Assembly: GCA_947468275.1 (NCBI GenBank)
Contig: CANIKO010000001.1
Coordinates: 62,001-126,000 of the forward strand
Direction of reading: 5' to 3'
DNA from: Bacteroidota bacterium
Lineage (GTDB): Bacteria > Bacteroidota > Bacteroidia > NS11-12g > UBA9320
DNA: 64,000 nucleotides
Numbering within the stretch: position 1 is the stretch's first letter; every line of letters begins with the position of its first letter. Below, piece after piece: positions 1 through 64,000 of the stretch. The translations under genes and the position numbers were made by a program. Under the pieces are notes generated by a model that worked only from the letters and a program-made list of their open reading frames with translations, was not told the origin of the DNA and made no database searches.

Positions 1-36
1 ATACCAGTTCTTTTATTTTATCAAAATTCACTTAAA

Positions 37-1956
37 TCAACGGTTAATAATTACATTAATTCCAAATTCATAATTAATACCTGGCATGGGCCGCCAAACA
101 ATCGCCTCATAGCCTTTATTAAAAATATTGTTAATCCTTATAAATGCAGTGCTACTAGTTTTTTTATAGTTGAAATAATGATTTATGGCTAAATTTAATA
201 ACCCATAATGAGGTATCGAATCTAAATTGTCAGAACTGATATAGCGTTTACCAACCCATACCCCTTGAAGCATTATAATGGTATTTTTTATTCCAAAAGC
301 TATAAAACTCGATGATTTTAAAAATGGAATATAAATTAATTGCTTTTGATAATTAGGGTTGGATGCATCCATATTTTCGGATTTGGTATAGTCCACATTT
401 AAACCTGCTTTGCCAAAGAGCTTATTGGTTAAACTGATTTTTAAAGTACTTCTTAACTCCAACCCACGACTGTTTACTTTGCCTATATTTACAGGACTCC
501 ATATTTGTGAAGAAACAGGCTGCCATTGAATCCAGTTGGTTATAAGGCGACTATAACCTGTAAGTGAAGTTGTTAAATAAATGCGTTCATTTTTTTGATT
601 AAACTCCATACTTAATTCATTGGCCCAGCCTGACTCTGGTTTTAATTGAGGGTTTCCTCCCGGAACCCAATTCAGGTCGTTTAGGGTTGGAATTCGATAA
701 ACCCGGCTCGTTTGGCCATAAATATCAAGGCTTTTATGAAGGTGTGTTTTAAATCCAAGTGAAGGAATTAATGGTAAAAATTTTGTATCCACCAATTCCA
801 GTCTCAAGCTGGCTGAAATACTGGTTCTTAGTTTAAGTATCTGATGAAAATGACTCGCCCAAATGGCTATTTGATTTCTATCCGATTCATTTAAGGTAGT
901 TGTTCCTGTATTTAAAACATTGGCCACCTTAGCTTTGGTAAACGATTGAACAACACCAATGCTTGAAGTTGAATTTTTAAAGCTTTTAAATCGCAACTCA
1001 GCATCATTGGTAATAAATATGGACTTAGAAATGGAATTGATGTCCATCTCTTTTTCAGTATATTTTAAATAATCATTTTGAAAAAGAGAGTGAAATTTCA
1101 AGGTTATTTTTTTAAACGATTTGTCCCATTGCAGCATTGTTTTTTGAATATTGTCAAATTGCCTTGCTGTGCTACTTTCCATTAATAGGGTAGGAGGTAT
1201 TTGCCGATTGGCAAAGGTTCCCCAATAGTTAATTTTAAAAACTCCGGCCTTTTGAGATTGGTAAGAGGTTTGGTGCAAAGCCGAATAATTTACTCCTTGG
1301 GCATTTGTTAAATTTTCTTTAGGATTTCCAGATTCGGCGCGGTTGTTAAATGGATAATTGTTATTTGTTTTTGAATAATACCCTTTGGTGGAATGACTCC
1401 ACTTGTTTTTTGCATAGTTGAGTTTCAAACCTCCTGTGTAGGTTCCAAAACTTCCAACCGTTTGCATCAGTTCGGTTGAAAATCCTTCTTTTTTTAAGGC
1501 AGAATTGTTTAAATTTATTCCGCCGCCAATAGCGCCACTTCCTTGCAGGCTGCCGGCTAACCCCGGTAAAACCGAAACCGCATCAAATAAAAAAGATGGC
1601 ACAAGATTCAAATCACTCAATCCGTTTACAGGGCTGTTGATGGATAATCCATTCCAAGTCATTGCAGTTTGCTGGGCATTTCCTCCTCTAAGTGATGAGG
1701 TGGCCAGTATTCCCGGCCCATAATTGCGAATAACCAAGCCACTTGAGGCATCAAGTAATGAGCCTATTGGCGAAGATTTAAAAATACGTTGTAAAAGGCT
1801 GTCGGGTTTGTCAATTCTGTTTCCTAAGGTGTATACTTCTATACGGTCGGCAGTTATCGTTATTTCCTTTAGATTTTTTTTCCAAAGTGTGTCCTTTTGC
1901 GCTATTGCAGGCAAACATAAAAGGGATAAAAAAGAGATAATTATATATCTGTTCAT
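37..1956 (-). CDS. btuB: TonB-dependent outer-membrane receptor, BtuB-like (cobalamin uptake)
   Basis: Outer-membrane gated channel that likely imports cobalamin or a related corrinoid using TonB energy. The 639-residue product starts with a signal peptide (hydrophobic stretch ending LPAIAQ, residues 1-20), followed by a TonB-box-like EITITA at 31-36, a plug domain (about 40-150, with LRGG and GAIGGG segments) and a beta-barrel ending in a terminal strand. I chose the ATG giving MNRYIIIS because it begins a good signal peptide; a longer reading adds ten residues that spoil it. Substrate assignment rests on the cobalamin riboswitch in its leader, which is much stronger than sequence similarity alone. 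No B12 permease or ABC genes are visible beside it, so the rest of the uptake system is elsewhere. Confidence 0.85.
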   Translation of the reverse strand: MNRYIIISFLSLLCLPAIAQKDTLWKKNLKEITITADRIEVYTLGNRIDKPDSLLQRIFKSSPIGSLLDASSGLVIRNYGPGILATSSLRGGNAQQTAMTWNGLSINSPVNGLSDLNLVPSFLFDAVSVLPGLAGSLQGSGAIGGGINLNNSALKKEGFSTELMQTVGSFGTYTGGLKLNYAKNKWSHSTKGYYSKTNNNYPFNNRAESGNPKENLTNAQGVNYSALHQTSYQSQKAGVFKINYWGTFANRQIPPTLLMESSTARQFDNIQKTMLQWDKSFKKITLKFHSLFQNDYLKYTEKEMDINSISKSIFITNDAELRFKSFKNSTSSIGVVQSFTKAKVANVLNTGTTTLNESDRNQIAIWASHFHQILKLRTSISASLRLELVDTKFLPLIPSLGFKTHLHKSLDIYGQTSRVYRIPTLNDLNWVPGGNPQLKPESGWANELSMEFNQKNERIYLTTSLTGYSRLITNWIQWQPVSSQIWSPVNIGKVNSRGLELRSTLKISLTNKLFGKAGLNVDYTKSENMDASNPNYQKQLIYIPFLKSSSFIAFGIKNTIIMLQGVWVGKRYISSDNLDSIPHYGLLNLAINHYFNYKKTSSTAFIRINNIFNKGYEAIVWRPMPGINYEFGINVIINR

Positions 1957-2013
1957 AAATACCGTTGCTTTTATTCCCGAAAGCAAAGCGTTGTTAAATG
2001 TTGTAAAAAAAAC

Positions 2014-2180
2014 GGCAGGTTTTCTGACTCATTCCATGTATTTGCAGCCTTCCCATCCGCCTGAGGCGGACAGTGGCTATAAGGTATGCAAAACATTGCG
2101 GTGGAATATACAGCAGCGGGCACTGTCCCCGAATTTCACGGGATTCCCTTACACCGGTTTTTTCAAAGGCGAAAATACTA
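2014..2180 (-). promoter_or_regulatory. Cobalamin (B12) riboswitch upstream of btuB
   Basis: Read on the minus strand the leader contains, in order, GGTGTAAGGGAATCCCGTG, a GGGGACAGTGCCCGCTGCTGT segment (the CTGCCCCCGCAACTGTAA-like core), GCCACTG, GGGAAGGC and AGTCAGAAAACCTGCC. That order and spacing is the B12-box architecture of cobalamin riboswitches. A run of eight T follows directly after the last element (minus strand), about 50 bases before the btuB start, so transcription attenuation is possible although I cannot draw a convincing terminator stem. Boundaries are approximate at the upstream side. Confidence 0.9.
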
Positions 2181-2244
2181 TCATTTGTTTGGATAAAACA
2201 TACCATTTGTAAATTCAGTTGTGATTTTATCATTCGATTGTTTA

Positions 2245-2799
2245 ATGTTGCATGATTTTATTTTTTTGAAAAAACTTATTTCCATATTCCTTTTAGTTTG
2301 TCTTATGGCTCCTTTGGCAGGAACATATATTTGGCTAAAGCATGAAGTGAAAATAGCTCGGAAAGAAGTGAAAATGCAATTGATTAAGGGTTTGAACAAA
2401 AGTGAATTGGTTACTTTAAAGTTTGCAAAGTCTAAAGTAAGTTCAGAGTTAAAATTTGAACATTCCAAAGAATTTGAATACCATGGTGAAATGTATGATG
2501 TTGTGAAATCTGTAGAAAAAAGTGATACAATAATTTACACATGTTGGTGGGATAATAAGGAAACAAAACTCAATAAACAGTTAGCTCATTTGATGGATGA
2601 TATTATTGGAAGTAATCCTCAAAACAAAGAAAACCAGAAACGTTTGGTTAATTTTTATAAATCATTATTTCATGAAAATACTGCTAGTCTAATTGCAGAT
2701 AATCCATTATTTACTGGTAATTCATATTATTCTTTTAATAATTTTATTTACAGTATTAATTGCCCTGCACCGCCAGTGCCACCGCCCGAAAAAGCTTAA
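2245..2799 (+). CDS. Small membrane-anchored protein beside TonB receptors, function unknown
   Basis: A 184-residue protein with one N-terminal hydrophobic segment (roughly residues 8-28, LISIFLLVCLMAPLAGTYIW), then a charged region with HEVKIARKEVK, a central FEYHGEMYDVV motif, TCWWDN, and a C-terminal tail CPAPPVPPPEKA. I do not recognise a characterised family. From memory, small proteins with a similar HExxxxR...EFxYxGxMYD layout occur next to TonB-dependent receptors in Bacteroidota. The gene stands divergent from btuB and 128 bases upstream of a second receptor on the same strand, which fits an accessory role in uptake. The ATG start is preferred to a GTG eight codons upstream because it gives a cleaner membrane anchor. 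The Cys-Pro tail could bind metal; this is speculation. Confidence 0.6.
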   Translation: MLHDFIFLKKLISIFLLVCLMAPLAGTYIWLKHEVKIARKEVKMQLIKGLNKSELVTLKFAKSKVSSELKFEHSKEFEYHGEMYDVVKSVEKSDTIIYTCWWDNKETKLNKQLAHLMDDIIGSNPQNKENQKRLVNFYKSLFHENTASLIADNPLFTGNSYYSFNNFIYSINCPAPPVPPPEKA

Positions 2800-2815
2800 T
2801 TTTATTTTTTACTCA

Positions 2816-2856
2816 ATGCAAACTCGTTCCAAAAGAATGAAAGAATGAGTTTGCAT
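2816..2856 (+). other. Strong intergenic hairpin between the small membrane protein gene and the receptor gene
   Basis: ATGCAAACTCGTTC and GAATGAGTTTGCAT can pair over 14 positions with one G-T wobble around a 13-base loop. There is no T-run directly after it, so it is not a classical intrinsic terminator. It may be a processing or stability element in a shared transcript. Confidence 0.5.
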
Positions 2857-2927
2857 AATTAATTCAATTATTGGGCTTCCTTTTTTTTAGGATTGTCTTT
2901 TTTATAAACTCTTTAAAAAATTAAATA

Positions 2928-5135
2928 ATGCGATTTACAATAACTTTTATAATACTAGCAATAGCCTTATTCTCAAGGGCTCAAACGGAGGTTCAGGATA
3001 GCATAAAAAAATCCGTTGATATGGACGAAATAGTCGTTTCGGTAAATAAAACTGAAGAAATGAAACGCCTTGTGGCGGCACAAGTAATGGTAATAAATTC
3101 AAAACAAATACAATTTGATAACCCACTTAACAGTGGCGATATGTTAGCAAATACCGGTCAAATAATGGTTCAAAAAAGCCAGCAAGGCGGTGGAAGTCCT
3201 GTAATTAGAGGTTTTGAAGCAAGCCGAATATTATTGGTGATAGATGGCGTGAGAATGAATAATATAATTTACAGAAGCGGACATCTACAAAATGTTATAA
3301 CAATTGACCCCAGTATGTTGGATAAAACTGAGGTGTTTTTTGGGTCATCTTCCACCATTTATGGTAGTGATGCTTTGGGTGGAACTATTCATTTTATCAC
3401 AAAAAAACCCAAGTTGGATGCCACCGGCAAAAAGACATTGAGTTTAAATGCAATGCAACGTTTTTCTTCGGTGAATAATGGCTTATCTACAAATATCAAT
3501 TTCAATTTGGGTTTTAAAAAATTTGCAAGCCTAACTTCCATTACCTATAACAAATTTGGAGATTTAAAAATGGGTAAGAGTAAAAACATATTTTTTGATT
3601 CCATTTATGGGTTGCGAACCATTTATGCTCAGAATGTAAACGGGGTGGATTCGGCCATAACAAACAGCAATAAATATATACAAACACAGAGTGGTTATAG
3701 TCAAGTGGATCTATTGCAAAAGTTTTTATACCAACAAAATAAAAGTACTGAACATCAATTAAACTTTCAATTTTCAAATTCTTCAAATATTCCCAGGTAT
3801 GATCGACTAACCGATTTAAAAGGTAATAATCTTAAATATTCCGAATGGTATTATGGCCCGCAAAATAGAATGTTGGTGGCTTATAATTTAAACGTAAAGC
3901 AGAAAATGGGTTTTGATAATATTCATTTTGGAGTAAATTATCAAACCATTCAGGAAAGCCGTGTTACCAGAAATTTTAAAAGTTCAACCTTAAATAGTAG
4001 AATTGAAAACGTTGGTGTTATAGGATATAATCTTGATTTTCAAAAGAGCTTGATGCATGTTAAATTCAGATTTGGATTTGATGGACAAGCCAATACTTTG
4101 AAATCAACCGCTTTTAGCTCAAACATAATATCTTTTGCAGACAAGCCTCTTGATACTCGTTACCCAAATGGTAAAAATTCATTGAATCATAATGCATTTT
4201 ATCTAACCCATACTTATGATATACCTTCGAAAAAACTAACTTTTAATGAAGGGTTTAGAATTGGAATTTCAAATCTTAGTTCTACCATTACAGACAATTC
4301 TTTCTTTAATTTACCTGTGACTTCTGTTAAGCAAAATAACCTTACTCGTTCTGCTTATTTAGGGATAATTTATAATCCTATCCAACCATTAAAGCTATCG
4401 TATATGGTTTCTACCGGTTTTAGAGTTCCTAATATTGATGATCTTTCCAAGATATTTGAAACCTCAAAAGGAAATGTAATTATTCCTAATCCAAACTTAA
4501 AACCTGAAAAAACACTTACTAATGAAATAGGAATAACTTACAAACCTACCAAATCCATTCGAATCGAAACCTGTTTTTGGTATACTAATTTAACGAATGC
4601 TTTAACCACCGGAGCAGCTCAACTCAATGGGAAAGATTCAATACTTTATGATGGACAGATGAGCAAAGTTTACTCCAATACAAATGCACAAGAATCTGTG
4701 ATTTATGGATACAATGCCAGTATTAACGCCAACCTTACAACCAATTCGCAGTTGTATGCAAATATTAGTTATACCAAAGGGACAGTTACTTCGGGGGTAA
4801 AAAATGTTCCGTTAGATCATATTTCACCGATAACTGCAAATTTGGGTTACAGTCAGGCCATTAAAAAATTTACTGCTGAAGGAATTGTGATGTTTAATGG
4901 TAAAAAGGATATTAAAAATTATTCAAGTAGTGGCGAAGATAATCAACAATATGCCCCTCATGGAGGTATTCCTGCATGGATGACTTTAAACTTGAGATTA
5001 GCTTATAAATTGCCAAATAATTTTGTAGCTCAGGGTGGTATCGAAAATATTTTGGATACGCAATACCGAGTATTTGCTTCCGGCATAAATGCTCCGGGAA
5101 GGAATATTTATTTAGCCATAAGATTTTCTTACTAA
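2928..5135 (+). CDS. TonB-dependent receptor, haem/siderophore (HmuR-like) type
   Basis: 735-residue outer-membrane receptor. A signal peptide (residues 1-19, ending SRAQ) is followed by a TonB-box-like DEIVVSV around residue 33, a plug domain with PVIRGFEASRILLVIDGVRMN (about 88-108, split here across the motif PVIRGF and LVIDGVRMN), YGSDALGGTIHF, and a 22-strand-type barrel ending GRNIYLAIRFSY with the terminal aromatic residue. The plug is closest to the haemoglobin/transferrin/lactoferrin receptor group, but the ligand cannot be read from sequence. It follows a small membrane-anchored protein on the same strand and ends at a bidirectional terminator. Confidence 0.85.
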   Translation: MRFTITFIILAIALFSRAQTEVQDSIKKSVDMDEIVVSVNKTEEMKRLVAAQVMVINSKQIQFDNPLNSGDMLANTGQIMVQKSQQGGGSPVIRGFEASRILLVIDGVRMNNIIYRSGHLQNVITIDPSMLDKTEVFFGSSSTIYGSDALGGTIHFITKKPKLDATGKKTLSLNAMQRFSSVNNGLSTNINFNLGFKKFASLTSITYNKFGDLKMGKSKNIFFDSIYGLRTIYAQNVNGVDSAITNSNKYIQTQSGYSQVDLLQKFLYQQNKSTEHQLNFQFSNSSNIPRYDRLTDLKGNNLKYSEWYYGPQNRMLVAYNLNVKQKMGFDNIHFGVNYQTIQESRVTRNFKSSTLNSRIENVGVIGYNLDFQKSLMHVKFRFGFDGQANTLKSTAFSSNIISFADKPLDTRYPNGKNSLNHNAFYLTHTYDIPSKKLTFNEGFRIGISNLSSTITDNSFFNLPVTSVKQNNLTRSAYLGIIYNPIQPLKLSYMVSTGFRVPNIDDLSKIFETSKGNVIIPNPNLKPEKTLTNEIGITYKPTKSIRIETCFWYTNLTNALTTGAAQLNGKDSILYDGQMSKVYSNTNAQESVIYGYNASINANLTTNSQLYANISYTKGTVTSGVKNVPLDHISPITANLGYSQAIKKFTAEGIVMFNGKKDIKNYSSSGEDNQQYAPHGGIPAWMTLNLRLAYKLPNNFVAQGGIENILDTQYRVFASGINAPGRNIYLAIRFSY

Positions 5136-5152
5136 ACTTAAGTTTTCTCTAT

Positions 5153-5190
5153 AAAAAAAGCCCGATGAATCATTTCGCCGGGCTTTTATT
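5153..5190. terminator. Bidirectional intrinsic terminator
   Basis: AAAAGCCCG and CGGGCTTTTA form a stem with A-rich and T-rich flanks, so it can stop both the TonB receptor transcript and the convergent hcp transcript. Confidence 0.8.
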
Positions 5191-5200
5191 ATAATAGTTA

Positions 5201-5707
5201 TTATGCAACTGGAGACTCCCAGTCATCTTGAGCCATAATTCCACCATCTACCCAAGTCCAAGTTATTTTTTGGTAGGTGAAAGCAATTTCTTCATATTCG
5301 GTATACCTCACCAAATCCGGATTTTTATTATTTAACATTCGGAAATCAATCGATGCAATATTAGCATTGGTAAGTTTTACTGTGTAGTGCTGTCTCTCAG
5401 TTCCAGTGCCACCAATAGCTCCTGTCATTTGAGGGGTCCAAAATTGCAATTCCCATTCAGTAATGTTTTCATTGTTTACCAGAGCGTTGTAAAGTAGCGG
5501 ACTGGATTTGTCCAATTCCTTGGTAATTACAAACGGCTTGTGCATTCGTTTGCCTGTTGGTAATCCTGAAGCGGCATCTCTAGGTGAAAGTATCTCATGA
5601 TTAACCGCAATTACCATAATTTTACCTTCTCTGCCCTTTTGTGTAACAGAGCCTTTAATTTCACCCTGTTTTTGTCCTTTGATTTTTAAATAAGCGTTCA
5701 GTGCCAT
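5201..5707 (-). CDS. hcp: Hcp family type VI secretion tube protein (orphan)
   Basis: 168-residue protein with the layout of Hcp (PF05638), the hexameric ring subunit of the type VI secretion inner tube: MALNAYLKIKGQKQGEIKG at the start, a beta-rich body containing HEILSPRDAASGLPTGKRMHKPF, then KPFVITKELDKSSPLLYNAL and a C-terminal segment with YEEIAFTYQKITWTW. The length is normal for Hcp. There are no sheath, baseplate, VgrG or ClpV genes in the window, so it is either an orphan supplied to a T6SS encoded elsewhere or a domesticated paralogue. It stands alone between a terminator and a repeat-rich spacer. Confidence 0.88.
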   Translation of the reverse strand: MALNAYLKIKGQKQGEIKGSVTQKGREGKIMVIAVNHEILSPRDAASGLPTGKRMHKPFVITKELDKSSPLLYNALVNNENITEWELQFWTPQMTGAIGGTGTERQHYTVKLTNANIASIDFRMLNNKNPDLVRYTEYEEIAFTYQKITWTWVDGGIMAQDDWESPVA

Positions 5708-5799
5708 AGTTTTTTATTTTATAAGGTTAATAATTTAGTTAGAACAAATTTAAGGATTTTTGCTTTAGGCGGTAATGCATTTATTAACTCTTTTTAACT

Positions 5800-6192
5800 T
5801 TTTCCTCGATGAAAAAGTTACAAAAAATGCCCACTCGTTTATGTTTATTTTCAAAGGTGTTTGCGAATGCTGTCAATTTCAAGTCAGAAATATATTCCAA
5901 TGGCACAAACCATCACATGCCCGTATTCTCGCATCATTTAAATATTTATATTTCTAGGGAAATTTGCGAACCTCGTTCCTCGGTTCGGCACCCAAACATT
6001 ACTAAATCTAAATATTTGTAATTGAACAAAGGTTTGACAGCTTTCAGCTGTGTGGTGGCAGGTCAGAAATGCGGGCCGAGCCCCGGAATGAGCTTGGAAG
6101 CATATTTCTGACTTGATTTTTTCTTTGTTTCGTTTCTTTTGCATCAAGGCAAAAGAAATGAAATGGGGGTTATAGGGGAGAACTCCCCTAAT
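5800..6192. repeat. Dispersed noncoding repeat family, copy 1
   Basis: This fills most of the 669-base gap between hcp and sppA, which holds no credible gene. Shared blocks with the copies near 12.3 kb and 55.2 kb include TTCGCGAACCTCGTTCCTCG-like text, GTCAGAAATGCGGGCC, GGAAGCATATTTCTGAC, and the boundary motif GTTATAGGGGAG-AA-CTCCCCTAATG. GTCAGAAAT (6062) and ATTTCTGAC (6104) form an inner inverted repeat, and TAGGGGAG/CTCCCCTA (6173-6190) is a perfect 8-bp end hairpin. Confidence 0.75.
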
Positions 6193-6376
6193 GCAAGTAT
6201 TTATTAATTGAATTAAGACGCAATGCATTCTGTCTCTACAACGGTTACGTGTTTTACCGAAATAAATTTGTAATTAAACGATATAGAAATTTGTAGCAAT
6301 CCATCATCACCTTACTTTGCTTTATAAATCAAAACCTACAAGGTTTTTTTAAATTAACAATTTATCAATTCAGCCA

Positions 6377-8143
6377 ATGAGACAATTTTTTAAATACGTT
6401 TTAGCCGCCATTACTGCTTACATTATTATTTTTTTACTTTTCATTATAGTTATGATTGGTGTGGCATCAAGTTTTTCAGCGGATGATGAGGTTGTTGTAG
6501 AAAAAAATTCGGTATTAAAACTTAGCTTTAATTACACCATTGATGATCAAGATGTGGAAAAACCTTTCAATCTTTTTGGTGGTATGTCGCCTAATGTAGG
6601 TAAAGCTGTTGGGTTAAATGAGACCGTTGCCTCCATTCAAAATGCTAAGACGGATCCAAATATTAAAGGGATATTTTTAGACCTCAATTTTATAGGAGCA
6701 GGATTTGCTAAAATTGAAGAAATTAGAGAGGCAATTCTTGATTTTAAAAAATCAGGAAAATTTGTATATGCCTACGGTGATTATTATTATGAAAATACTT
6801 ATTACTTAGCCTCTTTAGCTGATAAGGTGTTTTTGAATCCTGAAGGTGAATTATTATTCAATGGGCTTTCTGCCAATGTTATTTTCTTTAAAAATGCATT
6901 AGATAAATTAGGGGTAGAAATGCAGGTGATACGTCATGGTAAATTTAAAGGAGCAGTGGAGCCTTTTATTTTAGATAAACTAAGTCCTGAAAATCGCAAG
7001 CAAATAGATGAATATCTTCATTCTATTATGAATAACTTGGAAAATAAAATTGCTATTAGCCGTAAATTAACACCTGCACGTGTGGATGAAATAGCGAACA
7101 AATGGTTGGCCAAAACACCTGAGGATGCAGTGAAATATGGATTGGTTGATAAGCTGGTTTATAAAGATGAAGTATTGAAGGAAATTCAAAATAAGCTTGG
7201 GATTAAAAATCAAAAATCAAAGGATATTAGTTTTATAACTCTTGATAAATATAAAAAGACTTTAAAAAACCGAAAAGGAAGTGGCAAAGATAGAATAGCC
7301 GTGGTGTATGCCGATGGTGAAATTGTGATGGGCAAAGGCGAAAAGGATCAAATAGGCAGCGAAAAATTTTCGGAAATGATACGCAAACTTAGAGAAGATG
7401 AACGGGTAAAAGCAGTAGTGCTTCGTATCAATTCGCCAGGAGGGAGTGCTCAAGCTAGTGATGTAATTTGGCGTGAATTGGAGTTGTTAAAAGCTAAAAA
7501 ACCTTTAATTGTGTCCATGGCTGAAGTGGCAGCTTCTGGGGGGTATTATATTGCAGCACCTGCCGATACTATAGTGGCGCATCCGTATACTTTAACTGGC
7601 AGTATAGGTGTTTTTGGGCTATTGCCTAATATGCAAAAATTGCTAAACGACAAGTTGGGAATTAATTATGATTATGTAAAAACAGGAGAGTTTTCGGACT
7701 TTGGTCGCATAGACAGAGCATTGACTCCAGCTGAATATCAGGTGATTCAACATTTAGTGGAAAATATTTATGACAAATTTTTGACACGAGTGTCTCAAGG
7801 GCGAAAAATGCCTAAAAACTTAGTTGATTCTATTGGTCAAGGCCGAGTGTGGACAGGCGAACAGGGGAAAGAAATGAAATTGGTAGATGTACTTGGTGGG
7901 ATGGATAAAGCCATTGCAATAGCGAAATGGAAAGCCAAACTAAAAGACTGCCGTATTGTAGAATATCCTCAACCAAAATCGAAGTATGAAGAGTTGCTTT
8001 CAATGTTTTCAGGGGAAGAGCAAACAAAGGTTGCTTTGAAGGCTGAATTTGGAGAATTTTACACCTTGCATAAAACGCTTCAATCCATGTCTAAAACCTC
8101 CGGTATACAAGCACGGGTGCCATTTCTTATAGGTGTAGATTAA
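6377..8143 (+). CDS. sppA: Signal peptide peptidase SppA, 67K type
   Basis: Membrane-anchored serine protease that degrades cleaved signal peptides. The 588-residue product has an N-terminal membrane segment (about residues 8-32) followed by two tandem SppA/ClpP-like domains, as in the long (67K) form. The predicted general-base lysine is K191 in GKFKGAVEPF, and the nucleophile is S387 in VAASGGYYIAAP; LRINSPGGSAQASD lies before it and LTGSIGVFG after it. All of these match the E. coli type arrangement, so the enzyme should be active. The gene appears to be monocistronic, with the repeat-rich spacer upstream and a T9SS protein 53 bases downstream. Confidence 0.95.
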   Translation: MRQFFKYVLAAITAYIIIFLLFIIVMIGVASSFSADDEVVVEKNSVLKLSFNYTIDDQDVEKPFNLFGGMSPNVGKAVGLNETVASIQNAKTDPNIKGIFLDLNFIGAGFAKIEEIREAILDFKKSGKFVYAYGDYYYENTYYLASLADKVFLNPEGELLFNGLSANVIFFKNALDKLGVEMQVIRHGKFKGAVEPFILDKLSPENRKQIDEYLHSIMNNLENKIAISRKLTPARVDEIANKWLAKTPEDAVKYGLVDKLVYKDEVLKEIQNKLGIKNQKSKDISFITLDKYKKTLKNRKGSGKDRIAVVYADGEIVMGKGEKDQIGSEKFSEMIRKLREDERVKAVVLRINSPGGSAQASDVIWRELELLKAKKPLIVSMAEVAASGGYYIAAPADTIVAHPYTLTGSIGVFGLLPNMQKLLNDKLGINYDYVKTGEFSDFGRIDRALTPAEYQVIQHLVENIYDKFLTRVSQGRKMPKNLVDSIGQGRVWTGEQGKEMKLVDVLGGMDKAIAIAKWKAKLKDCRIVEYPQPKSKYEELLSMFSGEEQTKVALKAEFGEFYTLHKTLQSMSKTSGIQARVPFLIGVD

Positions 8144-8196
8144 CCTACTATTGTATGTTAATTAAATATTAATTATTTTCGACCTTTAAAACAATT

Positions 8197-11100
8197 ATGA
8201 AAAGGTCTTATTTACTCCTGATTTTTACAATTTTTACTTTAAATACGTTTGCCCAAAAGGAAGCTACATGGTGGTATTTTGGTAATAATGCAGGTATTTC
8301 ATTTACTGGTACTGCAGGTGCACCGGTGGTGCAAACCAATGGCAAAATGACGAATTCTGAAGGCGTATCTAGTATTTCTGATACTAAAGGGAAACTGTTA
8401 TTTTATACTGATGGTGAAATTGTATATAACAGAAAGCACAATATTATGGTTAACGGAGGCGGTGGCGGTTCCGGTGGCGCAAATCTAAAAGGGCATAATT
8501 CCTCAACCCAAAGTGCTGTAATTGTGCAACAACCTGTTCAAGGTCAGAAATTTTGGATTTTCACAGTAGATCAAGAATGGGGTGCAAATGGCTTTGAATA
8601 TTCAATAGTTGATACCAATGCGAGTTCAGATTTTTCAGTTACCCAAAAAAATATTCCTTTAATTACAAAGGCTTATAATAATAAATATGCTCCTGAAAAA
8701 GTGGCCGCAGTAAAACATGCTAATAAAGTGGATACATGGGTTATTAATCACACAGGGGGGGATAATAATTTTTATGTTTATAAATTAAATGCAGTTGGAT
8801 TAAGCTCTCCCAAAATTCAAGCGGTAGGTCCAACATGGGCCATGACTGGTACCGGCGCCAAAGGTTATTCGAAAGGGTATATGAAATTTTCACCGGATGG
8901 AACTAAACTGATTTGTGCCATTGCAGGAGAGCAAGTTTCAGGGCCTTATTCTAATAATTTGGGGCGTATTGAAATTTATAATTTTGATAATTTAACTGGT
9001 ACACTTTCTAATCCTCAGATAATTGATAAAACAAATATTAAGTCTGGGGTCGGTAATATAAGTTCAGTATATGGTGCTGAAGTTTCTCCAAATGGTCGTT
9101 TCTTATATATAAGTTTTTATATACCTGCCTATTCCATGGGGGGAGATGGAAATGACGGAGTATGGCAATTAGATTTAACTGCGGGAAATGCTGCTGCAAT
9201 AGGAGGGAGTTGCGTGAAAGTGTGCAATTCTACAAGTCCTAAACCTGGTGGTGGCATGCAATTAGGTCCTGATGGTAAAATATATTTAGCACGAAGTGGA
9301 GCTAATTTTTTATCCTGTATATCTAAACCAAACTGTCAAGGTACTGCATGTACCTATGTTGACAATGCCATTAGTATATCTCCTAAAACTTCCCAATGGG
9401 GTATCCCAACATTTATTAATTCATTTTTTAATAAAGCTGAGTTTGATTGGGGAAATACAGCCGCTAACTTATGTGAAAAATCACTTACCAAATTATTTCT
9501 TACAGATTCAACAGGTATAGACTCGGCCCGATGGAAATTTGATGACGCAAGTACTGGTACAAAGAATACTGCTAAAGGATTTACAGTATATCACAAGTTT
9601 TCAAGTGCTAAATCTTATAATGTTTTTGTTCAATTGTACCGTAAGGTTCAAAGTGCCGATTGTTACGCCGATACCGCCCGTAAGCGACTTACGATTTTTC
9701 CTGATCCGAAACCACATTTAGGTAGGGATACAGTTATATGTGAAGGTCAGGAAGTTATATTATTTGATACTACGTCAAATGCTACTTTTATTTGGAATGA
9801 TGGTTCCACCGTACCAGCTTATATAGCCAATACCAAGGGATGGCATTGGATAAAAGATAAAGTAGGAGGGTGCAGTGGTACTGATTCTATTTATGTGGAT
9901 GTGATTAAATTTCCAAAATTTTCAATAGGGAATGATACCTTGTTTTGTGCAGGGGATAGCGTCAAGCTAACGGCTTCTACCGGCCAAAGGTATCTATGGA
10001 GTTTAGGTGATACGACCGCCTCTGCTTACGCTAAAAAATCAGACACAGTATGGGCACGTGCAGCTAATGGTAAGTGTTACACTTACGATACTGCGATAAT
10101 GATTACTCGTTCTATCCCCAAATTAAACTTAGGAAAAGATACATTGTTATGCATGGGGGATAGTGTTACTTTAAAAGCCAAAACAGCATCATCCAAATCC
10201 TATTTATGGAAAGGATTAACGACCGATTCAGTATTAAAAGTAAAGACAACAGGACTCTATTGGGCAAGGATAAAAGATACGTTATGCTATAGTAATCGAG
10301 ATACAATTAATGTTACTTTTCAATCCAAGGCATCCTTTAATCTTGGTAAGGATACCTCTTTCTGTGCTGGAGGTTTTTACATTATAAATGCTGCTTTGGC
10401 AGGTACCAAAACATGGAAATGGAAAGATAATTCATCTAAATCTACCTATAAGGCCACCGCCGCGGGAAAGCAATGGGTGGAATTATCGAATGGAACATGC
10501 ATAGTTAGTGATACAATAAATATAGTTACATACAGCATCCCGGCATTTGCACTTGGGAATGATACAGTGTTGTGTAAAGGAGTGACCTTCAAACCAATAT
10601 CATCACCCCTCTCAAACGTAGAATATACTTGGATGGGTACAACTGTTAATTATCTATACCCAATAACCGCAACGGGTAAATACTATGTTGATTTACGCGA
10701 TTTGCCAAAGAAAGTTTGTAAAACTTCGGATACAATAAAAGTTACTTTTCAAACTCCTGTTAAAATTAATTTAGGCCGAGATACTATTTTATGCGTCAAT
10801 CAAACTATTGATTTGAATGTAGCGAAATATTCATTCAAATCTTATAAATGGTGGGATAATGCTACTACACCTGGCATCCGCAAAAACGCAACACCTCCTG
10901 GAGGAATTCATTGGGTGGAAGGAGATGACGGTGTTTGCAAAAGCCGTGATAGTATAAAAATAACTAACCGACCTGAATTGTTCATTCCTTCGCTAGGTCC
11001 TGATAAGCAATTATGTGATAATGCTACCTTACCTTTTGATATTACGGCAATTAATGCTACTATTTATGAATGGCAAACACTAACTGGAGCTCAGCTGGCC

Positions 11101-11922
11101 ACTTCAGCTAAGTATACTGTGAATAATCCGGGTGGTGCATTTGTAGGGATTATATCAGACGGTACATGTTTCAAAAAAGATACGGTTGTTGTTATTTATC
11201 AAGCTACTCCAATCGTTAATCTAGGTGCAGATATTGATGTGTGTAATGGTGTTTTACCAACTTTAGATGCATCCTCTGCCGCCGCTTTATCCTATGTTTG
11301 GAATACCGGGGCGAATACTGCCACTATTATTGCTCCTAACCAGCCTAAGACCCTTTATTGGGTGAGGGCTTCAAATGGTACCTGTACTAAAAGCGATTCA
11401 ATTTTGGTTTATTTTTCTATCCCTCCAGTGTTAGATTTTGGTTTTGGGGATTCGGTATTTTGCGAAAATCCTAACTTAAATTATGACTTTAGTTTTTATG
11501 CTGATAATACAACGTTTACTTGGCAGGATGGTTATAGTCTACCTACAAGAAAGATAAAGACTCCAGGATTATGGCAAGTAATAGCTGAAAATAAGTGCGG
11601 AACTGATACCGCTACAGTAAATATAACTATTGACGAATTAGGATGTAGATTGTATTTTCCAACAGCTTTTTCACCTAATGGAGATAATGTGAATGATGTA
11701 TGGAAGCCAATGGGTCAAGTACTTGAATGGATAGAAATAGTAGTTTACAATCGCTGGGGAGAAATAATATATAAAGGTGATCCTAACAAAGGATGGGACG
11801 GAAAATGCGGTGACACAATTGTTCAAGATGGTGTTTACCCTATGACGGTTACATATAGGAAAACGAGCGGTGGATATCCAAGATTGTTTGTGAAAAATAT
11901 GCTTCTAACCGTGTTAAGATAA
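8197..11922 (+). CDS. Large secreted protein with nine Cys-containing modules and T9SS type B sorting domain
   Basis: 1241-residue surface or secreted protein. Signal peptide at residues 1-20 (ending NTFAQ), then a beta-propeller-like region (about 20-420) opening with WWYFGNNAGISF and containing FSPDGTKL, VSPNGRFLY and LGPDGKIYLA blade motifs. A PKD-like stretch (about 430-500) is followed by roughly nine modules of 75-85 residues, each beginning with a variant of LGxDTxxC and having a second Cys. The end is a gliding-motility/CHU_C type B sorting domain: FPTAFSPNGDNVNDVWKP, YNRWGEIIY, GWDGK, DGVYPMTVTY. Type B cargo is exported by the T9SS and anchored or released by the C-terminal domain. 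Function may be adhesion; this is inferred from architecture only. Confidence 0.85.
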   Translation: MKRSYLLLIFTIFTLNTFAQKEATWWYFGNNAGISFTGTAGAPVVQTNGKMTNSEGVSSISDTKGKLLFYTDGEIVYNRKHNIMVNGGGGGSGGANLKGHNSSTQSAVIVQQPVQGQKFWIFTVDQEWGANGFEYSIVDTNASSDFSVTQKNIPLITKAYNNKYAPEKVAAVKHANKVDTWVINHTGGDNNFYVYKLNAVGLSSPKIQAVGPTWAMTGTGAKGYSKGYMKFSPDGTKLICAIAGEQVSGPYSNNLGRIEIYNFDNLTGTLSNPQIIDKTNIKSGVGNISSVYGAEVSPNGRFLYISFYIPAYSMGGDGNDGVWQLDLTAGNAAAIGGSCVKVCNSTSPKPGGGMQLGPDGKIYLARSGANFLSCISKPNCQGTACTYVDNAISISPKTSQWGIPTFINSFFNKAEFDWGNTAANLCEKSLTKLFLTDSTGIDSARWKFDDASTGTKNTAKGFTVYHKFSSAKSYNVFVQLYRKVQSADCYADTARKRLTIFPDPKPHLGRDTVICEGQEVILFDTTSNATFIWNDGSTVPAYIANTKGWHWIKDKVGGCSGTDSIYVDVIKFPKFSIGNDTLFCAGDSVKLTASTGQRYLWSLGDTTASAYAKKSDTVWARAANGKCYTYDTAIMITRSIPKLNLGKDTLLCMGDSVTLKAKTASSKSYLWKGLTTDSVLKVKTTGLYWARIKDTLCYSNRDTINVTFQSKASFNLGKDTSFCAGGFYIINAALAGTKTWKWKDNSSKSTYKATAAGKQWVELSNGTCIVSDTINIVTYSIPAFALGNDTVLCKGVTFKPISSPLSNVEYTWMGTTVNYLYPITATGKYYVDLRDLPKKVCKTSDTIKVTFQTPVKINLGRDTILCVNQTIDLNVAKYSFKSYKWWDNATTPGIRKNATPPGGIHWVEGDDGVCKSRDSIKITNRPELFIPSLGPDKQLCDNATLPFDITAINATIYEWQTLTGAQLATSAKYTVNNPGGAFVGIISDGTCFKKDTVVVIYQATPIVNLGADIDVCNGVLPTLDASSAAALSYVWNTGANTATIIAPNQPKTLYWVRASNGTCTKSDSILVYFSIPPVLDFGFGDSVFCENPNLNYDFSFYADNTTFTWQDGYSLPTRKIKTPGLWQVIAENKCGTDTATVNITIDELGCRLYFPTAFSPNGDNVNDVWKPMGQVLEWIEIVVYNRWGEIIYKGDPNKGWDGKCGDTIVQDGVYPMTVTYRKTSGGYPRLFVKNMLLTVLR

Positions 11923-11942
11923 TTATAAAGTTTTATAGATTG

Positions 11943-11981
11943 GACCTGATGGGATTTAAAACCTGTCAGGTCTTTTTTTTT
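11943..11981 (+). terminator. Intrinsic terminator after the T9SS protein gene
   Basis: GACCTGA and TCAGGTC form a 7-bp stem around a 16-base loop, followed by a run of ten T. Confidence 0.8.
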
Positions 11982-12039
11982 GTATAAAATTAATTTTCAA
12001 TTAGTCGAACATCAAAAAGTAAATTTTTAATGAAGAAAA

Positions 12040-12660
12040 TATTCGTTCGAATGGCATCATCCGTATGGGTGCGGCTGGGATCCAACAAAAGAGCGAACTG
12101 CAAAATTTTCATAACTGCTTTTTAACCTTACGGGTAATTTAAGTAAAAATTTTGCAGTTGGTTTTGTTGGTGCCTTTTTTTGCTCCTTTTTTGGGCAAGC
12201 AAACCGAGGAACGAGGTTCATGAACACCTATAAAAAATAAACAGCAAATCAGTGAACTAAAAAAGGAGATACATAAAAATTAAAAACATCGCTTCTGATT
12301 AATATAGCTTCTGATATTAAAAGCGCTAACGTTCTTCTTCCTTGATGAAAAAGAACCAAAAAATCAAGACAAAACGATGCTCCCAAGCTCAACCCATCAC
12401 ACCCCTGCCGTTTGCGAATTAATTTATTCCAATTTTCAAAGGCATTCGCGAACCTTTGGTTTTGTCAAACCCACCGCACCTTATTCCGAAACTTTTCCGA
12501 TTATACAAGACATTGTAAGTTTATAGCTGTGTGGTGGCTTGACAGAAATGCGGGCCGCGACCCGGACTTGCGGTAGGAAGCATATTTCTGACTTGATTTT
12601 TTTGTTTTTCATCAAGGAAAAAAGTGAATAGGAGTTATAGAGGGCAAAACCCTCTAATCG
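12040..12660. repeat. Dispersed noncoding repeat family, copy 2
   Basis: The 871-base gap between the T9SS gene and folC contains no credible gene. Its left part (12195-12275) matches, in inverse orientation, the left end of the copy at 55 kb (AACCGAGGAACGAGGTTCATGAACACC, given here as two halves AACCGAGGAACGAGG and TTCATGAACACC). Its right part matches copies 1 and 3 (GACAGAAATGCGGGCCGCG, GGAAGCATATTTCTGAC, ATCAAGG). It ends with the boundary hairpin TAGAGGG-caaaa-CCCTCTA (12638-12656). Confidence 0.72.
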
Positions 12661-12793
12661 AAGAATTTTTTAATCAAAATTTGCAGGTTTTTTAATAACA
12701 TAGTTAAAAACTTGCAAATAAATTTGCCTTATTTTAAAAAGGTAATACCATGATTATAGGATTGAGTAAGTTTTTGAGGCTCAATAAATATAA

Positions 12794-14029
12794 TTACTGT
12801 TGTGCAAGATAATCTGCAACTACAAAAGTACTTCCACCTATAAATATCGCATCGTCAGGTTCAGCCATTTTTAAAGCTTGGTTAAATGCGTTGATAACGC
12901 TTCCACAAGCTTTGCCATTAATCCCATTTGCAATAGCTTCATTGCAAAGGTCTTGGTCGTTTCTACCTCTGGGAATGGATGGAGTGCAAAAAAAGTAAGT
13001 TGCATTTTGCGGAAGTAATGACCAAATAGCGGGAGTTTCTTTTTCTTTTACTACGCCAAAAACCAAAAATAGTTTGTTGTATTTTACTTTTGATAATTCA
13101 TGCATTGCCACTTCTAATCCGGCTTTATTATGTCCTGTGTCACAAACTACAAAGGGTTTAGTGCCTAATATTTCCCAGCGACCACGCAAGCCGGTGAGTC
13201 CTTTAATATTTTGCAAAGCACTGGCTATTTTAAAATTAGATAAAGCAAACCCTTTTGTTTTTAATACTTCAATTACTTGCATTACAGTAATCATATTTTT
13301 TTGCTGATACTCACCTAATAGGTCAGTAGGTATTTCAGTATTAAAATAATTAGGATTGGTATCGGCAAAGTATATTTCAGAATGATTTTCAAAAGCTTTT
13401 TGAATAAAAATGTCTTTTGACTCAGGCTTTGTTTCACCAATAACAACTGTAGTTTCAGGTTTAATAATACCCGCTTTTTCCAAAGCTATTTTTTGCAAAG
13501 TATCCCCTAATAAATCGGTGTGGTCAAAACTAATATTTGTGATAACTGACAAGATAGGATTTATAATATTGGTACTGTCTAATCTTCCGCCAAGTCCGGT
13601 TTCAATAATAGCAATATCCACCTTTTCCTTCGCAAAATAATCGTAGGCCATTCCTACTGTTACTTCAAAAAAAGATGGGTTCATAGTTTCAATTAATTCA
13701 CGATGTGAGCCTATAAAATCCACAACATGTTCTTCAGGAATCATCTGCCCATTGACACGTATTCTTTCCCTAAAATCAATTAAATGAGGGGAGGTGTAAA
13801 GCCCAGTTTTATAACCGTGTTGCTGAAAAATGGCGGCCAAGGTATGTGATGTAGAGCCTTTTCCATTGGTGCCTGCAACATGAATACTTTTAAATTTTAA
13901 TTCAGGATTACCTAAAGCATTGCAGAGCAATATTGTGTTTTTTAGATCGGATTTATAAGCTGCCGCCCCAATACGATGAAACATGGGTAACCTGGCATAT
14001 AAATATTCTAAAACTGATTGGTAATTCAA
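12794..14029 (-). CDS. folC: Folylpolyglutamate synthase / dihydrofolate synthase
   Basis: Mur-ligase-family enzyme that adds glutamate to dihydropteroate and to folates, using ATP, in the cytoplasm. The 411-residue product has the ATP-binding loop HVAGTNGKGSTSHTL (about residues 49-63), the folate-binding segment LYTSPHLIDFRERI, ETGLGGRLDSTN with FDHTDLLG, and a C-terminal ligase domain with DTGHNKAGL. Length is normal. It is the last gene of a minus-strand run after a TonB/TolA-like transducer. The juxtaposition of the energy-transducer operon with folC is common in Bacteroidota. Confidence 0.95.
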   Translation of the reverse strand: MNYQSVLEYLYARLPMFHRIGAAAYKSDLKNTILLCNALGNPELKFKSIHVAGTNGKGSTSHTLAAIFQQHGYKTGLYTSPHLIDFRERIRVNGQMIPEEHVVDFIGSHRELIETMNPSFFEVTVGMAYDYFAKEKVDIAIIETGLGGRLDSTNIINPILSVITNISFDHTDLLGDTLQKIALEKAGIIKPETTVVIGETKPESKDIFIQKAFENHSEIYFADTNPNYFNTEIPTDLLGEYQQKNMITVMQVIEVLKTKGFALSNFKIASALQNIKGLTGLRGRWEILGTKPFVVCDTGHNKAGLEVAMHELSKVKYNKLFLVFGVVKEKETPAIWSLLPQNATYFFCTPSIPRGRNDQDLCNEAIANGINGKACGSVINAFNQALKMAEPDDAIFIGGSTFVVADYLAQQ

Positions 14030-14097
14030 AGATGGGTTTGAAGGTTGTTAGTTTGAAGGTTTGGAAATTGGTAAAACCATTTTCAAAAACTATCTTT

Positions 14098-14958
14098 TTA
14101 TTGGGCTTTAATGTTGAAAGTTACCTTTCCGCAGGTTTCGGAAGCCGAAGATCCTGTAGATTTATAGGTATTTTCTTTTACTGCCTTTATTGCTAAATCA
14201 ATAAAATATTTATCAGTCATGGTTCCACCTAATACATGTTTAACAGATTTAATACTACCATCCTGAAATAAGCAAAGTTCAATAATTATTTTTCCATAAC
14301 CTGATTTTGAAGGACTAAAATTCCAGTTAGATTTTTGAATAAATCCTTTTACACCAAAATCTACTTTTCCTTTTCCAATACCAGGACCATCGCCAGGTCC
14401 ACTTCCAGGGCCATTGCCTGGGCCGTCGCCTGGTCCATTGCCGGGTTTGCCATTTCCATCTCCAAGACTATTTCCATCTCCATTATGGCCATTAATACTT
14501 CCATCGTCTTCTCCCTGGTTGCCAGGAGTGTTACCATCTCCTTTATTTCCACCTTTTTTAGAAAATAAACCTTTTGAATCTGGCATTTTTTTTGGGGTAG
14601 GATTTGGGATTGTTTTTTTAAAAACGGGTGCGGTTATTTTTGGTGCTTCCGTTTTTACTTCAGGCTTTTTGCTCACCACTTCTGGAGCTATAGAATTATC
14701 ATCGGTTAAGGTTTCTTCATCTACAGTTTTTTCAGGAGTTGTTTCTACTTGATTAGGAGTATAGCCGGCTTCCATGTCAGGACCGCCTAGGTCAGGTTCA
14801 CCTAAGGAAACTTCCAACCCTCCTAATGCTTCTCCAGTTCCATTATCTCCACCGCCACCACCACCACCGTTGGCAAAACTCATTAGAAATACGCACAAAA
14901 GCAGAAACCCGTGAAAGAGAATGGTTCCTATAAATCCTTTTTGATTTTCTGAGTCCAT
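14098..14958 (-). CDS. TonB/TolA-like energy transducer with Gly-rich linker
   Basis: 286-residue envelope protein. One transmembrane segment lies at about residues 8-28 (FIGTILFHGFLLLCVFLMSF). A long Gly/Asn/Asp/Pro-rich linker follows, with tandem GNGPGDGP-type units near residues 165-200. The C-terminal domain of about 80 residues (GYGKIIIELCLFQDGSIKSV ... CGKVTFNIK) has a TonB-C/AgmX-like pattern. It is likely the periplasm-spanning partner of an ExbB/ExbD or TolQ/TolR motor, which is not in the window. The linker is glycine-rich rather than the usual proline/lysine-rich TonB linker. The DNA encoding it is a GC-rich minisatellite (about 14388-14465) and so could vary in length between strains. 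Confidence 0.72.
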   Translation of the reverse strand: MDSENQKGFIGTILFHGFLLLCVFLMSFANGGGGGGGDNGTGEALGGLEVSLGEPDLGGPDMEAGYTPNQVETTPEKTVDEETLTDDNSIAPEVVSKKPEVKTEAPKITAPVFKKTIPNPTPKKMPDSKGLFSKKGGNKGDGNTPGNQGEDDGSINGHNGDGNSLGDGNGKPGNGPGDGPGNGPGSGPGDGPGIGKGKVDFGVKGFIQKSNWNFSPSKSGYGKIIIELCLFQDGSIKSVKHVLGGTMTDKYFIDLAIKAVKENTYKSTGSSASETCGKVTFNIKAQ

Positions 14959-14994
14959 TTTAAAGTCTTTATTTTTAAATTTTAGGTTTTAAAT

Positions 14995-16038
14995 CTATTG
15001 CCCAAATACAACATGTTTTTCAATTATTACATTTTTAAACCCATTTTGCTTTAGTATAACGCCGAATGCTTGAGCTGTAGTATGTTTGAAAAATGATTCA
15101 ACAATAATTGCATATCCTTCATTTGTTGCGACAGTTAGTTTGGCATTTACATAATCATTTTGAAGTTTGTTTACCATTTTTTTAGCCTGAGCTTCGTTTT
15201 TGTAATAACCCACTACAACATCATATGTTTCTTGCTTTGGAGAATTAAACTTGGAGAATGAATTTAATTGGGTCTTAAGTTTATTTATTTTTTCTCGCTC
15301 AACTTTATATTCTAGCTCAGGTATGGAAACTTCTTTTGCCTTTGCAGGTTTTTTATAGTTTGTATTTATATGTAAAAAAGAAGCGTTTTGTTCGGTTTTT
15401 TGTCGATATGCCGTTTTTTTGCTTGTCTTTTTATTACCTACGTAGTATAAGATAAAAACAGCTACTGTTGTCATGAGTAAAAAAGAAGCCGCCTTCATCA
15501 AAAATAAATTGTTGAAATGAAACGTCTTTGTTGATTTTATGCTTCCAACTGCTTCTTGAATAGATTGATTTGGCTCTAATTGGGTCTTAGTATTAGCCAC
15601 TATTACTTTAACTGCAAGTGGTTTTATTTTTATCGGAAATAATCCATAACTTGATTCTAAAAAATTAAAGCCTTGGTAAGGTACAAAAATTATTTTGCCT
15701 TCCGAATTGGAATAAAAAGTTCCAATATTTTCAAAGTCAAAACTTTTGTTAACGGTTATTTTGTCTTTTAAATAATCGGCAAAAACTAAAATATCTACTT
15801 CAGCTTCCTGATATGAAATTTTATTTTTTTGAGACCAACTGTTTATTAATAAACCATCGTTTTCAATAAGCATTTGATTAAATGCCACTTTTTTACTGGA
15901 AGGACTTATTAAATTACGGCTTTCTTCAAAACCTGAAGGTTTATTGTTTGTGATAAATCCTCCAAAACCAGGAATAATAACACAATTGTGTTTGTAAAGT
16001 AATTCAGAAACACCTTCAATTAAATTTATAAATTCCAT
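14995..16038 (-). CDS. HU-like (CCDC81-type) domain protein with membrane segment and SPOR domain
   Basis: 347-residue protein with an N-terminal HU/CCDC81-like domain (about residues 1-120: YKHNCVIIPGFGGFI, KVAFNQML, NDGLL), one transmembrane helix near 170-190 (AASFLLMTTVAVFILYYVG), and a C-terminal SPOR domain (about 265-340: DVVVGYYKNEAQAKKMVNKL, AKLTV, AYIIVESF). SPOR domains bind denuded peptidoglycan glycans at division sites, so the protein may link cytoplasm to septal wall. The ATG of MEFINLIEG is chosen over an upstream TTG (four codons earlier). It forms a minus-strand run with the transducer and folC genes. Confidence 0.8.
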   Translation of the reverse strand: MEFINLIEGVSELLYKHNCVIIPGFGGFITNNKPSGFEESRNLISPSSKKVAFNQMLIENDGLLINSWSQKNKISYQEAEVDILVFADYLKDKITVNKSFDFENIGTFYSNSEGKIIFVPYQGFNFLESSYGLFPIKIKPLAVKVIVANTKTQLEPNQSIQEAVGSIKSTKTFHFNNLFLMKAASFLLMTTVAVFILYYVGNKKTSKKTAYRQKTEQNASFLHINTNYKKPAKAKEVSIPELEYKVEREKINKLKTQLNSFSKFNSPKQETYDVVVGYYKNEAQAKKMVNKLQNDYVNAKLTVATNEGYAIIVESFFKHTTAQAFGVILKQNGFKNVIIEKHVVFGQ

Positions 16039-16178
16039 TGTTGAAAACAAAAGTGCAATTTAATTATAATCTAGCTAAATTGATTGAAAAATTAATTTTT
16101 ATTTTTTAAATAAAGCTATAAATGTTTGTATATAAGTGTTTTGAGTTTATTTTACTTCGTTGAATAAACCGATTATGC

Positions 16179-17804
16179 CTAAAAAATAAAAGTTATACCT
16201 GCAATCCCATTGAAGCCATAGGATGGATAATTAAACCAACGTTGATAGGTTTGATTAGTAAGATTATTAACATCTACAAAAAAGGAAATGTTTTTTCTTA
16301 TGCGATAATCAGCGCCAATATTTATATCAGCAATGATTGGTAGTTTTTGGCTTTCATTACTCCAAATATATTTGGAGTAGCGGGTTCCAATCACATATAT
16401 TTTCGTATGGAGTGCAAGTTTTTCAGCAATGGTTCCTGCTATTTTTGTATTCCACTCAAAGTCGGGGCGCTGTATCGCGTGGACTGATGAAGAGGGGTTG
16501 TATGAAAAATAAGTAAAATTGGTGCTAATTTTTAATTTTTCAAATCGGTTGTAGTTTAGTCCAGCATTGAATTTGAAGAGCCCAACATTTTCATATGATA
16601 TTACAAATTTGTGCAAGGCAAGAGTATCACTCAGATACATTGGAAGGTTATTAATAGTTTGTTGCGATAATTCAAGCATATAATCAAACCCGCTACCCAG
16701 TTTGCCTTTTATCCCACCAAAAATAATATACGGTGTATATTGGTTTTTTAAAGCTTGATTTTCGGCAAGAAAAGCATTTTCATTATAAAGAGTTCTTGTA
16801 GAACCTTTGGTAAGGCCGCCTCCCAATCCTGCATAAGCTTTCATTTTTTCGGGCACTACGTAATAATCTACTCTAAATTCGGGATATAAATAAAAATGTT
16901 TATCCAATGAATCAAGCATTATGGATGCAAAAGCCCCCATCGTTAAATCCACATCTTTATAGCGCATTTTATAAACCGGATTTATATCAATAAAATTTCT
17001 GTTATACTTTACCGAATCAGGGCCTGAGGCAAATCCTTCGAAAGCAGTATTTATATGCAACTCGCCATTGCCCACCTTTCCTCCAGTTTTATTGCTTAAT
17101 CGATAACCAATTTCATTTTGTTGCACAATAGAAAACCTGTATGCATCTAAATCAAAAGTGGTTTTTAATTTTTTAGAGGTTTTGATATTATCGTAATGAA
17201 TATTGGCGGTAATATTATTTATAGCCTGTTTAACAGAATCCTTTTTAAAATTATCTGAATCATGATTGTACCCGTAATAATTATAACCATATCGTGAATA
17301 TCCCAATTGGCCACTCAATGTATTTCCTCTCATAAATTTAGCTCCTTGCAATGAAACATTATCATCCATAAATGCCTTATAGGCAGGTTTTCCATTGGAG
17401 GATAAATGATGTGCGGACAAACCGTAAGCATAATTATTGCTTTTGCCATTGTGCAGTTCAATGTGCAGCAAAGGAGTTGTGTAATTTCCAAAACCGGCTT
17501 TAATAAAATTACCATTCACAAAAGCATCGTTTTTAGTGCGGTATTCCTGAGCTGAAATTGCTGTAAAAGCAGGTTGTACTTTATACCGCAAGTCGGGAAA
17601 CGAATAGGTAAAATTTAAAGCTTTTATTTCGGGCTCCTTCATTTCGGGGGCTGATTCCACCCGTTTGGCATCGCTAAGAACGGGGCGGTATTTGGTATAA
17701 ATATCTACCTTGTCCAAATCTTTTACCGTATCACGCTGGGCGTTTACGGTTATTGGAACAAGAAATAAAATAATAGTGAGTAATTTTAAAAAACGAGCTG
17801 TCAT
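16179..17804 (-). CDS. Outer-membrane beta-barrel protein, TonB-receptor-like barrel without plug
   Basis: 541-residue protein with a signal peptide (residues 1-22, ending ITVNAQ), a short periplasmic segment (DKVDIYTKYRPVLSDAKR), and many amphipathic strands. The C-terminus, FFVDVNNLTNQTYQRWFNY followed by a final strand ending ITFIF, is like the last strands of TonB-dependent receptors. No plug domain is evident, and the barrel begins soon after the signal. It may be a receptor-derived porin or a partner in envelope transport. It lies 141 bases upstream of the HU-SPOR gene on the same strand and may be co-transcribed with the HU-SPOR, transducer and folC genes. Substrate unknown. Confidence 0.72.
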   Translation of the reverse strand: MTARFLKLLTIILFLVPITVNAQRDTVKDLDKVDIYTKYRPVLSDAKRVESAPEMKEPEIKALNFTYSFPDLRYKVQPAFTAISAQEYRTKNDAFVNGNFIKAGFGNYTTPLLHIELHNGKSNNYAYGLSAHHLSSNGKPAYKAFMDDNVSLQGAKFMRGNTLSGQLGYSRYGYNYYGYNHDSDNFKKDSVKQAINNITANIHYDNIKTSKKLKTTFDLDAYRFSIVQQNEIGYRLSNKTGGKVGNGELHINTAFEGFASGPDSVKYNRNFIDINPVYKMRYKDVDLTMGAFASIMLDSLDKHFYLYPEFRVDYYVVPEKMKAYAGLGGGLTKGSTRTLYNENAFLAENQALKNQYTPYIIFGGIKGKLGSGFDYMLELSQQTINNLPMYLSDTLALHKFVISYENVGLFKFNAGLNYNRFEKLKISTNFTYFSYNPSSSVHAIQRPDFEWNTKIAGTIAEKLALHTKIYVIGTRYSKYIWSNESQKLPIIADINIGADYRIRKNISFFVDVNNLTNQTYQRWFNYPSYGFNGIAGITFIF

Positions 17805-17940
17805 TGAAATATAAACGACAAATTTATTTTTTTAGCGTGAGATGACATGGAGTCATATATCCACAGCCACATAGAGTGTATAGTTTAGGGGAAAAGTAGT
17901 TTTTTTTTAGAAAGGTTAAAGTAGAAAGATTAAAGGATCT

Positions 17941-18000
17941 TTCCCAGCCAATGTCTCCCCGCTGAGGCGGGCTTGCGCGAAGGAAGGGCTGACTTGGTGG
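17941..18000 (+). repeat. REP-like element R1
   Basis: TTCCCAGCCAATGTCTCCCC ... GGGCTTGCGCGAAGG ... GGGCTGACTTGG. CAGCC and GGCTG at the ends and GCGGGC/GCCCGC-like inner text give an imperfect palindrome. It lies in the 354-base gap before the RAYT gene. Confidence 0.75.
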
Positions 18001-18020
18001 AACAAACAATCAAAACCTCC

Positions 18021-18086
18021 TTCCCAGCCAACGTCTCGCCCCGGCAAGGCCTTGCGCAATGGTGGGCTGACTTGGCGGCTTTCTAA
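18021..18086 (+). repeat. REP-like element R2
   Basis: TTCCCAGCCAACGTCTCGCC ... GGCCTTGCGCAATGG ... GGGCTGACTTGGCGGCTTTC. Same orientation as R1. A degenerate tail copy (ACGGCTAACTTGCCAGCTTTC split as ACGGCTAACTTG and CCAGCTTTC) follows at 18103-18125. Confidence 0.78.
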
Positions 18087-18158
18087 CGTTACCTTAAAAA
18101 TTACGGCTAACTTGCCAGCTTTCAATATATCCCACCAAAACGATGTATTTTTGCTTTC

Positions 18159-18749
18159 ATGCCTGTAAAAGTTAGCATAAAAGAGCCGCTAGGAACTTAT
18201 TTCATTACGTTTACCTGCGCCAATTGGCTACCTCTAATTCAATTAACAAATGCTTATGACGCCGTTTATAAGTGGTTTTATACCTTGGTAAAAAACGGGC
18301 ATCATATTTTGGGGTATGTAGTAATGCCTAATCATGTTCATGCTTTAATATCCTTTAAAAATATAGGGCAATCCATTAATACCCTAGTGGGAAATGGCAA
18401 ACGGTTTATGGCGTATGAACTTATAAAGCGGTTTGAAGCACAAGGAGAAACAAAGGTGTTGACCCATTTGCAACTTGCGGTAACGGCCAAAGACCGACTT
18501 AGAAATAAAAAACACGAGGTTTGGAAATATTCGTTTGACTGGAAGGATTGCCAAACCAATGAATTTATGCTTCAGAAACTGAATTATATGCACCTAAATC
18601 CATGCAAAGGCAAATGGAATCTTTCAAAAACGCCTGAAGACTATGAACATAGTTCGGCAAAGTTTTATATTTGTGGTATGCGGGGTGTTTATCCAATAAC
18701 TAATTATCTAGAACTTGCCGATATTGATTTTACAGGAGATACAATATGA
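18159..18749 (+). CDS. REP-associated tyrosine transposase (RAYT), Y1/HUH family
   Basis: 196-residue single-strand DNA transposase of the IS200-like Y1 superfamily. It has the metal-binding H-hydrophobic-H motif at residues 59-61 (VVMPNHVHALISF) and the probable nucleophile Y143 in LNYMHLNPCKGKW. It starts with FITFTC near residue 15, as RAYTs do. The gene is bracketed by REP-like palindromes, two upstream in direct orientation and one starting 11 bases after its stop, which is the classical RAYT/REP layout: the enzyme recognises and moves the palindromes. A TATTTTTG box ends five bases before the ATG, so the transcript may have almost no leader. All key residues are present, so it may be active. 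Confidence 0.88.
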   Translation: MPVKVSIKEPLGTYFITFTCANWLPLIQLTNAYDAVYKWFYTLVKNGHHILGYVVMPNHVHALISFKNIGQSINTLVGNGKRFMAYELIKRFEAQGETKVLTHLQLAVTAKDRLRNKKHEVWKYSFDWKDCQTNEFMLQKLNYMHLNPCKGKWNLSKTPEDYEHSSAKFYICGMRGVYPITNYLELADIDFTGDTI

Positions 18750-18760
18750 GTATAGTTATA

Positions 18761-18853
18761 GAAAGCCGCCAAGTCAGCCCACCACTTCACAGGCCCACCG
18801 AGGCGAGACGTTGGCTGGGAAGGTGGTTTTTGGGAGAGACTCGGGAGGGAAGG
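18761..18853 (-). repeat. REP-like element R3 / left arm of about 90-bp inverted repeat
   Basis: GAAAGCCGCCAAGTCAGCCC ... GGCGAGACGTTGGCTGGG ... GGGAGAGACTCGGGAGGGA. It is inverted relative to R1 and R2. It matches the reverse complement of 19943-20033 at about nine positions in ten over its whole length, forming the left arm of the cassette. Confidence 0.85.
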
Positions 18854-18939
18854 AAAAGTCAGTCATTTATTTAATTATTTTATTAATTAATCATTTTTTC
18901 ATTTTATTAAATCATTATTTGTATGAAATATAATATCTA

Positions 18940-19581
18940 ATGAAAAAAATAATATTAATTACCGCCTCATTAATTTTTTGTGGTTTTGCCAAATCGCAAA
19001 CCAACGATGACACTGCTACCACTATTGCTGATGCAATAATTGCCCGAGCAATTGCAATAAATAATTTACCCCAAAGTGATTATTGCTATTTTAACACAAC
19101 TATGAATGGTAATTTGAGTAATGAAGACATTGTTACAGCCTTAAGTGGGAATACTGAAATAGAGGGAATGTTAACAATATTTGAAGCCACAGAAGAGGCT
19201 TTAATTGATGTCGGTGCTTCAGAATTTGCAAGTAAAGTGGATAATATGAACCTTATCGCAATTAAAGTTGGGGTTGGCGTATTTGGTGGTACTATCAATG
19301 GGGGACCATGTTCTGTATATAATGCGGCAATGGCTGAATGTGCTACTGATTATTCAGCTTGTGCTTTTTGGGGGGGATTAGGATGTGCCGCTTTTTCTGG
19401 GCCATTTGTTGCACCTTGCCTCGCAGCTGCTTTTGGTATTTGTACAGCAAGTGCTCGTACATGTATTGGAAGTGCTAAAGCTGGTAGTCCAGGTTGTTCA
19501 GGCGGTGGTGGGGGAATTATTTTTAATCCTTGGGTAGAAACTTGGGGAATTACAACGTCTAACCCTTACTGTAATCAATAG
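18940..19581 (+). CDS. Secreted Cys-rich protein, candidate bacteriocin-like precursor
   Basis: 213-residue protein with a Sec signal peptide (residues 1-20, ending KSQ), an acidic region of about 80 residues, a glycine-rich hydrophobic stretch, and a Cys/Ala/Gly-rich domain (124-186) holding eight cysteines at 124, 134, 141, 149, 160, 168, 175 and 186. Two more cysteines lie at 49 and 211, so the mature protein has ten, an even number that fits disulfides. The Cys/Gly/Ala-rich hydrophobic domain resembles in style the halocin C8-type bacteriocin domain; this is from memory and not from a search. The next gene, seven bases downstream, encodes a small membrane protein that could be an immunity factor. 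Other possibilities are an adhesin or a lineage-specific envelope protein. Confidence 0.55.
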   Translation: MKKIILITASLIFCGFAKSQTNDDTATTIADAIIARAIAINNLPQSDYCYFNTTMNGNLSNEDIVTALSGNTEIEGMLTIFEATEEALIDVGASEFASKVDNMNLIAIKVGVGVFGGTINGGPCSVYNAAMAECATDYSACAFWGGLGCAAFSGPFVAPCLAAAFGICTASARTCIGSAKAGSPGCSGGGGGIIFNPWVETWGITTSNPYCNQ

Positions 19582-19588
19582 TAAAATA

Positions 19589-19834
19589 ATGAAACTTCTA
19601 GTTTACCTAATTGGTTTTTTTGGCTTATCATTATTTTTTTATTATAAAAATCCAATTTTTGTTGTAATTATGTTGCTTATAGTTTCTGTAATGAAATTTT
19701 TCATATATAAAAAAGAAGCTAGAGTAAATGCTGATCTTTTTATTTTAGGTGGTTTAAAAACAGAACTTCAATATACATTTTATGCGGCGGTTTTTTCTGT
19801 TATAGTCTATACAGCACTTTTATTTTTAAATTAG
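19589..19834 (+). CDS. 81-residue membrane protein, candidate immunity partner
   Basis: Very hydrophobic protein with three probable transmembrane helices (about residues 2-17, 23-40 and 58-79) joined by short basic loops (KKEARVNADLF). No family is recognised. It starts seven bases after the Cys-rich secreted protein stops, so the two are almost certainly co-transcribed. Small membrane proteins translated with secreted bactericidal peptides are often immunity factors, which is the basis for the suggestion. An alternative is a generic small membrane protein of unknown role. Together the pair fills the space between the inverted REP-type arms. Confidence 0.6.
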   Translation: MKLLVYLIGFFGLSLFFYYKNPIFVVIMLLIVSVMKFFIYKKEARVNADLFILGGLKTELQYTFYAAVFSVIVYTALLFLN

Positions 19835-19886
19835 ATTAATGGTATGCAACATTCTTGTTTGCCTTCCAAGATACTCCCCGAAACCA

Positions 19887-19942
19887 CCTTTCCAGCCAAT
19901 GTCTCGCCCGGTTGGGCTTGTGAGGTGGCGGGCTGACTTTTA
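19887..19942 (+). repeat. REP-like element R4
   Basis: TTCCAGCCAATGTCTCGCCC ... TTGGGCTTGTGAGG ... GGGCTGACTT. Direct orientation, immediately before R5. The spacer preceding it (ACTCCCCGAAACCACC) echoes the spacer before R5 (TCTCCCCAAAACCACC), so the pair looks like a tandem duplication. Confidence 0.75.
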
Positions 19943-20040
19943 TTCCCTCCCGAGTCTCTCCCCAAAACCACCTTCCCAGCCAACGTCTCGCCCGGTTAGG
20001 CTCGTGAAGTGGAGGGCTGACTTGGCGGCTTTCTAATATC
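19943..20040 (+). repeat. REP-like element R5 / right arm of about 90-bp inverted repeat
   Basis: TCCCTCCCGAGTCTCTCCCC ... CCCAGCCAACGTCTCGCCC ... GGGCTGACTTGGCGGCTTTC. Its reverse complement aligns with 18761-18853 with only scattered differences, mostly in the central loop. Confidence 0.85.
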
Positions 20041-20068
20041 ACCTCAAAATATTTTAAGACACGACCGA

Positions 20069-21742
20069 TTAAAACAATCCTAAAATTTTTCCGTCATCAT
20101 CTATGTCAATAGCCTCGGCGGCAGGTATTTGAGGTAAGCCAGGCATACGCATCATTTCACCACAAACAGGGATTATAAATCCTGCACCGGTGGCAAATTC
20201 AAATTCACGAACGGTAAGTCTGAAATTAGCCGGACGACCAATTTTTTTAGGGTCATCCGTTAATGAGTATTGAGTTTTGGCCATACAAATTGGCAATTTA
20301 TCAAATCCCATTTTATATATTTTTTTAAGGTCGGTGAGGGCCTTGGCTGTGTAATCCACGCCATCAGCTCCGTATATTTTTTGAGCAATTGCTTGTAATT
20401 TATTTTCCACCGTATCATTCCAATCATAAGTACCTGCAAATGCACCTGTAGAATTTGCAATTGTATCTACCACTTTTTGGGCTATTTCTTTCATGCCTTC
20501 ACCACCGTGTTCAAAGCCTGCACCTATTGCAATAGCAACCCCTTTGCCTTCCACCAATTTAATTAAGGTGTCAACTTCAGCAGCTGAATCGGCATAAAAT
20601 TTATTGATAACCACCACCGGTGGAATTCCAAAGGATTTAATATTTTCAAGGTGTTTCTCAAGGTTACAAAATCCTTTTTTTAAAGCTTCTACATTTTCAT
20701 TTTTTAATTCTTTCACATCCACACCACCATGATATTTCAAAGCACGAATTGTAGCCACAATCATCACACACTTAGGTGTAACTCCGGCATAGCCACACTT
20801 AATATTTAAAAACTTTTCAGCACCTAAATCGGCACCAAAACCGGCTTCAGTAACTACATAGTCGGCCAAACTCATACCCATTTTAGTAGCTAAAATTGTG
20901 TTGGTTCCTTGTGCAATATTGGCAAACGGGCCACCATGTAAAATTGCAGGATTGCCTTCCAATGTTTGAACCAAATTAGGCTTGATGGCATCCTTAAGTA
21001 AAGCAGCCATTGCTCCTTGGGCATTTAATTGACGAGCAAATACTGGTTGACCATCAAACGTATTACCTATATATATATTACCACATTTTTGTTTCAGGTC
21101 TTTCAGATCTTTTGACATGCATAAAATAGCCATAACCTCTGAAGCTGCAGTAATATTAAATCCTGTTTCGCGAGGGATGCCGCCATTTTTGCCACCCAAA
21201 GCAATTATCATTTGTCTTAAGGAACGGTCATTCATATCCATTACTCGTTTCCAAACAACAGTTCTTGGGTCAATATTCAGGTTGTTTTCTTTTTTATTCT
21301 GAATGTTATTATCAATTAATGCTGAAAGTAAATTATTAGCTTTTTCAACCGCAGAAAAATCACCCGTAAAATGAAGATTAATATCTTCCATGGGGATAAC
21401 CTGACTATAGCCACCGCCGGCAGCACCACCTTTTACCCCAAATACCGGGCCTAATGATGGCTCACGCAAAACGGCTACAGCATTTTTGCCTATTTTATTT
21501 AATCCTTCAGTAAGACCAATACTCATTGTGGTTTTACCTTCACCTGCCGGTGTTGGATTAATAGCTGTAACTAATATTAAATTACTTTTAGCTAAATTAT
21601 CATGATTAATTAAATCCAAAGGTAATTTAGCCTTGTACTTGCCGTAGTATTCTAAATCATCGGTGTCTATGTTTAATTTTTCCGCAATTAACTTAATGTG
21701 CTTTGGAGTCGTTGACTGAGCTATTTCTATATCTGATAACAT
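20069..21742 (-). CDS. fhs: Formate--tetrahydrofolate ligase
   Basis: Cytoplasmic enzyme that joins formate to tetrahydrofolate with ATP to give 10-formyl-THF for purine and formyl-Met synthesis. The 557-residue product has the normal length and contains the P-loop TPAGEGKTT after LVTAINP, the FGVKGGAAGGGYSQV and DINLHFTGD segments, and the C-terminal REFEFATGAGFIIPVCGE / MRMPGLP motif. The ATG giving MLSDIEIAQ is preferred; a TTG thirteen codons upstream would add residues not found in the family. Like folC it serves one-carbon metabolism, but the accessory island separates them, so no operon is implied. Confidence 0.97.
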   Translation of the reverse strand: MLSDIEIAQSTTPKHIKLIAEKLNIDTDDLEYYGKYKAKLPLDLINHDNLAKSNLILVTAINPTPAGEGKTTMSIGLTEGLNKIGKNAVAVLREPSLGPVFGVKGGAAGGGYSQVIPMEDINLHFTGDFSAVEKANNLLSALIDNNIQNKKENNLNIDPRTVVWKRVMDMNDRSLRQMIIALGGKNGGIPRETGFNITAASEVMAILCMSKDLKDLKQKCGNIYIGNTFDGQPVFARQLNAQGAMAALLKDAIKPNLVQTLEGNPAILHGGPFANIAQGTNTILATKMGMSLADYVVTEAGFGADLGAEKFLNIKCGYAGVTPKCVMIVATIRALKYHGGVDVKELKNENVEALKKGFCNLEKHLENIKSFGIPPVVVINKFYADSAAEVDTLIKLVEGKGVAIAIGAGFEHGGEGMKEIAQKVVDTIANSTGAFAGTYDWNDTVENKLQAIAQKIYGADGVDYTAKALTDLKKIYKMGFDKLPICMAKTQYSLTDDPKKIGRPANFRLTVREFEFATGAGFIIPVCGEMMRMPGLPQIPAAEAIDIDDDGKILGLF

Positions 21743-22088
21743 AATTTTTAATTTGAAATAATTTTTTAATCTAGGCGGCAAACTTAATTAAAAATTTATC
21801 TTGAATATTGGATTACCACAGAAATTATTGTTACACCATAAAAAAAAGTTAAATCGAAGGGGGAAAGTTAAGTATGACCTGGTTCAACTTTATAAAAAAT
21901 GGAGCAGAATCTTAAAATTTGAATAGGTTGGGATGAAAAAGATTGTAATTAATAAGAGTAATAGATTAATTGTGAAATAAAGCATAGCGACTTAGCATAT
22001 TATTATGTCTGAAATTCAACATATTGAATATGATTTTGGTCTTTAAAACAAATTGAAAGGATTATTTTAAAAAATTTATTAAAACAGG

Positions 22089-22119
22089 TTTGTATTTTAT
22101 TTTAAAAATCATACTTTTG
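22089..22119 (+). promoter_or_regulatory. Bacteroidota promoter of the ribosomal supercluster
   Basis: TTTG (22089-22092), a 19-base spacer and TACTTTTG (22112-22119) match the -33/-7 consensus of the Bacteroidota primary sigma factor, 32 bases before rpsL. The remainder of the 409-base gap after the fhs start shows nothing else I can name. Confidence 0.75.
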
Positions 22120-22151
22120 CAGTCCGTTAAAAAATTGTACACAAAAAGCAA

Positions 22152-22532
22152 ATGCCGACCATACAACAATTAGTCCGTAAAGGCCGTGTAGCTCCTAAGT
22201 TCAAGAGCAAATCACCTGCCCTTGATTCATGCCCTCAAAGAAGAGGTGTATGTACTAGGGTTTATACGACTACTCCGAAGAAGCCAAACTCTGCCATGCG
22301 TAAAGTAGCCAGAGTAAGATTGACCAATAGCAAAGAGGTTAACGCCTATATCCCAGGTGAGGGACATAACCTACAGGAACACTCCATTGTATTAGTACGT
22401 GGAGGTAGGGTAAAAGATTTACCGGGTGTTCGTTATCACATTATACGTGGTGCGTTAGATACAGCAGGTGTTGAGGGTAGAAAACAACGCAGATCAAAAT
22501 ACGGTGCTAAGAGACCAAAAGTTAAAAAATAA
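22152..22532 (+). CDS. rpsL: 30S ribosomal protein S12
   Basis: 126-residue decoding-centre protein and first gene of the str operon. It contains the conserved [20 protein letters not shown] loop, the site of streptomycin-resistance changes; the key lysine is present, so no resistance substitution is evident there. A second conserved loop [16 protein letters not shown] follows. It overlaps rpsG by one base (stop TAA and ATG share an A), which indicates translational coupling. A strong Bacteroidota promoter lies upstream. Confidence 0.98.
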
Positions 22533-23002
22533 TGAGAAAGGCCAGAGCTAAGAAACGAATTCAAACCCCGGATCCACGTTTTAACGATGTGTTGATTTCA
22601 AGGTTTATTAATTGTATGATGCAGGATGGTAAAAAAAGCCAGTCCCGTAAAATATTTTATGATGCAATTGATATTGTTGGAGGTAAACTACCTGAGGAAG
22701 AAGGAGTAGAAGTGTTCAGAAGAGCACTTAATAATATAATGCCTACAGTCGAAGTGAAAGCTCGTCGTGTTGGTGGTTCTACTTTTCAGATACCTACTGA
22801 AGTTAAGCCTGAAAGAAGAGTGGCTTTAGGAACAAAATGGATGCTTACTTATTGCCGCAAGAGAAATGAAAAATCAATGGCTGAGAAATTGGCTGGAGAA
22901 ATATTAGCTGCAGCAAAAGGTGAAGGTTCATCCGTTAAGAAAAAAGAAGATACACACAAAATGGCCGATGCCAATAAAGCATTTTCACATTTCAGAGTGT
23001 AA
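22532..23002 (+). CDS. rpsG: 30S ribosomal protein S7
   Basis: 156 residues, the normal length. S7 nucleates assembly of the 30S head and contacts the E site. Recognisable segments are RKARAKKRIQTPDPRFND at the start, MQDGKKSQSRKIFYDA, and EVKARRVGGSTFQIP. Its start codon overlaps the rpsL stop by one base, and fusA begins seven bases after its stop. Confidence 0.98.
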   Translation: MRKARAKKRIQTPDPRFNDVLISRFINCMMQDGKKSQSRKIFYDAIDIVGGKLPEEEGVEVFRRALNNIMPTVEVKARRVGGSTFQIPTEVKPERRVALGTKWMLTYCRKRNEKSMAEKLAGEILAAAKGEGSSVKKKEDTHKMADANKAFSHFRV

Positions 23003-23009
23003 CTAAGTT

Positions 23010-25148
23010 ATGGCAAGAGATTTAAAATATACAAGAAACATCGGGATTGCTGCCCATATTGATGCCGGTAAAACAACAACTACCGAGCGGATATTATATT
23101 ATGCAGGTGTAAATCACAAAATTGGAGAAGTGCATGATGGTGCAGCTACAATGGATTGGATGGCACAAGAGCAAGAACGTGGAATTACAATAACTTCTGC
23201 AGCTACTACGGTTGCTTGGAACTATCCTATGAAGGATGGTGTTAAACTTCCTGAAACAAAAGAATACCATATAAATATAATAGATACACCTGGTCACGTT
23301 GATTTTACTGTTGAAGTAAATCGTTCTTTGCGTGTATTGGATGGTTTAGTGTTTTTATTTAGTGCAGTTGATGGTGTTGAACCACAATCTGAAACTAACT
23401 GGAGATTAGCAAATAATTATAATGTGGCACGTATTGGATTCGTAAATAAAATGGATCGTTCTGGTGCTGATTTTTTAATGGTTGTTAAACAAGTTAGAGA
23501 AATGCTAGGAAGCAATGCTGTTCCACTTCAACTACCAATTGGTGCAGAAGATGGATTTACAGGTGTTGTAGATTTGATAAACTATCGCGGAATGATCTGG
23601 AATGAAGCAGATAAAGGAATGACTTACAAAACCATTCCAATTCCTGATGATATGATTGAGGAGGCTAATGAGTGGAGAGAAAAGTTACTTGAGGCGGTTT
23701 CAGAATATGATGATCGTTTGATGGAAAAATTCTTTGAAGATCCAGCCTCTATTACTGAAAGAGAAATTTTAGATGCCTTACGCAAGGCTTGTTTAGATAT
23801 GAAGATTGTTCCGATGGTTTGTGGTTCATCTTTCAAAAATAAAGGAGTTCAAACCATGCTTGACCTTGTAATGGAACTTATGCCTAGCCCGCTCGACCGT
23901 AGTGAAGTTATAGGTATTAATCCAGACACTGAGGAGGAAGTTTCTCGTAAACCAGATGTAAAAGAACCATTTGCTGCATTAGCATTTAAAATTGCAACGG
24001 ATCCATTTGTTGGTCGTTTAGCTTTTATCAGAGCATATTCAGGTAAGTTAGATGCAGGTTCTTATGTATTAAATACTCGTAGTGGAAATAAAGAACGTAT
24101 TTCTAGGATTTTCCAAATGCATGCCAATAAACAAAACCCAATCGATTGTTTAGAAGCCGGCGATATTGGAGCAGCTGTAGGTTTTAAAGACATTAAAACT
24201 GGAGATACATTATGTGATGAAAAGCATCCAATTGTATTAGAGGCAATGAATTTCCCGAAACCGGTTATCGGTTTGGCAATTGAGCCTAAAACTCAAGCGG
24301 ATTCTGATCGATTAGGAGTTTCTTTAGGTAAATTATCTGAAGAAGATCCTACATTCCAAGTTAAAACAGATGAGGAAACAGGCCAAACAATCATAAGTGG
24401 TATGGGTGAACTTCACCTTGAAATTATAGTGGATCGTTTGCGTCGTGAATTTAAAGTTGAAATTAATCAGGGAGCACCACAGGTCGCATATAAAGAAGCC
24501 TTAAAAGGAACATTAAAGCACCGCGAAACTTTCAAAAAACAAACAGGTGGACGTGGAAAGTTTGCTGATATTCAATTTGAAATGTCACCAGTAGATGCTG
24601 ATTTTGTTGGTGAAGGTTTACAATTTGTTAATCAGATTGTCGGTGGAGCTATTCCACGTGAATTTATTCCTTCAGTTGAGAAAGGATTTAGAGAGTCTAT
24701 GAAGAATGGCGTTCTTGCAGGTTATCCTCTTGAAACCATGAAAATTAGATTATATGATGGTTCTTTTCACGCAGTTGATTCCGATTCAATTTCTTTTGAA
24801 TTAGCTGCTAAGCAAGGTTATAGAGATGCTGCAAAACATGCAAATCCTGTAATCTTAGAGCCAATTATGAAAATTGAAATTGTTACACCTGCTGATTATA
24901 TGGGTGATGTTCAAGGAGACCTTAACCGTCGTCGTGGACTAATAGAAGGACTAGAAGAAAGAGCAGGATCACAGGTTATTAAAGGTAAAGTTCCATTATC
25001 AGAAATGTTTGGTTATGTAACTACCCTTAGAACCATTACTTCAGGAAGAGCAACTTCGTCTATGGAATTTTCACATTACAATGAAGTTCCTAAAAATATG
25101 GCAGAAGAGATAATAGAAAAAGTAAAAGGAGTTAGAGCAAACGCATAA
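23010..25148 (+). CDS. fusA: Elongation factor G
   Basis: 712-residue translational GTPase that drives tRNA-mRNA translocation. GTPase motifs are G1 [14 protein letters not shown] (from residue 16), the switch [13 protein letters not shown]3 DTPGHVDF and G4 NKMDRSGA. Domains II-V follow, with [19 protein letters not shown] in domain IV and [17 protein letters not shown]. All catalytic motifs are intact. rpsJ follows directly after four bases, and tuf is absent from this position, as is usual in Bacteroidota. Confidence 0.98.
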
Positions 25149-25152
25149 AAAA

Positions 25153-25461
25153 ATGGTGAACCAGAAAATAAGAATAAAATTAAAATCGTTCGATCATACA
25201 TTGATTGATAAATCAGCTGAGAAGATTGTTCGATCTGTAAAAGCCACAGGTGCCATAGTTAATGGTCCAATTCCATTACCTACTGAAAAAAGGATTTTTA
25301 CAGTGTTAAGATCACCGCACGTTAACAAAAAAGCTCGTGAGCAGTTTCAAACGTGTTCTTACAAAAGGTTGCTTGATATTTATAGTTCAACTGCCAAAAC
25401 GGTAGATGCACTTATGAAACTTGAGTTGCCAAGTGGAGTGGATGTTGAAATTAAAGTGTGA
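25153..25461 (+). CDS. rpsJ: 30S ribosomal protein S10
   Basis: 102 residues. Component of the 30S head and, in many bacteria, the NusE subunit of antitermination complexes. It contains [36 protein letters not shown], and a C-terminal SGVDVEIKV. It opens the S10 operon, but here no promoter of its own is visible, because only four bases separate it from fusA. Confidence 0.97.
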
Positions 25462-25493
25462 TAGAAAAATAATATTAAAAAGAATAATTAATC

Positions 25494-26111
25494 ATGTTTG
25501 GAATAATAGGTAAAAAAGTAGGTATGACCAGCGTCTTTGCTGATAGCGGAAAATTAATTCCGTGTACAGTAATAGAAGCAGGACCATGCGTGGTTACCCA
25601 AATAAAAACAAAAGAAACTGACGGTTATAATGCAGTTCAAGTTGGATTTGGTGACCGCAAGGTAAAGAATACACCCAAACCGCTGATAGGTCATTTTGCG
25701 AAAGCAAATACAGCCCCAAAAACTAAAGTGGTCGAATTTGCCCATTTTGAAAGGGAGCTAAGCCTTGGCGATTCATTGGATGTAAGTGGTTTTGAAGTTG
25801 GAGAATTTGTAGATGTTATAGGAACTTCTAAAGGAAAAGGTTTCCAAGGAGTTGTTAAGCGTCATGGATTTGCCGGAGTCGGTGGAGCTACCCATGGGCA
25901 GCATAACAGACTTAGAGCGCCAGGATCTTTGGGTGCATCATCTTATCCTTCAAAAGTTTTTAAAGGAATGAGAATGGGTGGCCGAATGGGTGGTGATCGT
26001 GTAAAAATTACCAATCTTGAAGTGTTAAAGGTAGATGCCGAACTCAATCTTATCGTTGTTAAAGGAGCAATACCAGGGTTTAATGGTTCCATGGTTATAA
26101 TTGAAAAATAA
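25494..26111 (+). CDS. rplC: 50S ribosomal protein L3
   Basis: 205 residues, an early assembly protein near the peptidyl-transferase centre. It contains [18 protein letters not shown] at the start, [19 protein letters not shown] (the central finger reaching the catalytic centre) and [15 protein letters not shown]. The glutamine methylated in proteobacteria lies in this finger. rplD starts one base after its stop. Confidence 0.97.
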
Positions 26112-26112
26112 G

Positions 26113-26742
26113 ATGAAACTGAACGTAATAGATATTAAAGGAAACGATACAGGTCGTCAGGTTGAATTGAACGATGGAGTATTTGGTATAGTGCCAAATG
26201 ACCACGCTATATATTTAGATGTTAAGCAATACTTGGCAAACCAACGTCAAGGAACACATAAATCTAAGGATAAGTCTGAAGTAACTGCTTCAACTAAAAA
26301 GATTAAACGTCAAAAGGGAACAGGAACTGCTCGTGCTGGTAGTTTGAAATCTGGTACTAGAGTTGGTGGTGGTCGTATTCATGGACCTCGCCCAAGAGAT
26401 TATAGTTTTAAATTAAATAAGAAACTAAAGAAATTGGCACGTATGTCTGCTTTAGCTTACAAATTAAAAGATAACAATATAACAATTATTGAATCTTTCA
26501 ATTTTGAAAAACCTAATACAAAAGAATTTAACGTACTTATTGGTGCATTAAATATGGCCGACAAACGTACATTATTTGTAGTGCCAGAATATAACAAGAA
26601 TATACACCTTTCAGCACGTAATCTTCCAAAATCAGAAGTTATGATTGCCTCAGATTTGAATACTTATCAAATTATGAAAGCAGCCAGAGTTGTATTAGTG
26701 GAAAATTCAGTTGTAAAATTAGAAGAAGTTTTAACCGCCTAA
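26113..26742 (+). CDS. rplD: 50S ribosomal protein L4
   Basis: 209 residues lining the nascent-peptide exit tunnel. Key segments are KKIKRQKGTGTARAGSLKSG and GGGRIHGPRPRDYSFKLNKK. I start at the ATG one base after rplC (MKLNVIDIKG); an upstream TTG inside rplC is unlikely. In proteobacteria L4 represses its own operon through the mRNA leader, but there is no such leader here. Confidence 0.97.
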   Translation: MKLNVIDIKGNDTGRQVELNDGVFGIVPNDHAIYLDVKQYLANQRQGTHKSKDKSEVTASTKKIKRQKGTGTARAGSLKSGTRVGGGRIHGPRPRDYSFKLNKKLKKLARMSALAYKLKDNNITIIESFNFEKPNTKEFNVLIGALNMADKRTLFVVPEYNKNIHLSARNLPKSEVMIASDLNTYQIMKAARVVLVENSVVKLEEVLTA

Positions 26743-26746
26743 TAAT

Positions 26747-27037
26747 ATGAGTATTTTAAAACGACCGTTATTAACGGAAAAAATGACCAAAATTGCTGAT
26801 AAAACAGCGCAGGTTGGTTTTGTAGTAGATAAAAATGCCTCCAAAGATGAAATCAAAGCTTTAATAGAAAAGGTTTATAATGTGGAAGTAGAAAGAGTGA
26901 ATACCATTTTGGTACGAGGAAAACGTAAGTCTCGTTTTACTAAATCTGGTGTTATAAATGGCAAGAAACCTAATTACAAAAAGGCTATTGTGCATTTGAA
27001 AGAGGGACAAAAAATAGATTTCTTTGAGAATATATAG
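26747..27037 (+). CDS. rplW: 50S ribosomal protein L23
   Basis: 96 residues located at the tunnel exit, where it docks trigger factor and SRP. It begins [12 protein letters not shown] and contains the basic loop [12 protein letters not shown]. It starts four bases after rplD. Confidence 0.95.
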
Positions 27038-27039
27038 TC

Positions 27040-27864
27040 ATGGGAGTTAAAAGATTAAATCCGGTAACACCGGGAACACGATTTAGAGTTGCCAATACTT
27101 TTGAGGAACTAACCGGGGATAAACCGGAGAAAAGCCTTATTATTTCCATAAAAAAATCAGGTGGACGTAATAACCAAGGTACAATGACCATGCGCTATAT
27201 AGGTGGTGGACATAAGCAACAATATAGAATTATTGATTTTAAACGCGATAAAACAGGAGTATTAGGAGAGGTTAAAACTGTAGAATACGATCCGAATAGA
27301 ACTTGTTTTATAGCTTTGGTAGAATATGCTGACGGTGAAAAAAGATATATTTTGGCACCTAACGGAATCAAAGTTGGACAAAAAATTACTTCTGGCTCAG
27401 GTTCTACTCCAGATTTAGGAAATTCATTACCTCTTAGTGAAATGCCATTAGGTAGTATCGTTCATAATATTGAGTTAAATCCAGGTCAGGGTGGAAAAAT
27501 AGTGCGAAGTGCAGGTTCAAACGCTCAGCTTGTTGCTCGTGATGGCAAATATGTAGTTATTAAATTACCATCAAGTGAAACACGAATGATATTATCAACT
27601 TGTTCTGCTACCATTGGATCGTTAAGTAATCCAGATCATAGCCTTGAAAATAAAGGAAAAGCCGGAAGGAATCGTTGGTTAGGAAGAAGACCAAGAACAC
27701 GTCCTGCTGCGATGAACCCAGTAGACCATCCAATGGGTGGTGGTGAAGGTAGAGCAAAAGGTGGTCAGGCACGCACAAGAAAAGGAACTGGTCTTAAAGG
27801 TCATAAGACACGTAATCCTAATAAGAGTTCAAATAAGTTTATCATAGAAAGAAGGAAGAAATAA
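27040..27864 (+). CDS. rplB: 50S ribosomal protein L2
   Basis: 274 residues and one of the most conserved large-subunit proteins, needed for subunit association and peptidyl transfer. It has [19 protein letters not shown], the [19 protein letters not shown] segment and the [13 protein letters not shown] motif with the functional histidine. Two bases separate it from rplW. Confidence 0.98.
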
Positions 27865-27866
27865 TT

Positions 27867-28130
27867 ATGCCAAGGTCGCTTAAAAAAGGTCCATTCGTTG
27901 ATGTCAAGCTTTTCAAAAAGATTGATACCATGAACGAAGCAAAGAAAAAAAATGTAATAAAAACATGGAGTCGTCGCTCGTTGATAACACCAGATTTTAT
28001 TGGTCATACATTCGCAGTTTACAACGGGAATAAATTTATTCCTGTATATGTAACTGAAAATATGGTAGGTCATAAATTAGGCGAATTTGCCCCAACACGA
28101 ACTTTCAAAGGACACTCAGGAAATAGATAA
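27867..28130 (+). CDS. rpsS: 30S ribosomal protein S19
   Basis: 87 residues. S19 forms a heterodimer with S13 in the 30S head. It begins [17 protein letters not shown] and contains [20 protein letters not shown], then [14 protein letters not shown] at the end. It lies two bases after rplB. Confidence 0.97.
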
Positions 28131-28131
28131 T

Positions 28132-28500
28132 ATGGAAGCAGTAGCTAAATTAAATAATTGCCCTTTATCACCTCGTAAAATGCGTTTGGTCGTAGATCAA
28201 ATTCGTGGAGAGAATGTAAACAAGGCATTAAGTATTTTGAAATTTAACCAAAAACAGGCGTATGCTCTTTTAGTAGAAAAGCTATTATTATCAGCTATTG
28301 CAAATTGGCAATTGAAAAATGATGCTAAACTAGATGATGAAACAGGATTGATAGTTAAATCAATATTTGTAAATCAGGGAAGAACAGTAAAGCGATTAAG
28401 TCCAGCACCACAAGGCAGGGCATATAGAATTCGCAAACGTTCAAACCATATTACTCTAGTGGTTGATGTGGTTGGTGAAACAATTGAAAACGTAAATTAA
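28132..28500 (+). CDS. rplV: 50S ribosomal protein L22
   Basis: 122 residues with the tunnel-constricting beta-hairpin ([20 protein letters not shown]), where macrolide-resistance changes occur in other bacteria. The ATG giving [17 protein letters not shown] is preferred because it lies one base after rpsS stops; an upstream start within rpsS is a shadow. Confidence 0.97.
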
Positions 28501-28518
28501 AAGGTATAACAAGTAATA

Positions 28519-29346
28519 ATGGGTCAAAAAGTAAATCCGATAAGTATAAGATTAGGTATCATCCGTGGGTGGGAATCTAATTGGTTCGGTGGAAAAAACT
28601 TTGGCGAAAAATTAGCCGAAGATTATAAAATCCGCAAGTACCTTCATGCACGTATTCAACGTGGTGGTATCTCCAAAATAGTGATTGAGCGTACATTAAA
28701 ACGCATCATTATTACGGTTCACACTGCTCGTCCAGGAATCGTAATTGGAAAAGGTGGTTCGGAAGTTGATAAGATAAAAGAAGAAATTAAGAAGCTTACT
28801 AAAAAAGATGTTCAAATTAATATTTTTGAAATTAAACGTCCTGAAACAGAAGCTAGATTAGTTGCCGAATCTATTGCACAGCAAATTGAAGGACGTGTTT
28901 CGTATAAGCGTGCTACTAAAATGTCAATAGCATCAACCATGAGAATGGGAGCTGAAGGAATAAAAGTAATGCTTTCAGGTCGTTTGAATGGAGCAGAAAT
29001 GGCTCGTAGTGAGCAATATAAAGATGGTAGAATTCCTTTGCATACCTTCCGAGCAGATATTGATTATCACATTGCAGAAGCATTAACTGTATATGGTAAA
29101 ATTGGCGTTAAGGTTTGGATAATGAGAGGTGAAATTTATGGAAAAAGAGATCTTTCTATGAATCTAGGTGCTAGTAATTCAAGTACTGACCGTAGACCAG
29201 GTGGACCGGGTGGAGATAGGGATAAAAGACGTAGTGGAGGTAGAGACCGTGATAGCCGTGGTGGAGAAAGAAGAGATAATAATAGAGGCCCTAGAACTGG
29301 TGGTGCAAACACTGGTGGACCAAGACCAAGAAACGATAGGGCTTAA
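28519..29346 (+). CDS. rpsC: 30S ribosomal protein S3 with RG-rich C-terminal tail
   Basis: 275 residues. S3 lines the mRNA entry channel and has helicase-assisting arginines. The N-terminal KH domain is seen at [20 protein letters not shown] region (about residues 74-93, quoted as [15 protein letters not shown]) and the C-terminal domain at [20 protein letters not shown]. After about residue 215 there is an extension of nearly 60 residues, rich in Gly, Arg, Asp and Asn ([19 protein letters not shown]), making the protein longer than the usual length of about 230. The tail may bind RNA; this is inference. Confidence 0.97.
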
Positions 29347-29362
29347 TAATAAATAAATAAGT

Positions 29363-29368
29363 AAGGAG
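29363..29368 (+). promoter_or_regulatory. Shine-Dalgarno-like AAGGAG before rplP
   Basis: AAGGAG ends five bases before the rplP ATG. I see no other start in the ribosomal cluster with so good a match, and Bacteroidota genes normally lack such sites. Confidence 0.6.
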
Positions 29369-29373
29369 AAGAA

Positions 29374-29793
29374 ATGTTATTACCAAAACGTACCAAATTT
29401 AGAAAACAACAAAAAGGACGTGTAAAAGGTTTGGCTACCCGTGGTGCCCAAATAGAGTTCGGAGATTTCGGTTTGAAATCTATGGAACCTAAATGGATCA
29501 CTGGACGTCAAATAGAAGCCGCCCGTATAGCCTTAAACCGTTTTATGAAAAGGGAAGGTAAAGTATGGATTAGAATTTTTCCAGACAAACCTGTAACCAA
29601 AAAACCGGCCGAAGTAAGGATGGGTAAAGGTAAAGGAGCACCGGAATATTGGGTGGCAGTTATAAAACCTGGTACCATTATTTTTGAGGTAGAAGGAGTG
29701 TCACAAGAAGTTGCAAAAGAAGCTATGCGTCTTGCAGCTCAAAAGCTACCAGTTGTTACAAGATTTGTTGTTAAACCTAATTACGCAGAATAA
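29374..29793 (+). CDS. rplP: 50S ribosomal protein L16
   Basis: 139 residues near the A site of the 50S subunit. It contains [19 protein letters not shown] at the start, [20 protein letters not shown] and [20 protein letters not shown]. Unlike its neighbours it is preceded by a clear purine-rich Shine-Dalgarno sequence after a 27-base gap. Confidence 0.97.
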
Positions 29794-29798
29794 TTGTT

Positions 29799-30005
29799 AT
29801 GGATTACGATAAAATAAAAGAATTGTCTAATAAGGAGCTTCATAGTGTATTGCGTGATGAACGTTTACAATTACAAAAGCTAAAATTTAGCCATACAGTG
29901 TCTCAAATTGAGAACCCAGGTAAAATCACGTTTTCAAGACGATTAGTTGCAAAGTATCTTACTGAAATCAACCGTCGCAAAAACGAATTAAAAAGTATTG
30001 ATTAA
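29799..30005 (+). CDS. rpmC: 50S ribosomal protein L29
   Basis: 68 residues forming a two-helix protein at the tunnel exit. It contains [20 protein letters not shown] and a basic C-terminal half with [15 protein letters not shown]. rpsQ begins four bases after its stop. Confidence 0.95.
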
Positions 30006-30009
30006 TAAA

Positions 30010-30264
30010 ATGGAAAGGAACTCCAGAAAAGAAATAATAGGTGTAGTAGCCAGTAACAAAATGCAAAAATCTGTTACTGTTACTATTGAGCGTAAAAAGA
30101 AACACGCCAAATACCACAAATTCGTAAAAGCCACTTCTAAATTTATGGCTCACGATGAAAAAGAAGAATGTGGAATAGGTGATGTTGTGAAAATAATGGA
30201 AACTCGTCCGCTTAGTAAGAGCAAGCGTTGGAGAGTAGTAGAAATATTAGAAAAGGCTAAATAA
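30010..30264 (+). CDS. rpsQ: 30S ribosomal protein S17
   Basis: 84 residues, an OB-fold primary 16S-binding protein. It has [36 protein letters not shown] and [20 protein letters not shown]. The ATG of MERNSRKE is used; a slightly earlier start overlapping rpmC is less likely. Its stop overlaps the rplN ATG by one base. Confidence 0.96.
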
Positions 30265-30632
30265 TGATACAACAAGAATCAAGACTTAGAGTAGCTGATA
30301 ACAGTGGAGCTAAAGAAGTACTTTGTATAAGAGTACTCGGAGGAACCCGTAGTCGTTACGCCTCATTGGGCGATAAAATAATTGTTTCGATAAAAGAAGC
30401 AATTCCCTCAGGTGGGGTAAAAAAAGGAACTGTATCTAAAGCAGTTATAGTTAGGACTAAAAAACAAGTTCGACGTCCAGATGGATCTTATATTCGCTTT
30501 GATGATAACTCATGTGTATTGTTGAACAAAGATGATGAACCAAGAGCTACGCGTATATTTGGTCCTGTTGCTCGTGAATTGCGCGAAAAACAGTTTATGA
30601 AAATAGTATCATTAGCCCCAGAAGTTTTATAA
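30264..30632 (+). CDS. rplN: 50S ribosomal protein L14
   Basis: 122 residues, forming an inter-subunit bridge and the docking site for the silencing factor RsfS. It contains [40 protein letters not shown] and [20 protein letters not shown]. Start overlaps the stop of rpsQ. Confidence 0.98.
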
Positions 30633-30635
30633 ATT

Positions 30636-30971
30636 ATGGAACGTAGATTTAATAAAATACCAAAATTACATGTTAAAAAAGGCGATACTGTAAAAGTATT
30701 GGCTGGCGATGACAAAAATAAGTCAGGAAGAATATTACGTGTAATAGTAAAGGAGCAAAGAGCCGTTGTTGAAGGTATCAATATGGTTACTAAGCATAAA
30801 AAACCAGATGCTAATAATCCAAATGGTTCAATAATAAAATTAGAAGCACCTCTTCATATTTGCAAGCTAATGCTTATGGACGCAGGAAAACCTACTCGTA
30901 TTGGTCGCAAGCTTAATGCAGATGGTAAATTGCAGAGATATTCAAAGAAAACAGGTGATTTTATAAAATAA
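30636..30971 (+). CDS. rplX: 50S ribosomal protein L24
   Basis: 111 residues. An assembly initiator with a KOW motif: [20 protein letters not shown]. Then [20 protein letters not shown] and [17 protein letters not shown] at the end. It lies three bases after rplN. Confidence 0.96.
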
Positions 30972-30978
30972 GAAGAAG

Positions 30979-31533
30979 ATGTACTCACCAAGATTAAAAG
31001 AAAAATACAAGAGTAGCGTTGTACCAGCACTTAAAGAAAAGTTTGGTTATAAAAACGTAATGGAAATTCCTAAGATGGTTAAAATTTCAATTAACCAAGG
31101 AGTAGGTGCCGCTGTTTCGGATAAAAAATTAGTAGATACCGCAGTTCAGGAATTATCCGTAATAGCTGGACAAAAAGCAGTTCCAACCTATTCACGTAAG
31201 GATATTTCGAACTTTAAATTGCGTTCTAAAATGCCAATTGGAGCAAAAGTAACTTTGCGTAAAGATAATATGTACGAATTTTTAGATCGTCTTATTTCAA
31301 TTGCTTTGCCTCGCGTACGTGATTTTCAAGGAATAAACGAGAAAGGATTTGATGGCCGTGGAAATTACACTTTTGGTGTAACTGAACAGTTAATATTTCC
31401 TGAAATAAATATCGATAAAACGAATAAGATAAACGGATATAATATCACATTTGTAACTACTGCAAAAAATGATGTTGAATGTTTAGAGTTGTTAAAAGAA
31501 TTTGGATTACCATTTAAAAATCAAAATAAATAA
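30979..31533 (+). CDS. rplE: 50S ribosomal protein L5
   Basis: 184 residues, a 5S rRNA-binding protein at the central protuberance. It contains [36 protein letters not shown] and [20 protein letters not shown]. Length is normal. Confidence 0.97.
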
Positions 31534-31536
31534 GAC

Positions 31537-31806
31537 ATGGCAAAAGAATCAATGAAAGCCCGCCAAAGAAAACGGGAGAAATTGGTAGCCAGGTATGCTG
31601 AAAAGCGTGCCAAACTAAAGGCTGAAGGAAACTTTGATGCATTGCAATTATTGCCACGCAATTCTTCACCTGTAAGGTTACGCAATCGCTGTTCTATTAC
31701 TGGAAAGCCTAGAGGTTATATCCGTATATTCGGATTATGTAGAAATCAATTTCGCGAAATGGCCTCAAACGGCAAAATTCCGGGAGTAACAAAAGCAAGT
31801 TGGTAA
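31537..31806 (+). CDS. rpsN: 30S ribosomal protein S14, zinc-free long form
   Basis: 89 residues. S14 belongs to the 30S head near the decoding region. The C-terminal half has [20 protein letters not shown] and [20 protein letters not shown]. Only two cysteines are present, not the CxxC pairs of the zinc-binding short form, so this is the C-minus type that does not need zinc. Confidence 0.96.
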
Positions 31807-31827
31807 TCATTTAATAAAAAAAGAATC

Positions 31828-32223
31828 ATGACAGATCCAATAGCAGATTACTTAACAAGAGTAAGAAACGCCATTAAGGCAAACCATCGTATAGTAGAAA
31901 TACCTGCTTCAAACATTAAGAAGGAAATAACAAAAGTGTTGTTTGAAAAAGGTTATATTTTAAACTATAAATTTGAAGATAACACCATAGGAGGTGTTAT
32001 TAAAATAGCCTTAAAATATCACCCTATAACTAAACTTTCAGCCATCAATGAAATAAGTCGTGTTAGTAAGCCTGGTTCACGTCAGTATACTTCTTCTGAA
32101 GATATGCCGCGTGTAAAGAATGGTTTAGGTATCGCAATTGTTACTACATCACAGGGTGTAATGACTGATAAAGAAGCCAAGAAGCAAAATGTTGGTGGTG
32201 AATTAATTTGTTACGTATCATAA
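31828..32223 (+). CDS. rpsH: 30S ribosomal protein S8
   Basis: 131 residues, a central-domain 16S-binding protein. It begins TDPIADYLTRVRNAIKANHR and ends GLGIAIVTTSQGVMTDKEAK / GGELICYVS, the conserved rRNA-binding end. In E. coli S8 regulates the spc operon by binding near the rplE start; no such hairpin was evaluated here. Confidence 0.97.
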   Translation: MTDPIADYLTRVRNAIKANHRIVEIPASNIKKEITKVLFEKGYILNYKFEDNTIGGVIKIALKYHPITKLSAINEISRVSKPGSRQYTSSEDMPRVKNGLGIAIVTTSQGVMTDKEAKKQNVGGELICYVS

Positions 32224-32246
32224 TTAAATTAGACAAATAAAAAAAA

Positions 32247-32801
32247 ATGTCACGTGTAGGAAAAAACCCGATCAGCTTACCTAAAGGCGTAGAAATACAA
32301 ACGTCAGGTGATACGATTATAATTAAAGGAGCAAAAGGCCAACTTTCACAAAAATTATCGGAAGGTATTTCGATAGAATTGAATGAAGGAATTGTTCAGG
32401 TAAATAGAAGTAACGAAAGTAAAAGCCAAAGATCTCTTCATGGTTTGTACCGTTCACTTATTAATAATATGGTGAAAGGTGTAAGCGAAGGTTATATAAT
32501 TAAACAAGAAGTTGTTGGAGTTGGTTATAAGGCCAGTAACGTAGGGAATTTGCTTGAATTGAATTTAGGATATTCACATAATATTTATATAGAAGTTCCT
32601 AATGAAATTAAAGTTAGTACAGAAAGTGAAAAAGGTAAAAATCCACTTATCATTTTAGAAGGAAGCGATAAACAATTAATTGGACAGGTAGCTGCAAAAA
32701 TTAGATCAATGCGCAAACCAGAACCTTACAAAGGAAAAGGTATTAAATTCCAAGGAGAGCAATTGAGAAGAAAAGCCGGTAAGTCAGCAAGTAAAAAATA
32801 A
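32247..32801 (+). CDS. rplF: 50S ribosomal protein L6
   Basis: 184 residues with two similar alpha-beta domains near the factor-binding site. It contains [18 protein letters not shown] and the C-terminal RMS-like [18 protein letters not shown] block, then a basic tail. Confidence 0.97.
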
Positions 32802-32806
32802 AGGAT

Positions 32807-33163
32807 ATGGCAACTGATAAAGTATTAAGTAGATTAAAAATAAAAAGAAGGGTAAGAGCTAAGGTTTTTGGTAATGCTAATAAACCGAGGTTGTCTGTTT
32901 TTCGCAGCAACAATGATGTTTATGCCCAGTTAATAGATGATACAGCAGGAAAGACATTATTGTCATTTTCTTCAAGATCTAAAGGATTAGAAACTTCAAC
33001 AGCTACTAAAACTCAAAAATCTTTTGAGGTGGGTAAAAAAGTTGGAGAAGCTGCCTTAGCAAATGGTATCACTAAAGTTGTTTTTGACAGAAATGGTTAT
33101 TTATACCATGGTCGTATTAAAAGTCTTGCCGATGGTGCAAGAGAAGCAGGATTAATTTTTTAA
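32807..33163 (+). CDS. rplR: 50S ribosomal protein L18
   Basis: 118 residues, binds 5S rRNA with L5. It has [35 protein letters not shown], and the conserved end [20 protein letters not shown]. Confidence 0.96.
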
Positions 33164-33166
33164 GAA

Positions 33167-33685
33167 ATGGCAACACAAACATTATTAAGAGTAAGAGCTA
33201 CAGATATTGATTTAAAAGAAACTGTAGTTAATATAAACAGGGTAGCCAAAGTTACTAAAGGAGGACGTACATTTAGTTTTACTGCAATTATTGTTGTTGG
33301 TAACGGAAAAGGTATTGTTGGTCATGGTCTTGGAAAAGCAAGTGAGGTAACCGATGCAATTGCTAAGGGAATTGAAGATGCTAAGAAAAATCTGATTAAA
33401 GTTCCTGTTATTAACGGAACTGTACCTCATGAACAAATAGGAAAATTTGGTGGAGGACGTGTATTTATTACACCTGCTTCACACGGAACTGGCGTTATTG
33501 CTGGTGGAGCAATGCGTGCTGTACTAGAAAGTGCAGGGGTGCATGATGTATTAGCAAAATCAAAAGGTTCTTCAAATCCACATAATGTGGTAAAAGCAAC
33601 GATAGATGCATTAGCAAAATTACGCGACCCTTATACGATTGCAGAACAACGAGGAATTTCATTAGATAAATTATTTAACGGTTAA
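33167..33685 (+). CDS. rpsE: 30S ribosomal protein S5
   Basis: 172 residues. S5 contributes to decoding fidelity and helicase activity at mRNA entry. It contains [20 protein letters not shown], the [16 protein letters not shown] loop and [20 protein letters not shown]. Three bases separate it from rplR. Confidence 0.97.
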
Positions 33686-33691
33686 TTAGAT

Positions 33692-33871
33692 ATGGCAAAG
33701 ATTAGAATTACACAAGTAAAAAGTGGTATTGACCGTACCGAACGTGATAAAAGAACGTTAATAGCATTAGGTTTAACAAGAATGCATCGCACTAAAGAAG
33801 TGGAAGCAAATCCTGCCTTGGTAGGAATGATTAATTCAGTAAAGCATTTATTAAAAGTAGAAAACGTTTAG
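33692..33871 (+). CDS. rpmD: 50S ribosomal protein L30
   Basis: 59-residue protein, read directly from the sequence. It starts MAKIRITQVKSGIDRTERDK and contains TLIALGLTRMHRTKEVEAN, the typical L30 signature, and ends LLKVENV. It fits the expected spc-operon position between rpsE (six bases upstream) and rplO (two bases downstream). Confidence 0.96.
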   Translation: MAKIRITQVKSGIDRTERDKRTLIALGLTRMHRTKEVEANPALVGMINSVKHLLKVENV

Positions 33872-33873
33872 AA

Positions 33874-34320
33874 ATGAACTTAAGTAATTTAAAACCAGCC
33901 CCAGGCTCAGTTCGAGATAGAAAACGCAAAGGACGCGGAAACGGTTCAGGAACGGGTGGTACTTCCACACGTGGACATAAAGGTGCCGGATCTCGTTCAG
34001 GCCACTCTAAAAAAGTAGGTTTCGAAGGAGGTCAAATGCCATTACAAAGACGTGTTCCAAAAGTTGGATTTAAAAATCCTTTCCGAGTTGAATATACCAG
34101 TATGAATTTGGATCGACTTCAAGAATTTGCTCAAAGTTTAAATACAGATACAATATCTCACGAAGATTTTCTTAAGGGAAGAATTGTAAGTAAAACTGAG
34201 CGAGTTAAAATATTAGGAAGAGGAGAATTAACATTAAAATTGAACGTTACTGCTCATGCTTTTTCGGATGCAGCAAAAGCGGCAATTGAAAATGCAGGTG
34301 GAACTACTCAAATCATTTAA
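33874..34320 (+). CDS. rplO: 50S ribosomal protein L15
   Basis: 148 residues, a late assembly protein. The Gly/Arg-rich N-terminal extension RGNGSGTGGTSTRGHKGAGS penetrates 23S rRNA, then GFEGGQMPLQRRVPKVGF. The C-terminal domain ends with IENAGGTTQII. Eight bases separate it from secY. Confidence 0.97.
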   Translation: MNLSNLKPAPGSVRDRKRKGRGNGSGTGGTSTRGHKGAGSRSGHSKKVGFEGGQMPLQRRVPKVGFKNPFRVEYTSMNLDRLQEFAQSLNTDTISHEDFLKGRIVSKTERVKILGRGELTLKLNVTAHAFSDAAKAAIENAGGTTQII

Positions 34321-34328
34321 TCCTCCTG

Positions 34329-35696
34329 ATGAAAAAGCTAATATCGACCTTTAAAAATATTTGGAGTATTGAAGAATTACGCTCAAGAATTCTACAAACT
34401 CTTTTGTTACTTGCTGTTTATCGTATAGGAACATTTATATATCTGCCTGGTATTGATCCGGTAGTAATGGATGCTAAATATGGTAATTCTACTCAAGATG
34501 GCCTTTTAGGTCTTATTAATACTTTTTCCGGAGGAGCATTTAACAGAGCATCTATATTTGCATTAGGTATAATGCCTTATATATCCGCGTCTATTATTGT
34601 TCAGTTGCTAACTTTCGCATTACCTTCTTTTCAAAGAATGTCAAAGGAAGGTGAAGATGGACGTCGTAAGATTAATCAAATTACAAGATATCTGACTATT
34701 GCGGTTTCTGGTGTTCAAGCAATTGCTTATATTGTGCAATTAAAATCATCAAAGACCGATGCGATTTATGCGTTACAGCAAGGAGCTCCTATTTCAGTAA
34801 CTACATTTACATTTATAGCAGTAGTTACGCTTATAGCAGGTACTATGTTTACAATGTGGCTAGGAGAAAGGATAACAGACAGGGGACTTGGTAATGGAAT
34901 ATCGCTTATTATTATGGTAGGTATTATTTCTAGATTGCCTTTTGCCTTATTAGGTGAACTTAATAGTAGATTAGGTGGAGCCGGTGGACCAATTATTTTC
35001 TTAGTTGAATTAGTTATTTGGTTAGTTGTTATATTAAGTGTAATATTATTAATTCAAGGAACAAGGCGTGTTCCGGTTCAATATGCAAAGAGAATAGTAG
35101 GTAATAAGCAATATGGAGGAGTTCGCCAGTATTTACCATTGAAAATAAATGGAGCAGGGGTAATGCCAATTATTTTTGCGCAAGCATTAATGTTTATTCC
35201 TTCAACACTTACAGGACTTTTGTCTGGTAAATCGTCTGCAGCCTCTAATTTCTTTTCAAAATTTATGGATATAACTTCATTCGGTTATAATGCATTATTT
35301 TTTGTGTTGATTATGCTGTTCACCTATTTCTATACGGCTATAACTTATAACCCGGTTCAAATTTCAGAAGATTTGAAACGTAACAGTGGATTTATTCCTG
35401 GAATCAAACCTGGAAAAAAAACAGCTGACTTTATAGATACAATAATTTCACGTATTACTTTTCCCGGAGCTATTTTTATTGGTTTTGTGGCAATAATGCC
35501 AGCGATAGCAATAATTTTTGGAGTAAATGATCAGTTTGCGCAATTTTTTGGAGGTACTTCACTATTAATTATGGTTGGTGTTGTATTGGATACTTTAGCA
35601 CAAATTGATACGCATCTATCTATGAGAAAGTATGATGGATTAATGAAGTACGGTAGAATTAAAGGAAGAACTGCAACTGGTGGTTCAATGACATAA
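34329..35696 (+). CDS. secY: Protein translocase subunit SecY
   Basis: 455-residue channel subunit of the Sec translocon in the inner membrane, with ten transmembrane helices. Recognisable segments are SGGAFNRASIFALGIMPYIS (plug and TM2 region), ASIIVQLLTFALP, MWLGERITDRGLGNGISLII, and the cytoplasmic loop TRRVPVQYAKR followed by PLKINGAGVMPIIFAQ. It ends the spc-type section. No adk or map gene separates it from infA. Confidence 0.98.
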   Translation: MKKLISTFKNIWSIEELRSRILQTLLLLAVYRIGTFIYLPGIDPVVMDAKYGNSTQDGLLGLINTFSGGAFNRASIFALGIMPYISASIIVQLLTFALPSFQRMSKEGEDGRRKINQITRYLTIAVSGVQAIAYIVQLKSSKTDAIYALQQGAPISVTTFTFIAVVTLIAGTMFTMWLGERITDRGLGNGISLIIMVGIISRLPFALLGELNSRLGGAGGPIIFLVELVIWLVVILSVILLIQGTRRVPVQYAKRIVGNKQYGGVRQYLPLKINGAGVMPIIFAQALMFIPSTLTGLLSGKSSAASNFFSKFMDITSFGYNALFFVLIMLFTYFYTAITYNPVQISEDLKRNSGFIPGIKPGKKTADFIDTIISRITFPGAIFIGFVAIMPAIAIIFGVNDQFAQFFGGTSLLIMVGVVLDTLAQIDTHLSMRKYDGLMKYGRIKGRTATGGSMT

Positions 35697-35698
35697 TT

Positions 35699-35732
35699 TT
35701 TGAGAAAAATAAAATTTAAATTACTATATTTG
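35699..35732 (+). promoter_or_regulatory. Probable internal promoter before infA
   Basis: TATATTTG (35725-35732) followed by CAGCCCGT closely resembles the rpsL promoter -7 region (TACTTTTG then CAGTCCGT). A TTTG lies 22 bases upstream rather than the ideal 19, so the -33 match is weaker. Confidence 0.55.
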
Positions 35733-35751
35733 CAGCCCGTAAAAAAAAGAC

Positions 35752-35970
35752 ATGTCTAAACAAGATTCGATAAAACAGGATGGTATGATTATAGAAGCCC
35801 TGTCGAATGCCATGTTTAGAGTGGAATTGAAAAACGGACACAAGATTATAGCAACAATCAGTGGTAAAATGAGAATGCACTACATTCGAATTCTACCCGG
35901 TGATAAGGTTCAGGTTGAAATGTCGCCGTATGATTTAACAAGAGGAAGAATCAGCTTTAGATACAAATAA
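35752..35970 (+). CDS. infA: Translation initiation factor IF-1
   Basis: 72 residues, an OB-fold factor that occupies the 30S A site during initiation. It contains [39 protein letters not shown] and [15 protein letters not shown], the full family signature. A probable promoter lies in the 55-base gap after secY. Confidence 0.98.
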
Positions 35971-36023
35971 TAAAATGAAATGCACAGCATTCCATTTGAC
36001 CATAAAAAAGAGAATATAATCAA

Positions 36024-36140
36024 ATGAAAGTAACATCGTCGGTTAAGAAAAGAAGTGTTGATTGCAAAATTGTAAAACGCAAAGGTGTGGTTTACGTTGT
36101 GAATAAAAAGAACCCTAAATTTAAACAAAGACAAGGATAA
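36024..36140 (+). CDS. rpmJ: 50S ribosomal protein L36, zinc-ligand-depleted form
   Basis: 38-residue protein read from the sequence: [20 protein letters not shown] and then [17 protein letters not shown]. The RKGVVYVV and KFKQRQG parts are typical of L36. Only one cysteine is left, so the zinc ribbon of the C-plus form is absent. It sits between infA and rpsM, as expected. Confidence 0.95.
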
Positions 36141-36143
36141 GTA

Positions 36144-36521
36144 ATGGCCAGGATTGCAGGTATTGATTTACCAAGAAACAAAGTAGGACCAATTGGATTA
36201 TCATATATATATGGTATTGGTCGTTTTAATGCTGTTACTATTTTAAATAGTGCAGGAGTGGATGTAAACAAAAAAGTTAGCGAATGGGGTGATGAAGATC
36301 TTACATCTATTCGTAAAATTATTACTGAAGGCCATAAGGTGGAAGGTGAGTTACGTTCAGAAGTACAAACCAACATAAAACGACTTATGGATATAGGTTG
36401 TTATAGAGGTTTGCGTCACAGAAAAGGTTTGCCTGTTAGAGGACAATCGACAAAAAACAATGCACGTACTCGTAAAGGAAAACGTAAGACTGTGGCTAAT
36501 AAGAAGAAGGTAACTAAGTAA
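36144..36521 (+). CDS. rpsM: 30S ribosomal protein S13
   Basis: 125 residues, located in the 30S head, contacting P-site tRNA and S19. It contains [20 protein letters not shown] and the end [20 protein letters not shown] with a basic tail. It lies three bases after rpmJ. Confidence 0.97.
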
Positions 36522-36541
36522 TAAATAGCAAGAAAAATTAA

Positions 36542-36931
36542 ATGGCTACAGGAAAAAAAGTTGTTAAAAAAAGAAAAGTAATAATTGAAGCTTATGGTCA
36601 AGCTCACATTAAGGCCTCCTTCAATAATATTATTATTTCAATAACAAATAATCAGGGACAAGTTATATCTTGGTCAAGTGCTGGTAAGATGGGTTTTAGA
36701 GGCTCAAAGAAAAATACACCCTATGCAGGTCAAGTATCAAGTCAGGATTGTTGCAAAGTGGCAACTGATCTTGGAGTGAAAAAAGTTGATGTATTTGTAA
36801 AAGGACCAGGAGCAGGGCGTGAATCAGCTATACGTACTTTGCAGGCGGCTGGATTAGAAGTTATGTCAATTAAAGATATTACTCCTATGCCTCATAACGG
36901 TTGTCGTCCACCTAAAAGAAGAAGAGTTTAA
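36542..36931 (+). CDS. rpsK: 30S ribosomal protein S11
   Basis: 129 residues at the platform next to the mRNA exit. It contains [60 protein letters not shown] and the invariant [16 protein letters not shown] end. Confidence 0.98.
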
Positions 36932-36977
36932 CAATTTTAGATTTTAAATTTAAAATTAAATTAAAGAACAATAAGAA

Positions 36978-37580
36978 ATGGCAAGATATACAGGACCAAA
37001 ATCCAAAATCGCCCGACGTTTTAAAGAGCCAATATTTGGCCCTGATAAAGCATTGGAGAAAAAAAATTACAAGCCAGGAATGCACGGAAATTCCCGTCGT
37101 CGTTCTAAGCAATCGGAATATGCGATACAGCTAGGTGAAAAACAAAAGGCTAAATATACTTATGGTGTATTGGAGCGTCAGTTTGCAAATCTTTTTGATA
37201 AAGCTGCTCGTAAACACGGTATAACAGGTGAAAATCTTTTAAAGTTTTTAGAAGCACGCTTGGATAATACATGTTTCAGATTAGGACTTTCACCAACTAG
37301 AGATGGTGCACGTCAGTTAGTTTCTCATAAACATATTTTAGTAAATGGTAATTTATTGAATATTCCATCTTACCTTTTAAAACCAGGAGATGTAATTACT
37401 GTTAGAGAACAATCCAAATCATTGGAAAATATTAATAATTCTTTGGCTCGCAGAAAAACCTATAATTGGTTACAGTGGGATGCAACTAATTATCAGGGAA
37501 TATTTTTAGCACTTCCAGAGCGTGAAGATATTCCAGAGAAAATAAAAGAACAACTTATTGTTGAACTTTATTCTAAATAA
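36978..37580 (+). CDS. rpsD: 30S ribosomal protein S4
   Basis: 200 residues. Primary 16S-binding assembly protein and mRNA-entry component. It contains [24 protein letters not shown]-equivalent [15 protein letters not shown], the S4 RNA-binding domain ([30 protein letters not shown]). It sits between rpsK and rpoA as in most bacteria. Confidence 0.97.
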
Positions 37581-37605
37581 TAATTAAGCAAACTTAAAAA
37601 TAAAT

Positions 37606-38598
37606 ATGTCAATATTAGCATTTCAAAGACCAGATAAGGTTATAATGCATAAAGAAACAGACTTTTATGGTTTGTTTGAGTTTCGTCCTTTAGAAAAAGG
37701 ATATGGTGTAACTATTGGTAATTCTCTTCGTAGAATACTTTTGTCTTCCTTGGAAGGATACGCCATAACTTCTATAAAGATGCCTGGAGTTGATCATGAG
37801 TTCAGCAGTATGAAAGGTGTTGTAGAAGATGTAACCGAAATTATACTTAATTTAAAGCAAGTACGCTTTAAGAAAATTGGTGGCGGTTCAAATTCAGAAA
37901 AGGTTTATATTAATATTAAAGGTCAAGATCAATTTACTGCTGGAGATATTAGCCGTTTTTCTTCGATGTTCGAAATACTAAATCCTGATTTGGTGATTTG
38001 TAATATGGAGCAATTCGTTAATTTTGAATTGGAAATGTTTATTGATAAAGGGCGTGGTTATGTTCCTGCTGAAGAAAACTTGCCAAACGATGCTGCCATA
38101 GGGTTAATACCTGTAGATTCAATCTATACTCCAGTAAAGAATGTCAAGTTTAGTGTAGAAGATTATCGTGTAGAAGGTAGAACGGATTATGAGAAACTGA
38201 TGATTGAAATCAGTACTGATGGTTCTATTAATCCTGAAAATGCACTTAAAGAAGCCGCTAAAATATTAATTCAACATTACTTATTGTTTTCTGATGATAA
38301 CATGTTGTTAGATACTCAAGTGAAATCTAAAGCCCAAGAAGTTGATGAAAATTTACTGCAAATGCGCAAGATTCTTAAAACTCCTTTATCTGATCTTGAT
38401 TTATCAGTAAGAGCTTACAATTGTTTGAAAGCTGCTGAAATTAGAACCCTTGGAGAATTAGTAAGTTTCCATATCGAAGATCTTCTTAAATTTAGAAACT
38501 TCGGTAAAAAATCTTTAACTGAATTAGAAGAATTTGTTCGTGAAAAAGGTTTGAACTTTGGAATGGACGTAGCAAAATATAACCTAAACGAAGACTAA
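37606..38598 (+). CDS. rpoA: DNA-directed RNA polymerase subunit alpha
   Basis: 330 residues. The N-terminal domain dimerises and nucleates the polymerase ([39 protein letters not shown]); the C-terminal domain (about 250-325) contacts activators and UP elements ([36 protein letters not shown]). Both domains are complete. It is followed eight bases later by rplQ. Confidence 0.98.
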
Positions 38599-38605
38599 AT
38601 AAGAG

Positions 38606-39175
38606 ATGAGACACGGAAATAAAATAAATCATTTAGGCAGAACTACTAGTCACCGTCATGCCATGCTTTCAAATATGGCTACTTCACTAATTATTAGCAA
38701 ACGCATTATTACAACTCTTGCTAAAGCTAAAGAATTGCGTAAGTATATTGAACCATTGGTAACTAAAGCTAAAGACGATAGTACACATTCACGTAGAGTT
38801 GTTTTTAGTTACTTGCAAAATAAAGATGGAGTTAAAGAACTTTTTGGTAATGTAGCTACTAAAGTGGCTGACAGACCAGGAGGATACACTAGAATACTTA
38901 AAACAGGTAACCGTTTGGGTGATAATGCCGAAATGTGTATGATGGAGTTTGTAGACTTTAACGAATCATTGGGTGGTGGAAAATTAGTAGCCAAAGAAGC
39001 TGCTACAGCTAAGCGTACTCGTCGTGGTAGTTCTAAAAAAGAAACTACATCAGATGCTCCTGCTGCTAAAGTTATTAAGGCTAAACCAGCGGCTGTTGAA
39101 ACTCCTGAGCAGATTGAAGCTGCCGAAGTTGTAGATACTATTGAAGACACTGCTTCAGAAACTGAAGAAAAATAA
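38606..39175 (+). CDS. rplQ: 50S ribosomal protein L17 with acidic/Ala-rich tail
   Basis: 189 residues. The core ([60 protein letters not shown]) is about 125 residues, followed by a tail of about 60 residues rich in Ala, Glu, Lys and Thr ([18 protein letters not shown]). Such C-terminal extensions are seen in Bacteroidota L17. It ends the supercluster at an intrinsic terminator. Confidence 0.97.
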
Positions 39176-39201
39176 AATTATATTTTAATAAAATATCATC
39201 G

Positions 39202-39227
39202 AAAGAGGCTACGGCCTCTTTTTTTAT
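39202..39227 (+). terminator. Intrinsic terminator of the ribosomal supercluster
   Basis: AAGAGGC and GCCTCTT pair around a TACG-type tight loop and are followed by a run of T, 26 bases after rplQ. Confidence 0.85.
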
Positions 39228-39243
39228 GTTAAAAACTATTCTA

Positions 39244-39276
39244 TTGGCATTAATCCCCCAATATCCTTTAATTTTG
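39244..39276 (+). promoter_or_regulatory. Possible promoter of hppD
   Basis: TAATTTTG (39269-39276) matches the -7 consensus TAnnTTTG; TTGG at 39244 is an imperfect -33 with a 21-base spacer. The -7 box ends ten bases before the ATG, implying a very short leader. Confidence 0.4.
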
Positions 39277-39286
39277 TAATCCTATT

Positions 39287-40411
39287 ATGCAAACTACAAG
39301 TCTTCTTCAAACTGAATCAATAACTGATTTTCTTCCTCTCAAAGGAACTGATTTTATCGAATTTTATGTAGGCAATGCTAAACAGGCTGCCCATTATTAT
39401 AAAACAGCTTTTGGTTTTCAAAGTTTAGCTTATGCCGGCCCAGAAACGGGAATAAAAGATCGTTCTTCTTATGTTTTGATTCAAGGCAAAATGCGAATTA
39501 TACTTACAACTCCACTAAAATCTAATGACCCAATGAATGAACATATAAAAAAACATGGAGATGGTGTGCATTCATTAGCCCTTGGAGTGGATGATGCCTA
39601 TGATGCTTTTGAGCAAACTGTGAAACGCGGAGCAAAGGTGTATATGGAGCCAACTACTTTAACGGACGAATTTGGTGAAGTGAAAATGAGCGGAATTCAT
39701 ACATATGGCGATACGGTTCATTTATTTATAGAGCGCAACAATTATACAGGGCCATTCATGCCTGGGTTTGTTAAATGGGAATCCGTTTATAATCCATCTG
39801 AGGTTGGATTGTTATATGTGGATCATTGTGTGGGTAATGTAGATTGGAATCAGATGAATCCATGGGTGAAGTTTTATGAAGACGTGATGGGTTTTAAAAA
39901 TATTCTTTCGTTTGATGATAAAGATATTTCAACCGAATACTCAGCTTTGATGAGTAAAGTGATGAGTAATGGAAACGGCTATGTTAAATTTCCTATTAAC
40001 GAACCTGCCGAGGGGAAAAAGAAATCACAGGTAGAGGAGTATTTGGATTTTTATGAAGGGGAAGGGGTTCAACATATTGCGATAGCTACTAAGGATATTG
40101 TAGATACTGTGACGAAATTGATGAGTAGGGGAGTCGAATTTTTAACTATTCCCACTTCGTATTATGATGAACTGATAGATAGAGTCGGTAAAATAGATGA
40201 GGATATTGAGCCGCTTAAAAGATTAGGTATACTGGTGGACAAAGATGATGAGGGCTATTTATTACAAATATTTACTAAACCTGTGGAAGACAGACCTACT
40301 TTGTTTTTTGAAATAATACAACGCAAAGGTGCCAAATCATTTGGTAAAGGCAATTTTAAAGCTTTGTTTGAGTCCATAGAATTGGAACAAGCCAAACGCG
40401 GAAATTTGTAA
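39287..40411 (+). CDS. hppD: 4-hydroxyphenylpyruvate dioxygenase
   Basis: 374-residue non-haem iron dioxygenase that converts 4-hydroxyphenylpyruvate to homogentisate in tyrosine degradation. The three iron ligands are visible: H180 (LLYVDHCVGNV), H263 (EGVQHIAIATKD) and E342 (LFFEIIQRKG). The N-terminal VOC half contains DFIEFYVGNAKQAAHYYKTA. The C-terminal helix SFGKGNFKALFESIELEQ is complete. Homogentisate dioxygenase is not beside it, so the pathway is split. The next gene, a mutarotase-like protein, follows after four bases and may be translated from the same message. Confidence 0.97.
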   Translation: MQTTSLLQTESITDFLPLKGTDFIEFYVGNAKQAAHYYKTAFGFQSLAYAGPETGIKDRSSYVLIQGKMRIILTTPLKSNDPMNEHIKKHGDGVHSLALGVDDAYDAFEQTVKRGAKVYMEPTTLTDEFGEVKMSGIHTYGDTVHLFIERNNYTGPFMPGFVKWESVYNPSEVGLLYVDHCVGNVDWNQMNPWVKFYEDVMGFKNILSFDDKDISTEYSALMSKVMSNGNGYVKFPINEPAEGKKKSQVEEYLDFYEGEGVQHIAIATKDIVDTVTKLMSRGVEFLTIPTSYYDELIDRVGKIDEDIEPLKRLGILVDKDDEGYLLQIFTKPVEDRPTLFFEIIQRKGAKSFGKGNFKALFESIELEQAKRGNL

Positions 40412-40415
40412 CGAT

Positions 40416-41279
40416 TTGGATAATTCGGTTGCATTAAAGTCAGGCGATTATACCGCTGCTATTCTTCTTTTTGGGGCAGAATTATGCAGTTTTAAACATT
40501 TACCAACCAATACAGAATATATTTGGCAGGCTGATAAATCCGTTTGGCCAAGACACGCTCCTCTGTTGTTTCCTTTTGTAGGAAGGCTTAAAAATTTTGA
40601 ATATAAATACGATGGAGACACTTACACCATTGAACAACATGGTTTTGCCCGTGATATGTTATTTGTGGTAGCCGAACATTCAGAGAATACTGTCATACTG
40701 GAGTTGAAAGATAATAATCACACATGGCAACGCTACCCTTTTCAATTTAGTTTTAAAGTTAAATATTGTTTGGTTGAAAACAAACTCAGCATAGGGTTTG
40801 AGGTCATAAATCTTGGTAATACAATAATGCCGGTTTCATTTGGCGGTCATCCAGCCTTTAATATTTCGGAGCCTAACGATACTGTTATCATTTTTGAAAA
40901 AGATACCAATCCTTTATCTTGGATATTGAATGGAAATTTTATAAGTAATCATACAAAAGCAGTAACCGATGGTAGTGGACAGATTTTAGTGAATGAAAAA
41001 ACATTTAATGCAGATGCCTTAGTGTTTAAAAAATTAGAATCCAACTGGGTTAAACTTCTTTCAAAGTCTACTGGTAAAAATTTAAAAATAAATTTTGAAG
41101 GATGGCCTTACTTAGGAATATGGTCAAAACCTAGAGCTAATTTTATTTGTATTGAGCCTTGGCAGGGTATAGCCGACGCCTCAGATTTTAATGATGATGT
41201 TTCGCAAAAAGAAGGGATAATAATGTTGGCGGTAAATGAACGAATAGAAAAGTCATTTGATATAGAAGTGAATTTTTAG
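40416..41279 (+). CDS. Aldose 1-epimerase (galactose mutarotase) family protein, LacX-like
   Basis: 287-residue cytoplasmic beta-sandwich of the galactose mutarotase superfamily, which interconverts sugar anomers. It contains WPRHAPLLFPFVGRL, the catalytic-histidine segment VSFGGHPAFNI and the C-terminal glutamate region FICIEPWQGIADA. The start must be TTG, since no ATG occurs before the sugar-binding region; it lies four bases after hppD. The last four bases overlap the convergent gene for a T9SS protein. Its sugar is unknown, and the linkage to tyrosine catabolism is probably only positional. Confidence 0.88.
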   Translation: MDNSVALKSGDYTAAILLFGAELCSFKHLPTNTEYIWQADKSVWPRHAPLLFPFVGRLKNFEYKYDGDTYTIEQHGFARDMLFVVAEHSENTVILELKDNNHTWQRYPFQFSFKVKYCLVENKLSIGFEVINLGNTIMPVSFGGHPAFNISEPNDTVIIFEKDTNPLSWILNGNFISNHTKAVTDGSGQILVNEKTFNADALVFKKLESNWVKLLSKSTGKNLKINFEGWPYLGIWSKPRANFICIEPWQGIADASDFNDDVSQKEGIIMLAVNERIEKSFDIEVNF

Positions 41280-43717
41280 TGAACTAGAAATTTTTGAAAG
41301 CTTCCTTTACTTGATTTAATAAAATACATACCTCTTGGCCATGAAGAAATAGACTGTATGGTTTTACCGATGGGATCTAGTTTAATATCCATGATTTCCT
41401 GTCCTAGCATATTAAATATTTTAATATTTTGATTAACGTTTATTTTATTTTCTATAGTAACTATTTCTATGGCAGGATTAGGGAATACTCTGAATGTATT
41501 GTCATTCTCATCTACAATAGGAAGATCCTCAACTCTTTTTACAATTGATAAATTAGTGACAATAGGTTCGTTAAAATCAAAATATATATAAGCCTTATTT
41601 CTAATACTATCACCAACCCCAATATTACTGATTATATGGGCATCAAATATAACATAACCTTGACTCGCCTTCGGATCGATAGATTTTGATGGTAAGTTAA
41701 TATTATCAAATGTCCATGATACTAAATTATCTTTTAGTGAGACATTGTAGGCATGGCTGCTAGCCACCATTTGAAATTCATAAACGGGGATTTTTGAATC
41801 TAAAGTATCCATTATAACAACTCTTCTGGCAACATCATTTCCTTCATTTTGAAATTCTATGTAATATCGGATATTTTTGAGGTTAGAGGTTATGGTTCCC
41901 TGAGGAATACTGTATTTAGCATTTGGGTCATAGCTGTATACCATTTTTTGAACGATACTGTCTTTGTTACCAAGTGTATCTTCTTTATAGGCAGTAAACA
42001 TATTTACATAATGTTTAACATATTGTTCGATTTTATACTTAGAATAAGGGTATAAAATATTTAGCCTTATAATGGTATCTCTGTTGGAACTAATATTGGT
42101 AAGATTATAATAGATAGTGTTACCATTTTTAAATGTAAAAGGTGGGCTTGAATTAATTAAGTTGGTGCAGGAGTCAAGTACCAAAATGACACTAGCGTTA
42201 GAAGGGGTTAAGCTGCAGTCATGGTTGGAAATAGTAATAACAAGTGGGACCGTATCCATCAATCGGGCTGTAGCTGTTCCCCAGCTTTTTACATTAATAT
42301 TTTTCGGAAATAAAGCGCTTTGTAATGGAAAATATAAATCAGAGTTGGGTCCTTGAAGTGTATTGCTTTTTAAGGCTCCTGAAAAAGGTAGTTTTAAGCA
42401 TTGACCATAATTATTACTAACCAGTTCATATTCCACATCATTATAATGCGGTACATAGTCTTCAAATTTTCCCGTCGTACTCGTTATTGAATAATTATAA
42501 GTGCGATTTAATAATTTTCCAGACACTAAATCTTCATTAATATCCTTTTTAAAGTTATTGTTTTTATCATAAAACAGAAAAGCTGTAACAGGGATAAAAT
42601 TAATGGTTCTGTCAACATCCACGTTTAATTCTACAATTGTTCCTAATACTTTGTTTCTAAAAAGAATTGGTATATTGGCAAAATAAAATATCGATGAATT
42701 AGAGTTTAATAATCTGCTTTGTGATGTATTGACTTTTGAAGGAGGAGATTGATAAATATACGATAACTTATTTAAGCTTATATCTAACTTATATATTTTA
42801 CTCATTTCTATATTATCTTCGGCTATTAAAACGCCTTTTGGTGAGTTAATAATACTTAAATATGTTCCTAATTTTTTATCAAGTTTTTTCCCTATGAATT
42901 CTTTTGTATTTGCAGAATATATCACAGAATCAGAATTCGCAAAAGTTACCATCCATTTTTTATCAATAAATGCTACACATGAATATGGTAATATGGAAGT
43001 AGATTTTAGTATAGTTTCTACTTTATCGGGAAAAATATATCTAAGTATTATTGGTGAGTTGTCATTGGCTATAAGAATTGCCGTATCACTTTTGTCATTA
43101 ATTGCGGCGGAGATATTAGCAATTGCAAAGTTTTTTATTTGACCTGAGGCCTTAAACCCCCAATTATCAGTAATGTCTTCGTATTCAAATATTACAGCAT
43201 TTGAAAAGGCATATCTTAAGTTTGTTTTAGCATTAATAATAGTATCAAATCGTCCAAATAGAATTAATTTTCTCTGTATTATTTTAATGTCTGAAATGAA
43301 AACCTCATTACCTTTTAAGGATCTAAAATCACTAATTTTCTGAGGTTTTAAATTGATATTATTTGGGATATAAAAAAGCCCTGTTCTGTTAATACTTCCA
43401 TCATGATACGCCGTAATTAAAAGCAGTGAATCTCCTTTGTATATACATTTATTAAAGTTGCGGAATGCCATTGTTACACTTGGTATGGCATTTATTTTTC
43501 TTACCCATTTATTAAGTGATATGTCCCATTTATCAAAAATCAAAGTTTCCTTCAAAGTGGATTCGTAATAGGCCACGGTTATGTTTCCATTTTTATCAAG
43601 ACATGAACATTCTATTTTTTGATTTATTCCATTATCAAGGTTCTTGATAAAGGGAATTTGAGCAAAACTTATGAAAGAAAATAATAACAGGCATAATGCT
43701 AAGGTGTTTTTTGTCAT
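41276..43717 (-). CDS. Large secreted protein with T9SS type A sorting domain
   Basis: 813-residue protein with a signal peptide (residues 1-19, ending ISFAQ). The N-terminal half is rich in beta-propeller-like strands with no recognised enzyme motif. A DUF7619-like conserved region covers about 590-715 (YSYDPNAKYSIPQGTIT, LKNIRYYIEFQNEGNDVARR, IRNKAYIYFDFNEPIVTN). The C-terminal 75 residues form a T9SS type A sorting domain: FRVFPNPAIEIVTIEN, IKIFNMLGQEI, WPRGMYFIKS. Proteins of this kind are exported across the outer membrane and often attached to lipopolysaccharide. It lies five bases downstream of a membrane-anchored barrel gene on the same strand, so it may be controlled by the adjacent ECF sigma factor. 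Confidence 0.82.
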   Translation of the reverse strand: MTKNTLALCLLLFSFISFAQIPFIKNLDNGINQKIECSCLDKNGNITVAYYESTLKETLIFDKWDISLNKWVRKINAIPSVTMAFRNFNKCIYKGDSLLLITAYHDGSINRTGLFYIPNNINLKPQKISDFRSLKGNEVFISDIKIIQRKLILFGRFDTIINAKTNLRYAFSNAVIFEYEDITDNWGFKASGQIKNFAIANISAAINDKSDTAILIANDNSPIILRYIFPDKVETILKSTSILPYSCVAFIDKKWMVTFANSDSVIYSANTKEFIGKKLDKKLGTYLSIINSPKGVLIAEDNIEMSKIYKLDISLNKLSYIYQSPPSKVNTSQSRLLNSNSSIFYFANIPILFRNKVLGTIVELNVDVDRTINFIPVTAFLFYDKNNNFKKDINEDLVSGKLLNRTYNYSITSTTGKFEDYVPHYNDVEYELVSNNYGQCLKLPFSGALKSNTLQGPNSDLYFPLQSALFPKNINVKSWGTATARLMDTVPLVITISNHDCSLTPSNASVILVLDSCTNLINSSPPFTFKNGNTIYYNLTNISSNRDTIIRLNILYPYSKYKIEQYVKHYVNMFTAYKEDTLGNKDSIVQKMVYSYDPNAKYSIPQGTITSNLKNIRYYIEFQNEGNDVARRVVIMDTLDSKIPVYEFQMVASSHAYNVSLKDNLVSWTFDNINLPSKSIDPKASQGYVIFDAHIISNIGVGDSIRNKAYIYFDFNEPIVTNLSIVKRVEDLPIVDENDNTFRVFPNPAIEIVTIENKINVNQNIKIFNMLGQEIMDIKLDPIGKTIQSISSWPRGMYFIKSSKGSFQKFLVH

Positions 43718-43722
43718 AAGTA

Positions 43723-45075
43723 TTAGATTTTGTATTTGATAATAAAATTTACACTATAGCCCTGCAATTTGTTTTTAACACTTCCATATCCGGTTTTGTA
43801 CTTCATGGAATTGGTTTGCCATAAATTTTCAATTCCTATCCACCAAGCATCTTTTAGTCTCATATTATATTGAACTCCTCCTGCAAATCCAGCATTTATT
43901 TTTCTATACATATCCTTGGTCAAGGGCCTAATCCCCGGCTCAATATTTAGTTCTTTGTTAATATTAATATTTTGTCCTTTTGCAGAGGCTAGAACACTTA
44001 AATTTCCCCCAGCAGTAATTAATAATTCATTTTTAGTGTTTAGTGGGATAGAATAATTTCCTCTTATTGGGACATTGATGAAGGTTGTATAATTCGTGAT
44101 ATTAGAATTAAATTGAATGGCAGACGATGTGTCTTTTGTTAAATAACCTTCAATTTGCGTATGTCTGTGGTCCCAAAATGGAACTTCGGTAAGTTTGTAA
44201 TTTATATTAATTGGTGAAGCAATTCTAAGGTATTGAAACCCTGTATTAATTCCAATCCTAAATCTTGGTAATAAATTGTAATCAACGCCAAGATTAAGGT
44301 ATGCAGTTTTTAAACTTTTATTGCTTTCTTCAAAAATTTTTCTTGTGTCCTTATGCAATTTTTCGGCATTTTCAAGGCTCGAAACTTTAACATTCATTTT
44401 TGAATATCCGCTGGTTATTGAAAATGCAAATTTTGATGGGCGATGTTTAGTTTCCTCAATTTCCTCTTTGCCTTTTTTGGCTGAATAGTTAGTATCAATA
44501 TTTTTAAGGACAATATCCATTTTAGTCTCTTTTTCTGAAGTTATAGGTTCCCCTGTATTCTTTTTTTCTAAGGATTTATCAATTTCAATTTCTTCTGCAA
44601 GTAGATTGTCAATGCTAGTTGGTTCCGTTATCAATTCAGTATTTGCAAGTGTTATTGGTTCGTTTTTGGCAATAATTATATCATCAATATTGTTATTTGT
44701 TTTATATTTAGAGTGCTTTCGATAAGTAATCGTTGCATTGGAATTTATATTATTTAAGTAAGCAGAATTTGTGGTTGCTTGCAAATCTGCCATCACATGG
44801 TTTGACGCATTTAATTTTTTATTCAAATGGTTTTTATGTGCCTTTACATTGAACGAAATGCGAGGTGTATTTAAACCGTAATTCAGAGTAAGTAGGTAAG
44901 TTGTGCCGGATGTAATGCACATAATTATAAAGATTAAAAAGAAGGGCAACCATCTTCTTTTCTTTCGGGTAACTATAGCCCCCTGAAGCTTCGTCCACTG
45001 CGCTTCATTAAGGGGTTCTTCATGGTTTTCAAATGCCTTATTTAAGGTATGATGAAGATTATTTTTGGTGTTCAT
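43723..45075 (-). CDS. Membrane-anchored protein with N-terminal anti-sigma-like region and C-terminal beta-barrel-like domain
   Basis: 450 residues. The first 45 residues (MNTKNNLHHTLNKAFENHEE, PLNEAQWTKLQGAI) are cytoplasmic in style, with a W in a position typical of Bacteroidota proteins encoded next to ECF sigma factors. One strong transmembrane segment follows (WLPFFLIFIIMCITSGTTYL, about 42-61). After a long charged linker, the C-terminal half (about 215-450) resembles an outer-membrane beta-barrel (LNLGVDYNLLPRFRIGINTG, GYSVNFIIKYKI at the end). The gene is 73 bases after the sigma-factor gene, so it probably forms an operon with it and could modulate it. How one polypeptide could span both membranes is unclear. 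Confidence 0.68.
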   Translation of the reverse strand: MNTKNNLHHTLNKAFENHEEPLNEAQWTKLQGAIVTRKKRRWLPFFLIFIIMCITSGTTYLLTLNYGLNTPRISFNVKAHKNHLNKKLNASNHVMADLQATTNSAYLNNINSNATITYRKHSKYKTNNNIDDIIIAKNEPITLANTELITEPTSIDNLLAEEIEIDKSLEKKNTGEPITSEKETKMDIVLKNIDTNYSAKKGKEEIEETKHRPSKFAFSITSGYSKMNVKVSSLENAEKLHKDTRKIFEESNKSLKTAYLNLGVDYNLLPRFRIGINTGFQYLRIASPININYKLTEVPFWDHRHTQIEGYLTKDTSSAIQFNSNITNYTTFINVPIRGNYSIPLNTKNELLITAGGNLSVLASAKGQNININKELNIEPGIRPLTKDMYRKINAGFAGGVQYNMRLKDAWWIGIENLWQTNSMKYKTGYGSVKNKLQGYSVNFIIKYKI

Positions 45076-45147
45076 TTGATAATAATTATATTTTTATTTA
45101 ATGGCATTATCGAATCTGCGATTTGATAATTACTTTATTTTTATTTT

Positions 45148-45711
45148 TTAACTAGTGGTATTATCTAATCTTTTATTCTTTGTAATATTGGTATTTATTA
45201 TATTTGATAATACTCGTTTTGCTCTGCTCAATTGCACTCTGCTTGCCTCCTCACTTATTCCCAATTGGGCCGCTATTTCTCTATGACTCATTTCCTCTAT
45301 TATAAAAAGATTAATAATGACTTGTTGATTTGCCGGCATCGTTTTTAATAATTTCATTGCGGTTTCGGCTTCAAGGCTAACCTCAGCAGGTATATCACTG
45401 TCAACTATTTCATGGTCATAATCTGAAATATGGCTGAGAAACAAGGTCTTTTTTCTTTTTCTTAAAAAATCAAGTGCTGTATTAATCCCTATTCTGCAAA
45501 TCCATGTTTTTAAGCTACTCTCATTTTTAAAGGTTTTAATATTATTAAAAACTTTTACTAAACTATCATGAAAAATCTCCTCAGCATCTTCTCTGTTTCC
45601 CGCATACCGCATGCACAAGCCCATAAGTGTAGGCCCATGCTTATCATATACCATTCGGTGAGCCACGGGGTCACCTTTTGAACATGCTTTTATGAGATTT
45701 AATTCGTCCAA
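45148..45711 (-). CDS. RNA polymerase ECF-type sigma factor
   Basis: 187-residue sigma-70 family factor with region 2 (MVYDKHGPTLMGLCMRYAGN, NREDAEEIFHDSLVKVFNNI, LKTWICRIGINTALDFLRK) and region 4 (MPANQQVIINLFIIEEMSHR, IAAQLGISEEASRVQLSRAK). Start is TTG; the first ATG is inside region 2, so it is too late. It is divergent from a Crp/Fnr regulator and heads an operon with the membrane-anchored barrel gene and possibly the T9SS protein gene. Confidence 0.93.
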   Translation of the reverse strand: MDELNLIKACSKGDPVAHRMVYDKHGPTLMGLCMRYAGNREDAEEIFHDSLVKVFNNIKTFKNESSLKTWICRIGINTALDFLRKRKKTLFLSHISDYDHEIVDSDIPAEVSLEAETAMKLLKTMPANQQVIINLFIIEEMSHREIAAQLGISEEASRVQLSRAKRVLSNIINTNITKNKRLDNTTS

Positions 45712-45894
45712 AAAAAGCTGATTTAATAGTTATGTAGACGTCAGTTAATTGCAAAATGTTACATTCTATTAAAGATTAATAAGATATAACCTTACTTCAA
45801 ATTTCGACTAAATCTCAAAATAAAATAATGTTGGTTTTAAATAATTTCATTTTCCAAAATCAATACCTTTGTGTCGCATTTAAATTAAATGTAA

Positions 45895-46470
45895 ATGATA
45901 GAATTTTTCCTTGATACCATTTCTGAAATTATTGAATTAACGGAAGCTGATAAAGAAGTTTTTATTAATAATTGTCTGATAAAGAAGTTAAAGAAACGAC
46001 AGTTTTTTTTACAAGAAGGAGATATTTGCAAGTATGCAGGATTTGTAAGTAAAGGTTGTTTAAAGACGTATACAGTTGATAAAAACGGGGATGAGCATGT
46101 TTTTCAAATTGCATTGGAAGGCTGGTGGGTGAGTGATATGTATAGTCATTTAACGGGTGAGCCGGCCAATTTCACTATTGAAGCGTTGGAAGATTGTGAA
46201 ATTGTTGTAATGGATAAAGAAGCACGTGAAAAAATTTTAAAAGAGGTGCCTGGTTATGAACGGTTTCATAGAATCCTTTTAGAAAAAAATTATGTAGCCA
46301 CCCAACGTCGTGTCAATTCCATGTTGTCAAGTTCTGCCGAGGAACGGTATTTAGCTTTTATTGAAAAATATCCTCAAATAGTGCAGCGGGTTCCTCAACT
46401 CGTTATTGCGTCCTATCTTGGCATAGCTCCTGAGAGCCTAAGCCGCATCCGCAAGCAATTGGCTAAATAG
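45895..46470 (+). CDS. Crp/Fnr family transcriptional regulator
   Basis: 191-residue regulator with an N-terminal cyclic-nucleotide-binding-like beta-roll (about 25-120: FFLQEGDICKYAGFVSKGCL, FQIALEGWWVSDM) and a C-terminal helix-turn-helix (VIASYLGIAPESLSRIRKQL). The phosphate-binding cassette for cAMP is not conserved and no iron-sulfur cysteine cluster is seen, so the ligand may be different or absent. The TACCTTTG box at 45864-45871 is a possible -7 element. It lies upstream of two YceI genes and a dioxygenase gene that may be its targets. Confidence 0.92.
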   Translation: MIEFFLDTISEIIELTEADKEVFINNCLIKKLKKRQFFLQEGDICKYAGFVSKGCLKTYTVDKNGDEHVFQIALEGWWVSDMYSHLTGEPANFTIEALEDCEIVVMDKEAREKILKEVPGYERFHRILLEKNYVATQRRVNSMLSSSAEERYLAFIEKYPQIVQRVPQLVIASYLGIAPESLSRIRKQLAK

Positions 46471-46573
46471 CTTATTTTTCTTAACCTATATCAATAGTAT
46501 TTCTTGGCTTACATCAAGGATTGACGCTTAATACCCGTTGTAATTTTGTATCATAATATTTAAACAAAAAATT

Positions 46574-47122
46574 ATGACAAGAACAGCAACAGCGAAAACA
46601 ATTTGGAACCTTGATGCATCACACAGTGAACTTGGGTTTAAAGTAAAACACATGATGATCACCAACGTTTCCGGTTCATTCGGAAAATTTGATGTAAAAG
46701 TAGAAACAGACGATGACGATTTTTCAACTGCAAAAATTGATTTTACTGCCGATGTAGCTTCCGTTACCACCGGTAGCGAGCAACGCGACGGTCACATTAA
46801 ATCTCCTGATTTTTTTGACATAGCCAATTATCCTGAAATGAAATTTATTTCTTCAGAATTAAAAAATTTAGGTAACGACAATTATGAATTGCATGGTAAT
46901 GTAACCATTAACGCAATCACTAAACCTGTAATTTTAAGTGTAGAATTTGGTGGAATGGGTATTGATCCATGGGGAAATCAAAAAGTAGGTTTTACCTTAA
47001 ATGGTAAAATAAACAGAACGGAATGGAACCTAAGCTGGAATGCACCATTGGCAGCAGGAGGATTATTGGTAAGTGAAGAAGTAAGAATTCACGCTGAAGT
47101 GCAATTTTCAAAACAAGCTTAA
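46574..47122 (+). CDS. YceI family lipid-binding protein, cytoplasmic form
   Basis: 182 residues, complete YceI domain (a lipocalin-like barrel binding isoprenoid-type lipids): WNLDASHSELGFKVKHMMIT, VSGSFGKFDV, HIKSPDFFDIANYPEMKFIS, LTLNGKINRTEWNLSW-like FTLNGKINRTEWNLSWN. There is no signal peptide, unlike E. coli YceI, so it is probably cytoplasmic. It is followed 19 bases later by a second YceI protein that is a lipoprotein. Confidence 0.93.
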   Translation: MTRTATAKTIWNLDASHSELGFKVKHMMITNVSGSFGKFDVKVETDDDDFSTAKIDFTADVASVTTGSEQRDGHIKSPDFFDIANYPEMKFISSELKNLGNDNYELHGNVTINAITKPVILSVEFGGMGIDPWGNQKVGFTLNGKINRTEWNLSWNAPLAAGGLLVSEEVRIHAEVQFSKQA

Positions 47123-47141
47123 TTTTTTAAATATAAAAAAA

Positions 47142-47813
47142 ATGAAAACAAACATAAAATTATTTGCAGGAATGGCCTTGATAGCAGGCTCTATTTTTAT
47201 CGCCTCATGTTCAAACACTCCAAAAGGCGATGAGGCTAAGGTGACAGACGAACAAGTTGTAGATTCAACCGCAGGAAGTGAAGTGTTGATTAACACCGAA
47301 ACATCTAAAGTTGGATTTGTAGGAAATGGTGTAGGAAAAAACCATCCTGGATTTTTTAAAGTTTCATCCGGAAATTTAACCGCAACAGATGGTAAAATTA
47401 ATGGAGGTACGGTAGTTATTGATATCAAATCGTTGGTATTGGATCAAAAAGAAGAAATGTTTCAGGCAAAATTATTGCCCCATTTATTAAGTGCCGATTT
47501 TTTTGATGCTGAAATTTTTCCAACTGCAAAATTTGAAATAACCTCTGTTGAACCATACACTGCCACTGCCACCGACAGTTCTGTAACTGCCGGAGCCAAT
47601 TATAAAGTAAGTGGAAACTTAACATTGAAAGACGCCACCAAAAATGTATCATTCCCAGCCAAAATTGAAAACAAAAATGGCATTTACACCGTAGTTGGTA
47701 GTTTCAATATAGACCGCACCTTGTGGGGAATAAAGTATGGTAACGATAAGTCATTAAAGGATAAATTTATTTCTGAAGTTGTAAATATTTCTTTAGATAT
47801 AAAAAGTAAATAG
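47142..47813 (+). CDS. YceI family lipoprotein
   Basis: 223 residues. The N-terminus has a lipoprotein signal (AGMALIAGSIFIASC, with the lipidated cysteine in IASCSN at residue 23). The YceI domain follows (VLINTETSKVGFVGNGVGKN, LLPHLLSADFFDAEIFPTAK, FNIDRTLWGIKYGND). It probably faces the periplasm and is likely co-transcribed with the preceding YceI gene and the following dioxygenase gene. Confidence 0.92.
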   Translation: MKTNIKLFAGMALIAGSIFIASCSNTPKGDEAKVTDEQVVDSTAGSEVLINTETSKVGFVGNGVGKNHPGFFKVSSGNLTATDGKINGGTVVIDIKSLVLDQKEEMFQAKLLPHLLSADFFDAEIFPTAKFEITSVEPYTATATDSSVTAGANYKVSGNLTLKDATKNVSFPAKIENKNGIYTVVGSFNIDRTLWGIKYGNDKSLKDKFISEVVNISLDIKSK

Positions 47814-47836
47814 TAAACTTGCCACAAGGCATCACC

Positions 47837-48715
47837 ATGCAACGTAAAGATTTTATAAAAATACTTTCAGCAACTACAGTTATGACAACATTAGGTTCTT
47901 TTAAATCATTTACCGATAGCCTGCAAGAGCAGGATGAGAAACTTCCTTTATTGTTTGTAGGGCATGGGTCGCCAATGAACGGCATTGAAGACAATGAGTT
48001 TTCGCAACGCTGGAGAGCCATGGGCAAAGAAATACCAAAACCCAAAGCGGTGTTGTGTATTTCAGCCCACTGGCTAACTAAGGGTACGCATATTACGGCA
48101 ATGGTTAATCCCCCAACAATTCATGATTTTGGGGGATTTCCAAAAGCCTTGTTTGATGTTCAGTATCCCGCACCGGGCAATCCTGAACTGGCTAAAGAAA
48201 CAGCCGCCTTATTCAAAAAAACAACCATAGGTTTGGACCACGATTGGGGCCTTGACCACGGCACATGGAGCATTACAAAAAATATGTATCCCGATGCCAA
48301 AATTCCGGTTTTGCAATTAAGTATAGACTATAACCAACCCGCCCAATACCATTATGAATTGGCCAAAGAATTAGCTGCCTTACGTAAAAAAGGTGTATTA
48401 ATTATGGGCAGCGGCAATATGGTTCACAACCTGGGAATGATAGACTGGGACAAAATGAATGAACCCAATTATGGCTTTGACTGGGCCATAGAAATGAATG
48501 AAAAATTTAAAACCGCCATTCTAAACGGCGACCACAAAGCGTTAATAAACTACCAAAATTTTGGCACAGCCGGCCGCAATGCCATCCCAACGCCTGACCA
48601 TTACTATCCCTTGCTTTACATTTTAGGATTGATAGAAGAAAAGGATAAGGTTTCTTTTTTTAATGATAAACTGGTGGCGGGGTCGTTGACTATGACTTCG
48701 GTGAGAGTTGGGTAA
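47837..48715 (+). CDS. ygiD: DODA-type extradiol dioxygenase (YgiD-like), with N-terminal export-like sequence
   Basis: 292-residue member of the LigB/DODA family, the class III extradiol dioxygenases that open catechol rings (4,5-DOPA dioxygenase in E. coli YgiD). Metal-ligand segments are LFVGHGSPMNGI (H43), CISAHWLT (H78), LDHDWGLDHGTWSI and GSGNMVHNLG. The ATG giving MQRKDFIKILS is preferred to a TTG six codons earlier. Unlike E. coli YgiD there is a 25-residue N-terminal extension (QRKDFIKILSATTVMTTLGS) resembling an export signal with an R-K pair. This is unusual for the family, and its function is uncertain. Confidence 0.88.
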   Translation: MQRKDFIKILSATTVMTTLGSFKSFTDSLQEQDEKLPLLFVGHGSPMNGIEDNEFSQRWRAMGKEIPKPKAVLCISAHWLTKGTHITAMVNPPTIHDFGGFPKALFDVQYPAPGNPELAKETAALFKKTTIGLDHDWGLDHGTWSITKNMYPDAKIPVLQLSIDYNQPAQYHYELAKELAALRKKGVLIMGSGNMVHNLGMIDWDKMNEPNYGFDWAIEMNEKFKTAILNGDHKALINYQNFGTAGRNAIPTPDHYYPLLYILGLIEEKDKVSFFNDKLVAGSLTMTSVRVG

Positions 48716-48728
48716 ATTGATTAACTAT

Positions 48729-51626
48729 TTATCTAACAACTTCTACAACTCCGCTTTTGTAAATTATCCCTTGTTTAATACCAGTTGCTTCTATTTGATA
48801 AAAATAGGTTCCATTAGGAACAAATAAGCCTTTGTATTTCCCATCCCATTCAGGTTTTTCATTTGTATATTGGTAAACATTTTCACCCCAGCGGTTAAAG
48901 ATTTTGATATTGGCTTCCTTTATTCCTTTATAACTAATTTTCCAAGTATCATTTACTCCGTCACCATTAGGGCTAAAGGCTGACGGGATAAATAAAATAG
49001 GTTTTAATGGGAGGCAATAAATATTGCTTGCCGATAATTGTAAATTTCCATCTTTTTCATCAGCTATTATTTTATAGCATTTTTGGGGTTCACTAATTCC
49101 GGCAAACGATTCATCAAGATATTCTAACGTTTGTCCGTTCAGGGTAGCCATCAGTTCAAAATATCCGGATTCATTTTGGGTAAATATTTGATAACTATTT
49201 ACTCCCATATCCCAGCGTTGATAGGCTGTCCAGTTTAGTTTGGCTTCGTTGTTTTCTGTTCGGTCGGCTTTTAGGTAAATGGTTTGGGCTAAATCCTGAA
49301 TGGTGCTACTATCATTACAAATACTAATGGCTTTAATGGTATAGCTATTTGGCATCATAGTATTGGCATTTTTGTCTGTGTAGCTTGTGTCAGTAGTTCG
49401 GGCAAGGAAGTTGTTATTTTTAATAATGCTGTAACTCACAGCATTTAGATGTTTCTTCCATTTAAGGTCGATGCTGTTTTCATTGACTACCGTGGCATTT
49501 AATATATCGGGCATTCCACTTATGCCAGGGCTCACTTTTATTAATACTGAATCGGTAGTTATGCAGCCACTTGGCCCGTAGAGTTTTTGACTCAAGAAAT
49601 AATTCCCAATTTGGTTGTAAGTAAAGCTACCTATAATTCCTTTAGCTTTTATAAATGAACCATTGCGCCAAACTGCACTATCTAACACATCGCTGTATTT
49701 GTATTTAAAATTTACATTCAATGGTGTACATCCTGATAAAGGAGTGGCAGTTATCCCAGGCTTAGGGGCAGGTAATATTACCACATTATTAAGCTGAATG
49801 GCAGTATCGGTGCAATAGCCATTGTTCACTACCAATTTTACCGTAAAGGTATTGCTAGTGGTGTAGGTATAGGTAAGTTTAGGATTGGTGCTGGCATCAA
49901 TGCTATCTTTACCATCACCAAAGTTCCAGTATTTGTAGGCCTTAAAGCCGGGCTTTATGCTAAATAATTGGCTGCTATCGGTAAACCCATAACCTATCCA
50001 CTGGCAGCCCTTGGTTTTTTGTATCCCAAACTTAGCCACTGGCGGGGCATGTATTTCTATGCTGTCACCATACCAGATAAAACCGCCACCTTTGCTAAAT
50101 GCTTTTAGCCTTACATAGTATTTTCCTTCTTTGGGGTAATTGTAAATTTTAGTATTCCAGTTTTTGCCCAAATCTATACTATCTCCATTATCAAAAAACA
50201 AACGGTAACGCTTGAAATATTGGGTATCACAGGTATTGGTAAACCTTACCTTGAGGCTATCGCAGCTGGGTTTCCAGGTGAATTCTGTTTTTTTGTAGTC
50301 TTCGAGGGTTGAGATATATAGACTGTAATTTGGATTGTAGGGATATTTAAGTGTTTTTATCTCCGGTAAGCTTTCTAATTTTAAATCTTTTATTCTATTG
50401 GGATGAATTATTCTATATTTACTTTTAACTCTTCCCTGATTACTTAAGTAAATATTTCCATCCGGCCCCAATTTGATGTCATAGCCTCCATAATTGTTAC
50501 CAGGGGAAGGATCTCTTCCATTCCTTAATTTAAAAAACTTATAATCGTTATAACCTTTCGAATAATTAATGGCTAATAAATAATCGTCTTGCGGAATATT
50601 ACCTGATGTTGTATCCTTTTTAAATCCAGTTGTAAGGAATAAAATAGAATCATTAGGGGAAAAGCAAAATCCTCTCAAACCAACCACTTTATATCCACTA
50701 CTTGGAGTAGGAATTCGAGATAGATCCATAGATACTATCACTTTATAATTGCTTTTGCCATCATCTTCATACAGGTATAATTTATTTATTTCCCAAGTTC
50801 TAACTACTAATTTATTTTTTAATGTTGAATATTTTATCACAGACAACGAATCAAGAGAAAGACTGTTTTTGAATGTTAACGATTTAGTGTTAAAGTTATA
50901 ATTTATAACCTTATTTGCTTTTCTGCTATTCGTGGTAAAAATTATTTCTGCATTTTGTTCGTCAATTAGTTTTCCACTAATTAGTTCTGGCATTAAACCT
51001 TGAGTGTTTCCCCCATAATATTTATCTTTATAGATTACTTTATTTTTACTTACCAAATTTCCATCATTGGTAAACTCAGATACACAAACAAAAAAAGAAT
51101 CGGGCATAACAGGCTTGCTGAAACTAAATTCGGTATTGATTCTAAGGAATAGCTTGAAATAGTAACTTCTATCAGTTTTAGATAAAAATTGCCCTAATTC
51201 GTTACTTAAATATTTGAAATAACTATTCTCAATATAAGTTGAGTCATATAACTCACCCCATTTATTGTAATAGTGCTGACCCAATAATTCGGTAAAGGCG
51301 ATTTGACCAGAAGTATCACAAAAATTATTAAGGAGATAAGGGAAATAGATTGTACTATTCTTAGTGTGAATTTTTCTTAAATAAATGTCTTTTTCAAGAT
51401 ACATTTTTTTGTATTGAGGCGGACAATAATTAAAATCAATACAATAAACGGAGTCGGGTTCATCGTTATAAACAGGAGTATTTGCAAATAGCCACATATT
51501 AGCTCTTTGCGCAAAACAATTAATACCCAAAGTAAAAACTCCGATGGTTAATAACCAACGGAGTTTTAATAATAATTTTATTTTAATGTGATAAAACAAT
51601 TTTTCCTGTTTTAAGGTAACCATCAT
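48729..51626 (-). CDS. Large secreted PKD/fibronectin-type protein with T9SS type B sorting domain
   Basis: 965 residues. A long basic n-region and hydrophobic core (LLLKLRWLLTIGVFTLGINC, ending FAQ, about residues 18-40) make a signal peptide. The first half has propeller-like strands, including FSPNDSILFLTTGF and KLGPDGNIYLSNQG. PKD-like domains follow (YWNFGDGKDSID with the typical WNFGDG), then two fibronectin-type segments (SIDLKWKKHLNAVSYSIIKN, AKLNWTAYQRWDMGVNSYQI). The C-terminus is a gliding-motility/CHU_C type B sorting domain (FIPSAFSPNGDGVNDTWKIS, KIFNRWGENVYQ, WDGKYKG, PNGTYFYQIEA). It may be surface-attached; no enzyme domain is seen. It converges on the dioxygenase gene, with 13 bases between stops. 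Confidence 0.86.
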   Translation of the reverse strand: MMVTLKQEKLFYHIKIKLLLKLRWLLTIGVFTLGINCFAQRANMWLFANTPVYNDEPDSVYCIDFNYCPPQYKKMYLEKDIYLRKIHTKNSTIYFPYLLNNFCDTSGQIAFTELLGQHYYNKWGELYDSTYIENSYFKYLSNELGQFLSKTDRSYYFKLFLRINTEFSFSKPVMPDSFFVCVSEFTNDGNLVSKNKVIYKDKYYGGNTQGLMPELISGKLIDEQNAEIIFTTNSRKANKVINYNFNTKSLTFKNSLSLDSLSVIKYSTLKNKLVVRTWEINKLYLYEDDGKSNYKVIVSMDLSRIPTPSSGYKVVGLRGFCFSPNDSILFLTTGFKKDTTSGNIPQDDYLLAINYSKGYNDYKFFKLRNGRDPSPGNNYGGYDIKLGPDGNIYLSNQGRVKSKYRIIHPNRIKDLKLESLPEIKTLKYPYNPNYSLYISTLEDYKKTEFTWKPSCDSLKVRFTNTCDTQYFKRYRLFFDNGDSIDLGKNWNTKIYNYPKEGKYYVRLKAFSKGGGFIWYGDSIEIHAPPVAKFGIQKTKGCQWIGYGFTDSSQLFSIKPGFKAYKYWNFGDGKDSIDASTNPKLTYTYTTSNTFTVKLVVNNGYCTDTAIQLNNVVILPAPKPGITATPLSGCTPLNVNFKYKYSDVLDSAVWRNGSFIKAKGIIGSFTYNQIGNYFLSQKLYGPSGCITTDSVLIKVSPGISGMPDILNATVVNENSIDLKWKKHLNAVSYSIIKNNNFLARTTDTSYTDKNANTMMPNSYTIKAISICNDSSTIQDLAQTIYLKADRTENNEAKLNWTAYQRWDMGVNSYQIFTQNESGYFELMATLNGQTLEYLDESFAGISEPQKCYKIIADEKDGNLQLSASNIYCLPLKPILFIPSAFSPNGDGVNDTWKISYKGIKEANIKIFNRWGENVYQYTNEKPEWDGKYKGLFVPNGTYFYQIEATGIKQGIIYKSGVVEVVR

Positions 51627-51867
51627 CTGAATACAATTTATAAAAGTAAACTAACTTTGTGGGTACACGGTAGGTTGCAAACGAGGATTAGTTTTCGTGT
51701 GTTCATAATGGTACTTTTGTAAGTTTAATACAACAAATGTTATTAAATAAAACTGAAGAAACTATAAAAAAATTGTCATAACAAGATATTAAAAAAATGA
51801 CAATGAGTTTTAAAGGTATGTTATGGATGCTAAAACGGAAATTAATTCAATAGAAATATTAACTCTA

Positions 51868-53388
51868 TTACCCCTCCAATTCCCTAAATACCAAATTCAA
51901 ATTTTCGATAATATCCGAGGCAATCATGCAGGTTATGGATTTATTTTTAGCAGCAAAATCTCCCGCTGCTCCGTGAATAAATACACCAACTATAGCCGCA
52001 TCAATTGGCAAGTAGCCCTGAGCCAATAAGGAAGTAATAATACCTGAAAGTACATCACCACTGCCGGCAGTAGCCATTCCGGCATTTCCGGTACTGTTAA
52101 AAAACACCTTGCCATCCATATTGCAAATGGCGGTGTAAGCTCCTTTTAAAACCAAAATCACATTATTTTCTTTTGCAAATTTTTGAGCTTTTTGCAGGCG
52201 TTCATAGGTATTCTCAGATTCTCCGGCTAATCGGTCAAACTCCTTTGGGTGGGGGGTAAGGATGGAATTGGCAGGTAAACTAAAGTTTTCAGGATTTTGA
52301 GAATAGAGAGTTAATGCATCTGCATCTAATACCAAAGGACATTCTGCATTTTTAAGAATCGTTTGTAATAACTCTTTTTGGTTATTTTCGGTTCCAATTC
52401 CCGGCCCAATGCCAATGGCTGAAAAACGCTTTACGTCCAATGATTCCAACGAAGAGTTATCAATCATGACCTCAGGAATGGCGGTGTGAATGGAAGTAGA
52501 ACACTCAATGTTTGTATGAACAGTAACCAAACCCGCTCCACTTTTTATACATGCTTTGGAGCTTAAAATAGCTGCTCCACATTTTCCTTTACTTCCTGCC
52601 ACCATTAAGGCATGACCGTAAGTGCCTTTGTGAGAAAATTTTTCCCTTTTTTTGAACCTTTTTGCAACATCATCAAAGGTTATAAAAAATAGTTCTGACG
52701 GATTTTTTGAACTAAAATCTTGACTTAATCCAATATCCAAAATTTCAAGCTGTCCGCAATAATCTCCCCATCCGGGAATCAGCATACTCAATTTTGGGGT
52801 TTGAAATGTTAAAGTAGTTTCGGCTTTTATTATCCATTGCCGTTGACTTAAGTTCCATTGCCGTTGACTTAAGTCAACGGTAATAGATGGTTCTGAAAAT
52901 AAGCCTGAAGGTATATCAATACTAATAATCCGGCAGTTGGATTGGTTGATTTTATTGATAACATTCATCCAAAATCCTTCTACAGGTCGGTCTAAACCCG
53001 TTCCGAAAATGGAGTCGATGATTACTGAATTGTTTTGAAAATCTATATCTTTATTTTCATTAATGGTTATTATTTCAGTAAAACCACACTCTTTTAATCT
53101 TTGAAGGTTGGCTAAATTATCCTCCGATTTTTTTGAATCATTTTTTATAAAAACCCTAACGGTATAATTATAAAAAAGAAGCAATCGGGCAATGGCCAAG
53201 CCATCGCCACCATTATTGCCATTTCCGCAAACAATATCAATGGGATGTTCTTTTGAAATGTTTTTTACAAGCCAAGCCACACAAGCTTGGGCTGCCCTTT
53301 CCATCAAATCAATGGAATTTACAGGTTCATTCTTAATGGTGTATTCATCCCATTTACGAATGGTGGAGGCTGGATAAATAGGCAACAT
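51868..53388 (-). CDS. nnr: Bifunctional NAD(P)H-hydrate epimerase / ADP-dependent NAD(P)H-hydrate dehydratase
   Basis: 506-residue repair enzyme. The N-terminal YjeF domain epimerises hydrated NAD(P)H (VCGNGNNGGDGLAIARLL; DSIFGTGLDR); the C-terminal ribokinase-like domain dehydrates S-NAD(P)HX with ADP (AGSKGKCGAAILSSKAC, GIGPGIGTEN, TPHPKEFDRL, GNAGMATAGSGDVLSGIITS). The ATG of MLPIYPAST is preferred over a TTG eleven codons earlier. Between the domains, residues about 170-186 contain two copies of LSQRQW, encoded by a tandem 21-bp repeat with a perfect 20-bp palindrome. This segment is not expected in the family and looks like an in-frame insertion tolerated in a loop. Confidence 0.93.
   Translation of the reverse strand: MLPIYPASTIRKWDEYTIKNEPVNSIDLMERAAQACVAWLVKNISKEHPIDIVCGNGNNGGDGLAIARLLLFYNYTVRVFIKNDSKKSEDNLANLQRLKECGFTEIITINENKDIDFQNNSVIIDSIFGTGLDRPVEGFWMNVINKINQSNCRIISIDIPSGLFSEPSITVDLSQRQWNLSQRQWIIKAETTLTFQTPKLSMLIPGWGDYCGQLEILDIGLSQDFSSKNPSELFFITFDDVAKRFKKREKFSHKGTYGHALMVAGSKGKCGAAILSSKACIKSGAGLVTVHTNIECSTSIHTAIPEVMIDNSSLESLDVKRFSAIGIGPGIGTENNQKELLQTILKNAECPLVLDADALTLYSQNPENFSLPANSILTPHPKEFDRLAGESENTYERLQKAQKFAKENNVILVLKGAYTAICNMDGKVFFNSTGNAGMATAGSGDVLSGIITSLLAQGYLPIDAAIVGVFIHGAAGDFAAKNKSITCMIASDIIENLNLVFRELEG
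52832..52880. repeat. Palindromic short repeat, tandem and in frame inside nnr
   Basis: TCCATTGCCGTTGACTTAAG occurs twice with a period of 21 bases, and the second copy completes the perfect palindrome CCGTTGACTTAAGTCAACGG (52861-52880). The 21-base period keeps the reading frame, adding the sequence (N)LSQRQW in tandem. Confidence 0.85.
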
Positions 53389-53493
53389 AATGCACAAAGC
53401 TACTGAATCTTTACCTCCCAATTATCAATTAACCACTAACCATTAATAATTATCCATTCAATACTCATTTTTCAGAGTTATTTTTGCCGCCCA

Positions 53494-54909
53494 ATGCAGG
53501 ATTCACTAGGGCATAAAGTTTTTGGAGTAGTGGCACAGGTGGCTGCCGAAACCGGGGTAAAAGCCTACGTGGTAGGAGGGTATGTTCGTGATATTTTTTT
53601 AAAGCGCCCATCCAAGGATGTCGATTTTACCGTGATTGGTGATGGGATAGATTTTGCTCAAGCTGTAGCCAAAAAATTAGGGGATAATTCAGACGTTCAT
53701 GTTTTTAAAAATTTTGGTACGGCCATGATAAAAAGCGAGGATTGGGATATTGAATTTGTTGGAGCCCGAAAAGAATCCTATCAGTCAGAAAGCCGAAAAC
53801 CTTTTGTTTCACCGGGAACTTTTGAGGATGATTTAAGCCGCCGTGATTTTACAATTAATACCTTGGCCATTAGCATGAATAAGGATAACTATGGCCAATT
53901 GATTGATTTGTATAACGGAATACAAGATTTGAACGATGGAATAATTAAAACTCCATTGGCTCCGGGAATTACGTTTAGCGATGATCCTTTGAGGATGATG
54001 CGAGCCATACGATTTGCTTCGCAACTTAATTTTACACTGCATCCCGAAACTTTGCACGGTATTAAAGATAATGCCCATAGGATTGAAATTGTTTCTATGG
54101 AACGGGTGTCGGATGAGATGAATAAAATCATTATGTCGCCCAAACCATCTATTGGTTTCAGTTTATTATTTGATACAGGATTGTTGCAATTGGTTTTCCC
54201 CGAAATGGCTTTGTTGCAAGGGGTAGAAACTATTGACGGACTTTCACATAAAGACAATTTTTACCATACCATTCAGGTGCTTGATAATTTATGTAAGGAA
54301 TCGGATGATATTTGGTTGCGATGGTCTGCTATTCTTCATGATATTGCTAAACCACAGACCAAACGCTTTTATAAAGGCGAAGGATGGACGTTCCATGGCC
54401 ATGAAGACAAAGGAGCCCGCATGGTGAAAGGTATTTTTAAACGATTGCGTTTGCCTTTAAATGAAAAAATGAAGTTCGTTGAAAAAATGGTTCAGCTTCA
54501 TTTACGCCCCATTGTACTGTCACAGGAAATAGTTACTGATTCTGCAGTTCGCCGATTGATTTTTGATGCAGGCGAAGATATTTTTAGTTTATTAATGCTC
54601 TGCAGAGCGGATATAACCACAAAAAATGAGTTTAAGGTTAAGAAATTTATCCAAAATCTAAAAGTAGTAGAAGATAAAATACGTGATGTAGAAGAAAGAG
54701 ATCGGGTTAGGAACTGGCAGCCACCCATAGACGGAACCGAAATTATGGATTTATTTGGAATAAAAGCCGGACGTGAAATAGGAGTATTGAAAAATGCCTT
54801 ACGCGAAGCCATTTTGGATGGAGAAATAAAGAATGACTACAGTGAAGGGCTTGATTTTATTATAAAAAAGGGAAAAGAAATTGGACTGAAACCTTTAAAA
54901 AATAATTAG
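53494..54909 (+). CDS. cca: CCA tRNA nucleotidyltransferase / poly(A) polymerase family with HD domain
   Basis: 471-residue class II nucleotidyltransferase that adds or repairs CCA at tRNA 3' ends. Active-site segments are VVGGYVRDIFLKRPSKDVDF with the carboxylate pair DVD, then DDLSRRDFTINTLAIS, then DDPLRMMRAIRFASQLNF. The C-terminal half carries an HD domain (ILHDIAKPQTKRF), which in other bacteria has phosphohydrolase activity. Identity as a CCA-adding enzyme rather than a poly(A) polymerase is inferred from length and context. A TATTTTTG box ends seven bases before the ATG. Confidence 0.92.
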   Translation: MQDSLGHKVFGVVAQVAAETGVKAYVVGGYVRDIFLKRPSKDVDFTVIGDGIDFAQAVAKKLGDNSDVHVFKNFGTAMIKSEDWDIEFVGARKESYQSESRKPFVSPGTFEDDLSRRDFTINTLAISMNKDNYGQLIDLYNGIQDLNDGIIKTPLAPGITFSDDPLRMMRAIRFASQLNFTLHPETLHGIKDNAHRIEIVSMERVSDEMNKIIMSPKPSIGFSLLFDTGLLQLVFPEMALLQGVETIDGLSHKDNFYHTIQVLDNLCKESDDIWLRWSAILHDIAKPQTKRFYKGEGWTFHGHEDKGARMVKGIFKRLRLPLNEKMKFVEKMVQLHLRPIVLSQEIVTDSAVRRLIFDAGEDIFSLLMLCRADITTKNEFKVKKFIQNLKVVEDKIRDVEERDRVRNWQPPIDGTEIMDLFGIKAGREIGVLKNALREAILDGEIKNDYSEGLDFIIKKGKEIGLKPLKNN

Positions 54910-55012
54910 TCGAGTCATAAATCTATTGAGTCTAATAGTCATGGTATTAGCCTTTAAATATAAGGCGAATTTATTTGCAATATTTTTAGAAATGGTATTA
55001 AAAACTTTTTCG

Positions 55013-55440
55013 ATTAGAGGGCTTTACCCTCTATAACTCCTATTCACTTTTTTATTCATTGATTTGCTATTTATTTTAATGGTGTTCATGAACCTATGGT
55101 GTCCTTGATGAAAAAATTAAACAAAAAAGTCAAGTCAGAAAAATGCTTCCTCCCGCAAGGCCGGGTCGCGGCCCGCCTTTGGCTCATCAGTATGTTTATT
55201 TTTTAAATTAAGGCATTCGCGAACCTCGTTCCTCGGTTTCTGACAGGCCATCGCACGGCTGCAAACCAACGAGGTTTTGTTAAATTGGAAAAGTTTCGGT
55301 TTAAGGTGCGTTGGGATGCCAAAAATGCGGGCGTGTGTTAGATGGTGCGGTTGGAGTATTTTTTTGGCTTGACTTTTTTGCCTTCTTTTTTAGTCAAGCA
55401 CAAAAGAAGGGCAGGGTTATAGGGGCTGACAGCCCCTAAT
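55013..55440. repeat. Dispersed noncoding repeat family, copy 3 (complete, bounded by inverted end hairpins)
   Basis: Occupies most of the 576-base gap between cca and the DUF1573 gene, which has no credible gene. The left end hairpin is TAGAGGG/CCCTCTA (55015-55033), and the right end hairpin is TAGGGGCT/AGCCCCTA (55420-55438). The end motifs face each other, ATTAGAGGG...CTATAACTCC at the left and GGGTTATAGGGG...CCCCTAATG at the right. Inside are the blocks shared with copies 1 and 2 (AAGTCAGAAA, ATGCTTCC, GGGTCGCGGCCCGCC, GCATTCGCGAACCTCG). Confidence 0.8.
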
Positions 55441-55485
55441 GTAAGTAAATGCTTTTTTCGAAATTACTTTTTGAAATTCAACTAT

Positions 55486-56580
55486 TTAATAAAGGTTAGC
55501 CTTTAGCAATATATCTACAATAGGTTTCTTGGGGTCATTGGTATAAATAGTGACTGGTTTTTGAGTGTTTCCTGCATTTCCTAATAAATCAAATTTTACG
55601 GTTAATGTGGCTGTTTCCCCTTTTTTTAATACGGTCTTATCAATGCTTGGCTCAGTGCAATGGCATTGTGCTTTTAGACTTAAAATTTTTAAATCATTTT
55701 TACCCTTATTCGTAATAGTAAAGGTGGTAGATACAAATCCACCTATAGGTTGTGTCCCAAAATTCTTTTCACGTTTATCAATGCTGAATTTTGGAGATTC
55801 TTTCTTTTCCTTTTTTGAAAGGTTACCAAAATTATATTTAATGATTCCGAGCATATATAATGGTTTTTCTGAATATTCCGGATCATCTGTAATTAATCTG
55901 AAATTTTTACTAAACGGCCCAAAATCCTGAAATACATTTCCATCAACTATGGCATAAAGTCTAACCTCTTCATTTGGTTCAATAGTGCTTTTTTCTGGTC
56001 TAATCTTATACCCGGCTGGTAATGATGAGGTGTTATTTATTTTAATTGGGTATTGTCCATCGTTATACATTACTATAAACGCTGAATCCTTATTATCGTT
56101 TAATACATCTCCAAATTCAATCATTTCTTTATCAAACATTAAGTTTCCAGCGCGATACGGAAATATATCATCCATTGTTTTATCGCGCGGAATTACTTCA
56201 CCTCTAAGTTCTAAAATTACAACCTTTGCAAATTTAGCATTCGTATATACCCCAAGGGTTTTGTCAATAATGCCAATCAGATTTTTTGGGTCATAGATGG
56301 CAGTAACAATTCCGGTATTTCCAGGGGCAATAGGTTCTTTGGTCCATTCGCCAATAGTGCAACCGCAGGATGACTCCACATTTTGAATGATCAAGTTAGT
56401 GTTTCCCGTATTTTTAAAGGTAAAAATAGCTCTCACCTTCCCGCCATCTTCTTTTATTTTTCCGAAATCATGAAAACGTTTGTCCACTTGAAGTGTAGTT
56501 TTGGCATCCTGCGAATAAAGTGGAAGGGATATGTAAAGAAGTAATAATGTTAAAAAATTGTATTTAATATATAATTTCAT
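55486..56580 (-). CDS. DUF1573 domain protein, secreted
   Basis: 364 residues with a signal peptide (about 1-23, ending LYSQ) and three Ig-like DUF1573 domains, about residues 30-130 (RFHDFGKIKEDGGKVRAIFT, SSCGCTIGEW), 150-250 (MIEFGDVLNDNKDSAFIVMY) and 270-364 (REKNFGTQPIGGFVSTTFTI, QCHCTEPSI). The first and third have the CxC motif typical of the family. These proteins are common in Bacteroidota envelopes, but their function is not established. It is divergent from ruvB with a 149-base shared promoter region. Confidence 0.88.
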   Translation of the reverse strand: MKLYIKYNFLTLLLLYISLPLYSQDAKTTLQVDKRFHDFGKIKEDGGKVRAIFTFKNTGNTNLIIQNVESSCGCTIGEWTKEPIAPGNTGIVTAIYDPKNLIGIIDKTLGVYTNAKFAKVVILELRGEVIPRDKTMDDIFPYRAGNLMFDKEMIEFGDVLNDNKDSAFIVMYNDGQYPIKINNTSSLPAGYKIRPEKSTIEPNEEVRLYAIVDGNVFQDFGPFSKNFRLITDDPEYSEKPLYMLGIIKYNFGNLSKKEKKESPKFSIDKREKNFGTQPIGGFVSTTFTITNKGKNDLKILSLKAQCHCTEPSIDKTVLKKGETATLTVKFDLLGNAGNTQKPVTIYTNDPKKPIVDILLKANLY

Positions 56581-56729
56581 TTTTATTTTTTTAAAACTAA
56601 GTGATTTAGAATGCCAGATTTACTGCTTTTGTTTGTTTTGTGAACTGTTCTTTGGGCATTTAATTAGGTACTAAAAAGATGTGTAATATAGGTAGTAGGT
56701 TGCCTGTTAATATTATTTAATTTTGTGAG

Positions 56730-57758
56730 GTGCAAAATAACGTACTTGACCCCAATAAAGAAAATCTTTCATCACAAGAACAGGAATTAGAAAAAGTGTT
56801 ACGCCCTTCTAATTTTAATGATTTCTCGGGGCAGGATAAGATTATGGAAAATTTGCGAGTGTTTGTTAAAGCCGCAGTTTTACGTGGCGAAGCTTTAGAT
56901 CATGTTTTGCTTCACGGCCCTCCGGGATTAGGTAAAACCACTCTTTCTAATATTATTGCCAATGAATTAAAAACTAATATCAGAGTTACCTCCGGTCCAG
57001 TAATTGAAAAACCTGGCGATTTGGCTGGCTTGCTCACCAATTTAGAAAAAGGAGATGTTCTATTTATAGATGAAATTCATCGGTTGAGTAATGTTGTGGA
57101 AGAATACCTCTATAGCGCCATGGAGGATTATAAAATTGATATAATGATTGACACTGGCCCCAATGCCAGGTCGGTTCAAATTAGTTTAAATCCGTTTACA
57201 CTTATTGGAGCCACCACCCGTTCAGGATTGCTTACTTCGCCTTTGCGGGCAAGGTTTGGTATTAATTGCCGACTGGAATATTATGATTCCAAACTTTTAC
57301 AAACCATTATAAAACGTTCCTCCAAAATTATTAATACCCCCATTGAAGATGAAGCCGCTTATGAAATAGCCCGAAGAAGCCGCGGAACCCCTCGTGTGGC
57401 TAATTCATTGCTTCGGCGTACCCGCGATTTTGCTCAGATAAAAGGCAATGGAGTTATTACTCTTGATATTGCTCGCTATTCATTAGATGCCTTGAATGTA
57501 GATAAACTGGGATTGGATGAGATGGATAATAAAATACTGGTAACCATTATTGATAAATTTAAAGGGGGCCCGGTAGGTTTAAATACGATAGCCACAGCCG
57601 TGGGTGAAGAAGGAGGAACTATTGAAGAAGTATATGAACCTTTCCTTATTCAGCAAGGATTGCTTATGCGAACTGCAAGAGGCCGTGAAGCAACGGCTTT
57701 AGCCTATGAGCATTTGGGCAGGATACGAATGAATGGAAATAATCCTTCGTTATTTTAA
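56730..57758 (+). CDS. ruvB: Holliday junction branch migration helicase RuvB
   Basis: 342-residue AAA+ motor of the RuvABC resolvasome. Walker A is [10 protein letters not shown] (about 62-71), Walker [10 protein letters not shown] (111-119), sensor 1 [10 protein letters not shown] (159-168), and the arginine-finger region is PLRARFGI. The C-terminal winged helix includes [20 protein letters not shown]. Start is GTG; the reading [20 protein letters not shown] fits the family N-terminus. A TAATTTTG box (56718-56725) ends only four bases before it, so the transcript could start at the GTG. Confidence 0.97.
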
Positions 57759-57766
57759 TTTTTTTA

Positions 57767-57796
57767 ATCCATCAGATAAATCTGACGGCAATGGAT
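57767..57796. repeat. Short palindromic repeat related to the one in nnr
   Basis: The minus strand reads ATCCATTGCCG, then TCAGATTTATCTGA (a 6-bp palindrome with TT centre), then TGGAT. The first eleven bases equal the lead of the repeat inside nnr (TCCATTGCCGT), although the palindromic core is different. Confidence 0.6.
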
Positions 57797-57803
57797 AAAA
57801 TAA

Positions 57804-57836
57804 AAAGCCCCAAGATTTTTAAAATCTTGGGGCTTT
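57804..57836. terminator. Bidirectional intrinsic terminator between ruvB and the FKBP gene
   Basis: AAAGCCCCAAGATTTT and AAAATCTTGGGGCTTT form a 16-bp perfect stem with a one-base centre, 46 bases after ruvB and 18 bases before the convergent FKBP stop. Confidence 0.88.
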
Positions 57837-57854
57837 AAAGTATAAATTTTTAAG

Positions 57855-58538
57855 TTATTCTATTCCTAATAGTTCTACTTCAAATATCAAAAGGCTTCCT
57901 CCCGGAATTCCTTGAGTTCCTTGTGGACCATAAGCCAATTCAGAAGGAATATAAAGTTCCCATTTAGAACCAACCTGCATTAATTGTAAAGCTTCTGTCC
58001 AGCCACGAATTACCTGACCTACTCCAAAAACTGCAGGTTCGCCGCGATCAACTGAGCTATCAAATATTTTACCATCCAATAGTTTTCCCGTATAATGTAC
58101 TTTTACTTTTTGCTCTAAGGTAGGTTTAGAACCTGTACCTGGTTTGATGATTTTGTATTGCAAACCTGATTCGGTTGTCACTACTCCTGGAGCAGTTTTG
58201 TTCTTTTCAAAAAAGGTGGCGCAAAGTTTTTCCGTTTCCGATGATTTCTTTTTCATTTCTGCCATAGCTGCTGCTTGCAACACTGAATTTGAAAGTTCTT
58301 TAGACATAATAAGTGAATCGCCTGTAATGGCTCTTTGCATCGCTGCATTCATCACTTTATAATTGATTTCTGAAAATCCCCCGTTTTTTAAATCCGTACC
58401 AATTAATGAGCCTAAAGCGTAGCTTATAGAATCTAATTTGGTTTTTATTTTAGGATTTTCAACTGTACCTTTTTGTGCATTACTTGTGAAAGTAAATGCA
58501 AATAAGGCGATGATTAAAATTAATTTAGCTTTACTCAT
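57855..58538 (-). CDS. FKBP-type peptidyl-prolyl isomerase, exported
   Basis: 227 residues. Signal peptide at 1-21 (ALFAFTFTSNAQ). An FKBP N-terminal dimerisation-type region (about 30-110: LDSISYALGSLIGTDLKNGG) is followed by a C-terminal FKBP domain (about 125-227: VKVHYTGKLLDGKIFDSSVD, VIRGWTEALQLMQVGSKWEL, YIPSELAYGPQG). The FKBP active-site aromatic residues are present, so isomerase activity is expected, helping fold periplasmic or outer-membrane proteins. It follows a close paralogue by 52 bases. Confidence 0.92.
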   Translation of the reverse strand: MSKAKLILIIALFAFTFTSNAQKGTVENPKIKTKLDSISYALGSLIGTDLKNGGFSEINYKVMNAAMQRAITGDSLIMSKELSNSVLQAAAMAEMKKKSSETEKLCATFFEKNKTAPGVVTTESGLQYKIIKPGTGSKPTLEQKVKVHYTGKLLDGKIFDSSVDRGEPAVFGVGQVIRGWTEALQLMQVGSKWELYIPSELAYGPQGTQGIPGGSLLIFEVELLGIE

Positions 58539-58590
58539 TATTGTAATTTTAATATTTGTAAGTGCTTGATTTTAATAAAATCAAGAAAAA

Positions 58591-59289
58591 TTATTTTTCT
58601 ATTCCTAAAAGTTCTACTTCAAAAATAAGTACACTTCCTCCAGGAATACCTTGGTTGCCTTGCTCACCGTAAGCAAGTGCAGAAGGAATGTACAATTCCC
58701 ATTTTGAACCCACAGGCATAAGTTTTAACGCTTCAGTCCATCCTGGAATAACTTGATTTACTTTAAATATAGCAGGTTCGCCGCGTTGAACAGAACTGTC
58801 AAATACTTTACCATCCAATAATTTTCCAGTATAGTCAACTTTCACTTTTTGTGTATCTGTAGCTAAAGCACCAGTACCCGCTTTAATGATTTTATATTGC
58901 AAGCCTGATGAAGTAGTGATAACTCCTGCAGCAGTTTTATTCTTTGTTAAGAAATCAGCTCCAGTTTTTGCGTTGTCGCCAGTTTTCTTTTTCATTTGCT
59001 CTTGAGCAAAAGCTTGTAAAATACCACTAGCTTTCATTTTATCCATCAACATTGTATCACCATTCAAAGCGCGTTGCATAGCTGCATTCATAACTTCATA
59101 GTTAAATTCTTCAAATCCTCCAGTTTTTAAATCTTCTCCAATTAATGAACCCAATGCATAACTTACGCTGTCGGTTCTTGATTTAAGGGATGGGTTTTCT
59201 GGTGATTTTGAGCCTGAGGCTCCTTTTTTACATGATACCGCACCAAAAAGGGCTACTATCATTCCTAATGTTACTAATTTCAGTTTCAT
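58591..59289 (-). CDS. FKBP-type peptidyl-prolyl isomerase, lipoprotein
   Basis: 232 residues, paralogous to the neighbouring FKBP gene. The N-terminus has a lipobox (ALFGAVSCKKG, Cys at about residue 20), so it is likely lipid-anchored. The N-terminal domain (DSVSYALGSLIGEDLKTGGF) and FKBP domain (VKVDYTGKLLDGKVFDSSVQ, VIPGWTEALKLMPVGSKWEL) match closely. The pair is a tandem duplication with one soluble and one anchored copy. Confidence 0.92.
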   Translation of the reverse strand: MKLKLVTLGMIVALFGAVSCKKGASGSKSPENPSLKSRTDSVSYALGSLIGEDLKTGGFEEFNYEVMNAAMQRALNGDTMLMDKMKASGILQAFAQEQMKKKTGDNAKTGADFLTKNKTAAGVITTSSGLQYKIIKAGTGALATDTQKVKVDYTGKLLDGKVFDSSVQRGEPAIFKVNQVIPGWTEALKLMPVGSKWELYIPSALAYGEQGNQGIPGGSVLIFEVELLGIEK

Positions 59290-59317
59290 TTTTATTTATA
59301 TTTAATTTTTTTTTATT

Positions 59318-60934
59318 TTAAACGGTAACAGAAGAATTATACAATTCTACTCTGCGTTGCTTTACTTCTTCATTTTCTAAATAATCATCATACTCACTTG
59401 CTTTGTCAATCATTCCGTTTGCTGATATTTCAATAACCCGGGTAGCAATTGTTTGCACAATAGTATGGTCACGACTTGTAAATAATATGGTGCCTTCATA
59501 ATTTTTTAAACCATTATTTAAGGCGGTAATTGATTCCAAATCCAAGTGATTGGTAGGTTCGTCTAATATAATAAGATTTGGATTTTGAAGCATTAGTTTA
59601 GAAAGCATACATCTCACTTTTTCTCCACCCGAAAGTACTTTACATGATTTTAAAGTTTCTTCACCTGAAAAAAGCATTCGGCCTAAAAACCCGCGAATAA
59701 AGGTTTCATCTTTTTCAACTGAATATTGACGCAACCAATCAATTAGGTTCAACTCTGTTTCAAAGAAATGGTCTTTATCATTTGGTAAATAGCCTTTTGT
59801 AATTGTGATTCCGAAGTCAAAGGTTCCGCTATCCGGCTTTATTTCACCCATTATCACTCTGAAAAAATTTGTGATGGCAATGCTTTCCTTGGCTAAGAAG
59901 ACTATTTTTTCGTTTTTATAAAGGCTAAAGTTTAAATTATTGAAATAAGGTTTTAAAGTTAAGCCTTGAACATTGAGTATTTGATCACCTGCTTCACGTT
60001 CCTGTTTGAAAAATATACCTGGATATTTTCTGCTAGAGGGGTCAATCTCGTCTACATTCAGTTTTTCAAGCATTTTTTTACGACTGGTAGCTTGCTTTGA
60101 TTTCTTAACGTTAGCACTAAATCTGTCAATAAATTCTTGAAGTTCCTTTCGTTTTTCTTCGTTCTTTTTATTTAGGTCCGATTTTTGGCGTGAGGCTAAC
60201 TGACTAGCTTCGTACCAGAAAGTATAGCTTCCTCCATAAATTTTAATTTTACGAAAATCAATATCGCAAATATGGGTACACACTGAATCTAAAAAGTGCC
60301 TGTCGTGAGATACAACAATCACCACATTTTTATATTCAGCTAAAAAGTTTTCGAGCCAACTAACAGTTGCAATGTCCAAATCATTGGTAGGCTCATCCAA
60401 AATTAAAATATCGGGATTGCCAAATATTGCTTGTGCTAATAGTACCCTTACCTTTTGATTATTACTTAAATCACCCATGCGGGTATAGTGATATTCCTCC
60501 GTTACGCCTAAAGAGCCTAGTAATTCACCTGCTTCACTTTCTGCATTCCAGCCATTCATATCCGCAAATTTCTCTTCAAGGTGGCTAGCTTTTATTCCAT
60601 CTTCATCATTAAAATCTTCTTTGGCGTAGATGATGTCCTTTTCTTTCATAATGCCATACAATTCTTTATGGCCCATAATTACGGTTTCAAGTACATTGAA
60701 TTCATCAAATTCAAAGTGATCTTGTTTTAGAACAGCCATCCGTTTGCCCGGATTTATAGATATATTCCCTGATGTAGGTTCTATCTCGCTCGAAAGAATT
60801 TTTAAAAATGTTGATTTACCGGCACCGTTGGCCCCAATAACACCGTAGCAGTTTCCTTCAGTAAATTTTAGATTTACTTCATCAAACAGTACCCTTTTGC
60901 CAAATCTTAAAGATAAATCGGAAACAGTTAACAT
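59318..60934 (-). CDS. ABC-F ATPase, YbiT-like, with degenerate second nucleotide site
   Basis: 538-residue duplicated ABC protein without membrane domains, of the ABC-F class that acts on ribosomes. NBD1 has Walker A GANGAGKST (34-42), Walker B LILDEPTNDLD (177-187) and the switch His VSHDRH (H210), but its signature is LSNNQKV (156-162). NBD2 has a perfect signature LSGGEKV (434-440) and Walker B ILDEPTNHLD, but the Walker A position reads FLAKESIAITN (346-356) with no GKS/T, and the switch His is Arg (FTSRDHT, R488). Thus site 1 (Walker A of NBD1 with signature of NBD2) is intact and site 2 is lost. The linker between NBDs (ANVKKSKQATSRKKMLEKLN) is typical of YbiT/EttA relatives. Confidence 0.92.
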   Translation of the reverse strand: MLTVSDLSLRFGKRVLFDEVNLKFTEGNCYGVIGANGAGKSTFLKILSSEIEPTSGNISINPGKRMAVLKQDHFEFDEFNVLETVIMGHKELYGIMKEKDIIYAKEDFNDEDGIKASHLEEKFADMNGWNAESEAGELLGSLGVTEEYHYTRMGDLSNNQKVRVLLAQAIFGNPDILILDEPTNDLDIATVSWLENFLAEYKNVVIVVSHDRHFLDSVCTHICDIDFRKIKIYGGSYTFWYEASQLASRQKSDLNKKNEEKRKELQEFIDRFSANVKKSKQATSRKKMLEKLNVDEIDPSSRKYPGIFFKQEREAGDQILNVQGLTLKPYFNNLNFSLYKNEKIVFLAKESIAITNFFRVIMGEIKPDSGTFDFGITITKGYLPNDKDHFFETELNLIDWLRQYSVEKDETFIRGFLGRMLFSGEETLKSCKVLSGGEKVRCMLSKLMLQNPNLIILDEPTNHLDLESITALNNGLKNYEGTILFTSRDHTIVQTIATRVIEISANGMIDKASEYDDYLENEEVKQRRVELYNSSVTV

Positions 60935-61039
60935 TGATTTTTAAAAATAGGTGCAAAAATAGGATTATTAAATGAGTTTTTTAATGAAAAATTAGGACTG
61001 CGAGAATGGTTTTCTAAGTCCACGTTTTAAATCGTATGG

Positions 61040-62344
61040 TTAGGGATTTAATGCCGCTTTGTAGGTTTCGAGGCAACGTTTTCGAGCCATCTCATGGTTA
61101 ATAATTGGTTTTGGATAATTTGAAGATTCAAATTCTGGTACCCAATGTTTTATATAATTATTTTTAGGATCAAACCTTTGGGTTTGCAAATAGGGATTAA
61201 AAATGCGGAAATAAGGAGCCGCATCTACGCCGCTTCCTGCCGCCCATTGCCATCCACCATTATTACTTGCCAGCTCATAATCCAAAAGTTTTTCAGCAAA
61301 ATAGTGTTCACCCCATCTCCAGTCAATCAATAAGTGTTTGGTTAAAAAACTAGCTACTATCATTCTTACTCGGTTATGCATAAAACCAGTGGCATTGAGT
61401 TGCCGCATACCAGCATCCACAATAGGGTAGCCCGTTTGTCCAGTGCACCATTTTTTATATTGTTCGGAATTATTTATCCATTCAATCCTGTCGTATTGGG
61501 GCTTGAATGAGGCTGAAACTACTTGAGGGAAATGATAAATAATGCTCATATAAAATTCACGCCAAATCAATTCATTCAGCCATTTTTCACTAATTTCTAA
61601 AGCTTTTGCGGCTTTTTGCCGGATGCTTATTGTGCCAAAACGGAAATGTAGACTCAGTCGGCTGGTTCCTTCTACCGAAGGAATATCGCGATTGTATTCA
61701 TAGTTTTTTATAAGGTTTTGGCTGGTTTCTTTATTAGGAAATGCAATCGTGGTTGGTGAAAAACCTATTTGATGGAGAGTTATATCTTTAAGCGGAGAAG
61801 ACCTATGGAAATTACTAAAGTATTTTTCGGTCGGGTAGGGCTTTAAGTAAAAATTTGTCAGTTTGGCCTTCCATTTTTTAGAATAAGGAGTGAAAATGGT
61901 ATAGGGGGTTCCGTCCTCCTTTAGGATTTCTTCTTTTTCAAATATCACCTGATCTTTAAAGGTTTTGAAATTGATATTTTTGGTATTTAAAAAGCGTTTA
62001 ATTTCTAAATCTCTTGTTAATGCATATGGCTCATAATCGTGGTTTGTGAAAACTTCCTTAATTGGATATTCTTTGGTTATTTCTTTCCAAATTGCCAAGG
62101 GATCTCCATATTTAATCAAAAGACTAGACCCTGAATTTTCTAGCTTATTTTTAAGATTTTCAATTTCTTGATGAATAAATGTAACTCTCGCATCAGTTTT
62201 ACTAGTTAATTTATTTAAAATTGAAGTGTCAAAAATAAAAAGGCATAATACCGGATGGCCGCTTTTCAAGGCATGATAAAGCGCGGTATTATCTTCGAGT
62301 CTTAAATCACGGCGAAACCAATGAATAGATATTGTTTTATCCAT
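61040..62344 (-). CDS. phrB: Deoxyribodipyrimidine photolyase (class I CPD type)
   Basis: 434 residues. N-terminal Rossmann-like domain (HWFRRDLRLEDNTALYHALK) and C-terminal FAD-binding domain (GTSRLSLHFRFGTISIRQ, IWREFYMSIIYHFP, PIVDAGMRQLNATGFMHNRV, NNGGWQWAAGSGVDAAPYFR). The last segments are those of CPD photolyases, which repair UV-induced cyclobutane dimers with blue light. It overlaps the upstream TIGR01777 gene by eight bases, so the two are co-transcribed. A CarH-type regulator stands divergent from this pair, suggesting light control. Confidence 0.95.
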   Translation of the reverse strand: MDKTISIHWFRRDLRLEDNTALYHALKSGHPVLCLFIFDTSILNKLTSKTDARVTFIHQEIENLKNKLENSGSSLLIKYGDPLAIWKEITKEYPIKEVFTNHDYEPYALTRDLEIKRFLNTKNINFKTFKDQVIFEKEEILKEDGTPYTIFTPYSKKWKAKLTNFYLKPYPTEKYFSNFHRSSPLKDITLHQIGFSPTTIAFPNKETSQNLIKNYEYNRDIPSVEGTSRLSLHFRFGTISIRQKAAKALEISEKWLNELIWREFYMSIIYHFPQVVSASFKPQYDRIEWINNSEQYKKWCTGQTGYPIVDAGMRQLNATGFMHNRVRMIVASFLTKHLLIDWRWGEHYFAEKLLDYELASNNGGWQWAAGSGVDAAPYFRIFNPYLQTQRFDPKNNYIKHWVPEFESSNYPKPIINHEMARKRCLETYKAALNP

Positions 62345-63242
62345 ATGCTAAATCAGAAACTGCGTTTTCTAAATCAGAATATTGAAATTGAAACCCTTCC
62401 TTTAAAAGTTTGGAATTTGAAACAATTGACCCTTTAATAAATAGCTCCATTTTTTTACCGTAGAGTATTTTTAATAAAGATGCGGGAACCGCCGGCAATA
62501 GAATAGGTTGCCCATTTTTAGAAGCTATAAGTTTTGTAACTTCCTTATTGGTATTCGTATTAGCTACTGCATTATAAGTTCCGGGTGATATTTTGTTGTT
62601 TAAAATATCAATAAATAAATTTATTAGATCATCTATATGAATCCAGCAAACTGGTTGTTGTCCTGATGCTAGTGGAGCGGCTATTTTATTTTTAGCCAAT
62701 GTTTTCATTTTTTTATAAAAACCTCCTTTTTGCGCCAAAACAATTCCAATCCTAATAATTGTTAGTTGTGTCTCGATTGTTTTTAAATTGGACGCAGCTA
62801 GCTCCCAATCGTGACAAACCACTGCAGCAAAATCATTGCCGCTACTGGAGTCTTCGGTTTTTATTTCATCATTTTCAAATCCATAATATCCGATGGCCGA
62901 TGCAGAAATAAAGTGCTTTGGAGGATGAGGAAATGTATCGATTATTCTTTTTAAGTAAGTGGTTGAATCGATCCTGCTGAAACTTATTTGATCCTTACCT
63001 TCTTTATTCCATTTTGTATCGACGATGCTTGCCCCAGCCAAATTTATCACAGCATAATATTCAATATGGGGTAACATATCACAAATTTGTAGTTCAGGGT
63101 TCCATTTAAAGGTTTTTGGTCGGTCGTTTACAACAGATCGGGTGAGGGTAATACAATTAAATCCCTGTTCAGAAAGATTTTTAATTAATGCCGACCCTAT
63201 TAATCCGGTAGCGCCGGTAATTAGGATATTTTTTTTAGTCAC
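62337..63242 (-). CDS. TIGR01777 family NAD(P)-binding oxidoreductase
   Basis: 301-residue short-chain dehydrogenase/epimerase-like protein. Rossmann motif GATGLIGSALIKNL near the start, INLAGASIVDTKW, SASAIGYYG with catalytic Tyr and a C-terminal DUF1731-like segment (PAVPASLLKILYGKKMELFI). Start is GTG; no ATG occurs in the right place. It overlaps the photolyase gene and shares its promoter. In many bacteria this family is encoded with photolyase and a light-responsive MerR regulator, but its substrate is not known. Confidence 0.9.
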   Translation of the reverse strand: MTKKNILITGATGLIGSALIKNLSEQGFNCITLTRSVVNDRPKTFKWNPELQICDMLPHIEYYAVINLAGASIVDTKWNKEGKDQISFSRIDSTTYLKRIIDTFPHPPKHFISASAIGYYGFENDEIKTEDSSSGNDFAAVVCHDWELAASNLKTIETQLTIIRIGIVLAQKGGFYKKMKTLAKNKIAAPLASGQQPVCWIHIDDLINLFIDILNNKISPGTYNAVANTNTNKEVTKLIASKNGQPILLPAVPASLLKILYGKKMELFIKGSIVSNSKLLKEGFQFQYSDLENAVSDLAYG

Positions 63243-63248
63243 TGAATT

Positions 63249-63279
63249 TTAAAACAATTATTGATGCCCTTTGTTTTAA
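63249..63279. promoter_or_regulatory. Candidate operator: 9-bp perfect inverted repeat in the divergent promoter region
   Basis: TTAAAACAA (63249-63257) and TTGTTTTAA (63271-63279) are separated by 13 bases, giving a 22-base centre-to-centre distance. The repeat occupies half of the 59-base space between the regulator and the oxidoreductase-photolyase pair, as expected for a MerR/CarH-type operator. Binding is inferred. Confidence 0.5.
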
Positions 63280-63301
63280 TAGATAACGTAAATTTTTTTA
63301 G

Positions 63302-64000
63302 ATGGGGGCATATTACATAAAAGATCTTGAAAGCATCACTGGAATTAAGGCTCACACTATTCGTATATGGGAGCAAAGGTATAATTTGGTAATCCCAAAA
63401 CGTACAGCAACAAACATCCGATTTTATGATGATGATGATGTTAAGTTATTGTTAAATATTGCCTTGCTTAATAAAAAAGGTTTAAAAATTTCAAAAATTG
63501 CCAACCTGTCTATTTCTGAAATTCATTCGGAAGCTTTAGAAAAATGCAAAAAAAGAAATGACAATGACGACCTGATAAATTCATTGCTTCTTGCAACATA
63601 TAATTTAAGCGAAAAAGCATTTAATAAAGTGTTTTCAAGTTATATAATGAAAGTAGGGTTTGATAATGCTATTACAAAACTTGCATTTCCTTTTTTACAA
63701 AGGTTGGGTGATTTGTGGGTTTCCAATGCTTTGCATCCTGCTTTAGAGCATTTTGCAAGCAATATTATTAAGCAGAAATTGCAAATTGCCATTCTTGGAC
63801 AATCAAAGAAAGTGAGTAATTGTAAGAAATTTATTTTGTTTCTTCCTCCAGGTGAAATGCATGAATTTGGGTTATTGTATGCTAATTACGTTCTGAGAAG
63901 TTATGGGCACGATGTTATTTATTTAGGCCAAAATGTCCCAATTACTGACTTATATAAAACGTTTGAATCTGTAAATGCTGATTATATTCTTACAGTATTT
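63302..64000 (+). CDS. MerR family regulator with B12-binding domain, CarH/LitR-like photoreceptor (3' end outside the window)
   Basis: The first 233 residues are visible, with the frame open to the window end. N-terminal MerR winged-helix domain (YYIKDLESITGIKAHTIRIW, EQRYNLVIPKRTATNIRFYD). The following helical bundle contains W139-x9-E149-H150 (LWVSNALHPALEHF), the signature of AdoCbl-dependent CarH photoreceptors, where the His is the upper cobalt ligand. The B12-binding Rossmann domain has GEMHEFG (E185, H187 as lower ligand) and YGHDVIYLGQNVPITDLY. In the dark such proteins repress as tetramers and in light dissociate. The divergent photolyase operon is the likely target. Confidence 0.9.
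   Translation, partial: MGAYYIKDLESITGIKAHTIRIWEQRYNLVIPKRTATNIRFYDDDDVKLLLNIALLNKKGLKISKIANLSISEIHSEALEKCKKRNDNDDLINSLLLATYNLSEKAFNKVFSSYIMKVGFDNAITKLAFPFLQRLGDLWVSNALHPALEHFASNIIKQKLQIAILGQSKKVSNCKKFILFLPPGEMHEFGLLYANYVLRSYGHDVIYLGQNVPITDLYKTFESVNADYILTVF

Follow-up and report, generated by a model that had tools for sequence, protein, structure and literature searches.

A RAYT unit and a patchily distributed gene pair among REP-type hairpins of a Bacteroidota genome

Can a RAYT carry genes other than its own? TnpA-REP transposases are known to cut and rejoin REP hairpins as single strands; to our knowledge, RAYTs have been described as single-copy, vertically inherited, domesticated transposases, and REPtrons as not moving. 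The question is raised by a locus in a 64,000-nucleotide stretch of a Bacteroidota genome (the window), for which a preliminary description had reported two genes between inverted REP-type arms, next to a RAYT, and had proposed that the RAYT mobilises them as a cassette. The arms, described as about 90% alike over about 90 bases, were recovered in a repeat search of the window as 98-nt segments that are 90% complementary (18759-18856 and 19938-20035) and 1081 nt apart. A chance origin of the arms was ruled out: the binomial probability of at least 88 matches in 98 positions (p=0.27) is ~6e-39 for one fixed placement. Both enclosed genes correspond to ORFs (18940-19581 and 19589-19834), the neighbouring RAYT is confirmed by profile matches and motifs (18159-18749), and each arm is a complete REP-type unit that belongs to the family of that RAYT. 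Omitted from the description were three further copies of the arm repeat nearby, so the arms (R3 and F5) are two of five REP copies, the others being F1, F2 and F4.

The copies and genes are arranged over 2.1 kb in the order F1 F2 - RAYT - R3 (reversed) - gene pair - F4 F5, with all features except R3 on the plus strand. F1 (17931-18000), which is decayed, and F2 (18012-18085) are the outer and inner halves of a left-end doublet, and both lack the CTTCCCTCCCGAGTCTC extension. They are followed by the RAYT, a TnpA-REP-like Y1 transposase of 196 aa, and by R3 (18759-18856, minus strand), a full unit of ~98 bp that is at once the right end of the RAYT unit and the left arm of the reported cassette. 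The gene pair encodes a Cys-rich, exported protein of 213 aa with a signal-like N-terminus (18940-19581) and a hydrophobic protein of 81 aa (19589-19834), probably a two-helix membrane protein. To the right lie F4 (19859-19939), the outer half of a second doublet, and F5 (19938-20035), a full unit of ~98 bp and the right arm of the reported cassette. The GGCGG/TTTCTA side of F1, F2 and R3 points to the RAYT, and the CTTCCCTCCC side of R3, F4 and F5 is turned towards the gene pair, which begins about 80 bp after one REP unit and ends 25 bp before the next. The direct doublets that bound the block are 71% alike over 177 bp. Because the likeness of F5 and F2 continues for ~14 bp outside the REP (20036-20049 resembles the 14 bp after F2, on the upstream side of the RAYT), the sequence suggests that F4F5 is a copy of the left-end doublet of the RAYT unit.

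Is the repeat really a REP? Copies aligned from four genomes of the genus define a unit of ~98 bp (CTTCCCTCCCGAGTCTC...TTCCCAGCCAACGTCTCGCCC...GGGCTGACTTGGCGGCTTTCTA) with one hairpin that has two bulges (CC.GCCAA.GTC..GCCC / GGGC.GACTTGGCGG). Over 18 copies, 94.8% of the cells pair, versus 23-52% when the pairing is slid by 1-3 columns, and in six copies one base pair shows a compensatory change from A-T to C-G. Given the conserved pairing and the compensatory change, the repeat reads as a REP-like hairpin without a GTAG tag. Its folding energy was no better than that of shuffled sequences, making the free-energy test uninformative. Typical REPs carry a guide tetranucleotide, GT[AG]G, on their 5' side; the foot of the hairpin shows no GTAG/GTGG in any of the copies aligned, and the REPs of subclass 2.6 RAYTs are described as lacking this tag (PMC6006769). 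Among the 39 genomes searched, REP matches occur in that of the window itself (G000, eight) and in three of its six congeners (G001-G006), namely G004 (twelve), G001 (two) and G006 (one), and in no others; an exact motif of the repeat was not found in IMG/VR. R3 and F5 are 89% identical, and a lone REP on contig C2 of G000 is 89% identical to R3 and 90% to F5. The 90% match between the arms is thus of family level and the arms are ordinary copies, R3 being the RAYT's own right-hand REP.

The RAYT scores below the cut-off of both profiles that match it, NCBIfam REP_Tyr_transpos (E 3e-19, 69 bits against 80) and Pfam Y1_Tnp (E 2e-4, 22 bits against 23). The HuH motif NHVH and YMHLNP can be read directly in its sequence, as expected of a Y1 HuH transposase related to TnpA-REP, and its gene lies between REP hairpins in inverted orientation, further copies of which occur at other places in the genome. 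Searching the PDB by sequence with the protein returned nothing. NHVH fits the NH[LIV]H of subclass 2.6, and YMHLNP is near YIH[QN]NP, as is the YMHQNP of a paralogue on contig C9. The host is assigned to Bacteroidota by its gene content and by a family-level relative that is named as Bacteroidia. The RAYT probably belongs to Quentin subclass 2.6, equivalent to Bertels group 5 (PMC6006769), whose members occur in Bacteroidetes and are flanked by atypical secondary structures with genomic copies (PMC6006769).

Comparison with empty sites in related genomes, proposed in the preliminary description, redraws the limits of the insert. All six congeners carry the left-hand gene (16179-17804) together with the formate-THF ligase gene and lack the block 17904-20049 there. 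G005 aligns with the window up to 17904 and again from 20049, with 22 bp between. Five congeners have 4-72 bp in place of the block, and the sixth, G003, has a different insert, in which a REP-free ORF6N-domain gene (PF10543, E 8e-36; L058 6530-7250) adjoins a decayed duplicate of the 3' end of the ligase gene (fhs). Given six empty sites and the ORF6N insert, the block is lineage-specific and the site is an insertion hot spot. Since the whole block, RAYT included, is missing from the site in congeners, the real unit is larger than the reported cassette, and the insertion is not bounded exactly by the two arms, its left edge being at 17904 and not at the left arm. Neither a target-site duplication nor an exact excision boundary of the block was found. 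No congener has an intermediate with the RAYT unit alone at this site, and arrival of RAYT and gene pair in one step is therefore at least as parsimonious.

The Cys-rich protein belongs to an orphan family. The cargo was found in five of 97 genomes (that of the window and relatives), and a broad search, which sampled 395 genomes across the phylum, found it in only one, the window's own. A small hydrophobic partner is kept beside four of the five homologues of the Cys-rich protein. Pairs with this gene order are present in L136, a Bacteroidia MAG, and in the order-level relatives G052 and G040; G075 has the first gene only. A paralogous pair (40% and 25% identity) lies between hflX and thrS on contig C5 of G000 (L065 5215-6158), without REP arms, and is absent at this locus in congeners. 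The pair is thus an accessory module of patchy distribution, with no need of the arms. The families have no Pfam, NCBIfam or PADLOC match, and an AlphaFold model of the cargo from six sequences reached a mean pLDDT of 50. A phage or plasmid origin was considered and set aside, as neither IMG/VR nor PLSDB yielded the cargo protein. From the layout alone, one might guess that the exported protein is a secreted effector and the small membrane protein its immunity partner.

RAYT units elsewhere in the genus bear on mobility. The closest relative of the RAYT, on contig C34 of G004, is 89% identical over the first 139 residues and is interrupted by a stop. It has the same FF-RAYT-R layout as in the window but lies beside the purK neighbour gene; purK and this neighbour are directly adjacent and RAYT-free in G000, G005, G003 and G002. 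RAYTs with inverted REP-type ends also occur in G001 and on contig C9 of G000, at yet other places, the REP sequence of the latter differing from that in the window. No RAYT match was found in G002, G003, G005 or G006. Elements of the form F-deltaRAYT-R', which have in common the REP and a remnant of the RAYT 3' end, are present at unrelated sites, five in G004 and one in G006. Beyond their CTTCCCTCCC side the sequences are unrelated, and contig ends cut two of the six. On contig C4 of G000, a RAYT 5' start lies between a divergent and a full REP. Such a pattern of an element with internally deleted derivatives points to mobility of the RAYT unit. Empty sites were examined for two RAYT units only, that of the window and that beside purK in G004, and both fit insertion; repeated loss may have occurred at these two sites instead. 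The assemblies are drafts, and some of the REP loci are located where contigs end.

Several features of these loci were recorded in passing. The F-deltaRAYT-R' elements are MITE-like, at ~300 bp (L093, L094, L095, L096 and L091 2577-2900 in G004; L099 4625-4960 in G006). The second RAYT unit of G000 (L062, G000:C9:92000-102000) encodes a protein with 66% aa identity and has its own REP with a GCTGAGTC/GACTCAGC stem. It is flanked by a 660-bp direct repeat (L062 4261-4920 and 5827-6493, 91%), the second copy of which begins right at the end of the REP, within a gene for a membrane protein that by eye resembles a glycosyltransferase. In G004, the purK locus next to the RAYT unit is split, and ~103 bp of purK intergenic sequence are found on either side of it (L066 1054-1156 and L092 113-215, 84%).

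Do REPs of this family adjoin other genes? As the preliminary description had suggested, related loci were searched for the same ends with other or no cargo, and both a solitary REP and a differently filled pair were found. Contig C62 of G004 holds R (50-153), two small ORFs, a PIN-domain protein, an XRE-ImmA protein (PADLOC RmrA-like, E 1e-40) and F (2582-2677). This F belongs to a MITE-like unit, and the left arm is at a contig end. The left end of C62 overlaps the start of contig C11 (the purK side), while on its right C62 shows synteny with another region of G000, which appears to place it at a rearrangement breakpoint; the junction with purK was resolved as far as a contig overlap. On C2 of G000, the lone REP accompanies a ParE/RelE-type toxin with its antitoxin in a ~1.1-kb insert (L063 4364-5540) between secA and purD that is missing from G005, G003, G002 and G001. 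The C2 insert also contains a tandem ~185-bp repeat. With these loci, association with cargo is recurrent, which does not prove transport by the RAYT. The cargo unit of the window occurs once in its genome, the C5 pair having no REP arms.

So, how did the block arise? On the observed anatomy, empty sites, dispersed RAYT-derived units and cargo elsewhere, we favour, at a probability of roughly 60%, a REPtron islet made of a mobile-looking RAYT unit, a foreign two-gene module and a second left-end-like doublet at an insertion-prone site. In the direction and order of events that we infer, the RAYT unit (F1F2 - RAYT - R3) would move as a unit in the genus and REP units would spread; RAYT unit and REPs probably came to the intergenic region beside the formate-THF ligase gene by RAYT action, with the RAYT as presumed catalyst. 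The gene pair would have joined either as a passenger enclosed by REP ends or through an insertion of its own at this hot spot. A later insertion of the REPs around a resident gene pair would be favoured by the armless pair on C5, yet none of the six congeners has the pair at this site. Since the site is empty of the block in all of them, the arms do not look like later insertions round conserved genes, the case that the preliminary description had foreseen; five REPs in 2.1 kb, with few others in the genome, are also not random scatter, and we consider this history very improbable.

More credit, while still unlikely, goes to a cargo cassette truly mobilised by the RAYT, in which cleavage at REP ends (R3...F5 or F1F2...F4F5) would carry the genes as a single-stranded passenger, in the manner of a mobile insertion cassette. 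Of the preliminary proposal, it holds that the arm family is seen alone and around other cargo and that the site is empty in six congeners. REP units bracket the pair tightly, RAYT-derived MITE-like units are dispersed, a lone REP adjoins a ParE-type pair in an insert missing from four congeners, and a second R-cargo-F arrangement in the same orientation encloses other cargo (XRE-ImmA/RmrA-like and PIN) in G004, which would be coincidence under independent accretion. The cassette as a separate unit is not supported, because the insert also contains the RAYT and the left REP doublet. The arms are no more alike than unlinked REPs, neither a second R-pair-F in the genome nor a second copy of any cargo cassette was found, a pair that lacks arms is present at a different variable site (C5), and the host site takes REP-free insertions too. 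In the G004 case, a MITE-like unit supplies the right arm, the left arm lies where a contig ends, and the junction resembles a rearrangement breakpoint. Alternatively, gene transfer between relatives that share the flanking genes, followed by homologous recombination, may have brought in the whole block at once, RAYT and REPs being parts of the donor locus. The flanks are conserved at a site that varies between species, and the 660-bp duplication on C9 (91%) and the 103-bp purK intergenic duplicate hint at recombination; however, the relatives searched yielded no donor of this block and the site lacks a duplicated flank; we consider this route improbable.

The REPtron islet thus favoured has partial counterparts among known systems. 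Mobile insertion cassettes and passenger-bearing insertion sequences hold passenger genes between transposon-type ends; here, unlike in such cassettes, the ends consist of REP hairpins that belong to a Y1 transposase, and mobility of the cargo is hypothetical. As in REPINs and BIMEs (PMC3116915, PMC8049555), inverted REP pairs would be non-autonomous RAYT partners, but the spacer is ~1.1 kb with two genes rather than tens of bases, and copies per genome are few rather than hundreds. TIRYTs and TIRtrons (PMC3733652) share long inverted repeats that bound a Y1 transposase, some forming repeat families; identity with them was rejected because their terminal inverted repeats carry GGGGWSAS and no hairpins, whereas here the hairpin is conserved, the motif is not in the aligned repeats, and the repeats also enclose neighbouring genes. 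Closest are the REPtrons of subclass 2.6 (PMC6006769), in which inverted imperfect-hairpin repeats flank the RAYT with few copies elsewhere. According to PMC6006769, REPtrons do not seem to transpose as a unit, and no evidence of mobility has been reported for tnpAREP (PMC8266576). Unlike described REPtrons, the units here lie at different places in congeners, have internally deleted derivatives and, in the window, enclose a foreign pair.

This evidence for REPtron mobility is more interesting than the cassette itself. That the RAYT is a full transposase moving its own REPtron and also accessory pairs, toxin-antitoxin-like or other, between REP hairpins is a tentative and rather doubtful proposition; if true, REPtrons in a Bacteroidota genus would be composite gene-carrying elements. 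With RAYT units at different sites, internally deleted MITE-like copies and adjoining foreign modules, the genus would offer a natural system for studying REPtron mobility and cargo carriage directly.
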